Assembly: GCA_900316245.1 (NCBI GenBank)
Contig: ONCE01000005.1
Location: 26,955-90,954 of the forward strand
Origin: an uncultured Bacteroidales bacterium
GTDB lineage: Bacteria > Bacteroidota > Bacteroidia > Bacteroidales > UBA932
DNA: 64,000 nucleotides
Reading direction: 5' to 3'
The notes under the pieces were generated by a model. That model was not told where the DNA came from, did not search any database, and saw only the letters and a list, made by a program, of their open reading frames with translations. Both the position numbers and the translations under genes were made by a program. Below, one piece after another: positions 1 to 64,000 of this stretch. Positions within the stretch are counted from its first letter, which is position 1. Every line of letters starts with the position of its first letter.

Positions 1-125
1 TCGCCAATCCAAGTGGTTCCAACCAGGGATTCAGCATTGTTGATATCTTTCCTGCAAGAGGAGGTAAGCGCGATGGCGCTCAGAGTGAGGGCAATGCCCA
101 GAACAATAGAAAGGATCTTTTTCAT
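1..125 (-). CDS. Lipoprotein, N-terminal part only (cut by window edge)
   Basis: The ATG is at 123-125 on the minus strand and the frame runs off the left edge, leaving about 41 codons. The start of the protein reads MKKILSIVLGIALTLSAIAL and is followed by TSSCRK: a lysine-rich n-region, a hydrophobic core and a lipobox-like cysteine near residue 25. This indicates export and lipidation by signal peptidase II. The remaining residues (DINNAESLVGTTWIG) resemble the start of a lipocalin-like or META-like small lipoprotein, since 'GTW' often opens such domains, but too little is present to decide. A -7 box lies 33 bases upstream. Confidence 0.75.
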   Translation of the reverse strand, partial: MKKILSIVLGIALTLSAIALTSSCRKDINNAESLVGTTWIG

Positions 126-157
126 AGTTTTATTTTGTTACGTATTTCCAATGGTTG

Positions 158-165
158 CAAAGATA
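158..165 (-). promoter_or_regulatory. Bacteroidetes -7 promoter box
   Basis: On the minus strand this reads TATCTTTG, matching the TAnnTTTG consensus of the Bacteroidetes primary sigma factor. It lies 33 bases before the ATG of the partial lipoprotein. No clear -33 TTTG is seen. Confidence 0.55.
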
Positions 166-177
166 CTGATAATTTTA

Positions 178-1272
178 TTAATAGGTCAGTTTGAATTCGT
201 CTAGATACAGAATAGAGCCGTCACCACCGGTGAAATAGTCTCCCAGCTCACTGGAGGAGCATACGATGGAGATGTATCTGGGGGTGCGCTCGCTGCGGTA
301 AGTGATGTCAATGTGGAAGGGCTCGTAGGCCTTCATGTCCTTGGTGAAGATGGCCTTCCCATAGCCAATGATGCCGGGATCCTTCTCTACGTCCAGCAGC
401 CGGTCGGGAGGGCAGATTTCGTAGGGGGCCACCCAGTCGGAGAGGATGACGGTCACGCTGGCCTCATCCAGCTGGCCTTTCTTTTCCATATAGGGTTCCT
501 TGACCCAGTCAATGGGCACAGGCTTGTAGCAATAGAAGCCTTCCAGGGCTTTGGGCCGATTGGTGAAGGGCACGCCCCAGAAAATGTGGGCGCTCTGTTT
601 GGTCAGGTCAATATCTCCGGTGTAACCCACGAAGACAGAACCGGCGGCCAGTTTTTTAATGGCGCCGAACAGGGCGCTGATGCCGCGGGTCTGGAGTTTG
701 AGTGCTTTCTTTCCCGCTCCGGAAACGGCCAGGAATTCAGTCTCGGGCATAACCGTGTCATATCCCAGCATCTTGGTAGAAGCGCCGGCCGATGCCCAGA
801 CGGCTTTTTCGGCCTCGGAGGCATCCTGGTCATAGAGGGCGTCGTACTTGACACCCAGCTTGTCCTTGACTACGCTCCAGTGGTCAAAACCCATATTGTA
901 CAGCTGGGGGCCGTCCTTGGGATCCTCTTTGTGCACTTTGGCTTCAATGATCCAGGTGTAGGTGTCGTACGTGGTGAGGGTAAGGGTGATAGGGGAGGAT
1001 AGATTGATCTTGGCCCCTGTCTGGAGCGTGGGTGCGCAAGTGGCCTCGCTGGTAAACTGGAACTTGGTGAGGGTGAGGGCACTCATATCCGTGTTTTCGG
1101 GAACGGTTATGGTAACGGTCCTTTGCGCACGGCTGATGGTGGAAGAGACTTGCTCCTGTACGTCAAAGGCCAGAATCTCCGCGGGCACTTCCTCGTGCAC
1201 CAGGTCATTGGCCATCTGGCGGCAGGCAAGGGTGGCTGCGGCAGCCGCTACAAAAAGGAATAACTTTCTCAT
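178..1272 (-). CDS. PCMD-domain lipoprotein (putative carbohydrate-associated surface protein)
   Basis: A 364-residue exported protein. The N-terminus MRKLFLFVAAAAATLAC is a lipoprotein signal with the cysteine at residue 17. Residues about 30-115 look like an Ig-like/DUF5018-type beta domain, with a TVTITVPENTD stretch and alternating hydrophobics. Residues about 125-364 match the PCMD ('putative carbohydrate metabolism') family: the closing segment with SSSELGDYFTGGDGSILYLD and the final EFKLTY is characteristic. Such proteins are frequent around polysaccharide-utilisation and surface-adhesin loci of Bacteroidales, but no enzymatic activity is established. It starts 6 bases after the barrel-protein gene and is probably cotranscribed with it. 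The partner polysaccharide, if any, cannot be told from sequence. Confidence 0.75.
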   Translation of the reverse strand: MRKLFLFVAAAAATLACRQMANDLVHEEVPAEILAFDVQEQVSSTISRAQRTVTITVPENTDMSALTLTKFQFTSEATCAPTLQTGAKINLSSPITLTLTTYDTYTWIIEAKVHKEDPKDGPQLYNMGFDHWSVVKDKLGVKYDALYDQDASEAEKAVWASAGASTKMLGYDTVMPETEFLAVSGAGKKALKLQTRGISALFGAIKKLAAGSVFVGYTGDIDLTKQSAHIFWGVPFTNRPKALEGFYCYKPVPIDWVKEPYMEKKGQLDEASVTVILSDWVAPYEICPPDRLLDVEKDPGIIGYGKAIFTKDMKAYEPFHIDITYRSERTPRYISIVCSSSELGDYFTGGDGSILYLDEFKLTY

Positions 1273-1278
1273 AACGGC

Positions 1279-2022
1279 TTAGAAATGAAAGATGATACCC
1301 AGGTTCAAGCCCAGCAGGCTGGGTTTGTAGTTGAAGAAGGCGTGGGAGAGACTGCTGTCGTGGGCCTGTCCCTGCGTCTGGAGATTCCACTCGTAGCCGC
1401 CTTCCAGAAGAGGAAGGGAAAGTTCCACGGACATAAAATCCGTCACAAAGACGGAGATGCCCGGATAGAGGCCCAGGCTCACGGAATAGAGGTCTGAATA
1501 CGTACCCTCTTTGCCGCGCTCCGTATTGGCATAGTCTTTTCCGTAGCCGAAACCACCGGAGAGGCGGGTCTCGCCAAACAGGGCCACCACCTTGCTGTTG
1601 AACAGGGGAATATAGGCACGGTAGGCGATGGCGCCGGTAAAGAGGCTGTTCACCACGTGTTTGTTGGAGAACTCCAGGGTGGACAGCACCTTGAGGTTGT
1701 TGACGTCGGCCGATACATTGCTATAACCCAGACGGACTCCCAGAGCCATGTTTTTCTGGAAGAACCAGTAGCCGTTGAGAGAGACATCCCAGATGGCGGC
1801 GTTGCCGTTCAGGTTGGTAACCAGACCAGCCAGAGACGCTCCCGTAGTGAGGTTCTCGCCATTGGCATTGAAGCGGTTATAGCCGCCGGCAGCCCCGATG
1901 GCTACAGTCCCCTTGGGGATGTAAACGGATTTGGGATTGCCCAGTCCGCGGTCTATTCTCTTTGCCATCAGCTCGCCGGTGCTCAGGACCACCAACAGGG
2001 CCAGGAATAATACTTTTTTCAT
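1279..2022 (-). CDS. Outer membrane beta-barrel protein
   Basis: A 247-residue protein with a cleavable signal peptide (MKKVLFLALLVVLSTGELMA). The remainder alternates polar and hydrophobic residues with many Gly/Tyr/Asn turns, for example NMALGVRLGYSNVSADVN and LYSVSLGLYPGISVFVTD, and it ends in aromatic Phe (GIIFHF), as expected for an OmpA/OmpW-like barrel inserted by BAM. No transport substrate can be assigned. It is the first gene of a two-gene minus-strand unit with the PCMD lipoprotein. Its promoter overlaps, back to back, that of the peptidase/ATP-grasp fusion. The call as an outer-membrane barrel rests on pattern rather than on a recognised family. Confidence 0.7.
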   Translation of the reverse strand: MKKVLFLALLVVLSTGELMAKRIDRGLGNPKSVYIPKGTVAIGAAGGYNRFNANGENLTTGASLAGLVTNLNGNAAIWDVSLNGYWFFQKNMALGVRLGYSNVSADVNNLKVLSTLEFSNKHVVNSLFTGAIAYRAYIPLFNSKVVALFGETRLSGGFGYGKDYANTERGKEGTYSDLYSVSLGLYPGISVFVTDFMSVELSLPLLEGGYEWNLQTQGQAHDSSLSHAFFNYKPSLLGLNLGIIFHF

Positions 2023-2045
2023 AATCGTATGGGGGTTACACGGTC

Positions 2046-2053
2046 CAAAGATA
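2046..2053 (-). promoter_or_regulatory. -7 promoter box for the barrel/PCMD operon
   Basis: Reads TATCTTTG on the minus strand, 23 bases before the ATG at 2022. It sits only 11 bases from the opposite-facing box at 2065-2072, so the two promoters cannot easily be occupied at once. Confidence 0.55.
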
Positions 2054-2064
2054 CGCTTTTTTTG

Positions 2065-2072
2065 TATATTTG
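2065..2072 (+). promoter_or_regulatory. -7 promoter box, close to start codon
   Basis: Reads TATATTTG and ends 5 bases before the ATG at 2078. With the usual -7 geometry the transcript would begin at or next to the ATG, giving a leaderless or nearly leaderless mRNA. Confidence 0.5.
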
Positions 2073-2077
2073 TAACA

Positions 2078-4000
2078 ATGACGCTTTACTTAACCGGCAG
2101 TCCCACCAGGTTTGGGGAGTCCAGTTTTACCCCAGACAACGGCTTTCTGGCCGATGTCAGGGCCTCGTTGGCAGAGGTGACGGGACCCGGCAGAAACCCC
2201 CGTGTGCTGCTGGTGAGTGCCGCCCCGGACGACAAAGGCTTCACGGACTCGGTCAAGAAGGGAATGAGCTATTGCATCCACCGTTCCGGCATCCGGACGG
2301 CCTCCGTCACAATGCTGGAGAGGAGCAATGCCGGGAAGGCCGGAGAGCTGGTAAAGCAGGCCGATTGGATCATCCTCTGCGGAGGCCACGTGCCCACGCA
2401 GAACCGGTTCATCCACGAGATAGGCCTGAGGGAACTGCTGAAGGGCTATGAAGGAGTAGTGATGGGTTGCAGCGCCGGCAGCATGAACTGCGCGGAGGAT
2501 GTCTACTCCCATCCGGAATTGCCGGGAGAAGCCCGGGACCCGGGCTATAAGCGCTGGCTCAAGGGACTGGGGCTCACGGACATCAACCTGGTTCCGCATT
2601 TTGAGCAGGTGCGGTACGCGCAGGTGGACGGCCTGCGGCTCTTTGAAGACATTGCTTTCCCCGACAGCTGGGGCCACAGGTTCTACACCTTCCGCGACGG
2701 CGGATACATAAAGGTCAAGGACGGAAGGGCCATCCTGTACGGAGAAGCGTTTGAGATAACCCGAGGTGCCATGCACCGCATATCGGAAGAAAACAAAACC
2801 TGTTGCTTTATGAACGTAGTATTCATCTCTCCCCATTTCCCGCAGACCTACTGGCACTTCTGCGCCGGTCTGAGGGCCAACGGTGTCAACGTGCTGGGCA
2901 TAGCCGACACCAACTACGAGAACCTCCCCTGGGAGCTGCAGCAATGCCTCTCGGACTACTACAAGGTGCACAGCCTGGAAAACTACGACGAGGTGTACCG
3001 CGCCGTGGCCTTCTATGCACACCGATATGGAAAGATAGACTGGATAGAATCCAACAACGAGTACTGGCTGGAGCAGGACGCCCGCCTGAGGACGGACTTC
3101 AACGTCACCACCGGTATCAAGACGGACCGGATAGCCTCCATCCGCAACAAGTCCGAGATGAAGAAATACTACGCCGCCGGCGGCATCCCCACGGCCCGCC
3201 AGATCAAGGGCTCCGAAGGCCTTGCCAAGGTCCAGGCCTTTATCAAGAAGGTGGGCTATCCCGTCATTGCCAAGCCGGACAATGGAATGGGGGCCTCCGG
3301 TACCTTCAAGCTCAATAATGACCAGGAGCTCAAAGCCTGGTTCAAGGAGCACGAAAACAACTTTGGCTACTTTGTTTTTGAAGAATTCATCACCGGCCTT
3401 CTGGTTAGTTACGACGCCATTTTCAATTCCAAGGGAGAGCCCATTTTCGAGAACAACACCGTGTTCCCTATGCCCATCATGGACGTGGTGCACGACAACC
3501 TGGAAATCTGCTACTGGACCAACAAGACGGTTCCTGCCAAACTCTCCGCCATTGGCCGCCGTACGGTAAAGGCCTTTGGCGTCACGGGCCGCTTCGTGCA
3601 TCTGGAGTTCTTCCAGCTGGAGAGCGACCGCCCCGGCCTGGGCAAGAAGGGAGACTACGTGGGCCTGGAAGTGAATATGCGCCCGCCGGGAGGCTACACC
3701 CCCGATATGATGAACTTCGCCCACAGCACCGACGTTTACCAGCTATGGGCCGATATGGTTACGTTTGACGAGGCTCGCAAGCCGCAGGGAGAGCAGTACT
3801 TCTGCGCCTACGCCGGCCGCCGCGACGGTGTGGCCCACAAACATAGCCACGAAGAAATCATGAACCGCTACGGTGCCAACATAAGGATGGCCGAAAGGGT
3901 TCCCGACGCCCTGTCCGACGATCTCTGCAACTTCGCCTACATAGCCCGCTTCAAGGAAAAGAAAGACATAGACGCCTTCTTCAAATACGTAACGGAATAA
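2078..4000 (+). CDS. Peptidase S51-like domain fused to ATP-grasp ligase domain
   Basis: A 640-residue protein. The start at 2078 is chosen because it follows a -7 box and opens the conserved MTLYLTGSPTRFGE segment; the frame is open further upstream but overlaps another gene's promoter. Residues about 1-235 are peptidase E/cyanophycinase-like (family S51, class I amidotransferase fold), with the nucleophile motif GCSAGSM. Residues about 245-640 form an ATP-grasp enzyme of the biotin-carboxylase/CPSase-like type, with the glycine loop KPDNGMGASG and the metal-binding LEVNMRPPGG. The ATP-grasp half opens with its own methionine (base 2810, MNVVFISPHF), so two ancestral genes seem joined in frame. 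The hydrolase may cleave, and the ligase may form, a peptide or amide bond, but the substrates are unknown. A single polypeptide is the simplest reading; internal initiation at 2810 is possible. Confidence 0.8.
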   Translation: MTLYLTGSPTRFGESSFTPDNGFLADVRASLAEVTGPGRNPRVLLVSAAPDDKGFTDSVKKGMSYCIHRSGIRTASVTMLERSNAGKAGELVKQADWIILCGGHVPTQNRFIHEIGLRELLKGYEGVVMGCSAGSMNCAEDVYSHPELPGEARDPGYKRWLKGLGLTDINLVPHFEQVRYAQVDGLRLFEDIAFPDSWGHRFYTFRDGGYIKVKDGRAILYGEAFEITRGAMHRISEENKTCCFMNVVFISPHFPQTYWHFCAGLRANGVNVLGIADTNYENLPWELQQCLSDYYKVHSLENYDEVYRAVAFYAHRYGKIDWIESNNEYWLEQDARLRTDFNVTTGIKTDRIASIRNKSEMKKYYAAGGIPTARQIKGSEGLAKVQAFIKKVGYPVIAKPDNGMGASGTFKLNNDQELKAWFKEHENNFGYFVFEEFITGLLVSYDAIFNSKGEPIFENNTVFPMPIMDVVHDNLEICYWTNKTVPAKLSAIGRRTVKAFGVTGRFVHLEFFQLESDRPGLGKKGDYVGLEVNMRPPGGYTPDMMNFAHSTDVYQLWADMVTFDEARKPQGEQYFCAYAGRRDGVAHKHSHEEIMNRYGANIRMAERVPDALSDDLCNFAYIARFKEKKDIDAFFKYVTE

Positions 4001-4029
4001 TCTCAACGATCAATATTAACACAAGAATT

Positions 4030-6075
<2,046 letters not shown>

Positions 6076-6076
<1 letters not shown>

Positions 6077-6321
6077 TGGACGAAATTCAACTTCATATCC
6101 TGAGTCCCGAGGGGACGCTGGTCAAAAAGGCCGTGTCGCTGGTGACGCTGCCGGGCGTGGTGAGTCCTTTCACCGTGCTCAAGGACCACGCCGCCCTGGT
6201 CACCGCCCTGGTGGAAGGAGACATCCGTTATGTGGCAAATGACAAGGAGGAACTTCTCCACATCCAGGAAGGTTTTGTGGAAGTGAAAGATAACCAGGTA
6301 AAAGTCTGCGTGGAGGTATGA
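6076..6321 (+). CDS. atpC: F1Fo ATP synthase subunit epsilon
   Basis: An 81-residue epsilon subunit containing only the N-terminal beta-sandwich (ILSPEGTLVKKAVSLVTLPG, ending VKVCVEV). The C-terminal helical hairpin that acts as an inhibitory arm in longer homologues is absent, as is usual for short Bacteroidetes epsilon proteins. It forms part of the central stalk and couples gamma rotation to the c-ring. The gene overlaps atpD by one base and atpB by four (ATGA), so translation is probably coupled on both sides. Confidence 0.93.
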
Positions 6322-7358
6322 TCCTCATTTTCCTCATATCGTTATTGTTGTTACAAGGAGATACACTCGGCCTTGCAGGCCTCGGTATGACAAACGAAGC
6401 CGCTGTCATACCGAGCGAAGCGAGCGTATCTCATGAAGAGGAACTTGATATAGCAGAGATTATCTTCGAGCACATTGGTGACGAGTATGAGTGGCACATC
6501 ACAGAGTGGAAGGGCAAGGCCATTGCCATTCCGCTACCTTGTATTGTGATAGAGGACGGTGTGCATATCTTTACGGCGCATCACGCGGTGGATTATGGAT
6601 ATACATTCAATGAGAACGGGAAACTGGTGAATGCCCAGACTGGCAAGCGGCCCATAGACTTGTCCATTACCAAGAACGTCCTGGCCCTCATGTTTAGCAC
6701 TTTGCTCCTTCTGGTCATAGTGCTGTGGACGGCCCGCTGGTACAAGAAACATGATGCCTTGCAGCAGGCCCCCACTGGTCTTGCGGCCGCTATGGAGCCC
6801 CTCATCATGATGGTGCATGACATGGCACGAGAGAATATCGGCCCGGATTACCGGAAGTTCTCTCCCTACCTTTGCATGGCCTTCCTGTGGATCCTGTTCA
6901 ACAACTTCCTGGGTATCCTGCCCTTCTTCCCGGGAGGCGCCAACCTCACGGGTAACATTGCCATTACGTTGGTACTGGCCCTGTTCACCTTCTTTACGGT
7001 GAACCTGAACGGTACCAAACATTATTATAAAGAGATTTTTGCCCCGGATGTTCCGGGCTTCCTTAAACCCATAATGCCGGTGATCGAGGTCTTCAGTACC
7101 ATTATGAAACCGGTCTCCCTCACCATCCGTCTATTCGCCAATATGCTGGCGGGCCATATTATGATCCTGTCTATGGTGTGCATCATCTTCATCGTGGCCA
7201 AGTACGGCCCGCTCCTGACAGGCAGCATGACGCTCATATCCGTTCTCTTCGGCGTGTTCCTGGATGCGCTGGAGTGCCTGGTTGCCTTTATCCAGGCCTA
7301 TGTATTTACCATGCTCAGCTCCATTTATATCGGACTGGCACGGGCTCATGAAGAATAA
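6318..7358 (+). CDS. atpB: F1Fo ATP synthase subunit a
   Basis: The membrane stator subunit forming the ion half-channels, 346 residues. An N-terminal hydrophobic segment (ILIFLISLLLLQ), probably a signal or membrane segment, precedes a soluble extension of about 100 residues typical of Bacteroidetes AtpB. Then come the transmembrane helices. The essential stator arginine is in SLTIRLFANMLAGH, and the last helix contains ECLVAFIQAYVFTMLSSIY. Residues 14-38 are encoded by a palindromic insertion (6357-6432) directly after the first hydrophobic segment, giving GDTLGLAGLGMTNEAAVIP and onward, which is not expected from the family. No atpI-like gene is seen between atpC and atpB. Confidence 0.95.
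   Translation: MILIFLISLLLLQGDTLGLAGLGMTNEAAVIPSEASVSHEEELDIAEIIFEHIGDEYEWHITEWKGKAIAIPLPCIVIEDGVHIFTAHHAVDYGYTFNENGKLVNAQTGKRPIDLSITKNVLALMFSTLLLLVIVLWTARWYKKHDALQQAPTGLAAAMEPLIMMVHDMARENIGPDYRKFSPYLCMAFLWILFNNFLGILPFFPGGANLTGNIAITLVLALFTFFTVNLNGTKHYYKEIFAPDVPGFLKPIMPVIEVFSTIMKPVSLTIRLFANMLAGHIMILSMVCIIFIVAKYGPLLTGSMTLISVLFGVFLDALECLVAFIQAYVFTMLSSIYIGLARAHEE
6357..6432 (+). repeat. In-frame paired palindromic element (CTCGGTATGACA subtype)
   Basis: Perfect 12 bp arms CTCGGTATGACA (6381-6392) and TGTCATACCGAG (6404-6415) flank an 11-base loop. Outer ends GAGATAC (6358-6364) and GTATCTC (6426-6432) also pair. The right half contains the compact GAGCGAAGCGAG hairpin. The element is read in the atpB frame without a stop. 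A shortened copy with the same right half lies in atpG at 10907-10958. Confidence 0.85.
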
Positions 7359-7377
7359 CTTTTAAACTATTGATATT

Positions 7378-7638
7378 ATGATTCTTTCCGCTATCATTCT
7401 TCAAGCTGCCGCAGGTGCAATGCTCGGCAAGGCCGGTGCTGCACTGGGCGCTGCTATCGCTGCCATTGCTGCCGCCATCGGTATCGGCAAAATTGGCAAA
7501 TCCACTATGGAAGCCATTGCCCGTCAGCCGGAAAGCGCCGGTAACCTGCGTACATCCATGATCATTGCCGCCGGTATGGTGGAGGGCGCCGCCCTGTTCG
7601 CCATCATCGTGGCCCTGCTTGCCATCCTCATTAAGTAA
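7378..7638 (+). CDS. atpE: F1Fo ATP synthase subunit c
   Basis: An 86-residue proteolipid forming the rotor ring. There are two transmembrane helices: a Gly/Ala-rich first helix (AALGAAIAAIAAAIGIGKIG), the polar loop ARQPESAGNLR, and a second helix with the ion-binding glutamate Glu69 in MVEGAALFAI. The glutamate is followed by Gly-Ala rather than the Ser/Thr of Na+-coupled rings, which favours proton coupling (inference from known Na+ signatures). It sits 19 bases after atpB and 2 bases before atpF. The protein is slightly longer at the N-terminus than many homologues, owing to an ILSAIILQAAAG leader. Confidence 0.96.
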   Translation: MILSAIILQAAAGAMLGKAGAALGAAIAAIAAAIGIGKIGKSTMEAIARQPESAGNLRTSMIIAAGMVEGAALFAIIVALLAILIK

Positions 7639-7640
7639 GT

Positions 7641-8147
7641 ATGAACCTGATTACGCCCGATTTCGGCCTCCTTTTCTGGATGGTCGTTATCTTCGGCCTT
7701 GTGTTCTTCCTCCTCGCGAAGTTCGGATTCCCGATCATCACGGACATGGTGGATCAGCGCAGTGCCAAGATACAGCAGTCCCTGAAGGATGCCGACGAAA
7801 TTGAGGCGCGTATGGCGAAGTGGAAGGTCGAGCAGGCCCAGATGCTGGAGCAGACCCGCCGGGAACAGAGTGCCATCCTCAAGGAGGCAACGGAAACCAA
7901 GGCTAAGATTGTGGCCGATGCCAAGCAGCAGGCCAAGGAAGAGGCCGACAAACTGCTGGCCGAAGCCAAGCTCCAGATAGCGGCCGAAAAGGAGAGCGCC
8001 CTTCGCGACGTGCGCAAGGAAATTGCCCTCCTGAGCGTAGAAGTGGCCCAGAAAGTGCTCCGCCGCGAGCTCTCCGACGAAGGCAGCCAACGCGCCTTCC
8101 TGGATAAGCTGGTGGACGAAGCCGGTCAGGCAGATATCCGCTCATGA
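7641..8147 (+). CDS. atpF: F1Fo ATP synthase subunit b
   Basis: A peripheral stalk subunit, 168 residues. A single N-terminal membrane helix (LLFWMVVIFGLVFFLLAKFG) is followed by a long charged, Ala/Lys/Glu-rich helix (about residues 35-140) that would form the right-handed coiled-coil stator arm contacting delta and alpha. The length is normal for the family. The start follows atpE by two bases and the end overlaps atpH by four bases (ATGA). Confidence 0.95.
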   Translation: MNLITPDFGLLFWMVVIFGLVFFLLAKFGFPIITDMVDQRSAKIQQSLKDADEIEARMAKWKVEQAQMLEQTRREQSAILKEATETKAKIVADAKQQAKEEADKLLAEAKLQIAAEKESALRDVRKEIALLSVEVAQKVLRRELSDEGSQRAFLDKLVDEAGQADIRS

Positions 8148-8704
8148 ACCGCAGCATCGTCATAACGCGCTACGCCACCGCGCTGGTGAAGTATTGCCGG
8201 GTGACCGGACACGGAGAGATTGTCTGCTCCGAAGCCGAGACCCTGGAGCGGGCCCTGTTCCAGGTGCCCGAGCTCCGGCGTATGGTTACGGCGGCCGACG
8301 ACGTGGTGAGCCCCTTTGACAAGAAGAAGCTCCTGCAGACCGCCCTGGGAAACAAGATGTCGCAGGAACTGAGCCGGTTCCTCACGCTGCTCAATGAAAA
8401 TAGCCGTATGAGCCTGGTGGAGGACATCCTTCGGAGCTTCATTACCCTGTACAGGCGCAGCATCGGCATCCGCAAGGCCCATCTCACCACCGTAAGCGAA
8501 CCTTCCGAGCGCCTGCTTCAGCGCCTGAAGGACCTGGTCCGCCAAAAGACCGGGGACGATGTGATCTTTGAAGTAGAAGTGGATCCCAACCTCATCGGAG
8601 GCTTTGTGCTGGACCTGGACGAGTTCCTGATGGACGCCAGCGTCAAGCACCAGTTGGACCAGATCCGCGAACAGTTTATTGAAAGAAACAGAAGAATAAT
8701 CTAA
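8144..8704 (+). CDS. atpH: F1Fo ATP synthase subunit delta
   Basis: A 186-residue OSCP/delta subunit that caps F1 and joins it to the b stalk. The N-terminal helical domain ([20 protein letters not shown]) and the C-terminal beta-alpha domain with [20 protein letters not shown] (the delta signature of binding to b) are both present. The gene overlaps atpF by four bases and atpA by one (TAATG), in keeping with a single tightly coupled operon. Length and order of conserved segments are normal. Confidence 0.95.
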
Positions 8705-10287
8705 TGGCAACAAGTCTGAAACCATCGGAAGTGAGCGATATCCTGCTAGGGCAGCTCCAAGACATGAAAAACGACCTCCAGTTCGAGGAGATCGGCAAAG
8801 CCTTGCAGGTGAGTGACGGCGTCGTGCGCATCTACGGCCTGGACCATGCCGAAGCCGGCGAACTGCTGGACTGCGGCAACGGCGTGATGGCCGTGGTGAT
8901 GAACCTGGAGACCGACAACGTGGGCGCCGTGCTGATGGGCCCCACGGATCAAGTGAAGGAGGGTATGGTGGTGCGCCGTACGGGCCGCATCGCTTCCATT
9001 GGCGTGTGCGACAAACTGCTGGGCCGCGTAGTGGACCCGCTGGGTGCCCCGCTGGACGGCCTGGGCCCGGTAGACGGCGACAAGATTGACATGCCGCTGG
9101 AGCGCAAGGCTCCGGGCGTCATCTACCGCCAGCCGGTGAGCGAGCCCCTTCAGACGGGCCTCAAGGCCATTGACGCGATGATTCCCATCGGCCGCGGTCA
9201 GCGTGAGCTCATCATCGGAGACCGTCAGACGGGTAAGACCGCCATTGCCATTGATACCATCCTTAACCAGCGCCAGGCCTACGAGGCCGGAGACCCGGTG
9301 TACTGCATCTATGTGGCCATCGGCCAGAAGGGCTCTACCGTGGCTTCCATTGTGAAGACCCTGCGGGAGCGTGGCGCCATGGACTATACCGTGGTGGTGG
9401 CTGCTACAGCATCCGACCCCGCCGCGCTTCAGTACTATGCTCCTTTTGCCGGAGCCGCCATCGGCGAGTACTTCCGCGACACGGGCCGCCACGCCCTGGT
9501 GGTGTACGACGACCTCTCCAAGCAGGCTGTGGCCTACCGTGAGGTATCCCTCATCCTCAAGCGCCCTTCGGGCCGCGAGGCATACCCCGGCGATATCTTC
9601 TACCTGCACAGCCGTCTGCTGGAGCGTGCGGCCCGCATCATCGACCAGCAGGAAGTGGCCCAGCAGATGAACGACCTCCCGGCCGCCCTCAAAGACAAGG
9701 TCAAGGGCGGCGGCTCCCTCACCGCCCTGCCCATCATCGAGACGCAGGCCGGTGACGTATCGGCCTATATCCCCACCAACGTGATTTCCATCACGGACGG
9801 CCAGATTTACCTGGAACAGGGCCTCTTCAACCAGGGTGTCCGTCCCGCCATCAATGTGGGTATTTCCGTGTCCCGTGTGGGTGGCAGCGCCCAGGTCAAG
9901 TCCATGAAGAAAGTGGCCGGTACCCTCAAGATCGACCAGGCCCAGTGGACGGAGCTGGAGGCTTTCTCCAAGTTCTCGTCAGACGTGGACAAGGTTACCG
10001 AACTGGCCCTGGATAAAGGCCGAAAGAACAACCAGCTGCTCATCCAGCCCCAGTACAGCCCTATGCCCGTGGGAGAACAGGTGGCTATCCTCTTCTGCGG
10101 AACGCGCGGCCTTATGCGGGATATCGCCATCGATGCCGTGCACGCCTTCCAGGATGCTTTCCTGGGCCGCCTCCGCGCCACGCACCAGGCCGATGTCCTG
10201 GACCCGCTGGGAGCCGGCAAGCTCACTCCTGAGATTGAAAAGATTCTGACAGATACCGCAGCCTCCGTTATCCTTACCCTCAAGTAA
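8704..10287 (+). CDS. atpA: F1Fo ATP synthase subunit alpha
   Basis: The non-catalytic nucleotide-binding subunit of F1, 527 residues, full length. The N-terminal beta barrel begins near [20 protein letters not shown]. Walker A is GDRQTGKT (Lys178), and the family signature is [17 protein letters not shown]. The C-terminal helical domain ends [14 protein letters not shown]. The stop codon overlaps the atpG start by one base. Nothing in the sequence departs from the family, in contrast to atpB and atpG, which carry palindromic insertions. Confidence 0.98.
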
Positions 10288-11210
10288 TGCCCACGCTGAA
10301 GGAAATAAAGGGCCGGATAGGGTCGGTCAAGAGTACGCTGAAGATTACTTCGGCGATGAAGCTCGTGTCCAGTGCCAAACTGCGCAAGGCGCAGGTGGCC
10401 ATCGAGGCTATGAGACCGTACGAGGAGGCCCTGCAGGGCATCCTGGCTACCTTGGAGATTCCCGGTCAGGCCGGGAACGACGTATGGGGCGCCGGGAATG
10501 CCGTGAGGGACGGGTGGGACTCTGAGGAGTCCGTCATGCCCGGCACCGATCGGGCATCTTCCGACCGGGCATCCAGGCCCACGGCCCTTGTGGCCATAGC
10601 CTCCAATTCCTCCCTTTGTGGCGGCTTCAACGCCAACATCATTGCCAAGGTGCGCAGTGAGCGCAAGCCCGGGGACGTGATTTATTCGTTGGGCCGAAAG
10701 ATGGCCGACGCCATGCGCCGTGACGGCTATCCCACCCCCGAGGACCTGAACGACCTGGTGGAGCATCCGGCCTACGGCCCCGCCGCCGCCCTGGTGGAAA
10801 AGTTGGCCCACGAGGTAGAGGAAGGCAAATATAGCCGCGTGCTCCTGGTCTATACCCATTTCGTCTCTACGGCCCGCCAGGTTCCCGTGGCAGAAGTGCT
10901 ATTAGGAGGAGATACGCCCACAGACGTTGTCATACCGAGCGAAGCGAGTGTATCTCCTGATGATGTCCTCATCGAGCCCGGCAAGAAGGAACTGCTGGCG
11001 AGCCTCCGTCCCAAGACCCTCAAGCTCAAGCTGTATGCAGCCCTGCTGGACAGCGTCGCCGCCGAGCACGCCGCCCGTACCGTGGCTATGCAGACGGCCA
11101 CCGACAACGCCGAGAACCTCCTCTCCGAACTCACCCTCCAGTACAACAAGGGCCGTCAGCAGAAGATTACTTCAGAAATTCTGGACCTCGCAGGTGGTCA
11201 GACCGAATAG
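10287..11210 (+). CDS. atpG: F1Fo ATP synthase subunit gamma with two palindromic insertions
   Basis: The rotor shaft of F1, 307 residues, last gene of the operon. The N-terminal helix (IKGRIGSVKSTLKITSAMKL) and C-terminal helix (ATDNAENLLSELTLQYNKGR) of the coiled-coil shaft are intact, as is the LCGGFN segment of the Rossmann-like domain. Two segments are extra. Residues about 57-96 (EIPGQAGND through SDRAS) come from a palindromic block at 10454-10574. Residues about 208-224 (GDTPTDVVIPSEASVS) come from 10907-10958. Both lie where gamma subunits have variable surface loops, so the protein should remain functional. Without them the length would be about 250-255 residues, which is short for the family in the loop regions but plausible. 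Confidence 0.95.
   Translation: MPTLKEIKGRIGSVKSTLKITSAMKLVSSAKLRKAQVAIEAMRPYEEALQGILATLEIPGQAGNDVWGAGNAVRDGWDSEESVMPGTDRASSDRASRPTALVAIASNSSLCGGFNANIIAKVRSERKPGDVIYSLGRKMADAMRRDGYPTPEDLNDLVEHPAYGPAAALVEKLAHEVEEGKYSRVLLVYTHFVSTARQVPVAEVLLGGDTPTDVVIPSEASVSPDDVLIEPGKKELLASLRPKTLKLKLYAALLDSVAAEHAARTVAMQTATDNAENLLSELTLQYNKGRQQKITSEILDLAGGQTE
10454..10574 (+). repeat. In-frame palindromic block, three hairpins (CCGGTCAGGCCGG subtype)
   Basis: Left unit 10454-10481 (GGAGATTCCCGG, loop TCAGG, CCGGGAACGAC). A central hairpin has GGACTC at 10517-10522 and GAGTCC at 10527-10532. The right unit is 10533-10561 (GTCATGCCCGG ... CGGGCATCTTC), followed by a repeated half unit GACCGGGCATCC at 10563-10574. 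All are read in the atpG frame, with no stop codon. Confidence 0.85.
10907..10958 (+). repeat. In-frame palindromic element, shortened copy
   Basis: Perfect 9 bp ends AGGAGATAC (10907-10915) and GTATCTCCT (10950-10958). The right portion repeats the atpB element nearly base for base (TGTCATACCGAGCGAAGCGA), while the left half is reduced to its outer end. Read in the atpG frame. Confidence 0.8.
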
Positions 11211-11217
11211 TTTTTGT

Positions 11218-11243
11218 TATCTTTGTGGTAACACGCCACAAAG
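11218..11243 (+). promoter_or_regulatory. -7 box with overlapping dyad before the dipeptidase gene
   Basis: TATCTTTG at 11218-11225. CTTTGTGG (11221-11228) is inverted as CCACAAAG (11236-11243) around a 7-base spacer, ending 3 bases before the ATG. The dyad overlaps the -7 box and could be an operator. It would not be fully transcribed, so an RNA hairpin role is less likely. Confidence 0.5.
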
Positions 11244-11246
11244 ATT

Positions 11247-12608
11247 ATGAAAACTTATATCCAAGAAAATAAGCAGCGCTTTTTTGACGAGCTGTTTTCC
11301 CTCCTTCGCATTCCCTCCATCAGCGCCAAACCGGAGCATAAGCCGGATATGTATATGTGCGCCCAGCGGCTGGTAGACCTTCTGAAAGAAGCCGGGGCCG
11401 ATGACGCCGATGTATACGAGACCGCCGGCCACCCCGTGGTGTACGGCTACAAGAATATAGGTGCTCCCAAGACCGTGCTGGTCTACGGCCACTACGATGT
11501 CCAGCCCCCGGAGCCCCTGGAGAAATGGCGTACGGACCCCTTCGAGCCCGTTCTGGCCAAGGATCCCGTTACCGGTGAGGACGCCATCTACGCCCGCGGC
11601 GCCAACGACGACAAGGGCCAGCTCTTTATGCACCTGAAGGCCTTCGAGTTCCTTCTGAAGACCGGTCAGCTGAGGCACAACGTCAAGTTCATCTTCGAAG
11701 GGGAAGAGGAGATAGGCAGCGGCTCCCTGCCCGCCTGGGTAGAGGCCCACAAGGATCTGTTGAAGGCAGATGTCATCCTGGTCTCCGATACCACTATGAT
11801 CAGCGAGAAGGTGCCGTCCATCAACTGCGGCATGCGCGGTCTGGCGTATCTGGAAGTAAAGGTGACAGGTCCCAACAAAGACCTCCACTCGGGCCACTAC
11901 GGCGGCGCGGTGGCCAATCCCATCAACGAACTCTGCGCCCTCATTGCCTCCCTGCACGATGAAGACGGCCGCGTGGCCATCCCCGGCTTCTACGACGACG
12001 TAGTGGAACTGAGCGCAGAAGACCGCGCCCTTCTGAACAAGGCTCCCTTCGATATGGAAGAATACAAGCAGTTCCTGGATATCAAGGAAGTCAAGGGAGA
12101 AAAGGGTTACACCACCCTGGAGCGTACCGCCATCCGTCCCTGCCTGGATGTCTGCGGCATCTGGGGCGGCTATACGGGAGTAGGAGCCAAGACGGTTCTG
12201 CCTTCCGTGGCCTACGCCAAGGTGTCGATGCGCCTGGTTCCCTGGCAGACTTCGGCCAAAATCACCAAACTCTTCCAGGAGCACCTGCAGCGCATTGCTC
12301 CGCCATATGTCAAAGTGGAAGTCACGCCCTTCGAAGGCGGTGACGGCTTCCTCATCCCCATCAGTTCCCACGCTTACCAGGCGGCCTCCAAGGCCATGGC
12401 AGACGTCTACGGCATAGAGCCCGTTCCGGCCCGCGGCGGCGGCTCCATCGCCATCCTGGCCGATATGCAGCGCATCCTGGGCATCGATCCGCTGCTGATG
12501 GGCTTCGGCCTGGAAAGGGATACCATCCATTCGCCCAACGAGAGTTATCTCCTGCGCCAACTCTTTGCCGGAATGGAGTCCATCGTTGGATTTTATAAGT
12601 ATTATTAG
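11247..12608 (+). CDS. M20 family dipeptidase
   Basis: A 453-residue cytosolic metallopeptidase of the M20 (ArgE/DapE/PepV/CNDP) family, full length. The metal ligands are visible in order: His and Asp region in VYGHYDVQPPEPLEKW, Asp in GANDDKGQ, the catalytic Glu pair in FEGEEEIGS, Asp in VSDTTM, and the C-terminal His in DTIHSPNESY. The dimerisation (lid) domain lies between about residues 205 and 320. It probably hydrolyses di- or tripeptides for nutrition; specificity cannot be told. It has its own promoter directly after atpG, so it is not an obligate part of the ATP synthase operon. Confidence 0.9.
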   Translation: MKTYIQENKQRFFDELFSLLRIPSISAKPEHKPDMYMCAQRLVDLLKEAGADDADVYETAGHPVVYGYKNIGAPKTVLVYGHYDVQPPEPLEKWRTDPFEPVLAKDPVTGEDAIYARGANDDKGQLFMHLKAFEFLLKTGQLRHNVKFIFEGEEEIGSGSLPAWVEAHKDLLKADVILVSDTTMISEKVPSINCGMRGLAYLEVKVTGPNKDLHSGHYGGAVANPINELCALIASLHDEDGRVAIPGFYDDVVELSAEDRALLNKAPFDMEEYKQFLDIKEVKGEKGYTTLERTAIRPCLDVCGIWGGYTGVGAKTVLPSVAYAKVSMRLVPWQTSAKITKLFQEHLQRIAPPYVKVEVTPFEGGDGFLIPISSHAYQAASKAMADVYGIEPVPARGGGSIAILADMQRILGIDPLLMGFGLERDTIHSPNESYLLRQLFAGMESIVGFYKYY

Positions 12609-12655
12609 CGGTTTTTAGGAAAAAGTGTTACCTTTATAGACTAAAACTGAACAAA

Positions 12656-13576
12656 ATGAAAGAAATCCTTCAGACGCTGGGAACCTGGAAGTTCTGGAAA
12701 GAGCTCATAATAATGACGGTAGCCATGCTCATCGCCGCAGCCGCCGTGTATTATTTCCTGATGCCCAGCAATCTGGTCATCGGTTCCATCACCGGTCTGT
12801 CCATGGTGATTTCCGGCCTCTTCGGCCTGGCGGGTTTGACGGTGAAGGTATCCGTGGTGGTTACCATCATCAACGCCCTCCTTCTGATTATGGCCTGGTT
12901 CCTGATTGGCCACGAATTTGGAGCCAAGACGGTTTATACCGCCCTTATCCTGGGTCCCTTCATCGAGTTCTGGGAGAAGGTGTTTCCGGTAGAGCGCATT
13001 ATGGAGCCCGGCTCCACGTCCCTGATGGGAGACCCCTGGTTTGACCTTCTGTGCTTCGTGCTCATTCTCAGCGCCTCGCAGACCATCCTGTTCAACATCA
13101 ACGCTTCCACCGGCGGCCTGGATATCCTGGCCAAGATTGTGAACAAGTACCTGCACTTCGATATTGGCACCTCCGTTTCGGTGGCCGGCGCCCTCATCTG
13201 CTGCACCGCCTTCTTCATCAATCCTTTCCGCCTGGTGATCATCGGCCTCATCGGTACCTGGATCAACGGCCTGGCCCTGGACTATTTCACCGCCAGCCTC
13301 AATCGCCGCAAACGCGTGTGCATCATTTCTTCGCGTTACGAGGAAATCCGGAAGTACATCATTGAAGATTTGCAGCGTGGCTGCTCCCTGTACAGTGTGA
13401 CGGGCGGCTACAACGGGCACCAGAACACGGAAATCCAGGCCCTCCTCACCCAGCAGGAGTTTGCCAACCTGATGAACTATATGAAGCACAACGACATTCA
13501 CGGTTTCATCACGGCCGGCAATGTGAGCGAGATCTACGGAGACTGGAACCAGAAGAAAAAGAAGAAAAAACAATAA
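12656..13576 (+). CDS. YitT family membrane protein (DUF161/DUF2179)
   Basis: A 306-residue integral membrane protein. About five to six hydrophobic helices fill residues 15-215 (for example LIIMTVAMLIAAAAVYYFLM and LVIIGLIGTWINGLALDYF). They are followed by a cytoplasmic DUF2179 domain (residues about 220-295), with the family pattern RRKRVCIISSRYEEIRKYI and RGCSLYSVTGGYNG. The function of this family is not established; transport or membrane sensing has been suggested. The tail is a lysine run (KKKKKK). The gene stands alone, 47 bases after the dipeptidase. Confidence 0.85.
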   Translation: MKEILQTLGTWKFWKELIIMTVAMLIAAAAVYYFLMPSNLVIGSITGLSMVISGLFGLAGLTVKVSVVVTIINALLLIMAWFLIGHEFGAKTVYTALILGPFIEFWEKVFPVERIMEPGSTSLMGDPWFDLLCFVLILSASQTILFNINASTGGLDILAKIVNKYLHFDIGTSVSVAGALICCTAFFINPFRLVIIGLIGTWINGLALDYFTASLNRRKRVCIISSRYEEIRKYIIEDLQRGCSLYSVTGGYNGHQNTEIQALLTQQEFANLMNYMKHNDIHGFITAGNVSEIYGDWNQKKKKKKQ

Positions 13577-13701
13577 TTTTTTTACCGTTTGCCACTTTTG
13601 GCACGGTATTGGAATAATGGGGTATCAGACATAAATATTGATACCTTACTATAAATCCCGCGGCCAATTGTGAAATTCGCCAGCGGGTTTTCTTTTTTTT
13701 G

Positions 13702-13709
13702 TATCTTTG
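13702..13709 (+). promoter_or_regulatory. -7 promoter box for the HAD phosphatase gene
   Basis: TATCTTTG, 8 bases before the ATG at 13718, so the mRNA leader would be very short. A long T-tract precedes it; no clear TTTG at the -33 distance. Confidence 0.5.
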
Positions 13710-13717
13710 TCGTCGCT

Positions 13718-14329
13718 ATGATAAAAGCTATTGTATTTGATATAGGAGGGGTTCTCGTCGGCCTGGATTTGGGCCGATGCGTGGCCGCTTTCCGGGACCG
13801 GCTGGGTTTTGCCCGCATCACGGATTTGCTGGACCCCTACCACCAGAAAGGCATCTACGGAGATATGGAGGAGGGCAAGGTAACGGCCGATGAGTTCCGT
13901 GCCTATGTGCTGGCCGCTTCCCGTCCCGGTACCAAGCCGGAAGATGTGGACTGGTCCATGGGCCAGCTCCTGGCCGGTGTGGACCTCCGTACCGCAGAGG
14001 TGGTGAAGGAACTGCGGGAGTGCTATCCGCTTTACCTGCTTTCCAACAACAACCCCATCTCCATGCCCTTCTGCCTTAAGGCCCTTAAAGAGGCCGGTCT
14101 GGATCCGGATACCACCTTCAAGGAGCAGTTTATTTCCTGCGAGATGAAGTGCCTCAAGCCTTCGGCCGGTTTCTATCAGGAGGCCGTGCGGCGCATCGGT
14201 TTCCCCGCCGGGGAAATCCTGTTCATAGACGACAACGAAGCCAATGTGGAGGGTGCCCGGGCCGTGGGCCTGCAGGCACGTCTCTTTGTTCCGGGCACCG
14301 ATATGGGAGCCCTCTTAGCAGACTTGTAA
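13718..14329 (+). CDS. HAD-superfamily phosphatase (YihX-like)
   Basis: A 203-residue cytosolic HAD subclass IA enzyme. Motif I is FDIGGVLVGLD (nucleophile Asp), motif II is YLLSNNNP, the motif III lysine is in CEMKCLKPSAGFY, and motif IV is EILFIDDNEANVEGA. The pattern matches the glucose-1-phosphate phosphatase YihX and the related epoxide-hydrolase-N group. The start at 13718 follows the -7 box; an earlier in-frame start would add a hydrophobic leader not found in the family. Its stop overlaps the ATG of the sugar-phosphate-type transporter (TAATG), which suggests a coupled uptake and dephosphorylation unit, though the substrate is unproven. Confidence 0.85.
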   Translation: MIKAIVFDIGGVLVGLDLGRCVAAFRDRLGFARITDLLDPYHQKGIYGDMEEGKVTADEFRAYVLAASRPGTKPEDVDWSMGQLLAGVDLRTAEVVKELRECYPLYLLSNNNPISMPFCLKALKEAGLDPDTTFKEQFISCEMKCLKPSAGFYQEAVRRIGFPAGEILFIDDNEANVEGARAVGLQARLFVPGTDMGALLADL

Positions 14330-15681
14330 TGTCCCTCTTTTCCTATTTCCGCATCAGTAAACCTTCGGAAACACCCGTTCCGGAAGGGGAGGTGGACGCC
14401 TCCTACAGACGCTTCCGTGAGCGTACCTTCTGGGGCGTGACCGTGGCCTATACCCTGTACTACGTGTGCCGGGGTACCCTGGGCGTGGTCAAGCAGCCGC
14501 TCATCGACAGTGGCGTGCTTACGGCCGGGGAACTGGGCCTCATTGGGTCGGCCTTCTACTTTGTGTATGCGGTAGGAAAGTTTACCAACGGTTTTATTGC
14601 AGACTATTGCAACATCCGTCGTTTTATGGCGGCGGGTATTGGCATATCGGCCCTTATTAACCTTATTCTGGGTATCCTGGGGCTGCTGGGAACGCCGCTG
14701 GGCAAAGGATCCCTCTTTGTCTTTGTGACTTTCCTTCTCCTTTGGGGCGTGAACGGCTGGGTGCAGTCCATGGGTTCTCCTCCCGGCACCATCAGCCTGT
14801 CCCGCTGGTTCCCGCTCAATCAGCGCGGTACCCGGTACAGCATCTTCAGTTCTACCCCGCAGCTGGGCAAGTCCGTTTCCATGGTGATGACGGGCTTCAT
14901 CGTGGCGGCCGCAGGCTGGCAGTGGGGCTTCCTGGCGGCGGCTGTGGCGGGGGTTATCGGCCTGGTCATTTCCCTGGTCTTTGTCTCGGATACGCCCGAG
15001 AGCGAGGGCCTTCCCTCCGTGCAGGAACTCTCCGGAGAGCCGGTGCGGGAGATGGATAAAAAGCCCACGCAGGAGCTCCAGAGATGGGTTTTCCGGCATC
15101 CGGGCATTTGGGTTATCGCCATTTCTACGGCTTTCCTTTATATTACCCAGCACGCGGTGAGCGACTGGGGCGTCCTCTTCCTTCAGAAGCAGAAAGATTT
15201 CTCCCTCAGCAGCGCTGCGCAGGTTATCGGTTATGCCGAAGCCTTCGGTATCACGGGCAATCTCCTGGCGGGCTGGCTTTCGGACCGGGTGTTCGGCGGC
15301 AACCGCGTACGGCCCGTTGTCCTGGCCGGCATTCTGGCCGTGGCCTCGCTGTTCGGCTTCCTGTTCCTGGAAGGCGGATTCGCTTTGAATATGGTGTTTG
15401 TGGCCGTGTTCAGTTTCTCCTTCAGCATTGTGTTCTGCATTGTGGCGGGCCTGATGGCGCTGGATTTCGTGCCCCGCAAGGCCACGGGTGCGGCCCTGGG
15501 CATCGTGGGTATCTCCAGTTATGCCGCAGCCGGTCTGCAGAGCTCGGTGAGCGGTTTCCTCATCGGCGGCTTCGTGGAGCAGGGCGTCTACAACTTTACC
15601 CCCGTATCCATCTTCTGGATCGTGGCCTGCCTGCTGGCTTTCGTGCTGCCGGTTATCGGCTGGAAATACCTGAGAAAATAG
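14329..15681 (+). CDS. MFS transporter, organophosphate:phosphate antiporter type
   Basis: A 450-residue protein with about 12 transmembrane helices, related to GlpT/UhpT (OPA family): TLYYVCRGTLGVVKQPLI in helix 1 and SAFYFVYAVGKFTNGFIAD in helix 2, carrying the conserved KF..G..D pattern. It would exchange an organic phosphate for inorganic phosphate across the inner membrane. The start at 14329 is coupled to the HAD phosphatase stop; an earlier in-frame start lies within that gene and is rejected. The 3' end overlaps the convergent MATE gene by 29 bases. Confidence 0.88.
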   Translation: MSLFSYFRISKPSETPVPEGEVDASYRRFRERTFWGVTVAYTLYYVCRGTLGVVKQPLIDSGVLTAGELGLIGSAFYFVYAVGKFTNGFIADYCNIRRFMAAGIGISALINLILGILGLLGTPLGKGSLFVFVTFLLLWGVNGWVQSMGSPPGTISLSRWFPLNQRGTRYSIFSSTPQLGKSVSMVMTGFIVAAAGWQWGFLAAAVAGVIGLVISLVFVSDTPESEGLPSVQELSGEPVREMDKKPTQELQRWVFRHPGIWVIAISTAFLYITQHAVSDWGVLFLQKQKDFSLSSAAQVIGYAEAFGITGNLLAGWLSDRVFGGNRVRPVVLAGILAVASLFGFLFLEGGFALNMVFVAVFSFSFSIVFCIVAGLMALDFVPRKATGAALGIVGISSYAAAGLQSSVSGFLIGGFVEQGVYNFTPVSIFWIVACLLAFVLPVIGWKYLRK

Positions 15682-17014
15682 CTTTCTTGTAACGTACCGT
15701 CAAGTACGCCGCCCTTATCGCGAGATGCATAAAGTAGGCGGCCATCAGCAGGTGGATGGCGGCCTCGGGTGTTGAGGCGTAGCGCTCTCCCGCAAACCAT
15801 ACCGCAAAGAAACCCACGGCGCAGAGCAGCGTGCTGTTGCGGAGGTCTTTGGAGGCCGTGGCGCCTATGAAGATGCCGTCCCATACAAAGGCCGGGCAGC
15901 CGATGAGTGGCATCAGCAGCAGCCAGGGCAGGAATTGCCGGCCGGCTTCCACCACCACGGTGTCTTCTGTCATCAGGCGAAGGATGGGTGTTCCGCCGGC
16001 GCCGTAAGCCAACACAAACAGGCCCGCCATAGCCATCCCCCAGAGGAAGGTCTGCCGCACGGTGCAGCGGACGCCTTCTTCAGACCCTTCGCCGATGAAT
16101 TTGCCCGTGAGGGCTTCTCCGGCGTAGGCAAAACCGTCCGTGAAGTAACTGAAGAACATCAGGAGTTTCATCAGGATGGCACTCACCGCCAGCATCACAT
16201 CTCCATATCGGGCCGATATAATCGTAAACCCAATGTACACCGCAATCATCCCGATGGACCGTAGGAACAGGTCCCGGTTCAGGGCGAACAGCCTGTTTTC
16301 AGATGGCCGGTCGGAGCCGGCCATGACGGCCTTTTCGTCATTCCCGGCTTGACCGGGAATCTTTACCCCGTATCGGCGGCGGGCGACGATGACGCAGTAC
16401 GTGAAGCCGCTCCACTGGGCCAGGAAAGTGCCCAGGGCAATGCCGGGGAAGCCCATCAGCATACCCAGCACGATGGAGGCGCCAATGTTGATGCCGTTTA
16501 CCAGGAGGTCGGCGGTCATAGGCCTTACGGTGTCCTGCATGCCTATGAACCAGCCTTTGAAAGCGAAGAGCGAAAGCGTGGCGGGAGCGGCCCAGATGCG
16601 GATGTAGAAGTACTGGGTAGCCAGTTTCTGAACTACCGGGCTGCAGTCAATGAAGAGGAAGGCCAGTTGCACCACCACCCATTGGAGGGCGATGAGGCCG
16701 ATACCGGAGATAAGCGCAATGCGCAGCGCCCGGTTCAAAATGTCCGCCGTTTCGTCCGGGCCGGCCTGACCGGCCGCCTTCCGGCCGTAGGCCTGTGCCG
16801 TAAGGCCGCCCGTTCCCACCCGCAGGAATCCGAAGTTCCAGTACAGCAGGTCGAAGAGCATGGCCCCTATGGTGATTCCGCCTATGAGCGCAGCGGCCGA
16901 AGTCCCCTGCAGGTGTCCGGCTACGGCCATATCCACCATACCCACAAGGGGGACGGTGATATTGGCAAAAATGCTGGGAATGGCCAGCCGCAATATCTCG
17001 CGGTTCAGATTCAT
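15653..17014 (-). CDS. MATE family efflux transporter with palindromic insertion
   Basis: A 453-residue multidrug/toxin extrusion protein with about 12 helices (DinF/NorM-like): IPSIFANITVPLVGMVDMAV in helix 1, and FSYFTDGFAYAGEALTGKFI in the second half. The start at 17014 (MNLNREILRL) overlaps the rsgA stop by four bases. Residues about 217-238, in the central cytoplasmic loop between the two six-helix bundles, read KIPGQAGNDEKAVMAGSDRP and are encoded by a paired palindromic element at 16301-16363. A loop position should tolerate this. The 3' end overlaps the MFS gene on the other strand. The substrate is unknown. Confidence 0.88.
   Translation of the reverse strand: MNLNREILRLAIPSIFANITVPLVGMVDMAVAGHLQGTSAAALIGGITIGAMLFDLLYWNFGFLRVGTGGLTAQAYGRKAAGQAGPDETADILNRALRIALISGIGLIALQWVVVQLAFLFIDCSPVVQKLATQYFYIRIWAAPATLSLFAFKGWFIGMQDTVRPMTADLLVNGINIGASIVLGMLMGFPGIALGTFLAQWSGFTYCVIVARRRYGVKIPGQAGNDEKAVMAGSDRPSENRLFALNRDLFLRSIGMIAVYIGFTIISARYGDVMLAVSAILMKLLMFFSYFTDGFAYAGEALTGKFIGEGSEEGVRCTVRQTFLWGMAMAGLFVLAYGAGGTPILRLMTEDTVVVEAGRQFLPWLLLMPLIGCPAFVWDGIFIGATASKDLRNSTLLCAVGFFAVWFAGERYASTPEAAIHLLMAAYFMHLAIRAAYLTVRYKKAIFSGISSR
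16301..16363 (-). repeat. In-frame paired palindromic element in the MATE gene
   Basis: In gene direction: AGATTCCCGG-TCAAG-CCGGGAATGAC, a 9-base spacer, then GTCATGGCCGG-CTCCGA-CCGGCCATCT. The spacing and orientation relative to the gene match the rnfG and trmB copies even though this gene is on the other strand. The frame stays open. Confidence 0.85.
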
Positions 17015-17943
17015 CGGAATTTCTTGTCTTCCTCCAGCATACCCAGGTAGGAGTTGTAGCGCTCCGGGGAGATGAGGCCGGCATCTACCGCCGCCTTGAC
17101 GGCGCAGCCGGGCTCGTGGGTATGGGTGCAGGGGATGAAGCGGCAATCGGCCGATGCCTTGAGCATCTCCGGGAAGTACTTGGCAATCTCTTCCTTTTCC
17201 ACATCCACCAGGCCGAAGCCGCGGATGCCGGGGGAGTCAATGAGGTACCCGCCGCCGCTGAGGGGGTACATCTCGTAGAGGGACGTGGTGTGCTTGCCCT
17301 GCAGATGGGCGGCCGAAATCACGCCAATCTTGGGGTCCAGGCTGGGGTCCAGCGCCTTGATGAGGGAACTCTTGCCCACACCGGACTCTCCGGAGAACAG
17401 GTTTACGCGGTCCCGGCAGGCTTCGCGGATTTCCGCTATGCCTTCTCCGGTTTTGACGGAGGTTTCAATGACCTTGTAGCCGGCACCCTCGTAGATGGCT
17501 TTGAAATGGGCTATTTCCTCCGCGGCGGGTTCCCGGTACAGGTCTGTCTTGGACAGGACGATGGTAGCGGGAATGCCGTAAAGTTCGCAGGTGACCAGGA
17601 TGCGGTCCAGGAAGGGGAGTTTTACTTCGGGGAAGTACAGGGATACCACCAGATAGGCCCGGTCCACGTTGGCGGCAATGATGTGCGCCTGGCGGGAAAG
17701 GTTGGTGCTGCGGCGGATTACATAGTTCCGGCGGGGGAGAATCTCGGTGATGACGGCGCTGTCTCCGTCATCGGCCCATTCATATTTGACTTTATCTCCT
17801 ACAGCTATGGGGTTGGTGATTTCGCTGGCCTTGAGGCGGACCTTGCCGCGAAGCACGGACGGGAACACGTCCCACGCCGGTAACTCGGACAGCAGATAAT
17901 GGCTGCCCGCATTCTTTACTACCGTTGCTTCACCGCATTTCAT
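17011..17943 (-). CDS. rsgA: Ribosome small subunit-dependent GTPase A
   Basis: A 310-residue circularly permuted GTPase assisting late 30S ribosome maturation. Order of parts: an N-terminal OB fold (residues about 1-75), the G4 motif in VLSKTDLY, the G1 P-loop GESGVGKSSL, G3 in DSPGIRGFG, and a C-terminal zinc segment with CRFIPCTHTHEPGC. Length and order are standard. The start at 17943 lies just after a -7 box. The gene is the first of a two-gene minus-strand unit with the MATE transporter (ATGA overlap). Confidence 0.95.
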   Translation of the reverse strand: MKCGEATVVKNAGSHYLLSELPAWDVFPSVLRGKVRLKASEITNPIAVGDKVKYEWADDGDSAVITEILPRRNYVIRRSTNLSRQAHIIAANVDRAYLVVSLYFPEVKLPFLDRILVTCELYGIPATIVLSKTDLYREPAAEEIAHFKAIYEGAGYKVIETSVKTGEGIAEIREACRDRVNLFSGESGVGKSSLIKALDPSLDPKIGVISAAHLQGKHTTSLYEMYPLSGGGYLIDSPGIRGFGLVDVEKEEIAKYFPEMLKASADCRFIPCTHTHEPGCAVKAAVDAGLISPERYNSYLGMLEEDKKFR

Positions 17944-17948
17944 AGGTG

Positions 17949-17956
17949 CAAAGATA
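17949..17956 (-). promoter_or_regulatory. -7 promoter box for rsgA
   Basis: TATCTTTG on the minus strand, 5 bases before the ATG, implying a leaderless or nearly leaderless transcript. Confidence 0.5.
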
Positions 17957-17964
17957 GTAAAATC

Positions 17965-20900
17965 TTACCAAGTGAGCGTTACGTCTACGCCGTCCGGGTT
18001 GTTGGGGAAGCGGAGGAAGACCGTCTTGCTGCCGGCGTCCCAGTCAAATTCCCATTTCTGGCCGTTTACGGTAACGACAGCAGGCTTGGCGGGCAGCAGG
18101 ATGCGGGTTACGTTAAAGGTCTCTGCCGGGCCTTTGCAGACGTAAGAGAAGCTGTTTTCGTTGCTCTTTTCGTCATAAGCCCGGCTGGCGGCCGCCAGAA
18201 TCTTGGGGGCCTTTCCGGCCTGGGACAAATCGTAGAACAGTCCTTGCTGGCCGGGCCTCAGTTTTACTTCCCGGAGCACGGGAAGGTTGGGGTCGTAGAG
18301 ATCGATGTAACTGTTTTTCAGCACGAGGGGTGTCTTCCGGCTCTCATCCAGCACGGCCGCAATGAGGTAGGGGCCGCGCTCCTGGACCAGGGCGTTGGTC
18401 ACTTTGGTAGGCCCCAACAGGCGCTCCACGGCCTTCAGAAGCGGTTTTTCTCCCCCTTTGGTCCAAACGAAATCCTTGGGATCCTGCCTCAGGATGCATA
18501 CGGTTCCCTGGCCAAAGGAGTAGGTCCCGGCTGGCGCAGAGGCGGGGATGCCCATCAACTCGAACAGATGGTCTGCCGGAGCCGCGTAGTGATTATGGTC
18601 GGTATTCCACCATTCCTGCACCTGCTGGAAGGGGTCGCTGTCGGTGCCGCAGTAGAGCAGTTTTCCGCCGCGGCTGACCCATTCGGCCAGATGCTTGTGC
18701 GCTTCCGGGTCCAGCGGTTTCATATTGGCGTAGCTCATCAGGAGCAGGCGGGTGCCGTCCAGGGCCTTGGGATAGCCCAGGTTCTCGATATGTGAGATGC
18801 CCACCGGCGTGCCGCGTTTGAGAAGCGGCATAGCCAGGCCGAAGAAATCCGACAGCGTGGAATCCCGCTGGAACATCAGGGAATTGGCCATCAGGACGGA
18901 GATATCGGCCTTTCTTTCCGGGGCCTGAGGCATCTGCTGCAGGGCATTGGTCATCACCTGCATCATAGTGGCATAGGAAGCCGGAATTTTGGACATCTCG
19001 GAGGATCCGGGGCTCACCGGATACAGCCGCTCGTAGATGCGGGCCGGCCAGGGCATAATCTCATAGTTGGCCACCTGCGGATACAGGAGCTGGGCCGTGA
19101 AGGTGGCCTGGTAGTTCTTCCGGTAGTCCTCCCAGTCGCGGACGCCGTCTTCAATGGGGTCCGTGAGGAGCCACAGACTTCGGCCTGTGGGGGCGGTCAT
19201 CGAGACCATGCAGCCGTATTCCAGGAAGGCGGTTTCAAACACGCGCTCTTTGCGGATACCGTTGTAGAAATTGGACACGCGGGAGGTTCCGGTCCACACC
19301 TGGGCTATGTAGCCGTCCATGCTTTTCATCGAGGCCAGGGAGGCTTCGGGGCTTACAATCTGCCACTGGGTATAGTTGATGAGCGAGTGGGTGGGGACGT
19401 AACACTTGATGATCCGGCCCAGGCTTCTGCCGTACTCCTTGGCATAGGTGAAGGCCTCGTCCAGGGCCCGGTAATACAGGTGGTATTTGAGTTTGGAAGT
19501 GAGGTACGTGGCTTCCGGAGATTCGTGCTGCGGGCGCCAGGGGGTGCCGTAGTAGGCTTTCCACTCCCGCTTGAAAGCGTCCGAATAACCGGCAGCTTTC
19601 CAGAACTCCGGTTCTTCCAGGAAGATGTGGTCCACGCCGGCGTCGATTACCCGCTTTATGATTTGCTCCTTGAAATACTTCAGGTAGTTTTCCGTGGGTA
19701 CAATGTAGGGAACGGTTTTTCCGTGCCACAGGGTGTCTCCCTTGGCGTTCATCTGGCCCTCGTCCATATGGGGTTTGCCATCCCATCGGCCCGTAAAATA
19801 ATCCTGATAGCCGCCCCAGGCTATGCCGGTCATGAAGTGGGTGTCGTAGCCCCGCTCCTTCCACGAGGCCAGGCGGTCCTCCAGCGTCTCGTTGACGCCG
19901 TAAGCCATTACTGCGTCGGCCCTCACGTCGATGGTGGGCTTCCAGGGCTGGTGGGACTGGAAGGTGGTCTTTACGTCCGGCGGGGCGGCGCCGGCGTAGA
20001 CGCCCACCTCTGCAATGGCCAGTTCTCCGGTCCACTTTTGGAACCGGATCCTTACGGCCGTGGCGAGGCGCTGGGGGAAGCGGAGGATGTGGACGCGTCC
20101 GGCACGCTCTTCGGTGGCTTCGATGGGGGTCCAGACGCCGTCGTGAAGCAATTCCATCTGGAAGGCTTCCAGTACGCCGGCCTGCAGTTCGGTCACGGTA
20201 ACTATGCCCACGGGGGTGCCGGGGGCCAGCGTCACGCTCCACCAGGGCTCCTTCACCTGCGGGCTGGAGACCCAGGCCGATGAGAAGTTGTCATCGTTGG
20301 CAAAGTCCATGATCATCATATCGTCGCTCCACGAGGAGTCGCAGGGCCGGCCTATGGCCAGGTTGTTCTGCGTGATGGGTGCCGGGGCTTCCGGAACGTC
20401 CACGATGTGACCGGTATTCTTCCAGATTTGGCCAATACGGGCCATGGCGGCAGCGGCATTGTCGTCGATGAGGCCGTCCCGGTTGGGGGCGGCGTTGAGG
20501 ATGTAAGTGCAGTAGGCGTTGTTGTAGGGGATGATGTTGTCCCGAACGATGGCGTCTACGTCCTTCAGCTGGGCGCTGGGGAATTCCTCCTTCCAGAACC
20601 AGGTGCGCTGAAGGGGATAGCAGGCCATGGCCGGCAGATGGTTGCTGGAGGCCGATATCTTTTGCCCGGCGCCCTGCTCATAGCACCGGATGTCGGAATA
20701 GAAAAGGGCCTCCTGCGGATACTTGGCGCCGTTGAGGTCCATCACCAGGCAGTTGGGCTGCAGGCTCTTGACGTAGTCGTAGATTTCCTGGAAAGAGATA
20801 TCCTCATAGGAAATGCGGCCCCAGGGCGCATCCCAGCCGTCAAACATAAGGGTGTTCACCGGGCCGTATCCGGTAAGGATTTCCCTTAACTGCTCCTTGA

Positions 20901-21372
20901 TGAAGGCCGTCTTTTCCGGTGTAAACGGCAGGGTGGGACGGATGCCGTGGTGCGTGTCCAGGATGGAGAAGTGATACATCACCTCCATCCCTTCTTTCTG
21001 CAGGGATTGGGTCAGTTCCTTGAGCACGTCGCGGTGCAGCGGGGTATTCATCACGCTGTAATCCGTGGTGGCCGTATTCCACATGCAGAATCCGGCGTGA
21101 TGCTTCACCGAAACGCAAATGAACTTGGCGCCGGCACTCTTGGCCACTTTGACCCACTGGTCCGTATCCAGTTTGGTGGGATTGAACACCTCCGGGGAGA
21201 GCTGAGGGTCGGTCCAGTCGGCCTCCTGGAAAGTGGGAAGGCCAAAGTGGACGAACATGCCAAACCGCAGATCTACAAACTCCTGCTGCAGCTGGTGCAG
21301 GCTTTTGGTCTGGGCCGAAGTGGATATCCATCCGGCCACGATGGCTATCAGTACGAGCAGTGTCTTTTTCAT
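17965..21372 (-). CDS. Multidomain exported glycosidase: GH29 alpha-L-fucosidase domain plus second TIM-barrel-like domain
   Basis: A 1135-residue exported protein (signal MKKTLLVLIAIVAGWISTSA). Residues about 24-330 are a GH29 alpha-L-fucosidase: RFGMFVHFG opening, VKHHAGFCMW, and the nucleophile region NTLMFDGWDAPW with Asp178 in the expected place. Residues about 340-465 look like an F5/8-type (CBM32-like) beta sandwich (WWSVTLAPGTPVGIVTVTEL). Residues about 480-1000 are a second enzyme-like region: a probable TIM barrel with YDTHFMTGIAWGGYQDYF and HIFLEEPEFWKAAGY, then a flavodoxin/amidotransferase-like fold (DGTRLLLMSYANMKPLDPEA), resembling the architecture of GH42-type or clan GH-A enzymes. 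The C-terminus is beta-rich. It probably acts on a fucosylated glycan in the periplasm. The family of the second domain is unresolved. Confidence 0.8.
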   Translation of the reverse strand: MKKTLLVLIAIVAGWISTSAQTKSLHQLQQEFVDLRFGMFVHFGLPTFQEADWTDPQLSPEVFNPTKLDTDQWVKVAKSAGAKFICVSVKHHAGFCMWNTATTDYSVMNTPLHRDVLKELTQSLQKEGMEVMYHFSILDTHHGIRPTLPFTPEKTAFIKEQLREILTGYGPVNTLMFDGWDAPWGRISYEDISFQEIYDYVKSLQPNCLVMDLNGAKYPQEALFYSDIRCYEQGAGQKISASSNHLPAMACYPLQRTWFWKEEFPSAQLKDVDAIVRDNIIPYNNAYCTYILNAAPNRDGLIDDNAAAAMARIGQIWKNTGHIVDVPEAPAPITQNNLAIGRPCDSSWSDDMMIMDFANDDNFSSAWVSSPQVKEPWWSVTLAPGTPVGIVTVTELQAGVLEAFQMELLHDGVWTPIEATEERAGRVHILRFPQRLATAVRIRFQKWTGELAIAEVGVYAGAAPPDVKTTFQSHQPWKPTIDVRADAVMAYGVNETLEDRLASWKERGYDTHFMTGIAWGGYQDYFTGRWDGKPHMDEGQMNAKGDTLWHGKTVPYIVPTENYLKYFKEQIIKRVIDAGVDHIFLEEPEFWKAAGYSDAFKREWKAYYGTPWRPQHESPEATYLTSKLKYHLYYRALDEAFTYAKEYGRSLGRIIKCYVPTHSLINYTQWQIVSPEASLASMKSMDGYIAQVWTGTSRVSNFYNGIRKERVFETAFLEYGCMVSMTAPTGRSLWLLTDPIEDGVRDWEDYRKNYQATFTAQLLYPQVANYEIMPWPARIYERLYPVSPGSSEMSKIPASYATMMQVMTNALQQMPQAPERKADISVLMANSLMFQRDSTLSDFFGLAMPLLKRGTPVGISHIENLGYPKALDGTRLLLMSYANMKPLDPEAHKHLAEWVSRGGKLLYCGTDSDPFQQVQEWWNTDHNHYAAPADHLFELMGIPASAPAGTYSFGQGTVCILRQDPKDFVWTKGGEKPLLKAVERLLGPTKVTNALVQERGPYLIAAVLDESRKTPLVLKNSYIDLYDPNLPVLREVKLRPGQQGLFYDLSQAGKAPKILAAASRAYDEKSNENSFSYVCKGPAETFNVTRILLPAKPAVVTVNGQKWEFDWDAGSKTVFLRFPNNPDGVDVTLTW

Positions 21373-21389
21373 TGTGTGTCAGTTTCCCA

Positions 21390-21421
21390 CAAATATAATG
21401 AATTCCCTCTCCGCAAGCAAA
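21390..21421 (-). promoter_or_regulatory. Promoter (TTTG-N20-TATATTTG) for the GH29 protein gene
   Basis: On the minus strand a -33 TTTG (21418-21421) is followed after 20 bases by the -7 box TATATTTG (21390-21397), 17 bases before the ATG. Both elements and their spacing fit the Bacteroidetes consensus. Confidence 0.65.
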
Positions 21422-21435
21422 AACCGGCGGTTTCC

Positions 21436-21624
21436 GTGCTCGGGAAACGCCATCCTCCGAATCTCAGACCCTCCATCCTCCGGAAATTATTTTTCGGGAC
21501 GGGGCCCGAAAAACCAATTTCCTCCGGATTCTAGGTCCCCGCGCACCAGGAACACCCTTTTCGTGCTCGGGAAGGTGGTTTCGGTGGTTCCGAGCACCAA
21601 TGGGGCCACTTTCGTGCTCGGGAA
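21436..21624. repeat. Four copies of GTGCTCGGGAA-type motif, one inverted
   Basis: GTGCTCGGGAA occurs at 21436-21446, 21563-21573 and 21614-21624, and as TTCCGAGCAC (inverted, one base shorter) at 21588-21597. The first sits in the loop of a hairpin (GTTTCC / GGAAAC). The inverted copy and the last copy can pair as GGTTCCGAGCAC / GTGCTCGGGAACC with one bulge. Confidence 0.6.
21482..21522. repeat. Near-perfect 41-base hairpin
   Basis: TTTTTCGGG (21490-21498), loop ACGGGG, CCCGAAAAA (21505-21513), extended outward by GGAAATT (21482-21488) with AATTTCC (21516-21522). It lies upstream of the GH29 promoter. No run of T follows on either strand in a terminator-like position. Confidence 0.7.
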
Positions 21625-21687
21625 CCTCTCCCCAGGGGCTGCACATACCTGGTATGTACAATACGGGCCGAAGGAGAAACGGGCACC

Positions 21688-21798
21688 GCCGCCGGAATAG
21701 GCGATATCCGGCGGCTACAGACTCCGTCTGTTGCCCGCTGTGAGGGAAAGGTTGGGGAACGGAAGGCACCGCAGCCGGAATAAACGATCTCCGGCTGC
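21688..21798. repeat. Two related hairpins with a compensatory base-pair change
   Basis: Copy 1: GCCGCCGGA (21688-21696) / TCCGGCGGC (21707-21715). Copy 2: GCAGCCGGA (21771-21779) / TCCGGCTGC (21790-21798). Both have 10-base loops of similar sequence (ATAggCGATa, ATAaaCGATc). The single stem difference is C-G changed to A-T on both arms. Confidence 0.7.
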
Positions 21799-21805
21799 TA
21801 CGGAA

Positions 21806-21848
21806 CAACCCCTGCCCGGGCTCCATTAAAGGGCCCATGCAGGGGTTG
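21806..21848. repeat. 10 bp perfect inverted repeat
   Basis: CAACCCCTGC (21806-21815) and GCAGGGGTTG (21839-21848) enclose 23 bases that hold a further short GGGC/GCCC-type pairing. No T-run follows. Confidence 0.6.
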
Positions 21849-21897
21849 CCCGTTGCCCACTTCAGGCAGAGAAAAAAGGAAGTGAAGGAGTTTGGGC

Positions 21898-22004
21898 CTG
21901 GCACTTAACACACAATAAATCAACAGAATAGATACATAAACCCCCATCTCTAGACAGGGGGTTATAGTGGTTAACTATCACATGATCACTGACTTGAGTG
22001 CCAG
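21898..22004. repeat. 107 bp segment bounded by inverted CTGGCACT
   Basis: CTGGCACTTAA begins at 21898 and TTGAGTGCCAG ends at 22004; ten of the eleven terminal bases are complementary. Inside is a hairpin AACCCCC / GGGGGTT. It could be a small non-autonomous element or chance; no direct target duplication is visible. Confidence 0.4.
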
Positions 22005-22027
22005 CACCTGATAAGAGTAGTGGGGGC

Positions 22028-22207
22028 TAAAGCACAAAAACGGGCATAGAAGGCGGAAAGTGTGCTTTAGGCAGGGTCAAGAGGTGGGGGTAAAGCACAA
22101 AAACGGGCATAGAAGGCGGAAAGTGTGCTTTAGGCAGGGTTAAGAGGTGGGGGTAAAGCACAAAAAGTGGCGTAGAAGGCCAAAAGTGTGCTTTAGGCAG
22201 GGTTAAG
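22028..22207. repeat. 63 bp tandem repeat, three units, each a hairpin
   Basis: Units begin at 22028, 22091 and 22154. Each contains the perfect 9 bp arms TAAAGCACA and TGTGCTTTA with a 24-base loop (arms at 22028/22061, 22091/22124, 22154/22187), followed by GGCAGGGT and AAGAGGTGGGGG. Units 1 and 2 differ by one base. Unit 3 has seven loop changes but intact arms. Not a CRISPR: there are no unique spacers. Confidence 0.85.
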
Positions 22208-22211
22208 GTGC

Positions 22212-22269
22212 GGTAGACGTGCTATTGTTTGTACCGTCTACCACGTTTTGAGTACCTTTTCGTGGTAGA
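22212..22269. repeat. Two overlapping, mutually exclusive hairpins
   Basis: GGTAGACG (22212-22219) pairs with CGTCTACC (22235-22242). TCTACCACG (22237-22245) pairs with CGTGGTAGA (22261-22269). The shared TCTACC can be in only one of the two stems at a time. Confidence 0.6.
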
Positions 22270-22306
22270 TGGGACATTTTCCGGCACGTCTAACGCACTC
22301 TGGACG

Positions 22307-22335
22307 GGAGATGCCCGGTCGGTGCCGGGCATGAC
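22307..22335 (-). repeat. Single GTCAT-type palindrome, intergenic
   Basis: On the minus strand it reads GTCATGCCCGG-CACCGA-CCGGGCATCTCC, matching the right unit of the paired elements in atpG and rnfG. No left partner is adjacent. Confidence 0.8.
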
Positions 22336-22373
22336 GACAAGGGTCAGAGCCCGGGATGAGATGGGAAATGACA

Positions 22374-22563
22374 GGGACGGGAAGGCTGTGGGGTTCCGGG
22401 GGGCTTGTCCACCCACGGACCAGTATAGGGGGAGGGGCCCTTGGATTTTTTGGATCGTAGGGAGAAAGCTTGCTTTCGAGCGAGAATCAAAAAGTTCTGG
22501 GAGGGGCCGGAGTGGAGCGAAGCGGAACGGAGTCCCCCCGGAACTCCACAGCCTTCCCGTCTC
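22374..22563 (+). repeat. 190 bp hairpin element, copy A
   Basis: Terminal arms at 22376-22403 and 22534-22561 pair over 28 positions (27 Watson-Crick, one G-T), extendable by two. Next comes a small hairpin GTCC-ACCCAC-GGAC, then the core AGGGGGAGGGGCCC, a long hairpin whose tip is GAAAGC-TT-GCTTTC, a G-rich stretch GGGAGGGGCC and a GCGAAGC mini-hairpin before the closing arm. The core is shared with 29451-29640, while the arms are unrelated in sequence. Confidence 0.8.
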
Positions 22564-22654
22564 CACCACGCCCGGGGTGAGGTAGGAAGCGACCGAAGGT
22601 CCGTACCGGCCGGGGGCTCTCCCTGGAGGGCGCGGGAACTTACAGGAGCGGGCT

Positions 22655-23731
22655 CTAGAGGACCTTCTGGAGGAAGGTGGAGAGGTGGTTGGCGTAGTGG
22701 ACCATACCCATATCGGTGAGGTGGATGCAGTCCACGAAGTCTTCGGCCTGGGTCATACCCTCGGCGGGGACGTAGTAGATGTTCTTCTCGCCTGCGGCCA
22801 CGAGCTGCTCGAAGAGGGCTTTCTGGGCGGCGTTCTTCTTGCAGATTTCATCGGCTATGGCCTTGTCTACGGCACTGTGGGGGAAGTAAGGGTCTTCCAC
22901 GAAGAGGATGGGCACGTTGGGGTGCTTGTTCCGCAGGATGCGGTAGAACTTCTCGCCGCGGGCCTCGATCTTGTCCGGCATGGCGTTGGGGACGTAATCC
23001 AGCACGAAGACGGCGGGGTTCTGGACACCGGCCATGAGCTCCGCAATCTCCAGATCCAGGAAGGCGTTGCCGCTGAAGCCTAAATTGATAACCGTGCGGT
23101 CAAAGCGGCGGGCGATGATGTTGGTGTGGGCCATTCCGGGACGGGAGGCGCAGCCGCCCTGCAGGATGCTGGTGCCGTACATAACGATGGGACGGTCACT
23201 CTTGGGGCTGTTCAGGACGGGCTGCTGAAGGGAATAACCTTCCGGAACTCCCAGCTCCAGGGTCTTGATCTCGTCGTACAGGGCCAGGTAGAGCATATAC
23301 TCACGCTCCACGTGATCCATATTGGCTACCAGTTTGCGTTCCCGCTCGGTCTTGCCGGCCTTTCCCCACTGGAAACCGGAACCTACCGTCTTCCACTCTC
23401 CGTCCAGATAGGCGTAGAGGTCCAGGCCGCCCGTGCCGCAGTCTGTCATATGCGGCATATTGTTGCCCGTGTTGGTCCACTTGGCGTGGATTTCCGGGGC
23501 GTTGGTGCGGAACCGGATGTACAGGCCCGAGGAGTTGGTGCCCAGGTTCCAGACGGCCTCGCGGGAGACCCCGTGGAGGGATTCGGGAAGGCGGCGGTAG
23601 CGGGGGCCATCGGCCTGTGAAAATGCTTTACCATACACCGGGAAGGCCGATGCGTCTACATAAACCACATCCTGGCTCTGGGCCATCAGGCAGGCGGTCA
23701 GGAGGAATAACGATAGCAATAACTTTTTCAT
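22655..23731 (-). CDS. SGNH/GDSL-type exported esterase
   Basis: A 358-residue exported protein (signal MKKLLLSLFLLTACLMAQSQ). Residues about 25-165 are the beta-sandwich SGNH_N region with the GxDLY motif (GGLDLYAYLDGEW). The SGNH hydrolase domain follows: block I MYGTSILQGGCASRPG carries the nucleophile Ser, Gly and Asn are in INLGFSGNAFLD, and Asp-x-x-His is in DFVDCIHLTDMG. Such proteins deacylate glycans in Bacteroidetes polysaccharide-degradation systems. Together with the minus-strand fucosidase-type glycosidase beyond the repeat island, it hints at one glycan-processing function, but the 1.28 kb gap argues against a single transcript. Confidence 0.88.
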   Translation of the reverse strand: MKKLLLSLFLLTACLMAQSQDVVYVDASAFPVYGKAFSQADGPRYRRLPESLHGVSREAVWNLGTNSSGLYIRFRTNAPEIHAKWTNTGNNMPHMTDCGTGGLDLYAYLDGEWKTVGSGFQWGKAGKTERERKLVANMDHVEREYMLYLALYDEIKTLELGVPEGYSLQQPVLNSPKSDRPIVMYGTSILQGGCASRPGMAHTNIIARRFDRTVINLGFSGNAFLDLEIAELMAGVQNPAVFVLDYVPNAMPDKIEARGEKFYRILRNKHPNVPILFVEDPYFPHSAVDKAIADEICKKNAAQKALFEQLVAAGEKNIYYVPAEGMTQAEDFVDCIHLTDMGMVHYANHLSTFLQKVL

Positions 23732-23735
23732 ATAA

Positions 23736-23743
23736 CAAAATTA
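23736..23743 (-). promoter_or_regulatory. -7 box for the esterase gene
   Basis: Reads TAATTTTG on the minus strand, 4 bases before the ATG. It is divergent from the malQ box at 23756-23763. Moderate support only, as the flanks are AT-rich. Confidence 0.4.
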
Positions 23744-23755
23744 CAAAAAAATACT

Positions 23756-23763
23756 TAAATTTG
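23756..23763 (+). promoter_or_regulatory. -7 box for the malQ operon
   Basis: TAAATTTG, giving a leader of about 40 bases before the ATG at 23810. Divergent from the esterase promoter. No -33 TTTG is seen. Confidence 0.4.
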
Positions 23764-23809
23764 TTAAGCCTCGCCAAAGGTGAGGTGTAACCACAGATAA
23801 AAACACAAT

Positions 23810-26242
23810 ATGACCGTAAATATTCAAATACATTACCGCGTATCCCTGGGGGAGAGCATCCATCTCCGACTGGGTAAGCGACGTATACCTATGGAGCCCA
23901 CCCTGGGCGGCTTTTGGCAGATTATGCTGAACGGCCGGGACATCCACAGCGGTGCTCACTACACCTTCGAGGTGGTACAAGACGGAAAGGTTGTGAAGCG
24001 GGAATGGCGCCACCACGTGTTTACAGCGCCGGTTTCGCAAAAGAACATCATCATCCGTTCCTACTGGAAGGCCCGCCCGGAGAACTCCGGCTTTTATGCA
24101 TCGGCCTTCAGCGATGTCATCTTCCGCCGGCCGGACGGCTGCTCTTTCCGCCATCCCCGCCGCGAAGGACCCAGCCTGGGCAACGTGTGCTTCCGCCTAT
24201 CGGCCCCGGAGGTCCGGAGCAATGAGTCGGTGGGTATTGTGGGATCCGGAAAAGTCCTGGGAGAATGGCAGAAGGTGCACCTGATGAGTGACGGCCAGTT
24301 CCCCTGGTGGTTCATCACTATGGACATTGACGAACCTATGGAATACAAGTTCGTCATCGCAGATACCAAGACCAAGCAGATCCACCTGTGGGAAGAGGGC
24401 CCCAACCATTTCTTCGCAGAGGTTCCGCCCAAAGATACGCAGCTCATAGTGGCAGATGTCCAGCCCAAGTTTGCCACCCGTCCCTGGAGAGGCGCCGGCG
24501 TTGCCGTTCCGGTGTTCTCCCTCCGCACGGAAGAAAGCTTTGGCGTGGGAGAGTTCCACGATATCAAGAAACTGGTAGACTGGGCCCAGCAGACCGGCCA
24601 GAACGTGATTCAGCTGCTGCCGGTAAATGACACCACTATGACCCACGCCTGGCAGGACTGCTATCCCTACAATACCGTCAGTTCCTTTGCCCTGCATCCG
24701 CAGTACATCCATTTGCCGGAAGCCGGAGTGCGCGTAGACGCAGCCTACAAGGCCAAACAGCAGGAACTGGAAGCCCTTCCGCAGGAAGATTACGAGCTGG
24801 TGAACAACACCAAATTGGAACTGCTGAGAAAACTGTACAAGGGCGCCAAGGGCAAGCAGGTGAAGGCCAGCCCGGCTTTCGGAGCCTTTGTGGAGGCCAA
24901 CAAGGAATGGCTGCTCCCTTACGCCGTGTTCTCGGTGCTCCGGGACAAGTTTGGTACGCCGGACTATTCCTCCTGGGGAGAATGGGCCACCTATAGCCAG
25001 GCCAAGGCCGAAGAAGCAGCCAAGAAAAACACCGAAGCAGTGGGCTTCTACTGCTTTGTCCAATACCTGCTGGACGCCCAGCTCAAGGATGCCGTGAACT
25101 ATGCCCACCAGCACGGGGTGGCCCTCAAGGGAGACCTCCCCATTGGCGTGAGCCGCCTGAGTGTAGACACCTGGCAGCATCCGGAACTCTTCCATCTGGA
25201 CAGTCAGGCCGGCGCCCCGCCGGATGCCTTTACGGAAGACGGCCAGAACTGGGGCTTCCCCACGTACAACTGGGAGGAGATGGCCAAGGACGGCTACGCC
25301 TGGTGGAAAGCCCGCCTGGGCAAGATGGGAGAGTACTTTGACGCCTTCCGCATAGACCACATCCTGGGCTTCTTCCGCATTTGGGAAATCCCGTCCCAGT
25401 ACAAGAGCGGACTTATGGGCCACTTCAGCCCGGCCCTCCCGTACTCTCTTCAGGAACTGAAAAAGAAGGGCTTCAACCCCAAGGTGGGCAAAGGCACGGA
25501 TGTCCTCTTTGTGGAAGACCCCCGCAAGAAAGGCTACTGGCACCCGCGCATTTCCGGCGAGAAGACGCAGCTCTTCGAGAACCTGCCGGAAGAACTGAAG
25601 AGCGCTTATAAAGAACTCTACACGGATTTCTTCTGGTTCCGCCACAACGATTTCTGGAGAGAGAGCGCCATGCGCAAGTTGCCCGCCCTGCTCCGTTCCA
25701 CGGGTATGCTCTGCTGCGGAGAAGACCTGGGAATGATCCCCGGCTGCGTGCCCTCCGTAATGGAAGACCTCAATATCCTGAGCCTGGAAATCCAGCGCAT
25801 GCCCAAGGATCCCGCCCATCCCTTCGGCCAGCCGGAGAACTATCCCTACTGGTGCGTCTGCGCCACGGGAACGCACGACACTTCACCTCTCCGTGCCTGG
25901 TGGGAAGAAGACCGTGCCACCACCCAGCGCTATTACAACGAGGTCCTGGGCTGCGAGGGAGACGCCCCGTACTTCTGTGAGCCGTGGGTGGCAGACCTCA
26001 TCATTGCCCAGCATATGAATTCCCCGGCCATGCTGGCCATCCTGCCCCTGCAGGATTATATGGCCACGGACGGAGAAATCCGCTACCAGGGCAATCCCTC
26101 CGACGAGCGCATCAACGTCCCTGCCATTCCGCGTTATTACTGGCGTTACCGTATGCACTGCACGCTGGAGAGCCTCCTGAAAAACGATTCCTTTAACCGG
26201 CACATCCGCACCCTCGTGGAAGCGGCAGGCCGAAACCGATAG
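23810..26242 (+). CDS. malQ: 4-alpha-glucanotransferase with two starch-binding domains (GH77)
   Basis: An 810-residue cytosolic amylomaltase of the DPE2-like type. It transfers alpha-1,4-glucan segments during maltose, starch or glycogen metabolism. Residues about 1-110 and 120-225 are two CBM20-like modules (the second with GSGKVLGEWQKV and WWFITMDIDEPMEYKFVIAD). The GH77 barrel follows from about 240 to the end. Catalytic residues in their motifs: Asp516 in FDAFRIDH, Glu638 in CCGEDLGMIPG, and Asp690 in TGTHDTSPLR. The length is normal for the CBM20-bearing class of Bacteroidetes. The SUI1 gene follows after 2 bases, so they may share a transcript. Confidence 0.95.
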   Translation: MTVNIQIHYRVSLGESIHLRLGKRRIPMEPTLGGFWQIMLNGRDIHSGAHYTFEVVQDGKVVKREWRHHVFTAPVSQKNIIIRSYWKARPENSGFYASAFSDVIFRRPDGCSFRHPRREGPSLGNVCFRLSAPEVRSNESVGIVGSGKVLGEWQKVHLMSDGQFPWWFITMDIDEPMEYKFVIADTKTKQIHLWEEGPNHFFAEVPPKDTQLIVADVQPKFATRPWRGAGVAVPVFSLRTEESFGVGEFHDIKKLVDWAQQTGQNVIQLLPVNDTTMTHAWQDCYPYNTVSSFALHPQYIHLPEAGVRVDAAYKAKQQELEALPQEDYELVNNTKLELLRKLYKGAKGKQVKASPAFGAFVEANKEWLLPYAVFSVLRDKFGTPDYSSWGEWATYSQAKAEEAAKKNTEAVGFYCFVQYLLDAQLKDAVNYAHQHGVALKGDLPIGVSRLSVDTWQHPELFHLDSQAGAPPDAFTEDGQNWGFPTYNWEEMAKDGYAWWKARLGKMGEYFDAFRIDHILGFFRIWEIPSQYKSGLMGHFSPALPYSLQELKKKGFNPKVGKGTDVLFVEDPRKKGYWHPRISGEKTQLFENLPEELKSAYKELYTDFFWFRHNDFWRESAMRKLPALLRSTGMLCCGEDLGMIPGCVPSVMEDLNILSLEIQRMPKDPAHPFGQPENYPYWCVCATGTHDTSPLRAWWEEDRATTQRYYNEVLGCEGDAPYFCEPWVADLIIAQHMNSPAMLAILPLQDYMATDGEIRYQGNPSDERINVPAIPRYYWRYRMHCTLESLLKNDSFNRHIRTLVEAAGRNR

Positions 26243-26244
26243 AT

Positions 26245-26586
26245 ATGGAAAACGACTGGAAATCCCGCCTGGGCGTGGTTTATTCCACCAATCCGGACTT
26301 TCAATACCAGACAGAAGCCCAGCAAGAAGAAGACACGCTCCCGCCTCAGAAGCAGCGTCTCATCGTTGGAATAGACCGCCGCAACCGGGGCGGCAAGCAA
26401 GTCACCCTGATCAGCGGCTTTGTAGGGAAGGCCGATGACCTCAAGGAACTGGGCCGCGCCCTCAAAACCAAATTGGGGGTAGGCGGAAGCGCCAAAGACG
26501 GAGAAATCACCATCCAGGGAGATTTCCGGGATAAGGTGGTATCCATTTTGCAGGCGATGGGCTACAATGCCAAGAGAGGCAATTAA
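26245..26586 (+). CDS. SUI1/eIF1-like translation factor (YciH type)
   Basis: A 113-residue protein. Residues about 40-110 form the SUI1/eIF1 fold: RNRGGKQVTLISGFVG, LKTKLGVGGSAKDGEITIQG and DFRDKVVSILQAMGY are the family blocks. In bacteria this homologue (YciH) can influence initiation fidelity, particularly at non-canonical starts. That is of some interest in a lineage that mostly lacks Shine-Dalgarno sequences, but no direct link is shown here. The N-terminal 40 residues are low complexity and likely flexible. Confidence 0.88.
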   Translation: MENDWKSRLGVVYSTNPDFQYQTEAQQEEDTLPPQKQRLIVGIDRRNRGGKQVTLISGFVGKADDLKELGRALKTKLGVGGSAKDGEITIQGDFRDKVVSILQAMGYNAKRGN

Positions 26587-26589
26587 TCC

Positions 26590-27294
26590 ATGGTAGATTC
26601 GTTATTCAAATCCGGGAAACTCCTGCTGGAGACCACCGTTCCCGAGGCGGCAGCCCCGGCGGCGGAGCCGTCCCCGTGGCTCCTGAACCTGCTGTTGGTG
26701 GTGTTTGTGGTGCTGGCTATAGCCACCCTCAAGCGCTTCCTGCAGGTGCTCCCGTATATGGCAGACAGTTATCTCCGCGTTCGCGGCAGTGCCGCCTTGG
26801 AGGGCAGCATCCGCGTAAGCCAAGATCGTAACCTGGTGGCCTTGGTGCTCACCATCCCGGCCGTGATGCTGGTGTACCGTTACAAGCTGTATTCCCCGGA
26901 GTTGTTCCAGGAACTGGATCCCAACTTCCAAGTGGCGGGTGTTTTCCTGGCTTTGCTGGCGTTTTGCCTGTTGAGGCATTTCCTGTATTTATGGCTCAGG
27001 CCGCGTCGCCGTTTTGATACTTTCCGTCAGGCACATCGCGTTGGATATACGTACTTTATTTTCTTGATGTTGGTGCTGCTCGTTACGGTGGGAATCCTGG
27101 CTCTCATCGGCCTGGATTACAGCATTGTGCGATTGGTTCTGTACGGAGAAACGGCCCTTGTATACCTTCTCTTTTTGTCCCGCAGCGCACAAATTTTATC
27201 ATTATCTTGCAATCATTTGCGAACTTTTTTGTACCTTTGCGCGCTCGAAATTTTACCTGCGGCCCTGCTGGTAGTTTCGGCAGTAGTATTGTAG
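26590..27294 (+). CDS. DUF4271 membrane protein
   Basis: A 234-residue integral membrane protein with about six hydrophobic helices (LLNLLLVVFVVLAIATLKRF, GVFLALLAFCLLRHFLYLWL, LMLVLLVTVGILALIGLDY). Its position directly before hemD is the characteristic DUF4271 context in Bacteroidetes. The family function is unknown; a role linked to envelope or heme metabolism is guesswork from neighbourhood. The last 60 bases contain a probable promoter for hemD. Confidence 0.75.
   Translation: MVDSLFKSGKLLLETTVPEAAAPAAEPSPWLLNLLLVVFVVLAIATLKRFLQVLPYMADSYLRVRGSAALEGSIRVSQDRNLVALVLTIPAVMLVYRYKLYSPELFQELDPNFQVAGVFLALLAFCLLRHFLYLWLRPRRRFDTFRQAHRVGYTYFIFLMLVLLVTVGILALIGLDYSIVRLVLYGETALVYLLFLSRSAQILSLSCNHLRTFLYLCALEILPAALLVVSAVVL
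27232..27239 (+). promoter_or_regulatory. -7 box for hemD, inside the DUF4271 gene
   Basis: TACCTTTG, about 75 bases before the hemD ATG, in an AT-rich patch unlike the surrounding coding DNA. TTG at 27207-27209 could serve as a weak -33. Confidence 0.4.
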
Positions 27295-27313
27295 AGAAGA
27301 AAGGTTTACAAAA

Positions 27314-28054
27314 ATGAGCATCAAGAAGATCTTGGTTTCCCAGAACGCACCCCGCGTTCTTACTCAATATGAGTCTGTTACGGAGAAATTCGGCGCCAAC
27401 TTCGATTTCCGCCCCTTTTTCAAGATAGAACCTCTGACCTCCCGGGAATTCCGTGCCCAGCGAATCAACGTGCTGGATTATACGGCCATCATCTTCTCTT
27501 CCCGTCACGTCATTGACGCCTTCTTCTCTCTGGCCGAAGAGCTCAGGGCCAAGATTCCCGAGACCATGAAGTACTTCTGCACCACCGAGGCTGTGGCTAT
27601 GTACCTGCAGAAGCATATCGTATACCGCAAGCGCAAGATTTTCTACGGCACCGGCACCCCCGAGAGCGTAGTGGCCCTCATCGGCCCCAAGCACAAGGGA
27701 GAGAAGTTCCTGGTGGCCCAGAGCGATACTTCCAGCAGCGACGCCCTCACCTCCCTGCTGCAGGCTGGCGGCCTGGATTACAACACCGGTGTGTTCGTGA
27801 AATCCGTGAGCCAGGACCTCAAGGACCTCAAGCTGGAAGACTACGATATGATTGTCTTCTACAACCCGGCCGATGTCAAGTCCCTCCAGGAAAACTTCCC
27901 GGATTTCAAGCAGGGAGACATCAAGATGGTCTCTTACGGCAAATCCATTGTGAAGGCAATGGAGGAAGCCGGTCTCCGCATTGACGTGAAAGCCCCGTCT
28001 CCCGAGGCTCCGTCCGTGGCCAGCGCCATTGAGCAGTACCTGAGTACCCTCTAG
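27314..28054 (+). CDS. hemD: Uroporphyrinogen-III synthase family protein
   Basis: A 246-residue two-lobed HemD-type protein that would cyclise hydroxymethylbilane to uroporphyrinogen III in the cytosol. Recognisable segments are ILVSQNAPRVLTQYES at the N-terminus, IIFSSRHVIDAFF, and DMIVFYNPADVKSLQ with the C-terminal SYGKSIVKAMEEAGL. HemD proteins are poorly conserved, so the call leans on context too: DUF4271-hemD-rnpA-yidD is a standard Bacteroidales cluster. Many Bacteroidales lack a full heme pathway; whether this strain makes tetrapyrroles cannot be judged here. The rnpA start follows the stop by one base. Confidence 0.85.
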   Translation: MSIKKILVSQNAPRVLTQYESVTEKFGANFDFRPFFKIEPLTSREFRAQRINVLDYTAIIFSSRHVIDAFFSLAEELRAKIPETMKYFCTTEAVAMYLQKHIVYRKRKIFYGTGTPESVVALIGPKHKGEKFLVAQSDTSSSDALTSLLQAGGLDYNTGVFVKSVSQDLKDLKLEDYDMIVFYNPADVKSLQENFPDFKQGDIKMVSYGKSIVKAMEEAGLRIDVKAPSPEAPSVASAIEQYLSTL

Positions 28055-28055
28055 T

Positions 28056-28436
28056 ATGGATGAAAGCCTTCCCAAAACCGAACGCCTCTGCGGCAAGACA
28101 GCCGTGGTGGGACTGTTCGAGCACGGGAAAACGCTTGGCTCCGGCTGCATCCGCTGCAAATATTCAGTAAGGGCCGATGAAGGGCCTTCCCGGATCGTGG
28201 TGTCCGTTCCCAAACGCCACTTCAAGCGCGCTGTCAAGCGCAACCTCCTCAAGCGGCGTCTCCGCGAAGCCTACCGCCACCAGAAAGACCTCCTGGGGCC
28301 TTCCGTAGACATCCTGTTCATCTACACCTCCACCGAGGTGCTTCCCTACGAGACCATTTTCGCCGATATGGCCAATCTCCTCCAGACTGTTTCGGCCCGT
28401 GAAATGCAAAATTCTGAAAATCAGAAAGATATATAA
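28056..28436 (+). CDS. rnpA: Ribonuclease P protein component
   Basis: A 126-residue basic protein that binds RNase P RNA and helps process tRNA 5' ends. The signature around [20 protein letters not shown] and LREAYR, the RNR-type motif, is intact, with the usual [18 protein letters not shown]-terminal part. The common partner rpmH is not adjacent; instead the gene sits after hemD, as in other Bacteroidales. A strong hairpin separates it from yidD. Confidence 0.95.
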
Positions 28437-28439
28437 TTT

Positions 28440-28463
28440 CTCCTCCGCTTTTTTCGGAGGAGG
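28440..28463 (+). terminator. Hairpin between rnpA and yidD
   Basis: CTCCTCCG (28440-28447), loop CTTTTTT, CGGAGGAG (28455-28462), then GATTTTCG. A strong stem with a weak T-tract: it may attenuate rather than end transcription, or be an RNA-processing site between cotranscribed genes. Confidence 0.55.
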
Positions 28464-28483
28464 ATTTTCGTAAGTCGCTGAAC

Positions 28484-28756
28484 ATGAGTAAATTCTATTC
28501 CACGCTCAAATCGATTCTGATTTTCCCCTTTGTACTGCTGATCAAGTTCTATCAGCTGTGCATCAGCCCGCTTACTCCGCCCAGCTGCCGGTTCACGCCC
28601 ACGTGTTCGCAGTATGGGCTGGAGGCCTTTAAAAAGCACGGCCCCATCAAGGGCCTGTATCTGACCACCCGCCGCATCCTGCGCTGCCACCCGTGGGGTG
28701 GAAGCGGCTACGACCCCGTTCCGGAAGAATTCCATTTCTTTAAGAAAAATGCCTAA
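28484..28756 (+). CDS. yidD: Membrane protein insertion efficiency factor
   Basis: A 90-residue YidD protein. It has the family pattern [20 protein letters not shown] with the [12 protein letters not shown] continuation, plus [20 protein letters not shown] at the C-terminus, with three of the conserved cysteines. The N-terminal amphipathic helix associates with the inner membrane, where the protein aids YidC-dependent insertion. The pairing with rnpA is ancient. The 3' end overlaps the menG start by 8 bases. Confidence 0.95.
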
Positions 28757-29447
28757 GAAAGAGAAAATCCAGCAGATGTTCGATGAGATTGCCCCTTCCT
28801 ACGACAAGCTCAATCACATCATGTCCCTGAATGTGGACAAGATCTGGCGCCGCCACGCCCTCAAAGAAATCGTAGACGGAACGCCGCAGCAGATTCTGGA
28901 TGTGGCCTGCGGTACGGGAGACAGCACCGTTGTCACCGCCAAGGCTGCGGCAGAAGGCAGCCACGTCATAGGGGCCGATATCTCCGAAGGTATGATGGCC
29001 CTGGTTATGGACAAGGCCCGCAAGGCCGGCGTGGAAGACCGCGTGAGCCTGCAGGTGGCCGATGGGGAGAACCTCCCCTTCGAAGAAGGCACCTTCCACC
29101 GCGTAACCTGCGCTTTCGGCATCCGCAACTTTGAGCACAAAGAGCTGGGCCTCAAAGAATTCCATCGCGTTCTCAAGCCCGGCGGCAAGGCTGTGATCCT
29201 GGAACTGTCCCTGCCCCGGAACCGCGTCATCCGCTGGTTCTACGACCTCTATTTCCTGCACGTCCTGCCCTGGATCGGCGGCCTCATTTCCGGAGACAAA
29301 GCCGCCTACAAATACCTTCCGGCCTCCGTCCACGCCTTCCCGGCCCCTTCGGCCTTTCTGGCCATGATGCAGGAAGCCGGTTTCCAAAACGTCCGCCAGC
29401 GTCCCTTCTCCCTGGGCCTTTGCCGCATGTACGTAGGAGAAAAGTAA
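28749..29447 (+). CDS. menG: Demethylmenaquinone methyltransferase
   Basis: A 232-residue SAM-dependent methyltransferase (UbiE/MenG) that performs the last step of menaquinone synthesis. The AdoMet motif is [12 protein letters not shown]; the family signatures are [18 protein letters not shown] and [20 protein letters not shown]. The start at 28749 gives the conserved N-terminus; an earlier in-frame start would read through yidD. Menaquinone fits an anaerobe that uses fumarate-type respiration. A large hairpin element begins 4 bases after the stop codon. Confidence 0.95.
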
Positions 29448-29450
29448 TCT

Positions 29451-29640
29451 TTTCGCCCTCGGAGAAGTATTGCCCTCGGAAACCTTCGCCACCCCCGGCG
29501 ATAAGGGGGAGGGGCCCGCTGATTTTTGGATATTTTCGGAGGACGCTTGCTTCCGGAGAAAATGTTCAAAAAGCAGTGGGGGGGACGAAGGGGCGAAGCC
29601 CCGGAGGGTTTCAGAGGGTAATACTTCGGAGAGGGCGAAA
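29451..29640 (+). repeat. 190 bp hairpin element, copy B
   Basis: Arms at 29451-29484 and 29607-29640 pair at 30 of 34 positions (one G-T), interrupted by a symmetrical GGA/GGA internal loop and one G-A. Inside are a hairpin CGCC-ACCCC-CGGCG, the core AGGGGGAGGGGCCC, a long hairpin ending in GGA-CGCTTGC-TTCC, and GGGGC-GAA-GCCCC. The core and the order of sub-hairpins match copy A at 22374-22563, with paired substitutions in the stems. It starts 4 bases after menG and could act as its transcript end. Confidence 0.8.
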
Positions 29641-29657
29641 CATATAAATCTTTTTCT

Positions 29658-29689
29658 TATCTTTGTAATTCTTAGTTAGAATTGCAAAG
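29658..29689 (+). promoter_or_regulatory. -7 box with overlapping dyad before the DUF2723 gene
   Basis: TATCTTTG at 29658-29665. CTTTGTAATTCT (29661-29672) is inverted as AGAATTGCAAAG (29678-29689), with one G-T-type mismatch, ending immediately before the ATG. The layout is like the dipeptidase promoter at 11218-11243. Confidence 0.5.
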
Positions 29690-29690
29690 A

Positions 29691-32600
29691 ATGGATAACA
29701 AGACCTTTAAGAAGTGGAATTGGATAGTGAGTCTGGCCGTGCTGGCCATTTCCTGCTTTACCTATCTGTCCACCATTGAGCCCACGGCGTCGTTCTGGGA
29801 CTGCGGTGAGTTCATTGCCTCTTCATACAAACTGGAAGTGGGTCACCCCCCGGGAAACCCTGTGTTCCAGCTTTTTGCCCGTTTCTTCAGCATTCCCGTG
29901 GACGCTTCCCACGCCGCCGTGGCCATCAATGCCATGAACGCCATCCTGAGCGCCCTCACCATCTTCTTCCTCTACTTCACCATCGTGTTCTTTGCCAAGC
30001 GGGTGGTGAAGAACCCCATCGCCATCTTCGGCTCTGCCGCCGTGGGCGCCCTGGCTTACTGCTTCAGCGACACCTTCTGGTTCAGCGCCGTCGAGGGAGA
30101 GGTTTACGCCATGTCTTCCCTGTTCACCGCCCTGGTTTTCTGGGCCATGTGCCAATGGTACGACAAGGCCGATGAGCCCCACGCCAACCGCTGGATCGTG
30201 CTCATTGCCTTCCTGATGGGCCTGAGCATAGGCGTGCACCTGCTGAATCTCCTCACCATTCCGGCCTTCGTGTTTATGTACTACTACCGGAAGAACGAGG
30301 ACAAGAAACTGCCTTTCAAGACACTGGCGGGCATCTTTGCCATCGGCATCGTGATCGAGTTCGTGGTGGTGTACCTCTTTATCCCGTACTTCCCCAAGAC
30401 GGCCGCCTGGTTTGACCGCATCTTCGTGAACGGATTCGGCCTGCCTTATAACTCCGGTGCGCTGTTCTTCCTGGTGGGTGTGCTGGCCCTTTGCTTCTGG
30501 GGGCTGTTTGTCACCCTGAAGAAGGAAAAGGTGTTCCTCAATACGGTCCTGCTTTGCGTGACTACGCTGGCCATAGGCTTCTCGATGTTCTCCATCGTGG
30601 TGATCCGCTCCAGCGTCAAGACCCCTACCAACGAGTACCAGCCCGATAACCCCTACACCCTGGTGCGTTACCTCAGCCGTGAGCAGTACGGCTCCACGCC
30701 GCTGCTGTACGGCCAGTACTTCGGTGCCCCCTACGACATCAAGAGCGGCAGTTACTGGGCCCCGCTGAACGGCAAGTACGTCAAGGCCACCGCCCCGGCA
30801 GACGCCGAGTACACCCCGGAGGGCAAGATGCTCTTCCCCCGTATGTGGTCCAACGCCGACCAGCGCTACATAGACTTCTACCAGCTCTATACCCAAGGCA
30901 AGGGCACCCGCATCCGCGGAGCCCAGCACCGCAAGCCCACGATGGGCGCCAACCTGGCGTATTTCTTTGACTATCAGCTTAACTGGATGTACTGGCGTTA
31001 CTTTATGTGGAACTTTGTGGGCCGCCAGAACGACATCCACAGCCCCGTTCCCGGCAACGTGTTCAACGGCAACTGGGAAAGCGGCATAGGCTTCCTGGAC
31101 AGAATCCGTCTGGGAGACCAGTCCAACGCCCCCGCTCCGCTGCGGGACAACAAGGGCAAGAACCACTACTTCTTCCTGCCGCTGCTGCTGGGCCTGCTGG
31201 GCCTGGTGTTCCAGTTTGACCGGGACAAGCGCGGCAGCTGGCTGGTGTTCCTGATGTTCTTTATGACGGGTATCGCCATTGTGCTGTACCTGAACCAGCC
31301 GCCTTACCAGGTACGTGAACGGGACTACGCCTATGCGGGTTCTTTCTATATGTTTGCCATCTGGATAGGCCTGGGCGTGGCCGCCCTGTACCAGTGGATC
31401 ACGGAGAACGCCAAGAAGGCCGATCCCAAGGTGGTAGCCACGGCAGCATCGGCCCTTTGCCTCTGCGTGCCCGCCCTGATGGCCGCCCAGAACTGGGACG
31501 ACCACGACCGTTCCCACCGTTACACCGCTCCGGAGATGGCCGCCAACTACCTGAATTCGGTAGGGGAGAACGGCCTGCTCATCACCCACGGAGACAACGA
31601 TACCTTCCCGCTGTGGTATGCCCAGGAGATTGAGAGCGTCCGCACGGATGTGCGCGTGGTCAATACCTCCCTGCTGGGCACCGACTGGTACATCGACCAG
31701 ATGAAGTGGGCCTGCAACGAGAGCAAGCCGCTCCCGCTCACCGTCCCGGCCAGCCAGTACCTGTACGGTACCAACGAGTTTGTGTACATTGCCTACGACG
31801 ACGGCTCTCCTATGATGATCAAGGACGTGATGGACGTGTTCAAGGATCCCAAGATGAAAGTGGCCCTGGAAGACGGCACCAAGCTGGATTTCATCTGCGC
31901 CCGCAACATCGTGGTTCCGGTGAACAAGGAGAACTGCCTCAAGTACGGCATTGTTCCGGAGAAGTTTGCAGACGAGATTCCGGACCAGATTATGCTCACT
32001 ATGTCCAAGGACAAGAGCTACCTCTCCAAGCCGGAGCTCTTTATGCTGGATCTGCTGTCCAACTACAACTGGGACCGTCCCATCAGCGTACTCAGCCAGG
32101 GCGGAGACCTCAATATCGGCATCAAGGACTATCTGCTGTATGACGGCTATTCCTACCGCTTCACGCCCATCCGGAACAAGCCCGCTACCACGGACGCCGG
32201 CAAGGTGGATGCCCTGGAACTGTACAACCGCATCAAGAACGATTACAAGTGGGATGCCCTGAGCCGTACGGACTGGTTTGTAGACTACCAGAATCTGTAC
32301 ACCTTCCTGGGTGTGCTGAGCCATCGTCAGCTGTTCCTCACCGTGGCCAACGCCCTCATCGACGCCGGTGAGCCGGAGAAGGCCCTGGAGATCCAGGACC
32401 TCTGCCAGACCGTGTTCCCGGAGGAGAATTTCCCGCTGGAAACCATCTCGGTGGGCTTCTCCGGCAACGACTATATGGTGGCCCAGATGATCGAGAACTA
32501 CTACCACCTGGGAGCGGTGGACAAAGCCCGCGACCTGGCCCTGCGCTTTGCAGAGGAACTGCTGGATACTTCGGCCTTCTATCTGGGCTGGGGCAATCTG

Positions 32601-32789
32601 GGGGCCGATGAATTTGAAACCGCCAGCCGCATCCTCCTGTACGTGGCCGATGTCTGCAAGGACTACGGCGACAAGGAACTGGGCAGCGCTATGGTAGACG
32701 AGCTGGAGCAGCTGCTGCAAGCCGCCTCCGGCTCCACCCCCTACGACATCGAGCACGTAGAAGATTCCCTGAACGTTCAACAACCTTAA
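29691..32789 (+). CDS. DUF2723 membrane protein, probable GT-C-type glycosyltransferase
   Basis: A 1032-residue protein. The first half has about 12 hydrophobic helices, with the family opening TYLSTIEPTASFWDCGEFIA and SSYKLEVGHPPGNPVFQL; the acidic WDCGEF in the first periplasmic loop corresponds to the catalytic-type Asp/Glu of O-mannosyltransferase-like (PMT/GT-C) enzymes. The second half is largely soluble and helical, with repeat-like segments near the C-terminus. DUF2723 proteins are conserved in Bacteroidetes and are suspected of glycosylating exported proteins; that function is inference. The ATG at 29691 is preferred over a TTG nine bases earlier. Confidence 0.85.
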   Translation: MDNKTFKKWNWIVSLAVLAISCFTYLSTIEPTASFWDCGEFIASSYKLEVGHPPGNPVFQLFARFFSIPVDASHAAVAINAMNAILSALTIFFLYFTIVFFAKRVVKNPIAIFGSAAVGALAYCFSDTFWFSAVEGEVYAMSSLFTALVFWAMCQWYDKADEPHANRWIVLIAFLMGLSIGVHLLNLLTIPAFVFMYYYRKNEDKKLPFKTLAGIFAIGIVIEFVVVYLFIPYFPKTAAWFDRIFVNGFGLPYNSGALFFLVGVLALCFWGLFVTLKKEKVFLNTVLLCVTTLAIGFSMFSIVVIRSSVKTPTNEYQPDNPYTLVRYLSREQYGSTPLLYGQYFGAPYDIKSGSYWAPLNGKYVKATAPADAEYTPEGKMLFPRMWSNADQRYIDFYQLYTQGKGTRIRGAQHRKPTMGANLAYFFDYQLNWMYWRYFMWNFVGRQNDIHSPVPGNVFNGNWESGIGFLDRIRLGDQSNAPAPLRDNKGKNHYFFLPLLLGLLGLVFQFDRDKRGSWLVFLMFFMTGIAIVLYLNQPPYQVRERDYAYAGSFYMFAIWIGLGVAALYQWITENAKKADPKVVATAASALCLCVPALMAAQNWDDHDRSHRYTAPEMAANYLNSVGENGLLITHGDNDTFPLWYAQEIESVRTDVRVVNTSLLGTDWYIDQMKWACNESKPLPLTVPASQYLYGTNEFVYIAYDDGSPMMIKDVMDVFKDPKMKVALEDGTKLDFICARNIVVPVNKENCLKYGIVPEKFADEIPDQIMLTMSKDKSYLSKPELFMLDLLSNYNWDRPISVLSQGGDLNIGIKDYLLYDGYSYRFTPIRNKPATTDAGKVDALELYNRIKNDYKWDALSRTDWFVDYQNLYTFLGVLSHRQLFLTVANALIDAGEPEKALEIQDLCQTVFPEENFPLETISVGFSGNDYMVAQMIENYYHLGAVDKARDLALRFAEELLDTSAFYLGWGNLGADEFETASRILLYVADVCKDYGDKELGSAMVDELEQLLQAASGSTPYDIEHVEDSLNVQQP

Positions 32790-32800
32790 GCGTATATAAA

Positions 32801-35245
32801 ATGAAGAAAAAGCTTTTACTGGTGGCGTCTCTGGCATTCTGCCTGAGCGCATTGGCCCAGCCCGGCCCCGGTGGCCGCGGGCCCCGTCCCTCTTCCGACA
32901 AGGATGCTCCCAAGGAGGAGTCCAAGAAGGAAGCTCCTGTGAACCTGGATTTCAAACAGGGTCTGTTCTCCGTAGCCCAGAACGAAAAAGACTGGTACCT
33001 GGAGATTCCGGACAGCATCCTGGGCCGCCGCTTCCTGGCCATCACCCGTTACGTAAGCAACACCCCCGGTGCTTCTGAGTACGGCGGCGAGGAAGTGAAC
33101 GAGGCCATGCTCTACTGGGAGAAAGCCGTGAACGGCAATCTTCTGTTAAGGGCCGATGTCCTGAGCATCTATGCCGACAAGGACCAGGTGATTGACAAAG
33201 CCGTAAAGGTGAGTTCCGAGAATCCCATCGTGGCCTCTTTCAAGCCCGAGAAGAACAGCACCGCCGGCACCACCCGCATCAAGGCCAACAGCCTGTTCGA
33301 GGGTGACAACCAGGTGATTTCCTTCAGCAGCGCCAGCAAGCGCCAGTACAACCTGGGCGGTATCAAGGGAGATGCCAGCTTTATCCAGAGCATGCGCACC
33401 TATCCCATCAATACCGAGGTAACCGTTACCAAGACCTATAGCTACAACCAGCCCCAGGGCGGTCCCGGTGCCGGTCCGGCCCGTTCCTCCTCCCTGCCCG
33501 CCGGCCGTGAGGCCGGTGTGGTGACCGTGGTTCTGAACACCTCTATGATCCTCCTCCCGGAGACCCCTATGCAGCAGCGTTACTTTGACCCCCGCGTGGG
33601 TTACTTCGCCAACGGCTACAGCCTGTTCTCCGATGAGCAGCAGGGCGTGGAGCGCGTGCGCTTCATCACCCGCTGGCGCCTGGAAGCCCGTCCCGAGGAC
33701 GTGGAGAAGCAGAAGAGGGGAGAGCTGGTGGAGCCCGTCAAGCCCATCGTCTACTACATTGACCCCGCTACCCCCAAGCAGTGGCGTCCCTATCTGATTG
33801 CCGGTGTCAACGACTGGCAGAAGGCCTTCGAGCAGGCCGGTTGGAAGAACGCCATCCGGGCCGAAGAATGGCCGGAGAACGCCGAAGAACTGGGTATGAG
33901 CCTGGAGGACGCCCGTTTCTCCGTGATCCGTTACCTGGCTTCCCCCACCGCCAACGCTTACGGCCCCAACGTGCACGACCCTCGCAGCGGTGAAATCATC
34001 GAGAGCCACATTGGCTGGTATCACAACGTGATGACCCTGGTACACGACTGGTACCAGATCCAGGCCGGCGCCATCGATCCCCGCGCCCGCGCTTTCAAAT
34101 ATTCCGATGAACTGATGGGAGACCTCATCCGCTTTGTCTCCTCCCACGAGGTAGGCCATACCCTGGGTCTGCGCCACAACAAGGGTTCATCCAGCTTCAC
34201 TCCCGTTGAGAAACTCCGTGACAAGGCCTGGGTAGAGGAGCACGGCCACACCGTGTCCATTATGGACTACGCCCGCTTCAACTACGTAGCCCAGCCCGAG
34301 GACAACATCACCAAGGACGGTATCTATCCCCGTATCAACACCTACGACAAGTGGGCCATCGAGTACGGTTACAAGCCCACTGAGTTCAAGACTCCCAAGG
34401 AGGACCACCTCTACTGGAACAAGGTCATCATCGACCGCCTGAACGCCCAGCCCGAACTCTGGTTCGGCGGCGAAGGTTACGACCAGGATCCCCGCGCCCA
34501 GAGCGAAGACCTGGGTGACGACGCCGTGGCCGCCAGCGAGTACGGTATCAAGAACCTCCAGCGCATCGTTGGTCAGCTGCCCGAGTGGAACAAGGAAGAG
34601 GCCAATATGTACACCAACCTGGACCGTATGTTCAGCGCCCTCACTTCCCAGTACAACCGTTACGTGGGCCACGTGGCTATGTCCGTAGGCGGCCGTTTCG
34701 TGACCAACCTGAGCGTTGAGCAGGCCGGCGCCACCTATGCCCCCGTTCCCAAGGCCCAGCAGAAGCGCGCCCTGAGCTTCATCAACCAGCGCGTGTTCAC
34801 CCGTCCCTCCTGGATTGTGGAGCAGCCGTATATCTTCAACCTCACCGACAAGCCGGATTCCTATCTGTATCCGTTCATCAACAACGTGATCAGCTCCAGC
34901 TCCCTGCTGAGCCTCGAGCGTATGGACCGTATGGACCAGTTTGCCCAGGCCGATGCCGCCAACTATAGCCCGGAAGACTATCTCTCCGACCTGCACGATA
35001 TGGTGTTTACCGAACTGGAGAAGGGCGGCAAGGTAGACAGCTACCGCCGCTACCTGCAGAACCGCTTTGTGACCACCGCCCTGGAAGTGGTGAAGGGAGA
35101 CCGTTCCAAGTCTTCTCCCAGCCGCGCCCTGGTGATGGGTGAACTCCTGAACATCCAGAAGAAGGCCGCCAAGGTCAAGGGCACCGATGCCACCGCCGCC
35201 CACTGGCAGGCCATAGCCCAGCAGATCCAGAATGCATTGGACTAA
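32801..35245 (+). CDS. Exported zinc metalloprotease (DUF5117/DUF4953 family)
   Basis: An 814-residue exported protein (signal MKKKLLLVASLAFCLSALAQ, then a Pro/Gly-rich linker). The catalytic site is SHEVGHTLGLRHN, an HExxHxxGxxH metzincin-type motif with the first His at about residue 449 and the second at 453. Upstream regions match the DUF5118/DUF5117 arrangement (RFLAITRYVSNTPGASEYGG) and the C-terminal part the DUF4953 segment. The protein probably resides in the periplasm. Its substrate is unknown. It follows the DUF2723 gene by 11 bases, so the pair is likely one operon. Confidence 0.88.
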   Translation: MKKKLLLVASLAFCLSALAQPGPGGRGPRPSSDKDAPKEESKKEAPVNLDFKQGLFSVAQNEKDWYLEIPDSILGRRFLAITRYVSNTPGASEYGGEEVNEAMLYWEKAVNGNLLLRADVLSIYADKDQVIDKAVKVSSENPIVASFKPEKNSTAGTTRIKANSLFEGDNQVISFSSASKRQYNLGGIKGDASFIQSMRTYPINTEVTVTKTYSYNQPQGGPGAGPARSSSLPAGREAGVVTVVLNTSMILLPETPMQQRYFDPRVGYFANGYSLFSDEQQGVERVRFITRWRLEARPEDVEKQKRGELVEPVKPIVYYIDPATPKQWRPYLIAGVNDWQKAFEQAGWKNAIRAEEWPENAEELGMSLEDARFSVIRYLASPTANAYGPNVHDPRSGEIIESHIGWYHNVMTLVHDWYQIQAGAIDPRARAFKYSDELMGDLIRFVSSHEVGHTLGLRHNKGSSSFTPVEKLRDKAWVEEHGHTVSIMDYARFNYVAQPEDNITKDGIYPRINTYDKWAIEYGYKPTEFKTPKEDHLYWNKVIIDRLNAQPELWFGGEGYDQDPRAQSEDLGDDAVAASEYGIKNLQRIVGQLPEWNKEEANMYTNLDRMFSALTSQYNRYVGHVAMSVGGRFVTNLSVEQAGATYAPVPKAQQKRALSFINQRVFTRPSWIVEQPYIFNLTDKPDSYLYPFINNVISSSSLLSLERMDRMDQFAQADAANYSPEDYLSDLHDMVFTELEKGGKVDSYRRYLQNRFVTTALEVVKGDRSKSSPSRALVMGELLNIQKKAAKVKGTDATAAHWQAIAQQIQNALD

Positions 35246-35267
35246 TTGGAAATAACTGCTTTACGCA

Positions 35268-35299
35268 AAGAGGGGTGCACCGTGAAGTGCACCCCTCTT
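35268..35299. terminator. Strong 13 bp hairpin between convergent genes
   Basis: AAGAGGGGTGCAC (35268-35280), loop CGTGAA, GTGCACCCCTCTT (35287-35299), perfect pairing, followed by CTTATATA. It probably ends the metalloprotease transcript and may also act on the pgk transcript from the other side. Confidence 0.8.
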
Positions 35300-35306
35300 C
35301 TTATAT

Positions 35307-35336
35307 ATCGCTGGAAACCAGCGATGTGGGTTTTTT
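35307..35336 (+). terminator. Second terminator with T-tract
   Basis: ATCGCTGG (35307-35314), loop AAA, CCAGCGAT (35318-35325), then GTGGG and six T. A standard intrinsic terminator in the plus direction. Its T-tract runs into the pgk stop codon at 35335. Confidence 0.75.
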
Positions 35337-36588
35337 ACTCCTGGATGGCTGCGATGCCGGGGAGGACTTTGCCCTCGATGGCCTCGAGCATGGCGCCGCC
35401 GCCGGTGGAGACGTAGCTCACCTTGTCGGCGTAGCCCATCTGGGTCACGGCTGCTACGGAGTCACCACCGCCTACCAGGGTGTATGCACCGTTCTTGGTA
35501 GCTTCTGCCAGGTCCTCAGCAATCTGGAGGGTACCCTTGGCGAAGTTGGGCAGCTCGAACACACCCACGGGACCGTTCCAGAGGATGGTCTTGGAAGCGA
35601 GGATGATCTTCTTCCAGTTCTCCAGCGTGGCGGGAGCGGCATCCATACCCTCCCAGTCGTCTGCGATGTTGTTGGTATCGAAAATCTTGCGGGGAGTATC
35701 GTTGTCAAAAGCCTGACCGGCAACGGTCTGGATGGACAGGGATACATTCACGCCCTTCTCCTTGGCTTCCTTCAGGATCTCGAGGGCATCCGGAATGAGG
35801 TCGTCCTCGTGCAGGGACAGGCCGATCTTGCCGCCCTGGGCCTTGATGAAGGTATAACCCATACCGCCACCGATGATGAGGTTGTCCACCTTGCCCACCA
35901 GGTTCTTCAGAACGGCGAGCTTGGAACTTACCTTGGAACCGCCGATGATAGCGGTGAGGGGACGCTGGGCGTTCTTGAGCACGTTGTCGATGGCCTTGAT
36001 TTCACCTTCCATCAGGTAACCGAACATCTTGTCATTGGGGAAGTACTCGGCAATGAGGGCGGTGGAGGCGTGAGCGCGGTGAGCCGTACCGAAAGCGTCG
36101 TTGATGTAGCAGTCGGCGTAGGAGGCGAGGGTCTTCACGAATTCCTTCTGGGAAGCCTTCACAACAGCCTTGGCGGCCTTCTTCTCCTCCTCGGAGGCAT
36201 CCTCGGCCAGGCCACGGGGCTTGCCTTCTTCCTCGGCGTAGAAGCGGAGGTTCTCGAGCAGGAGCACCTCACCGGGCTTCAGGGCATCGGCCTGGGGCTT
36301 AGCCTTCTGGCAGTCCTCGGCAAACTGGACGGGAACGCCCAGGCATTCGCTTACGCGACCAACGATGTGCTTGAGGGAGAACTTGGGATCCACCTTCTTG
36401 GGGCGGCCCAGGTGGGACATGATGATGAGGGAACCACCTTCGGCCAGGACCTTCTTGAGGGTGGGCATAGCGCGGACGATGCGGGTGTCGTCAGTGATTT
36501 CGAAGTTCTCGTTGAGCGGAACGTTGAAGTCTACGCGAACGATGGCCTTCTTGCCTTTGAAATCGTACTTGTCAATAAACTGTTGCAT
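35335..36588 (-). CDS. pgk: Phosphoglycerate kinase
   Basis: A 417-residue glycolytic kinase that makes ATP from 1,3-bisphosphoglycerate. Conserved parts: [13 protein letters not shown] near the N-terminus, [11 protein letters not shown], the hinge and nucleotide-binding region [19 protein letters not shown], and the C-terminal [14 protein letters not shown] followed by [13 protein letters not shown]. The start at 36588 ([13 protein letters not shown]) is preferred over a longer frame that would cover the promoter. The gene is monocistronic, transcribed from a promoter interleaved with that of the divergent methyltransferase. Confidence 0.98.
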
Positions 36589-36605
36589 AGATATAATGAT
36601 TGTAA

Positions 36606-36638
36606 TTTGTTTCCAGTCTGCAAATTTAGCTATCTTTG
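36606..36638 (+). promoter_or_regulatory. Promoter (TTTG-N21-TATCTTTG) for the methyltransferase gene
   Basis: TTTG at 36606-36609 and the -7 box TATCTTTG at 36631-36638 with 21 bases between, 18 bases before the ATG. Confidence 0.65.
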
Positions 36639-36652
36639 CAGAAAATATCAAA
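36621..36652 (-). promoter_or_regulatory. Promoter (TTTG-N20-TAAATTTG) for pgk
   Basis: On the minus strand TTTG (36649-36652) and the -7 box TAAATTTG (36621-36628) are 20 bases apart. The two divergent promoters interlock over 18 bases, so binding should be mutually exclusive. Confidence 0.65.
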
Positions 36653-36656
36653 CGAT

Positions 36657-37604
36657 ATGCCCATCGAATTCCCTGCCGCTTATTGGAAAGACTATGAACT
36701 CCTGGACTCCGGTAACGGAGAGAAACTGGAGCGCTTTGGCAAGTACGTGCTGCGCCGTCCGGAGCCCAAGGCTCTGTGGACGCCCTCTATGCCGGAGGCC
36801 GATTGGAAGCGCCTTCTGCACGTTACCTTCCAGCCCGGAGCCGGATTTGGCAAGGCCGGAAAGGAGGACAGCGGCACCTGGAACAAGGCCAAAAAGATGG
36901 AGGACCAGTGGAGCATCGTTTACAACGGCGCCCCCGATGAGGAAACCCACGCCGCCAGCGACCTCCACCTGAACCTGCGCCTGGGCCTCACCAGCTTCAA
37001 GCACGTGGGCGTGTTCCCGGAGCAGGCCCCCAACTGGGAATTCATATATAAAGAAACGGGCCGATTGAGCCGCATCCACAAGGCCAACGGACTGCCGGCA
37101 CCCAAGGTGCTCAACCTGTTTGCCTATACGGGCGCAGCCTCCCTGGCCGCCAAGTGCGCCGGGGCCGATGTCACCCACTTGGACTCTGTCCGTCAGGTAG
37201 TTACCTGGGCCCGCGAGAATATGGAGCGCAGCGGCCTGGACGGCGTCCGCTGGGTGGTGGAAGACGCCCTCAAATTCGCCAAGCGCGAAGCCAAGCGCGG
37301 CAATAAATACGACGGCATCATCCTGGACCCTCCGGCCTATGGCCACGGCCCGGACGGAGAAAAGTGGAAGCTGGACGAGCTCCTCTTCGGCCTGCTTCAG
37401 AATGTAGCGGCCATCCTTTCCGAAAGAGATGCCTTTATGGTGCTCAACCTCTACTCCAACGGCTACAGCGCCGCTCTGGGTGAAACCGTGGTCAGAGAGG
37501 CCTTCAAGGGCCAATTCAAGGAAATGAGCTCCGGAGAACTGGCCTTCAACGATTCCTTCGGCAAGGTGCTGCCGCTCAGCATTTACGTAAGACTGAAACG
37601 ATAA
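36657..37604 (+). CDS. Class I SAM-dependent methyltransferase (RlmI/RlmK-like)
   Basis: A 315-residue cytosolic methyltransferase. AdoMet-binding segments are [20 protein letters not shown] and [20 protein letters not shown]; the catalytic-type DPPAYGHG loop ([13 protein letters not shown]) corresponds to the (N/D)PPY/F motif of nucleic-acid base methylases. It resembles the catalytic half of 23S rRNA m5C methyltransferases such as RlmI but lacks a PUA domain, so the exact RNA target is uncertain. The start at 36657 follows a good promoter. Confidence 0.82.
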
Positions 37605-37613
37605 CGATGAAAA

Positions 37614-37630
37614 AAAGGTAATTATCCTTT
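37614..37630. terminator. Short hairpin between convergent genes
   Basis: AAAGG (37614-37618) and CCTTT (37626-37630) around TAATTAT, with flanking A and T runs suited to either direction. The stem is only 5-6 bp, so support is weak. Confidence 0.4.
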
Positions 37631-37634
37631 AAGT

Positions 37635-38516
37635 TTATTTCAGCGGTCTGGCGTAGTGGGTCTCGGGCTTGGCCTTGGGACCTTCTTCCTTATGAACGGC
37701 GCGGGCCGGGAGTTTCTTGGTGTAGGCGTATACCAGGAAGCCGATGCCCAGCAGGACAAAGGGGATGCTCAGGATCTGGCCCATGTTCAGGAGCATATCG
37801 GCCTCAAAGTCCACCTGGTCGTTCTTGATGAATTCAATGAGGAAGCGGGAGCCGAAGCATACGATGAGGAAGATGCCCACGAAGGTGCCGCGGTACACTT
37901 TGTCCAGTTTTTTCCAGTAGAGCCACATCAGGAAGCAGCCCAGCAGGAGGTAGGTTCCGGCTTCGTAGAGCTGGGTGGGATGGCAGGGCTCCGTTTCTCC
38001 GTTGCGCTCGAAGATGAAACCCCAGGGCAGGGAGGTGGGAGCTCCGTAAATCTCAGAATTGAACAGGTTGCCCAGACGGATGAAGCACGCGGCAAAGGAC
38101 ACCGGAATCACCAGGTGGTCCAGAACCCACGTAAAGTCAAAATCGTTCTTGGGGCCGTACTTTTTGGCGTACCACCAGATACCCAGCAGCAGGGCGATGG
38201 TGCCGCCGTGGCTGGCCAGTCCTCCTTTCCAGGGCATGAAGATTTCCCAGAAACCGGCCCAACTGCCAAAGTAATAGTCCGGCTGGTAGAAGATGCAGTG
38301 ACCCAGGCGGGCGCCCACGATGGTGCACAGCAGAAGCATATACAGCATAGGGTCCAGGAGGTCCGTGGAGATCTTTTCCCGGACGAAGAAACTCTTCATG
38401 ATATACCAGCCCAGGATGAAGCCGCCCACAAAAAGCAGCGAGTACCATCTGAGCTCGAAGGACCCCAGGTGCAGGATTACGGGGTCTATATTCCAGTGTA
38501 CAGCCAATAAATCCAT
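37635..38516 (-). CDS. lgt: Prolipoprotein diacylglyceryl transferase
   Basis: A 293-residue inner-membrane enzyme that attaches diacylglycerol to the lipobox cysteine of prolipoproteins, needed for every lipoprotein in this window. About seven helices. The Lgt signature is around VIPVSFAACFIRLGNLFNSE (Arg and Asn of the GRxGNxxN-type site), preceded by MPWKGGLASHGGTIALLLG. Residues LRWYSLLFVGGFILGWY form the first helix. The C-terminus has a short basic tail. The gene is monocistronic. Confidence 0.96.
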   Translation of the reverse strand: MDLLAVHWNIDPVILHLGSFELRWYSLLFVGGFILGWYIMKSFFVREKISTDLLDPMLYMLLLCTIVGARLGHCIFYQPDYYFGSWAGFWEIFMPWKGGLASHGGTIALLLGIWWYAKKYGPKNDFDFTWVLDHLVIPVSFAACFIRLGNLFNSEIYGAPTSLPWGFIFERNGETEPCHPTQLYEAGTYLLLGCFLMWLYWKKLDKVYRGTFVGIFLIVCFGSRFLIEFIKNDQVDFEADMLLNMGQILSIPFVLLGIGFLVYAYTKKLPARAVHKEEGPKAKPETHYARPLK

Positions 38517-38524
38517 AATGAGTA

Positions 38525-38556
38525 CAAAGATAAAAAGATATTAAAAATCTGACAAA
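38525..38556 (-). promoter_or_regulatory. Promoter (TTTG-N20-TATCTTTG) for lgt
   Basis: On the minus strand TTTG (38553-38556) and TATCTTTG (38525-38532) are spaced by 20 bases; the -7 box ends 8 bases before the ATG. Confidence 0.65.
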
Positions 38557-38619
38557 TTAAAAAAATTTAAAATTTGGCGCGATTTTTGTAGCAAAAGAAC
38601 TCCTTATTTTGTTAGTTTT

Positions 38620-40134
38620 ATGTGTGTTAGAAAATTCGTAGTCTTGCTCGCGCTGCTTCTACCCAGTGTGGCGTGGGCACAGTTTCAGGGGGACGAGCGT
38701 CCCCAGGGAGACACCACCCTGGTTCTTTCCCTGGACGACGCTATCAAGATCGCCCTTTCCGAAAATGCATCTGTCAAAGTGGCGGATATGGAGGTTCAGC
38801 GCGTAAAGTACGCGCAGAAAGGCTCTTACGGCGCCCTTTTCCCCCAGATAAGCGCCTCCGGTATGTACAGTTATGCCATCAAGAAGCAGAAGGTATACTT
38901 CGGCTCGGACGATGATTCCGGCAGCGGCTCCGGCAGCGGTGGCGGTATGGCCGGAATGATAACCGGTCTTCTGGAGCCCATTATGTATTATATCGAACAG
39001 CTGTACCGGGCAACCGGCACTCCCTTCGTCCCGTACGTTCCGCCCACACCGGATCCCCAGGATGACGACAAGGGAGACGACGCCATTGAAATGGGCCGTC
39101 GCAACCAGGTCACGTTTGGCCTGAGCGCCAGCATGCCGGTGGTGAACCTCCAGCTCTGGGAAAGCCTCAAGCTCACCGGAGACCAGGTGGAGAATGCCGT
39201 GGAGAAAGCCCGCGAGAGCCGGCTGGGAACCGTCTCTTCCGTCAAGCAGGCGTACTTTGCCGTTCTGCTGGCCAAGGCTTCTTACGACGTGTACAACGCC
39301 GTTTACGAGAACGCTGTCCATAACTACAAGTTCACGGAGAGCCGCTACAACGTGCAGAAAGCCTCCGAGATGGATATGGCCCGTGCCAAGAGCACCCTGG
39401 CCGCGGCCATCCCCAACCTTTTCAATTCCGAGAACGCCATCTTCCTGGCTCTGTGGCAGCTCAAGGCCGTGATGGGTATAGACCTGGACCGCGCCGTGGA
39501 TGTATCCGGCAAGCTGGAAGATTACGCAGAACATATGTTCTACGATTTCAACGAAGGAGCCGACGCCTCCCTGGACCGCAACTCCCAGATGCGCCAGCTG
39601 GCCCAGCAGGCCGAAATGCTGGCCAAGCAGATCCGGATGCAGCAGTACGCCTACATCCCCACCCTGTCCATGCAGCTGAGCTACAACTACTACACCCAGA
39701 GTGACAAGTTCAACCTGAGCCAGTGGAAGTGGCTGCCCTCCAGCACCCTGGTGTTCAACCTGAGCATCCCCATCTTCTCCGGCGGCCAGCGCTACCACGC
39801 CATCAAGCAGACGCGCGTGCAGGCCAGCGAACTGGAGGTCCAGCGCCAGAATGCAGAGCGCCAGCTGCGCATTGGCATCCGCCAGAACCTCTCCACCATG
39901 GAGACCTCTATGAAGACATACGATGCCGCCCGCAGCGCCCTGGAATCGGCCGAAAAGGCTTACGACATCGCTTCCAAGAGCTATCAGCTGGGCAAGAGCA
40001 CCTTCACGGACCTGAACAACACCGAGCTCACGCTCACCCAGACCCGTATGCAGGCAGCCCAGGCCGTATATAACTTTGTAGTGGCCAAGGCCGGTCTGGA
40101 GCAGACCCTGGGCTACGATTTCACCCAAGAATAA
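38620..40134 (+). CDS. TolC family outer membrane efflux protein
   Basis: A 504-residue exported protein (signal up to about residue 20, AWAQFQG). The TolC pattern of two repeats of long amphipathic helices is visible: LDDAIKIALSENASVKVADM in repeat 1, YNVQKASEMDMARAKSTLAA and YQLGKSTFTDLNNTELTLTQ in the helical barrel, and AKAGLEQTLGYDF at the end. A Gly/Ser-rich loop (SGSGSGGGMAG, residues about 105-120) and a Pro-rich stretch are inserted near the first beta/helix turn and are not typical. First gene of a three-gene RND pump operon. Confidence 0.9.
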   Translation: MCVRKFVVLLALLLPSVAWAQFQGDERPQGDTTLVLSLDDAIKIALSENASVKVADMEVQRVKYAQKGSYGALFPQISASGMYSYAIKKQKVYFGSDDDSGSGSGSGGGMAGMITGLLEPIMYYIEQLYRATGTPFVPYVPPTPDPQDDDKGDDAIEMGRRNQVTFGLSASMPVVNLQLWESLKLTGDQVENAVEKARESRLGTVSSVKQAYFAVLLAKASYDVYNAVYENAVHNYKFTESRYNVQKASEMDMARAKSTLAAAIPNLFNSENAIFLALWQLKAVMGIDLDRAVDVSGKLEDYAEHMFYDFNEGADASLDRNSQMRQLAQQAEMLAKQIRMQQYAYIPTLSMQLSYNYYTQSDKFNLSQWKWLPSSTLVFNLSIPIFSGGQRYHAIKQTRVQASELEVQRQNAERQLRIGIRQNLSTMETSMKTYDAARSALESAEKAYDIASKSYQLGKSTFTDLNNTELTLTQTRMQAAQAVYNFVVAKAGLEQTLGYDFTQE

Positions 40135-40149
40135 AATAGAGAAACAGAT

Positions 40150-41157
40150 ATGAAAAAGAGTATCCTTTTCCTGGCCGCCCTTGCCGCAGCAGCTTGCGCC
40201 AATCAGGGGGCCAACCAAACCGCCGCACCGGAAGAAACCGTGCCCAATGTAGAGGTGGCTCAGGCCGTAAGCCGTGACGTGGCACAGGACAACACCTATG
40301 CCTCCACCATCCAGGCCTATGCCGTGAACAACATTGCCCCCCAGACGGCCGGCCGCATCCGCAAGATCAACGTGGAAGTGGGCGATTTTGTGACCAAGGG
40401 CCAGATCCTGGCCGAGATGGACCGCCTCCAGCTGGATCAGACGGAACTGCAGGTCCAGAACGACGACATCGAGTACGAGCGCCTCAAGGGCCTCTACAAG
40501 GAAGGCGGCGTGTCCCAGAGTGATTTCGAGACGGCCGAACTGGGTTACAAGCTCCGCAAGGCCAACCTGGCCAACCTTCGCGAGAACACCATCCTCCGCA
40601 GCCCCATCAACGGCTTTGTTTCGGCCCGTAATTTTGATACCGGAGACCTCTTCTCCATGAGCGCCCCCCTCTTTACCGTTCAGCAGGTTACCCCTGTGAA
40701 ACTCCTGGTGGGCATTTCCGAGAGCGAGTACACCAAGGTCAAGAAAGGCCAGGCCGTGACCCTGACCGTGGACGCCATCCCCGGCCAGACCTTCAACGGA
40801 AAGATCGAGCGCATCTATCCTACCATCGATCCCGCCACCCACACTTTCAAAGTGGAAGTGAACGTGCCCAATACGGACCGGGTGCTCCGCCCCGGCATGT
40901 ACGCCCGTGTCACCGTGAACTTTGGCGTCCGCCACAGCGTGATTGTTCCGGACCAGGCCCTGGTCAAGCAGGAAGGCACGGGAACCCGCTTCATCTTTGT
41001 CCTGAAAGACGATAATACCGTAAGCTACCTGCCCGTGACCATCGGTCGCCATATGGGCCAGGAATATGAAATTCTCTCCGGCCTGGAAGAGGGAGCCCGT
41101 GTAGTTGTGAAAGGCCAGGCCCTGCTCAGGGAAGGTGTTAAGGTGAATGTACTATGA
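40150..41157 (+). CDS. RND efflux periplasmic adaptor (membrane fusion protein)
   Basis: A 335-residue lipoprotein-like adaptor (MKKSILFLAALAAAACANQG, Cys17) linking the inner-membrane pump to the TolC-type channel. The lipoyl half-motifs APQTAGRIRKINVEVGDFV and TILRSPINGFVSARNFDTGD flank a short hairpin; the beta-barrel and membrane-proximal domains follow (RPGMYARVTVNFGVRHS). Length and order are typical of AcrA/MexA relatives with a short helical hairpin. The stop overlaps the pump gene start by four bases (ATGA). Confidence 0.92.
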   Translation: MKKSILFLAALAAAACANQGANQTAAPEETVPNVEVAQAVSRDVAQDNTYASTIQAYAVNNIAPQTAGRIRKINVEVGDFVTKGQILAEMDRLQLDQTELQVQNDDIEYERLKGLYKEGGVSQSDFETAELGYKLRKANLANLRENTILRSPINGFVSARNFDTGDLFSMSAPLFTVQQVTPVKLLVGISESEYTKVKKGQAVTLTVDAIPGQTFNGKIERIYPTIDPATHTFKVEVNVPNTDRVLRPGMYARVTVNFGVRHSVIVPDQALVKQEGTGTRFIFVLKDDNTVSYLPVTIGRHMGQEYEILSGLEEGARVVVKGQALLREGVKVNVL

Positions 41158-44100
41158 GCATCTACAGAACATCCGTAGAACATCCGGTAACCACCGCGCT
41201 TATCTTCCTGGCGCTTGCCATCCTGGGTGTCTTCTCCCTGGTGCAGCTGCCGGTAGATAACCTGCCGGACTTTGAATCCAACACCATTATGGTGATGAGC
41301 TCCTATCCCGGCGCATCGGCAGAGGACGTGGAGACCAACCTCACCAAGGTGCTGGAGAACTCCCTCAACGGCGTTCCCAAACTGAAGAACCTTACTTCCA
41401 ACTCCCGTGAGAACATTGCCGTCCTCACCCTGGAATTCGAATACGGAACGCCCATCGACGAAGCCACCAACGACGTCCGCGATAAACTGGATATGGTGAG
41501 CCAGAGCCTTCCGGACGGAGCATCGGCCCCCTTCATCTTCAAGTTCAGCGCCGACGACCTCCCCATCCTCATCCTCTCCGCTACGGCCAACCAGAGCGTC
41601 AGCGCCCTGGACAAGATCCTGGACGAGCGGGTGGCCACTCCGCTGGCCCGCGTGACGGGTGTGGGTACGGTTTCCGTGGCCGGCGCCCCCAAGCGTGAGA
41701 TCCAGGTCTACTGCGACCCTTCCAAGCTGGAGGCCTACAACCTGAGCATCAGCGCCATCTCCTCCATCATTGCCGCCGAGAACCGCAACATCCCTTCCGG
41801 CAGCATCGATATCGGCTCCGACACATATACCCTCCGCATCAAGAAGGAGTTCCAGGATCCCTCCGAACTCCTGGACATCGTGCTGGGTTCCGTCGGTGGC
41901 GGTACCATCTATCTGCGTGACGTGGCCCGCATTACCGATACCGTGGAAGAGAAGTCCCAGGAGTCCTACACCAACGGTGTACGCGGCGCCCAGATCATCA
42001 TCCAGAAGCAGTCCGGCTACAATACCGTTGAGGTTATCAAGAAAGTAAAAGCCACCCTGGCAGGCCTGGAACGCAATCTTCCGGCCGACATCAAGATTAC
42101 CACGGTGGTAGACAATTCCGACAACATCCTCCGTACCATCGGCTCCCTCAAGGAGACCATCCTCATCACCTTCCTGGTGGTTATGCTGGTGGTCTTCCTC
42201 TTCCTGGGCCGCCTCAAGGGTACGCTCATCGTGGTGCTGTCCATCCCTATCGCCCTGCTGGCATCCCTGATGTACCTGTTTGCCACGGGCAACACGCTCA
42301 ACATCATCTCTATGAGCGCCCTGTCCATAGCCATCGGTATGGTGGTGGATGACGCCATCGTGGTGCTGGAGAACGTGACCTCGCACTTGGAGCGGGGAGA
42401 GAAGCCCAAGGAAGCCGCCGTCCACGGCACGGCCGAGGTAGGTATTTCCGTTATTGCCTCAACCCTCACCATGCTGTGCGTGTTCCTGCCCCTGACTATG
42501 ATGACCGGTATGGCCGGCATTATGTTCCGCCAGCTGGGCTTCATCGTCTCCATCATTATGATCGTGTCCACCACGGCCGCCCTTACGCTGGTTCCTATGC
42601 TGTGCTCCGTTCTTATGAACAATGACCCCACCACCAACAAGCTGTATGTGTGGGTGTTCAGCTATGTGAACCGCTTCCTGGACGGCGTTTCGGCCGGTTA
42701 TTCCCGCCTCATTTCCTGGTGTATGCGGCACAAGAAGATCATCCTGGCCGGTGCCATTGTGATCTTCGTGGCCGTGATGGCCCTCTATGTGCCCCGGATG
42801 AAGACGGAGTTCTTCCCCAACTCGGATGCCGGCCGTCTGCGCGCCACCATCGAACTGCCCATCGGTACCGCACAGGACGTAACCCGCGACGTAGCCGCCA
42901 GAATCTACGAAAAGATTATGGCCGATGTGCCCGAAGTGAGGGTTATGAGTTACAGTTTCGGCCAGGCCGATTCTGAAAACGCCTTTGCCTCGATGCAGCA
43001 GAACGGTACGTACCTCATCTCGATGAACATCAACGTAGGCTCTATGGAAGAGCGTAAGCGCTCGGTCTCCGAGATTGCAGACGTAATCCGGGCCGATCTG
43101 AAGCTCTTCCCGGAACTGAACCGCTACAACGTGACGGAAGGTATGGGTATGGGCGGCCGCGCCTCGGTGCAGCTGGAAATCTACGGCTACGATTTCACGG
43201 AAACGGAGAACGCCGCCCGCGAAATGCGCGCCCAGATGATGGAAAGCGGCCTCTTTGCACAGGCCATCCTGTCCCGAGACCAGTACACGCCTGAATACGA
43301 GGTAGACTTTGACCGTGAGAAACTGGCCCTGAACGGTCTCAACTCCGTTACGGCTGCTATGGCCGTATCCGCCGCCATGAGCGGTTCCGTGGCCTCCTAC
43401 TACCGTGAAGACGGTGACGAGTACAACATCCGCGTCCGCTATGCCCCGGAATTCCGCACCAGTATGGAAGACCTGGAGAACGTGATCATCACCAATACGG
43501 CCGGCCGTACCCTCAAGGTAAGGGATCTGGGCCGCATCGTGGAATCCAAGGTTCCGCCCACCATCCAGCGAAAGAACCGTGACCGTTACATTTCCGTGAA
43601 TGGCATTATGGCCTCCGGCAAAACCCTGAGCGACGGTGTGGAGTTCGTGCAGGCCCACCTGGATGCCCACCCGCTGCCCCAGGGACTTACCTGGCAGATT
43701 GGCGGGGACTACGAGGAACAGCAGGATATGTTCTCCAGCATGATCCTCCTGGCCCTGCTGATCATCATCCTGGTGTATATGGTGATGGCCTCCCAGTTCG
43801 AATCCTTTATGGGACCGTTCGTGATTATGTTCTCCATCCCGTTCGCCTTTGTGGGCGTGGCCCTGGGCAATATGGCCGCCGGCCTGGCAGTGGGTGTGAT
43901 GTCGGCCATCGGTATCATCATCCTGCTGGGTATTGTGGTGAAGAACGGTATCGTGCTCATTGACTACACCATCCTGCTGCAGGAACGTGGCTACAGCGTG
44001 AGGGATGCCTCCGTGGAGGCTGCCAAGAGCCGTCTGCGTCCTATCCTGATGACCACCCTTACCACCGTTCTGGGTATGCTCCCGATGGCCCTGGGACGTG

Positions 44101-44246
44101 GAGAAGGTTCCGAAATGTGGAACGGTCTGGGTACCACCGTGGCCTGGGGTCTGAGTATCTCCACCCTCATTACCCTGGTCCTCATCCCCGTCCTCTATTG
44201 CGGATTTACAGAACACCGACAGAAGCGTAAGGCCCGCGCGCAATAA
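41154..44246 (+). CDS. RND efflux transporter permease (AcrB/MexB superfamily)
   Basis: A 1030-residue inner-membrane RND pump. Transmembrane helix 1 (TTALIFLALAILGVFSLVQL), the TM4 proton-relay segment with ALSIAIGMVVDDAIVVLENV carrying the two essential Asp residues, and the second-half counterpart MSAIGIIILLGIVVKNGIVL are clear, as are two large periplasmic loops. It uses proton motive force to expel substrates through the adaptor and the TolC-type channel. The drug range cannot be inferred; the twin Asp type suggests a hydrophobic/amphiphilic (HAE-like) rather than heavy-metal pump. A single GTCAT palindrome follows the stop. Confidence 0.95.
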   Translation: MSIYRTSVEHPVTTALIFLALAILGVFSLVQLPVDNLPDFESNTIMVMSSYPGASAEDVETNLTKVLENSLNGVPKLKNLTSNSRENIAVLTLEFEYGTPIDEATNDVRDKLDMVSQSLPDGASAPFIFKFSADDLPILILSATANQSVSALDKILDERVATPLARVTGVGTVSVAGAPKREIQVYCDPSKLEAYNLSISAISSIIAAENRNIPSGSIDIGSDTYTLRIKKEFQDPSELLDIVLGSVGGGTIYLRDVARITDTVEEKSQESYTNGVRGAQIIIQKQSGYNTVEVIKKVKATLAGLERNLPADIKITTVVDNSDNILRTIGSLKETILITFLVVMLVVFLFLGRLKGTLIVVLSIPIALLASLMYLFATGNTLNIISMSALSIAIGMVVDDAIVVLENVTSHLERGEKPKEAAVHGTAEVGISVIASTLTMLCVFLPLTMMTGMAGIMFRQLGFIVSIIMIVSTTAALTLVPMLCSVLMNNDPTTNKLYVWVFSYVNRFLDGVSAGYSRLISWCMRHKKIILAGAIVIFVAVMALYVPRMKTEFFPNSDAGRLRATIELPIGTAQDVTRDVAARIYEKIMADVPEVRVMSYSFGQADSENAFASMQQNGTYLISMNINVGSMEERKRSVSEIADVIRADLKLFPELNRYNVTEGMGMGGRASVQLEIYGYDFTETENAAREMRAQMMESGLFAQAILSRDQYTPEYEVDFDREKLALNGLNSVTAAMAVSAAMSGSVASYYREDGDEYNIRVRYAPEFRTSMEDLENVIITNTAGRTLKVRDLGRIVESKVPPTIQRKNRDRYISVNGIMASGKTLSDGVEFVQAHLDAHPLPQGLTWQIGGDYEEQQDMFSSMILLALLIIILVYMVMASQFESFMGPFVIMFSIPFAFVGVALGNMAAGLAVGVMSAIGIIILLGIVVKNGIVLIDYTILLQERGYSVRDASVEAAKSRLRPILMTTLTTVLGMLPMALGRGEGSEMWNGLGTTVAWGLSISTLITLVLIPVLYCGFTEHRQKRKARAQ

Positions 44247-44271
44247 GAGCCCGTCGCAGAGCAAAGTAAAC

Positions 44272-44300
44272 GTCATGCCCGGCCCTGACCGGGCATCTCC
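44272..44300 (+). repeat. Single GTCAT-type palindrome, intergenic
   Basis: GTCATGCCCGG-CCCTGA-CCGGGCATCTCC, the same unit as at 22307-22335 and as the right units of the in-frame pairs. It lies between the RND gene and the PII-like gene, 14 bases before the latter's ATG, where it could affect the downstream translation start. Confidence 0.8.
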
Positions 44301-44314
44301 AAAAGGATCGTATT

Positions 44315-44608
44315 ATGAAAGCGATATTTATAGCATACAATCAGGCTTACAATCAGGAGATTGTAGAGCTGCTGGAAGGTTTGGGACAGCGCGGTTACAC
44401 CGCGTGGAATGAGATTGGCGGCCGCGGAAGCATTGACGGCGAGCCCCATCTGGGAAGCCACGCCTGGCCCACGCAGAACCACGCCCTCCTTACCGTGGTG
44501 GACGACGCCCTGGTAGACCCTATCATGGCCCACCTCCGCGACACCGACGCCGCCAATAAGGCCCTGGGCCTCCGAGCCTACGTTCTACCCGTAGAACAGG
44601 CGATTTAG
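44315..44608 (+). CDS. PII-like regulatory protein linked to the RND operon
   Basis: A 97-residue protein with the ferredoxin-like alternation of a PII-type protein: KAIFIAYNQAYNQEIVELLE in beta1-alpha1, GYTAWNEIGGRGSIDGEPHL around the T-loop position, HALLTVVDDALVDPIMAHL, and a C-terminal strand LRAYVLPVEQAI. Comparable small PII/DUF3240-like proteins accompany RND pumps in other bacteria and may bind the pump or a small ligand. It lies 68 bases after the pump gene. The exact family and ligand are not recognised; the PII assignment is by fold pattern. Confidence 0.6.
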   Translation: MKAIFIAYNQAYNQEIVELLEGLGQRGYTAWNEIGGRGSIDGEPHLGSHAWPTQNHALLTVVDDALVDPIMAHLRDTDAANKALGLRAYVLPVEQAI

Positions 44609-44643
44609 CGTCCCTGTCATCTATGACATCTTGGAAAAATTTG

Positions 44644-44651
44644 TATATTTG
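44644..44651 (+). promoter_or_regulatory. -7 box for trxA, with palindromes upstream
   Basis: TATATTTG, 23 bases before the trxA ATG. The palindromes TGTCAT-CT-ATGACA (44615-44628) and GTTCTAC-CC-GTAGAAC (44582-44597, within the preceding gene's end) lie upstream and may be operators. Confidence 0.45.
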
Positions 44652-44674
44652 TGAAACTAAAACATTGATGAACT

Positions 44675-44989
44675 ATGCCTAAAGTAGCAACCAATAACAA
44701 TTTCGAAGAGCTGCTGCAAGACAGCAAGCTGGTCATTGTGGACTTCTGGGCCACCTGGTGTGGTCCCTGCCGTATGCTTTCTCCCATTCTGGACGAACTG
44801 GAAGAAGAAATGGCAGACCAGATTACCGTAGTCAAGGTGAATGTAGACGATGCAGACACCGTAGCCGCCCAGTACCGCATTATGAGCATCCCCACCCTTC
44901 TGTTCTTCAAGAACGGACAGATTGTAGACAAGACCGTAGGCGCCATGCCCAAGGCCACTTTAGCTGAAAAGATCAAAGCTAACCTATAA
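44675..44989 (+). CDS. trxA: Thioredoxin
   Basis: A 104-residue cytosolic thioredoxin. The active site is DFWATWCGPCRML (CGPC), with the cis-proline loop SIPTLLFFKNGQ and the buried Asp in KLVIVDFWA. No signal peptide, so it acts in the cytosol as a general dithiol reductant. It has its own promoter. The barrel-protein gene follows after 13 bases. Confidence 0.96.
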   Translation: MPKVATNNNFEELLQDSKLVIVDFWATWCGPCRMLSPILDELEEEMADQITVVKVNVDDADTVAAQYRIMSIPTLLFFKNGQIVDKTVGAMPKATLAEKIKANL

Positions 44990-45002
44990 TTAACTTCAAG
45001 CG

Positions 45003-45671
45003 ATGAAAAAAATTCTGACCTTCCTGGTGGCCGTTTTGGCTACCGCAACCATGGCTCACGCCCAGTTTGGTATCATCGGCGGTTGGACCACTTCCAACAC
45101 CTCCATCAATACCAAGGACTTCAAAGAGAATTTCAAGGGCCTTGACAACTTCCACGCCGGTATTGCGTACCACGCAAAACTCCCGCTGGGATTTGCCGTT
45201 CAGCCGGAACTCACCTATGAGATGAAGGGTGCCAAGTTCAGCTCCGACCAAAACTTCGTGGCCGGTCTTCTTTCCACCAAGTCCCACGGCGTAGAGCTGG
45301 GTGTCGGTGTCCAGTGGGGTGTAGACCTCCTCGTGGCCCGTCCTTTCATTGTGGCAGAACCTTACATCGGTTATGTGTTCAAGAGCAACGAGCAGTATTC
45401 TGTGGGTACCTCCACGCTTCAGGTGGATCCCCTGGAAGTTTCCAAGTTCCTGAACGACGCCAAGAACAAGCTCGAATACGGTATTTCCCTGGGTGCCGGT
45501 GTTGACATCGTAAGACACATCCAGATTTCCGTGAAGTGGTTCAAGAACCTGGGACCTCTTTACAACGAGGGTATGTTCAACGCCAACAGCATCTATGCCA
45601 ACGTAGCAGCTGCTTACAAGGACACCAAGAACTATCAAGGTATCAAGGTTACCCTGGGCATCTTCTTCTAA
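45003..45671 (+). CDS. Outer membrane beta-barrel protein (porin-like)
   Basis: A 222-residue exported protein (signal MKKILTFLVAVLATATMAHA, cleavage before QFG). The mature part alternates amphipathic strands and tight turns (GIIGGWTTSNTSINTKDF, LGVGVQWGVDLLVARPFIVA, YGISLGAGVDIVRHIQIS) and ends with the aromatic VTLGIFF, as in the OMP_b-brl_2 barrels of Bacteroidetes. No function beyond a small outer-membrane barrel can be assigned. It lies between trxA and a LOG family gene; whether they share a transcript is unclear. Confidence 0.8.
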   Translation: MKKILTFLVAVLATATMAHAQFGIIGGWTTSNTSINTKDFKENFKGLDNFHAGIAYHAKLPLGFAVQPELTYEMKGAKFSSDQNFVAGLLSTKSHGVELGVGVQWGVDLLVARPFIVAEPYIGYVFKSNEQYSVGTSTLQVDPLEVSKFLNDAKNKLEYGISLGAGVDIVRHIQISVKWFKNLGPLYNEGMFNANSIYANVAAAYKDTKNYQGIKVTLGIFF

Positions 45672-45677
45672 CAGTCG

Positions 45678-46205
45678 ATGAAACAGGTCACCATCTATTG
45701 CTCATCCAGCAATAAGATAGATCCCAAATACAACGAGGCAGCGCGTGAACTAGTTCGCGCGCTGCACGCTTTGGGATACGGAATCATTTCCGGCGGTGGT
45801 GCCCGTGGCACCATGGGGGCCATTACCGACGAATCCGTCCGCGTAGGAGGCCATCACGTGGCCGTCCTGCCCCGTTTTATGGACGGGCTGGAGAACACGG
45901 AAATCACCCGTGTCATCTGGACGGACACGATGAGCACCCGCAAGGAATTTATGAGGGCCGATACCTGTGCCGCCATTGCCCTCCCGGGCGGAATCGGCAC
46001 GATGGACGAGCTCATCGAGACCCTGGTGCTGGCCAAGTTGGGCCGCTATCAGGGAAAGATCATGGCCCTGAACCTGGACGGTTATTACGAGCCCCTCAAA
46101 ACCCTGTTGGACCACTACGTTAAACACCAGATGATGGCACCGGAAGACCGGGAACTGATGAAGTTCCCCAACACGGTGGAAGAACTGATAGCCTTACTCA
46201 AGTAA
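45678..46205 (+). CDS. LOG family nucleotide phosphoribohydrolase (TIGR00730 type)
   Basis: A 175-residue Rossmann-like protein. The phosphate/ribose-binding pair typical of LOG proteins is clear: GGGARGTMGAITDESVR and LPGGIGTMDELIETL. Characterised relatives split cytokinin riboside or purine nucleoside 5'-monophosphates into base plus ribose 5-phosphate. The bacterial role is probably nucleotide turnover. Length is normal. The stop overlaps the next gene's ATG by one base (TAATG). Confidence 0.88.
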   Translation: MKQVTIYCSSSNKIDPKYNEAARELVRALHALGYGIISGGGARGTMGAITDESVRVGGHHVAVLPRFMDGLENTEITRVIWTDTMSTRKEFMRADTCAAIALPGGIGTMDELIETLVLAKLGRYQGKIMALNLDGYYEPLKTLLDHYVKHQMMAPEDRELMKFPNTVEELIALLK

Positions 46206-47185
46206 TGAACGAAATCCTCGCCTATCTCAAGCCCGGACTGGAGCAAGTGAATTCTTTCATAGATGCTGCGCTTCGCAGTGACATCGAACTCCTGGATAGC
46301 ACCAACCGCAGCCTGCGGGAGCATCCGGGTAAGATGATGCGTCCCATCCTGGCCTTGCTGGTGGCAGAGGCGGCTGGTCAGGCCACGCCGCCCGAGGATA
46401 CGTACCGGTATGCGGCCGCTACGGAACTCCTGCACAACGCCACCCTCCTGCACGACGACGTGGTGGACGGTGCCACGGAGCGCCGCGGTATCCCCACGGT
46501 GGCCTCCCTGCTGGGGGGCTCGGCGGCCGTGCTGATAGGCGACTACTGGCTGCAGAAATGTCTGCGGCTCATCCTGGGAGCCCGGCGGGAGACCGACCGC
46601 GTGCTCCGGCTCTTTGCCCAGACCCTGGGCCACCTCACGGAAGGCGAGCTCCTGCAGATGCAGAAATCCACTACAGGAGATACCACCGAGGCCGATTACC
46701 TTCGCATCATCTACGGAAAAACCGCTTCCCTCTTTGAGTCTACGGCCCTTTCGGCCGCCATTTCGGTGAGCGCGCCCGAGGAAGTTGTCCGCGCCATGGG
46801 AGACTTTGCCGTTCAGTTGGGCATAGCCTTCCAGATCAAAGACGACATCTTCGATTATTCCGATGCGTCGGAAGCCCTGGGCAAGCCGGTGGGCATAGAC
46901 CTCCTGGAACAGAAGATTACCCAGCCGCTGCTTTGCGCGTTGGAGCAGGTTTCCCCCGAAGAGCAGAAGAGAATCCGCGGCCTGGTGGCCAAAATTGCAG
47001 ACCAGCCGTCCCTGGCCGACGAGGTTTCGGCCTTTGTCAAGGAGCACGGCGGTGTGTCCCTGGCCATAGCCGAGATGGACAAGCACGTGGAACTGGCCAT
47101 CTCCTTCCTGAATGTCCTGCCGGATTCCAAGCAGAAAGGCTATCTGGAAAGACTGGCCCGTTTTGTAGGTCAACGCGAGAAATAA
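46205..47185 (+). CDS. Polyprenyl diphosphate synthase
   Basis: A 326-residue trans-prenyltransferase. The two Asp-rich motifs bind Mg-diphosphate: LLHDDVVDGATERRG (first) and QIKDDIFDYSDA (second). The helix before the first motif and the KTASLFESTALS segment are also conserved. It likely makes the long side chain of menaquinone (heptaprenyl to decaprenyl length) and so belongs functionally with MenG encoded at 28749; the chain length cannot be read reliably from sequence. The next gene follows directly, with no gap. Confidence 0.93.
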   Translation: MNEILAYLKPGLEQVNSFIDAALRSDIELLDSTNRSLREHPGKMMRPILALLVAEAAGQATPPEDTYRYAAATELLHNATLLHDDVVDGATERRGIPTVASLLGGSAAVLIGDYWLQKCLRLILGARRETDRVLRLFAQTLGHLTEGELLQMQKSTTGDTTEADYLRIIYGKTASLFESTALSAAISVSAPEEVVRAMGDFAVQLGIAFQIKDDIFDYSDASEALGKPVGIDLLEQKITQPLLCALEQVSPEEQKRIRGLVAKIADQPSLADEVSAFVKEHGGVSLAIAEMDKHVELAISFLNVLPDSKQKGYLERLARFVGQREK

Positions 47186-48160
47186 ATGGAGATTTACGGC
47201 AATACGGAGGTGAGTCGCGCCCTCTCCCAGATGGTGGAGAGCGGCCACATTCCGCACGCCATGCTCCTGCACCAGGACGACGGCGGCTGCGCCTTCCCGC
47301 TGGTGCTTCACTTTTTGGAAGAGCTTTACGGCGGCAACCCCCGCGTGAAGAAACTCATCCACCCGGACATCCATTTCGTGTTCCCGGTGGCGGGACCGGA
47401 CAAACCCGTATCGCTGCAGTTCATTGCCCCCTTCCGGGAGCTTTTGCTGCAGAACCCCTATTTTTACGAAAACGAGCTCTACAGCGCCATAGGCATAGAA
47501 GGCAAGCAGGCCGGCATCTCCGTGAACGAGGCCCGCAGCGTGCTGGACCGCCTGTCGCTGAGCGCCGTTGAGGGAGGCTGGCGCAGCGTAGTGCTGTACC
47601 TCCCCGAGAAGATGAACGTGCAGGCGGCCAACGCCCTCCTCAAGATGGTGGAGGAACCGCCGCAGAAAACGCTCTTCCTTCTCATCACCCAAGCTCCGGA
47701 GAAGGTGCTCCAGACCATCTCCTCGCGCTGTCTGCATCTGAGGGTGCAGCCCCTTTCGCCGGAGGCCGATGCCCAGGTGCACCAGGCCGAAGTAGCCGGC
47801 AACGCCGTCCTGGAAGACCTCTTCCACGACCTCCTGGAGGCCGTGGCCCAGAAGGATCTTCTCAAGGCCCTGGAAACCGGAGACGCCGTGGCAGACCTGA
47901 AGGTGCGTGAGCAGCAGAAGACCTTCTGCCGCCTGGCCGCCGAAGACCTCCGCCGGCTGTTCCTCCTGCAGAAGAGCCCGCAGCTGGCCCGCATCCCGGA
48001 AGGGGAGGAGGACTGGTACAGGCGGCTCTCATCGGCCCTCAAACCTACTTTCCCGCGCAGGGCGATGGAATGCCTGAACCACTCCCTGATGCTGCTGGAG
48101 CGCAATGTGAATCAGAAAATCTTGTTTACCAATTTGGTGAACCAACTATATAGAATTTAA
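47186..48160 (+). CDS. DNA polymerase III subunit delta'-like protein
   Basis: A 324-residue clamp-loader subunit relative. The central region has the AAA+ sensor-type stretch NALLKMVEEPPQKTLFLLIT and SSRCLHLRVQPLS (SRC motif), and the C-terminal region is helical like the clamp-loader collar. The Walker A loop expected near residues 25-35 is degenerate (HAMLLHQDDGGCAFPL), so it probably cannot hydrolyse ATP, as is common for delta'. The four zinc-binding cysteines of some homologues are not seen. Immediately upstream of ricT, the usual Bacteroidales order. Confidence 0.88.
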   Translation: MEIYGNTEVSRALSQMVESGHIPHAMLLHQDDGGCAFPLVLHFLEELYGGNPRVKKLIHPDIHFVFPVAGPDKPVSLQFIAPFRELLLQNPYFYENELYSAIGIEGKQAGISVNEARSVLDRLSLSAVEGGWRSVVLYLPEKMNVQAANALLKMVEEPPQKTLFLLITQAPEKVLQTISSRCLHLRVQPLSPEADAQVHQAEVAGNAVLEDLFHDLLEAVAQKDLLKALETGDAVADLKVREQQKTFCRLAAEDLRRLFLLQKSPQLARIPEGEEDWYRRLSSALKPTFPRRAMECLNHSLMLLERNVNQKILFTNLVNQLYRI

Positions 48161-48161
48161 A

Positions 48162-49316
48162 ATGAACGACTATTCCAACGAGTCCATCCAATACGACTGT
48201 TTCCGCGGCTGCACCATCGTGACCGACGAGGAAACCGGCGAAAACGATATCCGCTACCGGCAGGGCTGTTGCAAGCTGGAAGTATACAACGTGCTCAAGG
48301 GCATTTCCCAGGAGCAGTGGGGCAACTACTTCGAGGTGCGCTTCAAGAATACCCGCAAAGGCATTTATGTGAACGCTTCGGGCCAGAGCATCAAGACCGG
48401 CGACCTGGTGGTGGTGGAAGCCGCCAGCGGCCACGATCTGGGCATTGTAACCCTGGAAGGACCCATTGTGGGCCGCCAGATGCGCTGCAAGGGCATAGAC
48501 CCGGAGAAGCAGGAACTCAAGAAAATCTACCGCAAGGCCCGTCCCTACGACATCCAGCGCTGGCAGGAAGCCATAGCCCGCGAGCAGGAAACGATGATCC
48601 GCGCCCGCGTGCTGGCCAACAACCTGGGCCTGGAGATGAAGATTGGAGACGTGGAGTTCCAGGGAGACGGCACCAAGGCCATCTTCTACTACATAGCCGA
48701 CGGCCGTGTAGACTTCCGCCAGCTCATCAAGGACTTCGCCGAGGAGTTCCACATCCGGGTGGAGATGAAGCAGATTGGCGCCCGCCAGGAAGCCGGCCTC
48801 ATCGGAGGTCTGGGCGTGTGCGGCCGCGAACTCTGCTGCGCCAACTATATCACTGAGTTCAAATCCATTACCACATCGGCCGCCCGTACGCAGGACCTCA
48901 GCCTGAACCCGCAGAAACTGGCCGGCCAGTGCGGCAAGCTCAAGTGCTGCCTCAATTACGAGGTGGCCGCCTATATGGACGCCCATTCCCGCATCCCCCG
49001 CGTGGTGGAACCGCTGGAATTCGAAGACGGCCAGGCCTGGCTGGTGAAGACCGATATTCTGGCCGAAACGATGTATTTCTCCTACGAGAAAGGCTCCCTG
49101 GCCCAGACTTTTGCGCTCAAGGCCGATGAAGTCCGCGAGATCCAGGCGATGAACCGCCGCGGCGAAAGGCCCGAAACCCTCCGCCAGGAAGAGATTTCGG
49201 CCCCTGAATTTGTGACCGGTCAGGGCGAGGACGCCATCAACCGTTTCGACCCTGAAAAGAAGAAGAAGCGCCGCAACCGCAACCATAACCGCAACCGAGA
49301 AAAGAAAGCCCAGTGA
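48162..49316 (+). CDS. PSP1 domain protein RicT (YaaT-like)
   Basis: A 384-residue cytosolic protein. The PSP1 core spans about residues 110-260, with the cysteine-rich signature LGVCGRELCCANYITEF and AGQCGKLKCCLNYEVAAY. In Bacillus, RicT (YaaT) works with RicA/RicF in a complex carrying Fe-S clusters that promotes RNase Y-dependent RNA maturation; the role in Bacteroidales is unknown. The C-terminus is a basic run (KKKKRRNRNHNRNREKKAQ), possibly RNA-binding. The stop overlaps the GTG start of gldH by three bases. Confidence 0.9.
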   Translation: MNDYSNESIQYDCFRGCTIVTDEETGENDIRYRQGCCKLEVYNVLKGISQEQWGNYFEVRFKNTRKGIYVNASGQSIKTGDLVVVEAASGHDLGIVTLEGPIVGRQMRCKGIDPEKQELKKIYRKARPYDIQRWQEAIAREQETMIRARVLANNLGLEMKIGDVEFQGDGTKAIFYYIADGRVDFRQLIKDFAEEFHIRVEMKQIGARQEAGLIGGLGVCGRELCCANYITEFKSITTSAARTQDLSLNPQKLAGQCGKLKCCLNYEVAAYMDAHSRIPRVVEPLEFEDGQAWLVKTDILAETMYFSYEKGSLAQTFALKADEVREIQAMNRRGERPETLRQEEISAPEFVTGQGEDAINRFDPEKKKKRRNRNHNRNREKKAQ

Positions 49317-49747
49317 GAAAAGTAGCGTTAGCCCTTCTGCTGGTGCTTCTGGCTTCCTGCCGGGAGCCCCTTTCCACCGAGCAGTTCGTGCGCGGAGCGG
49401 GTCCGTACGTGTTCACCGTGGATATGAGCGACACCACCGCGGCCTACGATTTTGACCTCTATACCCGCCTGGACGGCACTCACACGGAGATGCTCACCCT
49501 CCAGCCCGGCGCCCTGATCCGGGCCGAATGGCGCTCGCCCTCCGATTCCCTCCTGGTAGAAAAAGTTTACCTTCCGCTCCGGGGAGAGCGCACCACATAT
49601 TACTCCAAGGATATCTACGAGCCCTACAGGGCCGATGTCCGTCCGGCAGAACCCGGAATATGGACCCTGACCATCCGGGCCGAAGACCGGGCGCAGCTGC
49701 TGCCGCTCCGCGGGATGGGCCTGGTGATCAAGAAACACAGAGACTGA
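49313..49747 (+). CDS. gldH: GldH-like lipoprotein
   Basis: A 144-residue lipoprotein (GTG start; MRKVALALLLVLLASC, Cys16). The mature part is a beta-sandwich-like chain (YVFTVDMSDTTAAYDFDLY; RADVRPAEPGIWTLTIRAED). The assignment to GldH rests on size, lipoprotein signal, the closing 'W-x-L-x-I-x-x-x-D' pattern and position directly after ricT, which is the standard site for gldH in Bacteroidetes. GldH was named for gliding motility, but homologues occur in non-gliding Bacteroidales, where its role is unclear. The stop overlaps the trmB ATG. Confidence 0.65.
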   Translation: MRKVALALLLVLLASCREPLSTEQFVRGAGPYVFTVDMSDTTAAYDFDLYTRLDGTHTEMLTLQPGALIRAEWRSPSDSLLVEKVYLPLRGERTTYYSKDIYEPYRADVRPAEPGIWTLTIRAEDRAQLLPLRGMGLVIKKHRD

Positions 49748-50601
49748 TGGGACACGGAAAACTCAAGAAATTTGCCGAGAACGAGACCTTCCGCTGCCTG
49801 CTGCAGCCGGATGCATCGGCCGTGCTGGCCAAGGAGCCCGGCTCCAAGGAGCTCAAGCTCAACGACCACCCCATCAAGGGCCATTGGGGGGAGCAGATGT
49901 TTGGCAACCATAACCCCATCGTTCTGGAACTGGGCTGCGGAAAAGGGGACTATACCATAGCCCTGGCCCTCCGGAACCCGGATATCAACTACATTGGCGT
50001 GGACATCAAGGGCGCCCGCCTGTGGAAAGGCGCCAAGTTTGCCACGGAGAACGCCCTGCCCAATGTGGCGTTCCTCAGAACGCGGATTGAGTTCATCGAC
50101 GCGTTCTTCGGCCCGGAAGAAGTTTCCGAGATTTGGCTCACCTTCTCCGACCCCCAGCTCCGCGGTTCCGAGAATGCCCGCCTGTCTTCTCCGCTCTTCC
50201 TGGAGCGTTACCGCAAGTTCCTCAAACCTGGCGGAATCATTCATCTGAAAACCGATTCCCGCTACCTCTACGAGTACACCCAGGCCGTGTGCCAGGTAAA
50301 CCACCTGCCTGTCCATTTCCAGAGCACGGATGTGTACAAAGAGATGGCCGGTCAAGCCGGCCATGACGGGGCGTCATGCCCGACTCCGATCGAGCATCTG
50401 GACTTGGAAGTCGTAACCCGGGTGCAGACTTTTTACGAGAAGATGTTCCTGGAGATGGGCCTGCCCATTACCTATATGGCCTTTGAAATCGGGCACGACG
50501 GCCCGTACGCGTTCCCCGGGGAGGCGTTCGACCACGAAAAGTGGCTCGAGGCCGAAGGTCCCCGCCGCTCCTTCTCCCACCAACCCTCCAAGAGGGATTA
50601 G
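49747..50601 (+). CDS. trmB: tRNA (guanine-N7)-methyltransferase with palindromic insertion
   Basis: A 284-residue enzyme that forms m7G46 in tRNA. AdoMet binding is in VLELGCGKGDYTIALALRNP, with the family motif IWLTFSDPQLRG and the C-terminal HLKTDSRYLYEYTQAV. Residues about 199-218 (EMAGQAGHDGASCPTPIEHL) derive from a paired palindromic element at 50341-50399; family members normally have a short loop here before the TFYE segment that resumes as VQTFYEKMFLEMGLPI. The start at 49747 is coupled to the gldH stop. The protein is also extended by about 40 residues at the C-terminus. Confidence 0.92.
   Translation: MGHGKLKKFAENETFRCLLQPDASAVLAKEPGSKELKLNDHPIKGHWGEQMFGNHNPIVLELGCGKGDYTIALALRNPDINYIGVDIKGARLWKGAKFATENALPNVAFLRTRIEFIDAFFGPEEVSEIWLTFSDPQLRGSENARLSSPLFLERYRKFLKPGGIIHLKTDSRYLYEYTQAVCQVNHLPVHFQSTDVYKEMAGQAGHDGASCPTPIEHLDLEVVTRVQTFYEKMFLEMGLPITYMAFEIGHDGPYAFPGEAFDHEKWLEAEGPRRSFSHQPSKRD
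50341..50399 (+). repeat. In-frame paired palindromic element in trmB
   Basis: Left unit GAGATGGCCGG-TCAAG-CCGGCCATGAC (50341-50367), spacer GGGGC, right unit GTCATGCCCGA-CTCCGA-TCGAGCATCT (50373-50399). The left unit is read in the same frame as in the other genes (GQAGHD). The right unit, because of the 5-base spacer, is read in another frame (PTPIEHL) but still has no stop. Confidence 0.85.
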
Positions 50602-50627
50602 ATCTTTTATTTCCCCCCATTTTTTTC

Positions 50628-50635
50628 TAACTTTG
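50628..50635 (+). promoter_or_regulatory. -7 box for the MerR-type gene
   Basis: TAACTTTG, 7 bases before the ATG at 50643, preceded by an unusually T- and C-rich stretch. Confidence 0.45.
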
Positions 50636-50642
50636 TAGGGTT

Positions 50643-50960
50643 ATGGCTAAATTGATTTACACAATGGGCGAAGTAGCGGAAATGCTGGGGGAAAATGCCT
50701 CGGCTGTACGCTATTGGAGCAACTATTTTGAGAAGTTCATCAAGCCCCAGCGCAATGCCAAAGGCAACCGTCTGTACCACCCGGAAGATATCGAGACCCT
50801 CAAGCAGGTCCAGTATCTTCTGAAGAACCAGGGCCTTACCCTGGAAGGTACCAAGCAGCGCCTCACGGAAGACCGCCGCACGGTGGAAAAGCGCGTGAAG
50901 GCCATCGGCATCCTGCAGGGCATCCGCGAAGAACTGGTTCAAGTACGCAAAGCTTTATGA
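50643..50960 (+). CDS. MerR family transcriptional regulator
   Basis: A 105-residue DNA-binding protein. The winged helix-turn-helix is YTMGEVAEMLGENASAVRYW followed by KPQRNAKGNRLYHPEDIETL, then the dimerisation helix (about residues 70-105). There is no C-terminal ligand domain, so any inducer is unknown. It overlaps the Nif3-like gene by four bases (ATGA), a linkage seen in other Bacteroidales. Regulatory targets cannot be stated. Confidence 0.92.
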   Translation: MAKLIYTMGEVAEMLGENASAVRYWSNYFEKFIKPQRNAKGNRLYHPEDIETLKQVQYLLKNQGLTLEGTKQRLTEDRRTVEKRVKAIGILQGIREELVQVRKAL

Positions 50961-51745
50961 AAGTAGGGGACATTACCGCGGCGCTGGAGGTGTTTGCCCC
51001 GCTCCGCATCCAGGAAAGCTGGGACAACAGCGGCCTCATCATAGGCTCGCCGGAAGACGAGGTCCACGGAGTTATGGTGGGCTTCGACTGCACCCCTGAG
51101 CTGGTGAAGGAGGCGGTGGAAAAGGGCTGCGATATGGTGGTCACCCATCATCCGCTCATCTTCAAGGGCATCAAGCGCATAGACAGCAAGGATCCTGTGG
51201 GCGCCGCCATTATGCAGGCGGTGCGCTCCGGCGTGGCCGTTTATGCCGCCCACACCACGGCCGACAAAGTAATTGCCGGCGTGAGCGGAGCCATGGCCCG
51301 CCGTCTGTCCCTGAAGAACATTGGCATTATGGTTCCGGAAGAAGACGGAACCGTGGGCCTCGGTTGCATAGGCGAGTTCGAAAATCCTATGACCGGCGTG
51401 GAAGCCCTGGCGTATGTGAAAGAGCGTTTTCACCTGGGCGTCATCCGCAGTTCCAAGCCCCTGGAAACCCCCATTACCAAGGTGGCCCTGCTGGGCGGAA
51501 GCGGCGGTTCGGAAATCCAGCTGGCCATGGCCAAAGGCGCCCAGCTGTACATCACGGCAGATATCTCCTACCACAATTTCTTCACTCCGGAAGGCTTTAT
51601 GGTAATGGATATTGGCCATTTTGAAAGCGAAGTGGAGATTGTAGACATTTTCTTGGCAGAGTTACGGAAAAAATTTCCTACCTTTGCAAGCTACAAAAGT
51701 GCCAATATGGGCAGGAGCAACCCTGTCCACTACTTTGGTTTGTAA
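50957..51745 (+). CDS. Nif3-like dinuclear metal centre protein
   Basis: A 262-residue member of the NIF3/YbgI (GTP cyclohydrolase I type 2-like) family that forms a hexameric toroid with a dinuclear metal site. Metal-binding motifs: DMVVTHHPLIFKGIKRI (His pair), AAHTTADKV in place of the AHTNLD motif, and DIGHFESEV near the C-terminus. The cellular reaction is not established. The next gene begins after 27 bases. Confidence 0.93.
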   Translation: MKVGDITAALEVFAPLRIQESWDNSGLIIGSPEDEVHGVMVGFDCTPELVKEAVEKGCDMVVTHHPLIFKGIKRIDSKDPVGAAIMQAVRSGVAVYAAHTTADKVIAGVSGAMARRLSLKNIGIMVPEEDGTVGLGCIGEFENPMTGVEALAYVKERFHLGVIRSSKPLETPITKVALLGGSGGSEIQLAMAKGAQLYITADISYHNFFTPEGFMVMDIGHFESEVEIVDIFLAELRKKFPTFASYKSANMGRSNPVHYFGL

Positions 51746-51772
51746 ACAAGTAACAATCGATTGATAAATTTT

Positions 51773-52597
51773 ATGGCAAGTACCAAGAAACCCACCGCCG
51801 CCAAGAAAGTGGAGGCCCCCATCGACAACAGGGAAACTTTTGTGTCGCTGCAGAAAAGTTTCGCCGATTCCGATATGCCCGTGGAGGAAAAGCTCAAGAC
51901 CCTCTACCAGCTCCAGGCTGCGGATTCCGAGATTGACAAGATTATCCAGCTGAGAGGCGAACTGCCGGCAGAGGTAGCGGCCCTGGAAGAAGAAATTTCC
52001 ACCCTCAAGGAGCGCAGCGCCGCTCTCTCCGCCCTGGTGGACCAGCTCAACCGGAACATTGCAGATGCCAAGCTCTCCATCTCCGAGCACGAAAGCATCA
52101 TTGAAAAATACCAGCGCCAGCTGGAGACCATCACCAACTCCCGCGAGTACGACTCCCTGAACAAGGAGATCGAGAACCAGGAACTCCTCCGCCAGATTGA
52201 GGAGAAGACCATCGGTGACACCCGCTTCGAGATTGGCAACAAGAAGGCCGAACAGGATGAGATCAAGGACCGCCTGGCCATCCGTATGGAAGACCTCAAG
52301 GCCAAGAAGGAAGAGTTGGAGAACATCGTGGAAGAGACCGCCAAGGAAGAGGCCGTGCTCCGCGCCCGCCGCGAGGAATGCGCCGCCAAGATTGACGCCC
52401 GCACGATGAGCGCCTACGAGCGCATCCGCGAAAGTGTGCACAACCACCTGGCCGTGGTAGGCATCTACAACGGAGACTCCTGCGGAGGTTGCTTCAACAC
52501 CATCACTCCCCAGCGTCGCGTAGAGATTGCCTCCAACCGCAAGCTCATCATCTGCGAGCACTGCGGCCGCATCATCATCAACCCGGACTTCGAATAA
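51773..52597 (+). CDS. Coiled-coil protein with C-terminal C4 zinc ribbon (CT398-like)
   Basis: A 274-residue protein. Residues about 45-215 form a long antiparallel coiled coil (SALVDQLNRNIADAKLSISE; EEETA-type heptads), and residues about 225-270 a zinc ribbon with Cys pairs in DSCGGCFNTI and IICEHCGRI. CT398-type proteins of this shape are widespread and have been linked to secretion or RNA/DNA transactions, without a settled role. The start at 51773 is an ATG; a TTG twelve bases earlier is in frame but less likely. dnaB follows after 7 bases. Confidence 0.85.
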   Translation: MASTKKPTAAKKVEAPIDNRETFVSLQKSFADSDMPVEEKLKTLYQLQAADSEIDKIIQLRGELPAEVAALEEEISTLKERSAALSALVDQLNRNIADAKLSISEHESIIEKYQRQLETITNSREYDSLNKEIENQELLRQIEEKTIGDTRFEIGNKKAEQDEIKDRLAIRMEDLKAKKEELENIVEETAKEEAVLRARREECAAKIDARTMSAYERIRESVHNHLAVVGIYNGDSCGGCFNTITPQRRVEIASNRKLIICEHCGRIIINPDFE

Positions 52598-52604
52598 TAG
52601 CCCA

Positions 52605-54086
52605 ATGGCCGATACGCCCAGAAAAAAATCCCGCGCAGCCGAGCCCCTCAACCTGGAGAACCTGATGGGGAACAAACCCCCGCAGGCCCTGGATATGGAG
52701 GAGGCCGTGCTGGGCGCCATGCTGGTAGAGCCCGCCACCATAGACGAGTCTATGGAGGAGCTCTCGGCGTCGTGCTTCTACGACCCTCAGCACCGGATGA
52801 TTTTCGAGGCTATGTCGGAACTGGTGAATGAGCACGCCGCCATTGACCTGGTAACGGTAAGCGAGAAACTCCGTTCCAAGGGCAATCTGGAGGCCATAGG
52901 TGGTCCTGTGGTGCTGGCCGGCCTGTCGCAGAACATTGCCGCCGCCGCCCACATTGAGTATTACATCAAGATCCTCAAGCAGAAGACCATCCAGAGAGAC
53001 CTCATCACCGCCTCTTACGAGATTCTGAAACAGTCCTTCGACGAGTCCACCAACGTGGACGACCTCATTGACAACGCCCAGACCAAGGTGTTTGCGGCCA
53101 TTCAGAACAACGTCAAGAGGGATGTCCAGGATATCGGCTCCATCATCAACGAGGTGCTGGAGAACCTGGAAGAGCTCCAGAACACCACCGGCCTCTCGGG
53201 CGTTCCTTCCGGCTATCCGTCCATAGACCGCATCACCCAGGGCTGGCAGAAGAGCGACCTCATTATCCTGGCCGCCCGCCCGTCCGTGGGTAAAACGGCT
53301 TTTGCCCTCAACATCGCCCGCAACGCGGCCGTTGAGGCCAATATGCCCGTAGCCGTGTTCTCCCTGGAAATGAGCGCAGACCAGTTGGGCAAGCGACTCA
53401 TCACCACCGAGAGCGGCCTCTCCGGAGAAAAGATCAAGGGCGGTGTCAAGCTGGAATCCTTCGAGTGGGTCCAGCTGGAAGACACCCTCCGCCGCCTGGC
53501 CAAGGCCCCCCTGTACATAGACGACACCCCGGGCATTCCCATTATGGAATTCCGCACCAAGGCCAAGCGCCTGGTCAAGCAGAAGGGCGTGCGCCTGATT
53601 GTGGTGGACTACCTCCAGCTTATGCAAGGTCCCGTGGAACTCAGAGGCCTGCGCGAACAGGAAGTGGCCGCCATCTCCCGTACCCTCAAGGCCACCGCCA
53701 AAGAGCTCAACATTCCCATCATAGCCCTGTCCCAGCTGTCCCGTAACGCCGTGCAGCGAACCGGCGGAACCGGCAAGCCCCAGCTGAGCGACCTCCGTGA
53801 ATCCGGCTCCATCGAGCAGGATGCGGATATGGTCATCTTCATCCACCGTCCGGACTTTGTGGGAATGAGCGACAATCCGGAAGACAAGGAGAAGGCTTAC
53901 ATCTGCATAGCCAAGCACCGTAACGGTGAGGTCTGTGATATCGAGATGAAGTACAAGGCCAATCAGGTCAAGTTTGTGGAACCGGACCAGAGCCTGGACG
54001 TGTACGCACAGCAAGGCCCAGTGGCCAGCGCCGCCAACGAGCCCGCCGCCGGCAATTACAATTTCGAAGACCAGCAGGATTTCTAG
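52605..54086 (+). CDS. dnaB: Replicative DNA helicase
   Basis: A 493-residue hexameric 5'-3' helicase at the replication fork. The N-terminal helical domain (about residues 25-130, PQALDMEEAVLGAMLVEPAT) binds primase; the RecA-like ATPase domain contains Walker A in ARPSVGKTAFALNIARN and Walker B in LIVVDYLQLM, followed by the EQVAAISR-type segment EQEVAAISRTLKATAKELN and the finger SGSIEQDADMVIFIHR. No intein is present. The start at 52605 fits the family; the earlier frame overlaps the zinc-ribbon gene. Confidence 0.97.
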   Translation: MADTPRKKSRAAEPLNLENLMGNKPPQALDMEEAVLGAMLVEPATIDESMEELSASCFYDPQHRMIFEAMSELVNEHAAIDLVTVSEKLRSKGNLEAIGGPVVLAGLSQNIAAAAHIEYYIKILKQKTIQRDLITASYEILKQSFDESTNVDDLIDNAQTKVFAAIQNNVKRDVQDIGSIINEVLENLEELQNTTGLSGVPSGYPSIDRITQGWQKSDLIILAARPSVGKTAFALNIARNAAVEANMPVAVFSLEMSADQLGKRLITTESGLSGEKIKGGVKLESFEWVQLEDTLRRLAKAPLYIDDTPGIPIMEFRTKAKRLVKQKGVRLIVVDYLQLMQGPVELRGLREQEVAAISRTLKATAKELNIPIIALSQLSRNAVQRTGGTGKPQLSDLRESGSIEQDADMVIFIHRPDFVGMSDNPEDKEKAYICIAKHRNGEVCDIEMKYKANQVKFVEPDQSLDVYAQQGPVASAANEPAAGNYNFEDQQDF

Positions 54087-54089
54087 CCC

Positions 54090-54899
54090 GTGCGTAGGTG
54101 GATTTTCATACTCTGTATCTGCCTGGCGGCCCCGTTCTCCTTTGCCCAGGAAAGCCAGCCTTTCCAAGACGGAGAAGACGTATCCCTTACCGTAATGTAC
54201 AAGTGGGGCGCCATCAACACGGAAGTGGGAACCGCCCGTCTCAGGGTTTTTAACGATTCTGTCAAAGGAGAGGAGGCCTTTCACCTGGACTGCAAAGCCT
54301 GGACGGCCCCTTTCTTCGACCGTTTCTACAAAATTAGGGAAGACCTCCATAGTTGGGTGCGGGCCTCTGACCTGCGCCCCTTGCGTTTTACCCGCAGCAC
54401 CTACGAGGGCGGCTATACCGCCTCCAACGATTTCAACTACGACTGGGAGGCCGGAATCATTAGGGCCGATGTGACCTTCGGAGACAAGGGCCCCCAGTAC
54501 CTGGAGATTCCCATTGAAAAGGGAGACCTGGATCTGATTTCCCTGTTCTATCATTTCCGCAGCCTTCCCCCGGAAGCCTTCGAGAACGGAGCCGTCACCA
54601 AGGTGCGCTTCGCCATCGACGACAGTGTCTTTGACGTGTACGTCCATTCCAACGGGATGGAAAATATAAAGATTCGAAGAAAGGGCCGAATGAACGCCTG
54701 GCACCTTTCCTGCTCGGTGGTGCAGGGCGCCCTCTTCGAAGGCAACGAACATTTGCACCTGTGGTTTTCGGCCGATGAAAACCGTATCCCCGTAGCCGCC
54801 AAAGTGCCCCTCAAGATGGGCGCTGTACACGCCTGGCTCTCTGCATACGACGGCCTCAAATACCCTTTTACCGCCTGGACCGATGGCCGAAAGCATTAG
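54090..54899 (+). CDS. DUF3108 exported protein
   Basis: A 269-residue exported protein (GTG start; MRRWIFILCICLAAPFSFAQ signal). The rest matches the DUF3108 layout, beta-rich, with YKWGAINTEVGTARLRVFND and the linked ARG/Asp-rich strand LRPLRFTRSTYEGGYTASND. Probably periplasmic or on the inner face of the outer membrane; no function is known, though some relatives are lipopolysaccharide or outer-membrane-related. The end overlaps the rseC-like gene by 17 bases, one of the longer same-strand overlaps here. Confidence 0.8.
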   Translation: MRRWIFILCICLAAPFSFAQESQPFQDGEDVSLTVMYKWGAINTEVGTARLRVFNDSVKGEEAFHLDCKAWTAPFFDRFYKIREDLHSWVRASDLRPLRFTRSTYEGGYTASNDFNYDWEAGIIRADVTFGDKGPQYLEIPIEKGDLDLISLFYHFRSLPPEAFENGAVTKVRFAIDDSVFDVYVHSNGMENIKIRRKGRMNAWHLSCSVVQGALFEGNEHLHLWFSADENRIPVAAKVPLKMGAVHAWLSAYDGLKYPFTAWTDGRKH

Positions 54900-55296
54900 T
54901 CATAAAGGAAAAATTACCCGCATTACGCCGCAGGTGACCACCGTGTCCATCCTGCAGCACGCCGCTTGTGGAGAATGCCACATAGCGGGACTCTGCACTA
55001 TGTCCGAACTGGCCGAAAAAACGGTAGATGTACCCACAGACCCCTATTCCAATTATAAGGTAGGGGACGAGGTAGAGGTCCTCCTCAAAGCCTCTATGGG
55101 CTTCAAGGCGGTGTGGCTCTGCTACGCTATTCCGCTGGTGGTGCTGCTGGGCGTGATCCTGGCCCTGATGGGCCTGGGCGTGGCGGAGGTTCCCGCCGCC
55201 CTGGCGGGCCTGGCTTCCATCGGCCTGTATTATTTAATGCTGTACCTGTTCCGCGATAAACTGAAGAACGAATATATATTTACAATAAAAGGATAA
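54883..55296 (+). CDS. RseC/MucC family protein preceding rnf genes
   Basis: A 137-residue membrane protein. The cysteine-rich N-terminal segment AACGECHIAGLCTMSE (C-x2-C-x5-C) is followed by two transmembrane helices (WLCYAIPLVVLLGVILALM and GLASIGLYYLMLYLF), as in RseC. In Escherichia coli RseC acts with the Rnf-like (Rsx) complex to keep SoxR reduced; here it stands 2 bases before rnfB, supporting a role tied to Rnf. No soxR is in the window. Confidence 0.88.
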   Translation: MAESISHKGKITRITPQVTTVSILQHAACGECHIAGLCTMSELAEKTVDVPTDPYSNYKVGDEVEVLLKASMGFKAVWLCYAIPLVVLLGVILALMGLGVAEVPAALAGLASIGLYYLMLYLFRDKLKNEYIFTIKG

Positions 55297-55298
55297 CT

Positions 55299-56192
55299 AT
55301 GGTAAACATTATCATCTGGACTGTTGCGGTGGTGACCGTCTTAGGCCTTGTGCTTGCCCTGGTGCTCTATTTGGTGGCCCAGAAGTTCAAGGTGGAGGAG
55401 GATCCCCGCATCGATGAGGTGGAGAAGGTGATGCCGGGCGCCAACTGCGGCGGCTGTGGCTTTGCCGGCTGCCGCGCGTTTGCCGAAGCTGCGGTGAAGG
55501 CCCCCAACCTGGACAATAATTTCTGTCCGGTGGGCGGCAACGAAACCATGGCCAAGGTGGCGGCCATCCTGGGTTACGAGGTAACGGCCAAGGCCCCTAT
55601 GGTGGCCGTGGTGCGTTGCAACGGTACCTGCGAGGCCCGTCCCAAGGTAAACGAGTATGACGGCTATCCCTCCTGCTACGTCAAATCGCTCCTGTACACC
55701 GGAGACACGGGCTGCCAGTTTGGCTGCCTGGGCTGCGGAGACTGCGTGAACGCCTGCCAGTTTGGTGCCCTCTCTATGGATCCCGTTACCGGACTGCCGG
55801 TGGTGGACGAGTCCAAGTGCACCGCCTGCGGCTCCTGCGTCAAGGCCTGCCCCAAGCACATCATCGAACTTCGGCCCCAGGGTCCCCGCGGTATGCGTAT
55901 GTTCGTCAGCTGCGTGAACAAGGACAAGGGCCCCGTGGCCAAGAAGGCCTGCGCCAACGCCTGCATCGGCTGCGGCATCTGCGCCAAGACCTGCAAGCAC
56001 GAAGCCATTACCGTAGAAGGCAACGTGGCCTACATTGACCCCGCCAAGTGCAAACTCTGCCGCGAGTGCGAGGCTATGTGCCCCACCGGAGCCATCCACG
56101 GCGTGGGCTTCCCCAAGCCCCTGGACAAGGAGGCCGTGAAAGCCCGCATCAAAGAACGTCAACAGAAAGAAAAGGAGGCCGCAAATGTCTAA
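55299..56192 (+). CDS. rnfB: Rnf complex subunit B (ferredoxin-type)
   Basis: A 297-residue subunit that takes electrons from ferredoxin into the Rnf complex. It has an N-terminal membrane anchor (about residues 1-28), the first cluster motif ANCGGCGFAGCRAF, and then four ferredoxin-type clusters: CLGCGDCVNACQFGAL, CTACGSCVKACPKHII, CIGCGICAKTCKHEAI and CKLCRECEAMCPTGAI. The extra ferredoxin domain gives more clusters than the short RnfB proteins of Proteobacteria, as usual in Bacteroidetes. It overlaps rnfC by eight bases. Confidence 0.96.
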   Translation: MVNIIIWTVAVVTVLGLVLALVLYLVAQKFKVEEDPRIDEVEKVMPGANCGGCGFAGCRAFAEAAVKAPNLDNNFCPVGGNETMAKVAAILGYEVTAKAPMVAVVRCNGTCEARPKVNEYDGYPSCYVKSLLYTGDTGCQFGCLGCGDCVNACQFGALSMDPVTGLPVVDESKCTACGSCVKACPKHIIELRPQGPRGMRMFVSCVNKDKGPVAKKACANACIGCGICAKTCKHEAITVEGNVAYIDPAKCKLCRECEAMCPTGAIHGVGFPKPLDKEAVKARIKERQQKEKEAANV

Positions 56193-57558
56193 AGCAACAT
56201 TCTCCATGGGCGGAGTCCATCCGCACGACAACAAGATTTCCCGGGAGTGCGCCATTGAGCAGTTGCCGCTGGCCCCTACCGTATATATCTCCGTGGCCCA
56301 GCACATTGGCGCACCTTCCGTGCCCTGCGTGGCCGTGGGCGACAAGGTGAAAGTGGGCCAGGTGATTGCCGAACCCGGCGGATTCGTGGGTGCCTTCATC
56401 CACTCCTCCGTGAGCGGTACCGTCAAGTCCATCGCCCCCAGGGCCGACCTCGCCGGCCGCGCCAGCACCCACATCGAGATTGCCGTTGAGGGAGACGAAT
56501 GGGCCGAAGGCATCGACACCACCGACACCCTCATCACCGCCATCCCCGATGACCCCAAGGCCATCGTGGAGAAAATCAAGCAGGGCGGCGTTGTAGGTCT
56601 TGGTGGCGCCACCTTCCCCACGCACGTGAAACTGAGCCCGCCTCCGGGTTCCAAGTGCGAGCGCGTGATCATCAACGGCTGCGAGTGCGAGCCTTACCTC
56701 ACCTCCGACTTCCGCACCCTTCTGGAGAAGGGAGAGCAGGTGGTGGTGGGAGCCGCCCTCCTGCAGAAGGCTATGGGAGACGTACCCTGCACCATTGCCA
56801 TCGAAGAGAACAAGCCCGAGGCCATAGCCCACATCAACGAGGTCATCGCCCGCCTGGGTTATAAGAATATGGAGGTGATGGTTATGAAGATGATGTATCC
56901 GCAGGGCGGTGAAAAGCAGCTCATCGATGCTGTGATGCACCGTCAGGTGGGTTCCGGCGCCCTGCCCATCAGCGTGGGTGCCGTGGTTCAGAACGTAGCC
57001 ACCGCCCTCGCCGTGTACGACGCCGTGCAGAAGAACAAGCCCATCGTGGACAACTCCGTCACCGTTACGGGCCAGTGCTTCCCCCGCCAGGCCAACCTGC
57101 TGGTACGCGTGGGTACACCCCTGAGCTATATCATCGACTATTTGGGAGGCGTTCCGGCCAATGCTGCCAAGATCATCAGCGGCGGTCCTATGATGGGCCG
57201 CGCCGTGGCCAACCTGGATGCCGCCACCGTCAAGGGAACCGGAGCCCTGCTCTTCCTCACCGAGGAGCAGACCCGCCGCGCCCCGGAGACCAACTGCATC
57301 CGCTGCGGCAAGTGCGCCGATGCCTGCCCTATGGGCCTGGAGCCGTTCCTTCTGAACAAACTCTCCAAGAACGCCGACTGGGATGCCTGCGAGGCCAACG
57401 CCGCCCAGGACTGCATCGAGTGCGGCTGCTGCCTGTATTCCTGCCCCGCCCACATTCCGCTGCTGGACAACATCCGCGTAGGTAAGGGCTTTGTGTTAGG
57501 CGCTATCCGCGCACGTGCTGCCGCCGCCAAGGCCGCAGCAGAAGCTGCTAAAAAGTAA
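56185..57558 (+). CDS. rnfC: Rnf complex subunit C
   Basis: A 457-residue peripheral subunit that holds FMN and interacts with NADH. The glycine-rich Rossmann-type region is VGLGGATFPTHVKLSPPPG; later CIRCGKCADACPMGLEP and CIECGCCLYSCPAHIPL bind two [4Fe-4S] clusters. The C-terminal tail is alanine-rich (RARAAAAKAAAEAAKK), shorter than the repeat tail seen in gammaproteobacterial RnfC. It starts inside the 3' end of rnfB and is followed by rnfD after 6 bases. Confidence 0.96.
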   Translation: MSKATFSMGGVHPHDNKISRECAIEQLPLAPTVYISVAQHIGAPSVPCVAVGDKVKVGQVIAEPGGFVGAFIHSSVSGTVKSIAPRADLAGRASTHIEIAVEGDEWAEGIDTTDTLITAIPDDPKAIVEKIKQGGVVGLGGATFPTHVKLSPPPGSKCERVIINGCECEPYLTSDFRTLLEKGEQVVVGAALLQKAMGDVPCTIAIEENKPEAIAHINEVIARLGYKNMEVMVMKMMYPQGGEKQLIDAVMHRQVGSGALPISVGAVVQNVATALAVYDAVQKNKPIVDNSVTVTGQCFPRQANLLVRVGTPLSYIIDYLGGVPANAAKIISGGPMMGRAVANLDAATVKGTGALLFLTEEQTRRAPETNCIRCGKCADACPMGLEPFLLNKLSKNADWDACEANAAQDCIECGCCLYSCPAHIPLLDNIRVGKGFVLGAIRARAAAAKAAAEAAKK

Positions 57559-57564
57559 AGGACT

Positions 57565-58548
57565 ATGAATAAATTGTTAGTATCTCCTTCTCCGCATATC
57601 CACTCCAAGGACTCTACCAAGTCCCTGATGCTGGATGTGGTGATTGCGCTGCTGCCGGCCGTCATCTGCACCTTCATCTTCTACGGATGGAGGGAAATGG
57701 TGGTGATGGGCGTGAGCGTGGCCTCCTGCGTGCTGCTGGAATGGGCCATCACCAAATATATGCTTAAAAAGCCCTCCACCATCGGAGATCTTTCGGCCGT
57801 CATCACCGGTATCCTGCTGGCCCTCAACCTGCCCTACACTACGCCCTGGTGGGTGGTAGTCATCGGCTCCGTGGTGGCCATCGGCGTTGCCAAGATGAGC
57901 TTCGGCGGCCTGGGCCAGAACATCTGGAATCCCGCCTTGGTGGGCCGTGTGTTCCTGCTGGTCTCCTTCCCTACGTATATGACCACCTGGAGCGCCCCGC
58001 AGGGGCTCTTCGGCCTGGATGCCGTTTCCGGTGCAACGCCGCTGGGTGCTGTACAGGAAGGCCTTCTCCAGGGTTCCACCATCCAGGAAATTATGAGCGC
58101 CGGAGACTATTCCTATTCCAAGATGCTCTTTGCCAATCTGGGCGGCAGTTCCGGTGAGTTCTGCGTACTGGCCCTGCTGGCCGGCTTCGTATACCTTTGC
58201 ATCCGCAAGGTCATCAAGCCCTGGATCACCCTCAGCATCTTCGGTACCGTGGCTCTCACTTCCCTCATTTTCTGGGGCATCGATCCTTCCCGTTTCACGG
58301 ATCCTCTCTTCAACCTCCTCAGCGGCGGTCTGGTGCTGGGTGCCTGCTTTATGGCAACCGACTACGTAACCAGCCCTATGAGCGTGAAGGGCGGCATCAT
58401 CTTCGGTGTGGGCATCGGCTTCCTGACTATGATGATCCGTTACTTCGGTTCTTATCCGGAAGGTATGAGCTTCGCCATCCTTATTATGAACTCTGTGGTT
58501 CCGCTGCTCAATATGTGGTTCAAACAGAAAAAATTCGGGAGGAAGTAG
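57565..58548 (+). CDS. rnfD: Rnf complex subunit D
   Basis: A 327-residue integral membrane subunit of the RnfD/NqrB family with about nine helices. The covalent FMN attachment motif SGAT is at LDAVSGATPLGAVQ, with the target Thr at residue 158. Another family block is LSAVITGILLALNLPYTTPW. It contributes to ion pumping coupled to electron flow. Spacing to rnfG is 3 bases. Confidence 0.96.
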   Translation: MNKLLVSPSPHIHSKDSTKSLMLDVVIALLPAVICTFIFYGWREMVVMGVSVASCVLLEWAITKYMLKKPSTIGDLSAVITGILLALNLPYTTPWWVVVIGSVVAIGVAKMSFGGLGQNIWNPALVGRVFLLVSFPTYMTTWSAPQGLFGLDAVSGATPLGAVQEGLLQGSTIQEIMSAGDYSYSKMLFANLGGSSGEFCVLALLAGFVYLCIRKVIKPWITLSIFGTVALTSLIFWGIDPSRFTDPLFNLLSGGLVLGACFMATDYVTSPMSVKGGIIFGVGIGFLTMMIRYFGSYPEGMSFAILIMNSVVPLLNMWFKQKKFGRK

Positions 58549-58551
58549 ATT

Positions 58552-59163
58552 ATGGCTGCAAAATCCAATTTAACCAATATGGTACTGGTGCTGGGCCTTA
58601 CCTGCCTGTTCTGCTCCGGCATTCTGGGCGGTGCCTATGTGCTCACCAAGGAGCCCATTGACAAGGCCGCGGCCGAAAAGACCAACAAGGCCATTGCCCA
58701 GGTTCTGCCCCATTTCACGGAGGTGAAGTACAATGAGGCAGACCACTACTACACCGCCACCGACGGAGATATCCTGGTGGGTTATGCCATCGAGTCCACC
58801 ACCGTGGGCTTCGGCGGCCCCCTGACCCTCATTGTGGGCGTAACCCCCGACGGCGTGGTCTACAACACTTCCGTGCTCTCGCACGCCGAGACCCCCGGTC
58901 TGGGCGCCAAGTGCACCACGGACGCCAAGTTTATGAATCAGTGGAAGGGCTTCAACCCCTCCGTCAAGAAACTCTCCGTCAAGAAGGACGGCGGTGACGT
59001 AGACGCCATCACGGCTTCCACCATCACCTCCCGCGCCTACACCCTGGCGGTGGAGAACGCCCTGACAACGTTTAAGAAGATTGCCGGTCAAGCCGGCAAT
59101 GACGAAGCCGTCATTCCCGACTCCGATCGGGCATCTAATGAAGGAGGACAAGACAATGAGTAA
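58552..59163 (+). CDS. rnfG: Rnf complex subunit G with palindromic C-terminal tail
   Basis: A 203-residue periplasmic subunit anchored by one N-terminal helix (LVLGLTCLFCSGILGGAYVL). The FMN-binding domain carries TASTITS at about residues 154-160 in DAITASTITSRAYTLA, where Thr157 is the expected covalent FMN site; the usual Gly is replaced by Ala and the usual Ala by Ser. After VENALTTFKK the family normally ends, but here a further 27 residues (IAGQAGNDEAVIPDSDRAS onward) are encoded by a paired palindromic element at 59078-59136. The stop lies beyond the start of rnfE (8-base overlap). Confidence 0.93.
   Translation: MAAKSNLTNMVLVLGLTCLFCSGILGGAYVLTKEPIDKAAAEKTNKAIAQVLPHFTEVKYNEADHYYTATDGDILVGYAIESTTVGFGGPLTLIVGVTPDGVVYNTSVLSHAETPGLGAKCTTDAKFMNQWKGFNPSVKKLSVKKDGGDVDAITASTITSRAYTLAVENALTTFKKIAGQAGNDEAVIPDSDRASNEGGQDNE
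59078..59136 (+). repeat. In-frame paired palindromic element at the 3' end of rnfG
   Basis: Left unit AGATTGCCGG-TCAAG-CCGGCAATGAC (59078-59103), spacer GAAGCC, right unit GTCATTCCCGA-CTCCGA-TCGGGCATCT (59110-59136). Both units are read in the same frames as in atpG and the MATE gene, giving GQAGND and PDSDRAS. Confidence 0.88.
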
Positions 59164-59743
59164 ATTGAAACTGATTACCGCCGGGCTTGTCAAGAACAAC
59201 CCCACCTTTGTACTCCTGCTGGGTATGTGCCCCACGCTGGCCACTACCACCAGCGCCATCAACGGTCTGTCGATGGGTCTGGCCACGCTCTTTGTGCTGG
59301 TGCTCAGCAATATGGCCATCTCCGCCATCGCTCCCGTGGTCCCCGACAAGGTACACATCCCTGTATATATAGTGGTCATCGCCACCTTCGTGACGCTGCT
59401 CCAGCTGCTGATGCAGGCTTACACGCCCGCTATGTACGAGACCCTGGGCCTGTTTATCCCGCTCATCGTGGTGAACTGCATCGTGCTGGGCCGTGCCGAG
59501 GCCTTCGCCAACAAGCACGGCGTCATCGAGAGCGCCTGCGACGGCCTGGGCGTGGGTCTGGGCTTCACCGCCTCGCTCACCGTGCTGGGCCTGGTCCGTG
59601 AGATCCTGGGTTCCGGTTCCGTCTTTGGATACAACTTCATTGGCGGCCACGACGGTATGCTGGCCTTTGTGATGGCCCCCGGCGCTTTCCTGTGCCTGGG
59701 TTACCTGATGGTCCTGTTCAACAAATACCTTAAAAAGAACTAG
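59156..59743 (+). CDS. rnfE: Rnf complex subunit E
   Basis: A 195-residue membrane subunit of the RnfE/NqrD family with six helices (LVKNNPTFVLLLGMCPTLAT is the conserved opening). The ATG at 59156 gives the family N-terminus; the ATG at 59138 would add six residues. The sequence AAGGAGGACAAGAC directly upstream contains a perfect AGGAGG Shine-Dalgarno, rare in this lineage, lying just after the palindromic element and still inside rnfG. It may have been preserved to allow initiation next to the hairpin. Confidence 0.95.
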   Translation: MSKLKLITAGLVKNNPTFVLLLGMCPTLATTTSAINGLSMGLATLFVLVLSNMAISAIAPVVPDKVHIPVYIVVIATFVTLLQLLMQAYTPAMYETLGLFIPLIVVNCIVLGRAEAFANKHGVIESACDGLGVGLGFTASLTVLGLVREILGSGSVFGYNFIGGHDGMLAFVMAPGAFLCLGYLMVLFNKYLKKN

Positions 59744-59746
59744 GCT

Positions 59747-60346
59747 ATGGAGTACTTCCTCATTATTATCTCGGCGATTTTTGTAAACAATATCGTCCTG
59801 TCGCAGTTCCTGGGCATCTGCCCCTTCCTGGGTGTGTCCAACAAACTGTCCACCGCATCGGGTATGTCTATGGCCGTGTGCTTTGTGATTACGCTGGCCA
59901 CGCTGGTTACCTACCTTATTAATAAGTATCTGCTGGTTCCCTTCAACATCACCTTCCTTCAGACCATCGCTTTCATCCTTGTGATTGCTGCCCTGGTGCA
60001 GATGGTGGAGATTGTGCTCAAGAAGGTGAGCCCCAGCCTTTACCAGGCCCTGGGCATCTTCCTGCCCCTGATCACCACCAACTGCGCGGTGCTGGGTGTG
60101 GCCATCAATGTGGTCACCAAGGAGTTTGCCTTTGTGCCCGGCGGCGTGCTCAACCTGGGTCAGGCCCTGGTCTATGCCTTTGCCACCTCCCTGGGTTACG
60201 GTCTGGCTATGGTCATCTTTGCCGGTATCCGTGAGCACCTGGCTCTCAACAACGTTCCCAAGGCCTTCAAGGGCGTTCCCATTGCCATCATCAGCGTGGG
60301 TATCCTGGCCCTGGCCTTTATGGGCTTCAGCGGAATGGTGAAGTAG
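59747..60346 (+). CDS. rnfA: Rnf complex subunit A
   Basis: A 199-residue membrane subunit of the RnfA/NqrE family with six helices; conserved blocks are [20 protein letters not shown] and [20 protein letters not shown], with the cysteines thought to carry an intramembrane iron-sulfur cluster with RnfE. It is the last gene of the rnfBCDGEA operon, separated from rnfE by 3 bases. A clear terminator follows 25 bases downstream. Confidence 0.96.
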
Positions 60347-60371
60347 CCCACAGCTACATATTTTAGGTACG

Positions 60372-60407
60372 AAAAGTCCACAAGTCGTAAGATTTGTGGA
60401 CTTTTTT
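60372..60407 (+). terminator. Terminator of the rnf operon
   Basis: AAAAGTCCACAA (60372-60383), a 10-base loop, TTGTGGACTTTT (60394-60405) and further T. Perfect 12 bp stem with T-run. Confidence 0.85.
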
Positions 60408-60797
60408 ACGTGCGGCGCATAAATATTTATAATTACTAAAATATTTTAATATAAAAATACCACGAAAAGAAAATCTGAAAATATTTTGGAAAAAGTTCTC
60501 AAAATATTTGCAAAATGGCGAAAAACAACTATATTTGTATCTAAAACACAAGCATAATGACGCGGGTGTATTAAACAATTTGTGGTAAAAAGGGCTCGGT
60601 TTAACCCCCGGGCCGGTGTCCCTATTCGGACTTAACCCATTAATAGTAAGGTATTAACACTAAAACAGCTTAACCGCCGAAACACAACTAATTAATCCTA
60701 AACGTGCAGCCCCAAAGACCGCAGGGGGATGCCGTTATCCCCATTTAGAGAACACTGTAACTAACAATTCACACTAATTATCTTAATTAATTACACT
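60408..60797. other. AT-rich intergenic region with promoter and long structured leader
   Basis: No gene is visible. The first part is strikingly AT-rich; a promoter lies at 60507-60537; then comes an untranslated leader of about 250 bases. The leader contains GGGGAT-GCCGTT-ATCCCC (near 60727-60744), a GGGCTCGG/CCCGGGCC-type pairing near 60592-60615 and several TTAACC repeats. Confidence 0.6.
60507..60537 (+). promoter_or_regulatory. Promoter (TTTG-N19-TATATTTG) for the coiled-coil lipoprotein
   Basis: TTTG at 60507-60510 and TATATTTG at 60530-60537, 19 bases apart: one of the best consensus promoters in the window. Transcription would start about 250 bases before the ATG at 60798. Confidence 0.7.
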
Positions 60798-62276
60798 ATG
60801 CAACACAAAAGTTTATTTGCCGCAATGATGGTGGGTGCCCTGGTCCTCGCCTCTTGCGTAAAGAACCAAGAGTCGCAGTCTGTGACCGACGTGAGAAACG
60901 CCCGGGCCGATGAGATCAAGTCCCAGGCCGAGCTGAACCGCGCCAACGCAGAGGCTGCCGTTACGCTGGCCAAGGCTCAGGCTGCCATTGCCGCCGCCCA
61001 GGCCGAACTGTTAAAGGCCCAGCAGGCCATTGTCGAAGCTGAAGCTGCCAAGCTGCAGGTCGAGGCTGAACTCGCCGCTGTGGAGGTAGAGATTGCCAAG
61101 GTTAAACTGGAAGGAGAAAGGGTAAAGCTGCAGGCCAAGAAGGCCGAACTCGAAGCCCTGATTGCCAAGTACGAGGCCGACATTGCCAGGTACGCCGCCG
61201 ATAAGCAGAAAGCCATCAACGAGCTGGAAAAAGCTGAGGCCGACGCCGAAATCAATGAAATCAAGTCCCAGATCGAACTCGTTCAGCAGCAGAAGAACCT
61301 GTTTGAAGCTATCAAAGCTCTGGAAGGTGCCAAGCAGGAAGAGATTGCCGCTCTCTGGGCCAGTTACGAGAGTGAGGTTGCTGCTCTCAACAGAGCTCAG
61401 AGCAACCTTATTTCCGCACAGGCATCCCTGGCCAGACTTGAAGCCGGAGAAGAAATTGCTGCCGAGATTCTCGTCAAGCAGATTCAGGACAAGAATAACC
61501 AGATCTTCTCCCTGAAGCGTTACATTGAACAGCTCAAGGATAATGTTAACATAAGCGCAGCCCAGCTGGATGTTCTGATCAACACGGCTCACGCAGAGTA
61601 TGAGACGGCTCTTACTGAAAAGCAGCAGGCAACTGTAGCCCAAACATTTATTCAGGGGCAGATTACCGAAATGGAAGGAGCTACATATGCTTATCAACAG
61701 GAATGGAACAACCCCTTCGGCCCTGTAGCTTGGTATAAAAGCATTAAAGGTGCTGTAGATACGGAAAGTACTATTACGACCGAGGACGGCCTTATTAAGG
61801 TATTTGAAAAAGCCGAAAAATGGAATCCGGAAACGCGTCGTATGGAATCGGGTGTCTATTTCTACTATCCCAACATGGGAGGAGATGCACCCATTAGCTC
61901 CTCCTTCCTGCCCCTCTTCACTACGGTGAATACGCCCTCTACCAAGATAGAGGATGTCGATTGGTACGTCCCTCAAATTGACGGTGTCGCTGGAACCGGT
62001 ACGGCTATTTTCTATCGAAAAGTAGTTCCTGCCAAGATCTATGTTGACAACTTCAGAACCGTCCTTCCTATTTATAAGGAGATTGTAGAGGAAACAGCCG
62101 CTGCCAATAGAGAGGCCGTTCAGCGTCAGTATGATAGGATTGCTGCCCGCGTTGAAAAGACTCTCGAACGCGACTTTGTTGAGATCAGTGCTCACAAGGA
62201 GTATATCGAGAACGCCATGTATTCCTCGCCCAGGAGAAATATGAGATGGCTGAAGCCAGCTACTGGTATTTCCTGA
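60798..62276 (+). CDS. Coiled-coil lipoprotein, 5' fragment of a frame-shifted gene
   Basis: 492 residues in this frame. The lipoprotein signal is MQHKSLFAAMMVGALVLASC (Cys20). Residues about 30-300 are an uninterrupted Ala/Glu/Lys/Gln-rich coiled coil (AQAAIAAAQAELLKAQQAIV; EAEAAKLQVEAELAAVEVEI). A non-helical, beta-like stretch follows (residues about 305-420, with YAYQQEWNNPFGPVAWYKSI). The natural reading breaks near base 62220: after EYIENAM the frame runs into an unrelated 15-residue tail and a stop, while the next frame back continues with sensible sequence. Codon choice is more A/T-rich than in neighbouring genes. Anchored in the outer membrane or inner leaflet, it would span the periplasm or extend outward. 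The family is not recognised. Confidence 0.7.
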   Translation: MQHKSLFAAMMVGALVLASCVKNQESQSVTDVRNARADEIKSQAELNRANAEAAVTLAKAQAAIAAAQAELLKAQQAIVEAEAAKLQVEAELAAVEVEIAKVKLEGERVKLQAKKAELEALIAKYEADIARYAADKQKAINELEKAEADAEINEIKSQIELVQQQKNLFEAIKALEGAKQEEIAALWASYESEVAALNRAQSNLISAQASLARLEAGEEIAAEILVKQIQDKNNQIFSLKRYIEQLKDNVNISAAQLDVLINTAHAEYETALTEKQQATVAQTFIQGQITEMEGATYAYQQEWNNPFGPVAWYKSIKGAVDTESTITTEDGLIKVFEKAEKWNPETRRMESGVYFYYPNMGGDAPISSSFLPLFTTVNTPSTKIEDVDWYVPQIDGVAGTGTAIFYRKVVPAKIYVDNFRTVLPIYKEIVEETAAANREAVQRQYDRIAARVEKTLERDFVEISAHKEYIENAMYSSPRRNMRWLKPATGIS

Positions 62277-62734
62277 ACAATTACGACGGAAGTGTTGCCA
62301 CTGAAATCGCTGAGAAGAATGCCCTGTTTGACTATAGAGAGTCCCTGGCCAAATTCGAGAAGGCAGAAGAAGCTTACGAAGAAGCCAGAATTGCCATCTT
62401 TGGCACTCCTGTCAATGAGGAAGCTACCAGTGATGATGAAGAACCCATTATTGTAGAAGGTCTCATCGCCAAGGTTCAGCGACTGGAAGAAAGAGCCTAT
62501 CTGGCCAGAAAGGAAGCGGCCGAGGCCTATGCCAATCTTGATACTTTGAAGGCGGCCTGGGACGATGCCAAGGGTGAACTGGTGCAAGCTGTAGAAAAAG
62601 CAACAAAGGATCTCAAGGATGGTAAAGACGCTGTTATCGCTGCCAAGATTGATGCTCAGGACAAATTGGAAGCGTATCACTGGGCTGAAATCGTCTATAC
62701 CGCCACCACTGACCCTCGCGATGAACGTGGCTAA
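62246..62734 (+). CDS. Coiled-coil lipoprotein, middle fragment (shifted frame)
   Basis: 162 residues in the frame one base behind that of the 5' fragment, open from 62183. The protein continues the coiled coil (FDYRESLAKFEKAEEAYEEA; RLEERAYLARKEAAEAYANL), which is only expected if it belongs to the same polypeptide. It ends in an artificial-looking tail (TDPRDERG) at 62734. Just before that, the frame of the 5' fragment reopens with a continuing helix. It is unlikely to be a separate gene: the internal ATG at 62246 has no promoter or start context, and no signal peptide. Confidence 0.5.
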   Translation: MAEASYWYFLNNYDGSVATEIAEKNALFDYRESLAKFEKAEEAYEEARIAIFGTPVNEEATSDDEEPIIVEGLIAKVQRLEERAYLARKEAAEAYANLDTLKAAWDDAKGELVQAVEKATKDLKDGKDAVIAAKIDAQDKLEAYHWAEIVYTATTDPRDERG

Positions 62735-63914
62735 GGCAGAATATGAGGGCGCCCTGGAGAAGGTCAATCTCAAGCAAGATGCCATTGCTGGCCTTGAAAC
62801 GGCCCTTTCTAATGCCATAGCCGCCCAGGCTAAGGTTGAGGATCCTTATGTTGCGGCCGAAAAAGCTTTTAAGCTTCTTGATGTATTTGCGGATTCTTGC
62901 TTCCAAGACTGGAAGGACGCCGAAACTGCTCTTGCAAATGCTTTCGATACGCTTGAAGATGCAGAGGAAGATTATGACGATGCCACGACAGAACTGGCTG
63001 GAAAGTATGACGCCCTTGTTGAAGCTCAGAAAGCCAACGTGGACGCTCCGGAAGAGCTCAATAAGCTTCGCACTGAATACAACGAGGCCTATGAAGGCAT
63101 TTTCGCTGCCAGGAAGACCGTAAGGGAAGCCAGAAAGGACTATGCCGCTCTTATCTTTGGCCCGGATGCCAAGTATCCTAAGTATATGCTTTACTTATCT
63201 GAGGTAGATCCGGACTATGCTGCCTTCTTCGATGAAATAGATGCCTGGACTTACAAGATTGATGGATACGTCATTGAGAGAGTAGCAGCAAAGGCTCCCG
63301 GCCAGTTGGCTGCACGTTATGCGTGGACTCTTGACACGTTCGCTGCCTTTACGGAGGAATTTGAGAACGCCATTTCTCACGATGCCCTGTCCCTCTATGA
63401 TTCGTTATTTGAAAGCGCAGAGGAGGCTCTTGACAGAATCCACTCTGAGGAAGAGGCTTATCTCGAGAGAATGGAAGTGCTGCAGGAGGCTTATGATGAG
63501 CTGAATGATGCCACGATTGCACTGGCCGATGCTGAACTTGAAGCCCAGTTGGCTGCGACCGCATACCAGGCTCTTGCCAATATTAAGGGTCAACCGCTGT
63601 TCATTGTAACTCCTGGAGTTGTTGATGTGCCTGTTCCTGACGAGTACAAGAAGACTATCGCAAATTTTGAGGCCTACATCGAGACAATGGAGGGGAAACT
63701 TGTTGAACTTGAGCAGGCTCTCGTCGATCTTCAGATTAAACTTGCATTCGGCGAGGAGAATGGTCGCGGTCGCTCTCGTGAGTATACCGCTGCCCGGATG
63801 GCTGAGCTTGAGGCCAACATTGAGATGTACGAGACTGCTATCGAGTACCACTCCGCTCAGATTGAGTACTATCTCGAGGCCATCGCAGCCATTATGGCCG
63901 GCCCCGTTGAGTAG
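62721..63914 (+). CDS. Coiled-coil lipoprotein, 3' fragment
   Basis: 397 residues from the first ATG in this frame (MNVAKAEYEGALEKVNLKQD), back in the frame of the 5' fragment. The sequence alternates coiled-coil stretches (DAETALANAFDTLEDAEEDY; LERMEVLQEAYDELNDATIA) and short globular parts (LIFGPDAKYPKYMLYLSEVD), ending ALVDLQIKLAF, a glycine/arginine patch and AIAAIMAGPVE. Joined to the two upstream fragments it gives a chain of about 1038 residues, and 60798-63914 is exactly 1039 codons with the stop. Function unknown; the architecture suggests a periplasm-spanning or surface stalk. Confidence 0.6.
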   Translation: MNVAKAEYEGALEKVNLKQDAIAGLETALSNAIAAQAKVEDPYVAAEKAFKLLDVFADSCFQDWKDAETALANAFDTLEDAEEDYDDATTELAGKYDALVEAQKANVDAPEELNKLRTEYNEAYEGIFAARKTVREARKDYAALIFGPDAKYPKYMLYLSEVDPDYAAFFDEIDAWTYKIDGYVIERVAAKAPGQLAARYAWTLDTFAAFTEEFENAISHDALSLYDSLFESAEEALDRIHSEEEAYLERMEVLQEAYDELNDATIALADAELEAQLAATAYQALANIKGQPLFIVTPGVVDVPVPDEYKKTIANFEAYIETMEGKLVELEQALVDLQIKLAFGEENGRGRSREYTAARMAELEANIEMYETAIEYHSAQIEYYLEAIAAIMAGPVE

Positions 63915-63953
63915 TTCCTGCCTTATTTAACGATTACTTTACAAGCCAGTACA

Positions 63954-64000
63954 ATGAATATCAAACGTATATTTGCTTTTGCCGCAGCAATGCTCGTCGG
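63954..64000 (+). CDS. Exported protein, N-terminal part only (cut by window edge)
   Basis: The ATG at 63954, 39 bases after the coiled-coil gene, opens MNIKRIFAFAAAMLVG, a typical signal-peptide start (basic n-region and Ala-rich hydrophobic core). Only 15 complete codons are visible, so nothing can be said of the mature protein. Spacing suggests cotranscription with the coiled-coil lipoprotein gene. Confidence 0.6.
   Translation, partial: MNIKRIFAFAAAMLV

Follow-up and report, generated by a model that had tools for sequence, protein, structure and literature searches.

The in-frame palindromes found in a 64,000-nucleotide stretch of Bacteroidales DNA, here called the window, are CGTC-tagged REP palindromes, which form an already-described superfamily. 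We consider it probable that they are mobile, nonautonomous elements that are kept in genes by their loop position, frame, and orientation. The units share the features of one family, are depleted in genes, and follow a rule of orientation and phase where they do occur in genes. Orthologous sites are filled in some relatives and empty in others, and the insertions in AtpG (ATP synthase gamma) lie in loops. The kind of repeat is known, and its behavior in this genome is new and stronger; it appears to reshape core proteins across the genus. An extra loop of AtpG, DnaG, MutL, MnmA, or ClpX in these genomes may thus stem from repeat DNA and need not be an adapted domain.

The window has a G+C content of 57% and is part of a 2.24-Mb genome in 35 contigs. 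The 80 named relatives of its AtpA were mostly Bacteroidales metagenome-assembled genomes, many of them ruminant-derived, and 3 of the 80 were named Candidatus Cryptobacteroides, from which we infer that the genus is Cryptobacteroides. All genomes compared were metagenome assemblies. One contig (locus L349, OMSM01000477.1) was labeled Lachnospiraceae, yet its AtpA was 83% identical to that of the window, and it is probably mis-binned. In relative G019, the atp region was present twice with equal scores, on contigs C19 and C34, which probably reflects a duplicated assembly.

Palindromic units in the window and in the genome

An earlier note on this DNA had described palindrome pairs in atpG, a MATE transporter gene, trmB, and rnfG. 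All four pairs were found at the places described, arranged head-to-head. The note missed a second site in atpG (10929-10955), a pair in atpB (6359-6431), and two nongenic units (22309-22335 and 44272-44298). The features are as follows.

6318..7358, + strand: atpB ORF (ATP synthase a), Pfam PF00119, E 5e-58, domain from residue 125
6359..6391, - strand: atpB N-terminal pair, left unit, second type with a longer loop; not coding by the codon model
6405..6431, + strand: atpB N-terminal pair, right unit; the ORF frame gives VIPSEASVS, and the codon model labels the unit intergenic
10287..11210, + strand: atpG, host of two insertions, by Pfam PF00231 (E 9e-77) and alignment with relatives
10455..10482, - strand: atpG site 1, left CGTC unit of the 26-nt type, loop TCAGG on the + strand, reads EIPGQAGND
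10483..10531: atpG site 1, spacer of the dimer, unlike that of the nearest relative (L303)
10532..10559, + strand: atpG site 1, right CGTC unit of the 27-nt type, reads VMPGTDRAS
10560..10574, + strand: atpG site 1, right-half sequence of the unit, partly repeated (TCCGACCGGGCATCC)
10907-10915 and 10950-10958: atpG site 2, outer inverted repeat, AGGAGATAC and GTATCTCCT
10929..10955, + strand: atpG site 2, second-type unit (GAGCGAAGCGAG), reads VIPSEASVS
15653..17146, - strand: MATE-family transporter gene, ORF with Pfam PF01554
16301..16327, - strand: MATE gene, 27-nt unit pointing downstream on the gene strand, reads VMAGSDRPS
16336..16362, + strand: MATE gene, 26-nt unit including the tag C, reads KIPGQAGND
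22309..22335, - strand: lone 27-nt unit, called intergenic
44272..44298, + strand: lone 27-nt unit, called intergenic
49528..50601, + strand: trmB ORF, methyltransferase PF02390
50342..50367, - strand: trmB, 26-nt unit, reads EMAGQAGHD
50373..50399, + strand: trmB, 27-nt unit, frame shifted, reads SCPTPIEHL
58552..59163, + strand: rnfG, FMN-binding domain PF04205
59078..59103, - strand: rnfG, 26-nt unit near the C-terminus, reads KIAGQAGND
59110..59136, + strand: rnfG, 27-nt unit near the C-terminus, reads VIPDSDRAS

The note's statement that three of the four pairs share one frame held for atpG, the MATE gene, and rnfG, and the right unit of trmB was the shifted one. A frame-shift call for the rnfG units was rejected as an artifact of their C-terminal position. 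The true start of trmB probably lies further inside the ORF. As had been estimated, site 1 of atpG adds about 40 residues to the protein through 120 bp, and the spacer makes up about two-fifths of it. The atpB pair is in frame directly after the signal-like start of the ORF, and it is likely to be translated; this start is putative, as the PF00119 domain begins only at residue 125. Two ATP synthase genes of one cluster, atpG and atpB, thus bear palindrome inserts. A 63-bp unit repeated three times in tandem (22023-22211) lies near one of the lone CGTC units.

Each unit is a hairpin of the form GTC-AT(n)CC(C/G)(G/A)-loop-(reverse)-AT-CT, in most cases with a C in front. With a strict pattern, the 2.24-Mb genome gave 53 copies versus 1 for a reversed-pattern control, and a covariance model gave 134 matches at an E value of 1 or less, the weakest of which may be chance. 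The model was built from 36 units, and 150 of 1,340 first-look candidates were scored with it. Grouping within 110 bp turned the 134 units into 106 elements. Units of 32 bits or more, hereafter strong units, numbered 88. The full CGTC tag was present in 84 of them, with GTC itself part of the search model. The 42 strong units of the 26-nt (TCAAG) type have a 5-nt loop, and the 46 of the 27-nt (CTCCGA) type have a 6-nt loop. AT at the stem base was invariant in the 36 aligned units, which had been picked by a pattern that demanded AT. In the 37 same-genus genomes, our own included, the strict pattern occurred in 0 to 74 copies per genome and was absent from 9. The window gave no match to Rfam at gathering thresholds.

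The passages of Di Nocera et al. 2013 (PMC3733652) that concern these repeats describe CGTC repeats (CGTC-1 to CGTC-4) in five phyla, including Bacteroidetes. They describe head-to-head heterodimers, report that no transposase was found, and identify RPE-4 and RPE-6 of Rickettsia conorii as CGTC-4 and CGTC-1, respectively. Intragenic copies are also covered there; over half are dimers or groups that code for 20 to 30 residues, and many lie in repair and replication genes. Our units resemble the repeats of that account in the CGTC tag, the AT stem base, the 8-bp stem, the head-to-head heterodimers, the occurrence within genes for repair, replication, and translation, and the lack of a dedicated transposase. 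Stems of 8 to 9 bp starting with AT are described there, and all 8 stem pairs were present in 81 of our 88 strong units. Other details agree only in part with the same passages. Loops of 4 to 5 nt are described there; the 5-nt loop of our 26-nt type fits this, and the 6-nt loop of our 27-nt type does not. The short unpaired tail is mostly CCA-like there; here it begins with CT, followed by C in 53 of the 88. Among all 134 matches, neighboring units were arranged head-to-head in 16 cases, head-to-tail in 11, and tail-to-tail in 1; the head-to-head arrangement dominates in that account and the head-to-tail arrangement is negligible, and the tail-to-tail arrangement is rare in both. The unit type here is also strongly tied to gene strand and frame, and the same protein loops are reused genus-wide.

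The earlier note knew of no description for this group. In that it overlooked the CGTC repeats, intragenic ones included, that these passages report for Bacteroidetes; a literature search found nothing on in-frame palindromes in this genus or on a strand-and-frame rule, although the rule may be implicit in the supplement of PMC3733652 that lists REP-encoded residues. Its comparison with Rickettsia was apt. The Rickettsia elements, summarized in part of a review (PMC10969869), are likewise in-frame palindromes in unrelated genes, and RPE-4 and RPE-6 belong to the same CGTC superfamily as described in PMC3733652; the phylum is different, and the habitat here is the gut. Parts of PMC6649704 describe inverted repeats in protein-coding genes of Nematomorpha as well, but these are mitochondrial.

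Orientation and frame of units inside genes

Gene calls came from an open-frame test together with a model of codon usage, for which 234 ORFs served as the training set, and were independent of any annotation. By this model, 54 of the 134 units fall in genes, with the frame open through the unit. For the strong units the figure was 39 of 88, compared with 88% of the window being coding, so genes are avoided, although they are far from unit-free. The hosts identified by Pfam included AtpG, the MATE transporter, the TrmB-type methyltransferase, RnfG, DnaG, MetG, MutL, ClpX, a DnaX-type clamp loader subunit, CysS, MnmA, an RfbB-like dehydratase, an amidohydrolase (which we take to be HutI), FtsK, a bifunctional penicillin-binding protein, a FakA-like protein, and beta-galactosidase.

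On the gene strand, we write "<" for a unit with its CGTC end downstream and ">" for one with its CGTC end upstream, and f0 is the frame that reads xIPGQAGND ("<") or VMPGSDRAS (">"). The note had stated that the left unit is always of the TCAAG type and the right unit of the CTCCGA type. Genome-wide, 37 of the 39 strong coding units were "<" units of 26 nt or ">" units of 27 nt as that rule demands, and 2 broke it. Frame f0 was used by 34 of the 39, and other frames were used by 5. Specifically, the "<" units of 26 nt, in which f0 and f1 are open and f2 has a stop, were in f0 19 times and in f1 once; the ">" units of 27 nt, with all three frames open, were in f0 14 times and in f1 3 times. 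Stop codons alone therefore do not impose the rule, since f0 is preferred where other frames are also open. The "<" unit of 27 nt has a stop in f0, so the orientation of a dimer is fixed once f0 is favored, and coding head-to-head pairs of the two types had the same direction in 8 of 8 cases. Among all 54 coding units, f0 was used by 43, and among the weak ones, it was used by 9 of 15. In consensus units, f0 had the top codon score among the open frames, by a small margin, for the "<" 26-nt, ">" 27-nt, and ">" 26-nt units.

Of 98 units that we examined in six relatives (G003, G005, G006, G019, G024, and G028), 26 counted as coding, including 0 of 6 in G006. This tally used 92 of 114 rows, after 14 repeats from overlapping loci and 8 units below 32 bits had been dropped, plus the six G006 units. 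Frame f0 was used by 21 of the 26, and the rest were four "<" units of 27 nt (f1 or f2) and one ">" unit of 26 nt (f2). The rule of type and strand was kept by 18 and broken by 8, the four "<" units of 27 nt among them, so other readings are tolerated. The P values obtained (4e-5, 5e-5, and 3e-9) are too small, because many insertions may be inherited from a common ancestor and the counts are not independent.

The simplest reading of the rule is that it reflects selection for a tolerable peptide. The note's proposal of selection for one readable orientation was thus borne out as far as a favored orientation and frame are concerned (37 of 39 and 34 of 39); the selection itself, which would be purifying selection on the peptide rather than phase-specific insertion, is suggested by these counts. 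The host proteins presumably work normally.

Filled and empty sites and the spread of the units

Orthologues of the hosts were sought in 12 relatives and counted only where the locus held both flanks. At the 12 MnmA loci, there were three short loops without a unit (LPDG, TPEG, and LPDG), three full dimers, three apparent remnants (IPGG, IPGQ, and IPGQAGNDGR), and three other loops of 8, 15, and 32 residues. The RfbB unit was absent from 4 of 4 loci. The 10 TrmB loci comprised four short loops, one CGTC pair (G226), and five long inserts of different sequence, and HutI carried CGTC units at 3 of 3 loci. The MATE gene, with 7 loci of which two had the same sequence and came from one genome, showed one CGTC dimer, three other inserts, and three short versions. 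MutL (7 loci) had two CGTC-like inserts, one other repeat, and four short versions; DnaG (8 loci) had two clear CGTC inserts, with the remainder variable; and the single ClpX locus was without a unit. Because some sites have empty, filled, and shortened versions in relatives, the units are insertions, although the filled relatives may share one old insertion and are not independent events. These alignments, of a kind that the note had proposed, showed gain or loss in orthologues, and the empty orthologues of MnmA, RfbB, and TrmB match the Rickettsia-like in-frame insertion that it had suggested. No fresh insertion was caught among the genomes compared. Target-site duplications were unreadable, as the DNA identity of the best of 300 genomes was about 75% across the atp region.

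These observations suggest small, nonautonomous elements that often combine a 26-nt hairpin with a 27-nt one head-to-head and that would be spread by some enzyme in a transposition-like manner. Units could land anywhere, and most landings in genes would be lost. The survivors would be those in flexible surface loops whose total length preserves the host frame, mostly in the orientation and phase that give short, hydrophilic, turn-rich peptides such as xIPGQAGND and VMPGSDRAS. Hundreds of species of the genus with empty, filled, or decayed loops make the survival of selfish repeats within essential genes, and the mobility of CGTC REPs, testable. No target-site signature was found, nor was a mobilizing enzyme in a transposase survey that covered Y1 genes.

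The note had linked the units to REP/RAYT systems, in which case a Y1 (HUH) transposase of the genome would move them, as in GTAG REP systems. Passages of PMC6006769, which classifies Y1 proteins, describe short hairpins in head-to-head pairs there too, and Y1 genes occur in the same genomes here: the window's genome has three Y1_Tnp matches, and 9 of 12 relatives with at least 10 repeats have 2 to 6. Ten repeat-rich relatives had 32 matches, of which we examined 20; with the three of our own genome, this made 23 Y1 loci, some clipped by contig ends. Only one was flanked on both sides within 200 nt (L114 2723-4085 on contig C18 of G028, with CGTC units 167 nt before and 148 nt after the Y1 ORF). 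Two others had a unit on one side within 300 nt, L121 with a unit 73 nt beyond one end and the C22 gene of our own genome with one unit at 286 nt and a weak one at 712 nt, but the nearer C22 unit sits within a neighboring gene. The remaining 20 of 23 loci had no CGTC unit within 700 nt. Y1 and repeat numbers did not correlate across 37 genomes (Spearman 0.23, p 0.18, uncorrected for completeness); two genomes had at least 10 repeats but no Y1 gene, and five had no repeats but at least three Y1 genes. The tag is CGTC rather than the GTAG or GTRG foot given in those passages, and the relevant passages of PMC3733652 report that a link between CGTC repeats and a transposase was not found. Mobilization by a Y1 transposase is thus improbable.

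It is somewhat less improbable, but still unlikely, that insertion itself was specific for phase or strand, through a target motif or transcription, with selection playing a minor role. The rule is very regular, and the residue before the left f0 unit is almost always E, K, or Q; however, this residue is explained by the element's own AG plus any base except T, and relatives hold opposite orientations and other phases. In the G226 trmB gene, moreover, the order of the units is reversed with the strand and frame of each kept, which argues for unit-by-unit selection. Least credible of all is the view that these are ordinary variable linkers whose palindromes arose without mobility as by-products of local tandem or template-switch mutation. 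AtpG loop lengths do vary also in distant relatives, many of which have no evident palindrome in these loops, and tandem expansion has occurred within the elements of mutL and dnaG. Against it, many unrelated loci within one genome carry near-identical units of 26 to 27 nt, and orthologous sites can be either empty or filled. Replication slippage, which the note had also raised, would account for local expansion and not for the origin of the elements. Insertion of mobile units followed by selection in genes remains the reading that we prefer.

In the mutL (L059) and dnaG (L034) genes of the window's genome, the part of the element that is tandemly expanded within the protein (GHDEEWAGHDEEWAG and AGPDGRSAGPDQ) has a slippage-like appearance. 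A dense unit cluster on contig C26 of G019 was considered as a REPtron and rejected, as the enclosed gene encodes a clostripain-family peptidase (PF03415). For a unit cluster on contig C53 of G028, no transposase was seen among the few ORFs inspected by eye. On contig C19 of the window's genome (L073 8705-9628), a Y1-like gene is flanked on both sides by near-alike repeats containing GTTACGCGTTTTGGG, which are unrelated to the CGTC units.

AtpG loops and other hairpins in relatives

AtpG was read in 27 relatives and in 79 of the 80 named loci, two sets that partly overlap; identical loops occurred in a few of the 79. The AtpG flanks aligned well across relatives, and the two loops did not. The nearest relative (L303, AtpA 97% identical) kept the dimer of site 1 with a different spacer and had a 27-nt unit at site 2 in place of the SEASVSP type of the window. 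Inverted repeats with arms of at least 8 were present in 29 of 79 site 1 loops and 29 of 78 site 2 loops, whereas the controls gave 19 of 471 (windows of atpA) and 36 of 471 (loops with shuffled codons). They were thus about 5 to 9 times more common than in the controls. Arms of at least 12 occurred in 3 of 79 site 1 loops and 9 of 78 site 2 loops, compared with 0 of 471 in both controls. In an AlphaFold2 model of AtpG (23 sequences, mean pLDDT of 78), the only stretches of at least 3 residues with a pLDDT below 50 were 59-92 and 209-217, both within the two sites, which are thus predicted to be loops of low confidence. The type of element varied by species among CGTC dimers, second-type units, long hairpins with two cores, and tandem hairpins, and the AtpG loops of relatives are filled by several unrelated palindrome families.

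One of the other hairpins, class C, is absent from the window's genome and may be a new kind of element. Its core (GGAGCATTTGCCCGTACAGGGTCGCGAAGCGACGCGGA) occurred, with up to 2 mismatches, in 7 of 12 same-genus genomes in 3 to 15 copies each, 56 in total, of which 52 were examined (loci L153 to L202 and, for example, L129 2532-2615). The constant 38-bp core was 92 to 100% alike within one genome, whereas each copy had arms that form its own inverted repeat, typically of 20 to 24 bp (about 21) and nearly perfect at most loci; in G171, the arms were irregular and, in a few copies, barely recognizable. The mean pairwise identity of the arms within a genome was 0.38 to 0.57, indicating that the arms also share a loose consensus. 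With a gene call looser than that used for the CGTC units, 45 of the 52 copies were placed in genes and 7 were unclear. One phase was common to 44 of the 45 genic copies, in both orientations (24 and 20), giving SASLRDPVRANAPE or SGAFARTGSRSDAEE. The exact core was absent from viral contigs and from 393 genomes of the order, a set that included three from this genus.

In MetG, assigned by similarity to the protein of the window's genome, loci L157 and L163, from two species, had nearly the same arms around a flipped class C core. At AtpG site 2, the class C arms of G150 and G061 differed by a change that was present in both arms. L316 differed from L311 and L319 at that site by lacking the left arm and the core, with 54 nt missing and the frame kept. 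This could mean that the arms are inverted target copies, but a deletion is just as likely, given short direct repeats at both ends. We tentatively suggest, as one possible and somewhat doubtful reading, that the flexible loops of core proteins in this genus have been colonized repeatedly by several unrelated translated palindromes, with class C as a kind not described in the literature searched, whose arms might form or be renewed locus by locus, through inverted target copying or continuous arm-to-arm correction. If true, class C would be a new way to build protein inserts. The AtpG loops of L131, L135, L136, and L149 contained another in-frame hairpin, with a core like AAAAANATAGCCGATGCTACGG (KKADA or KRADF) and variable arms.
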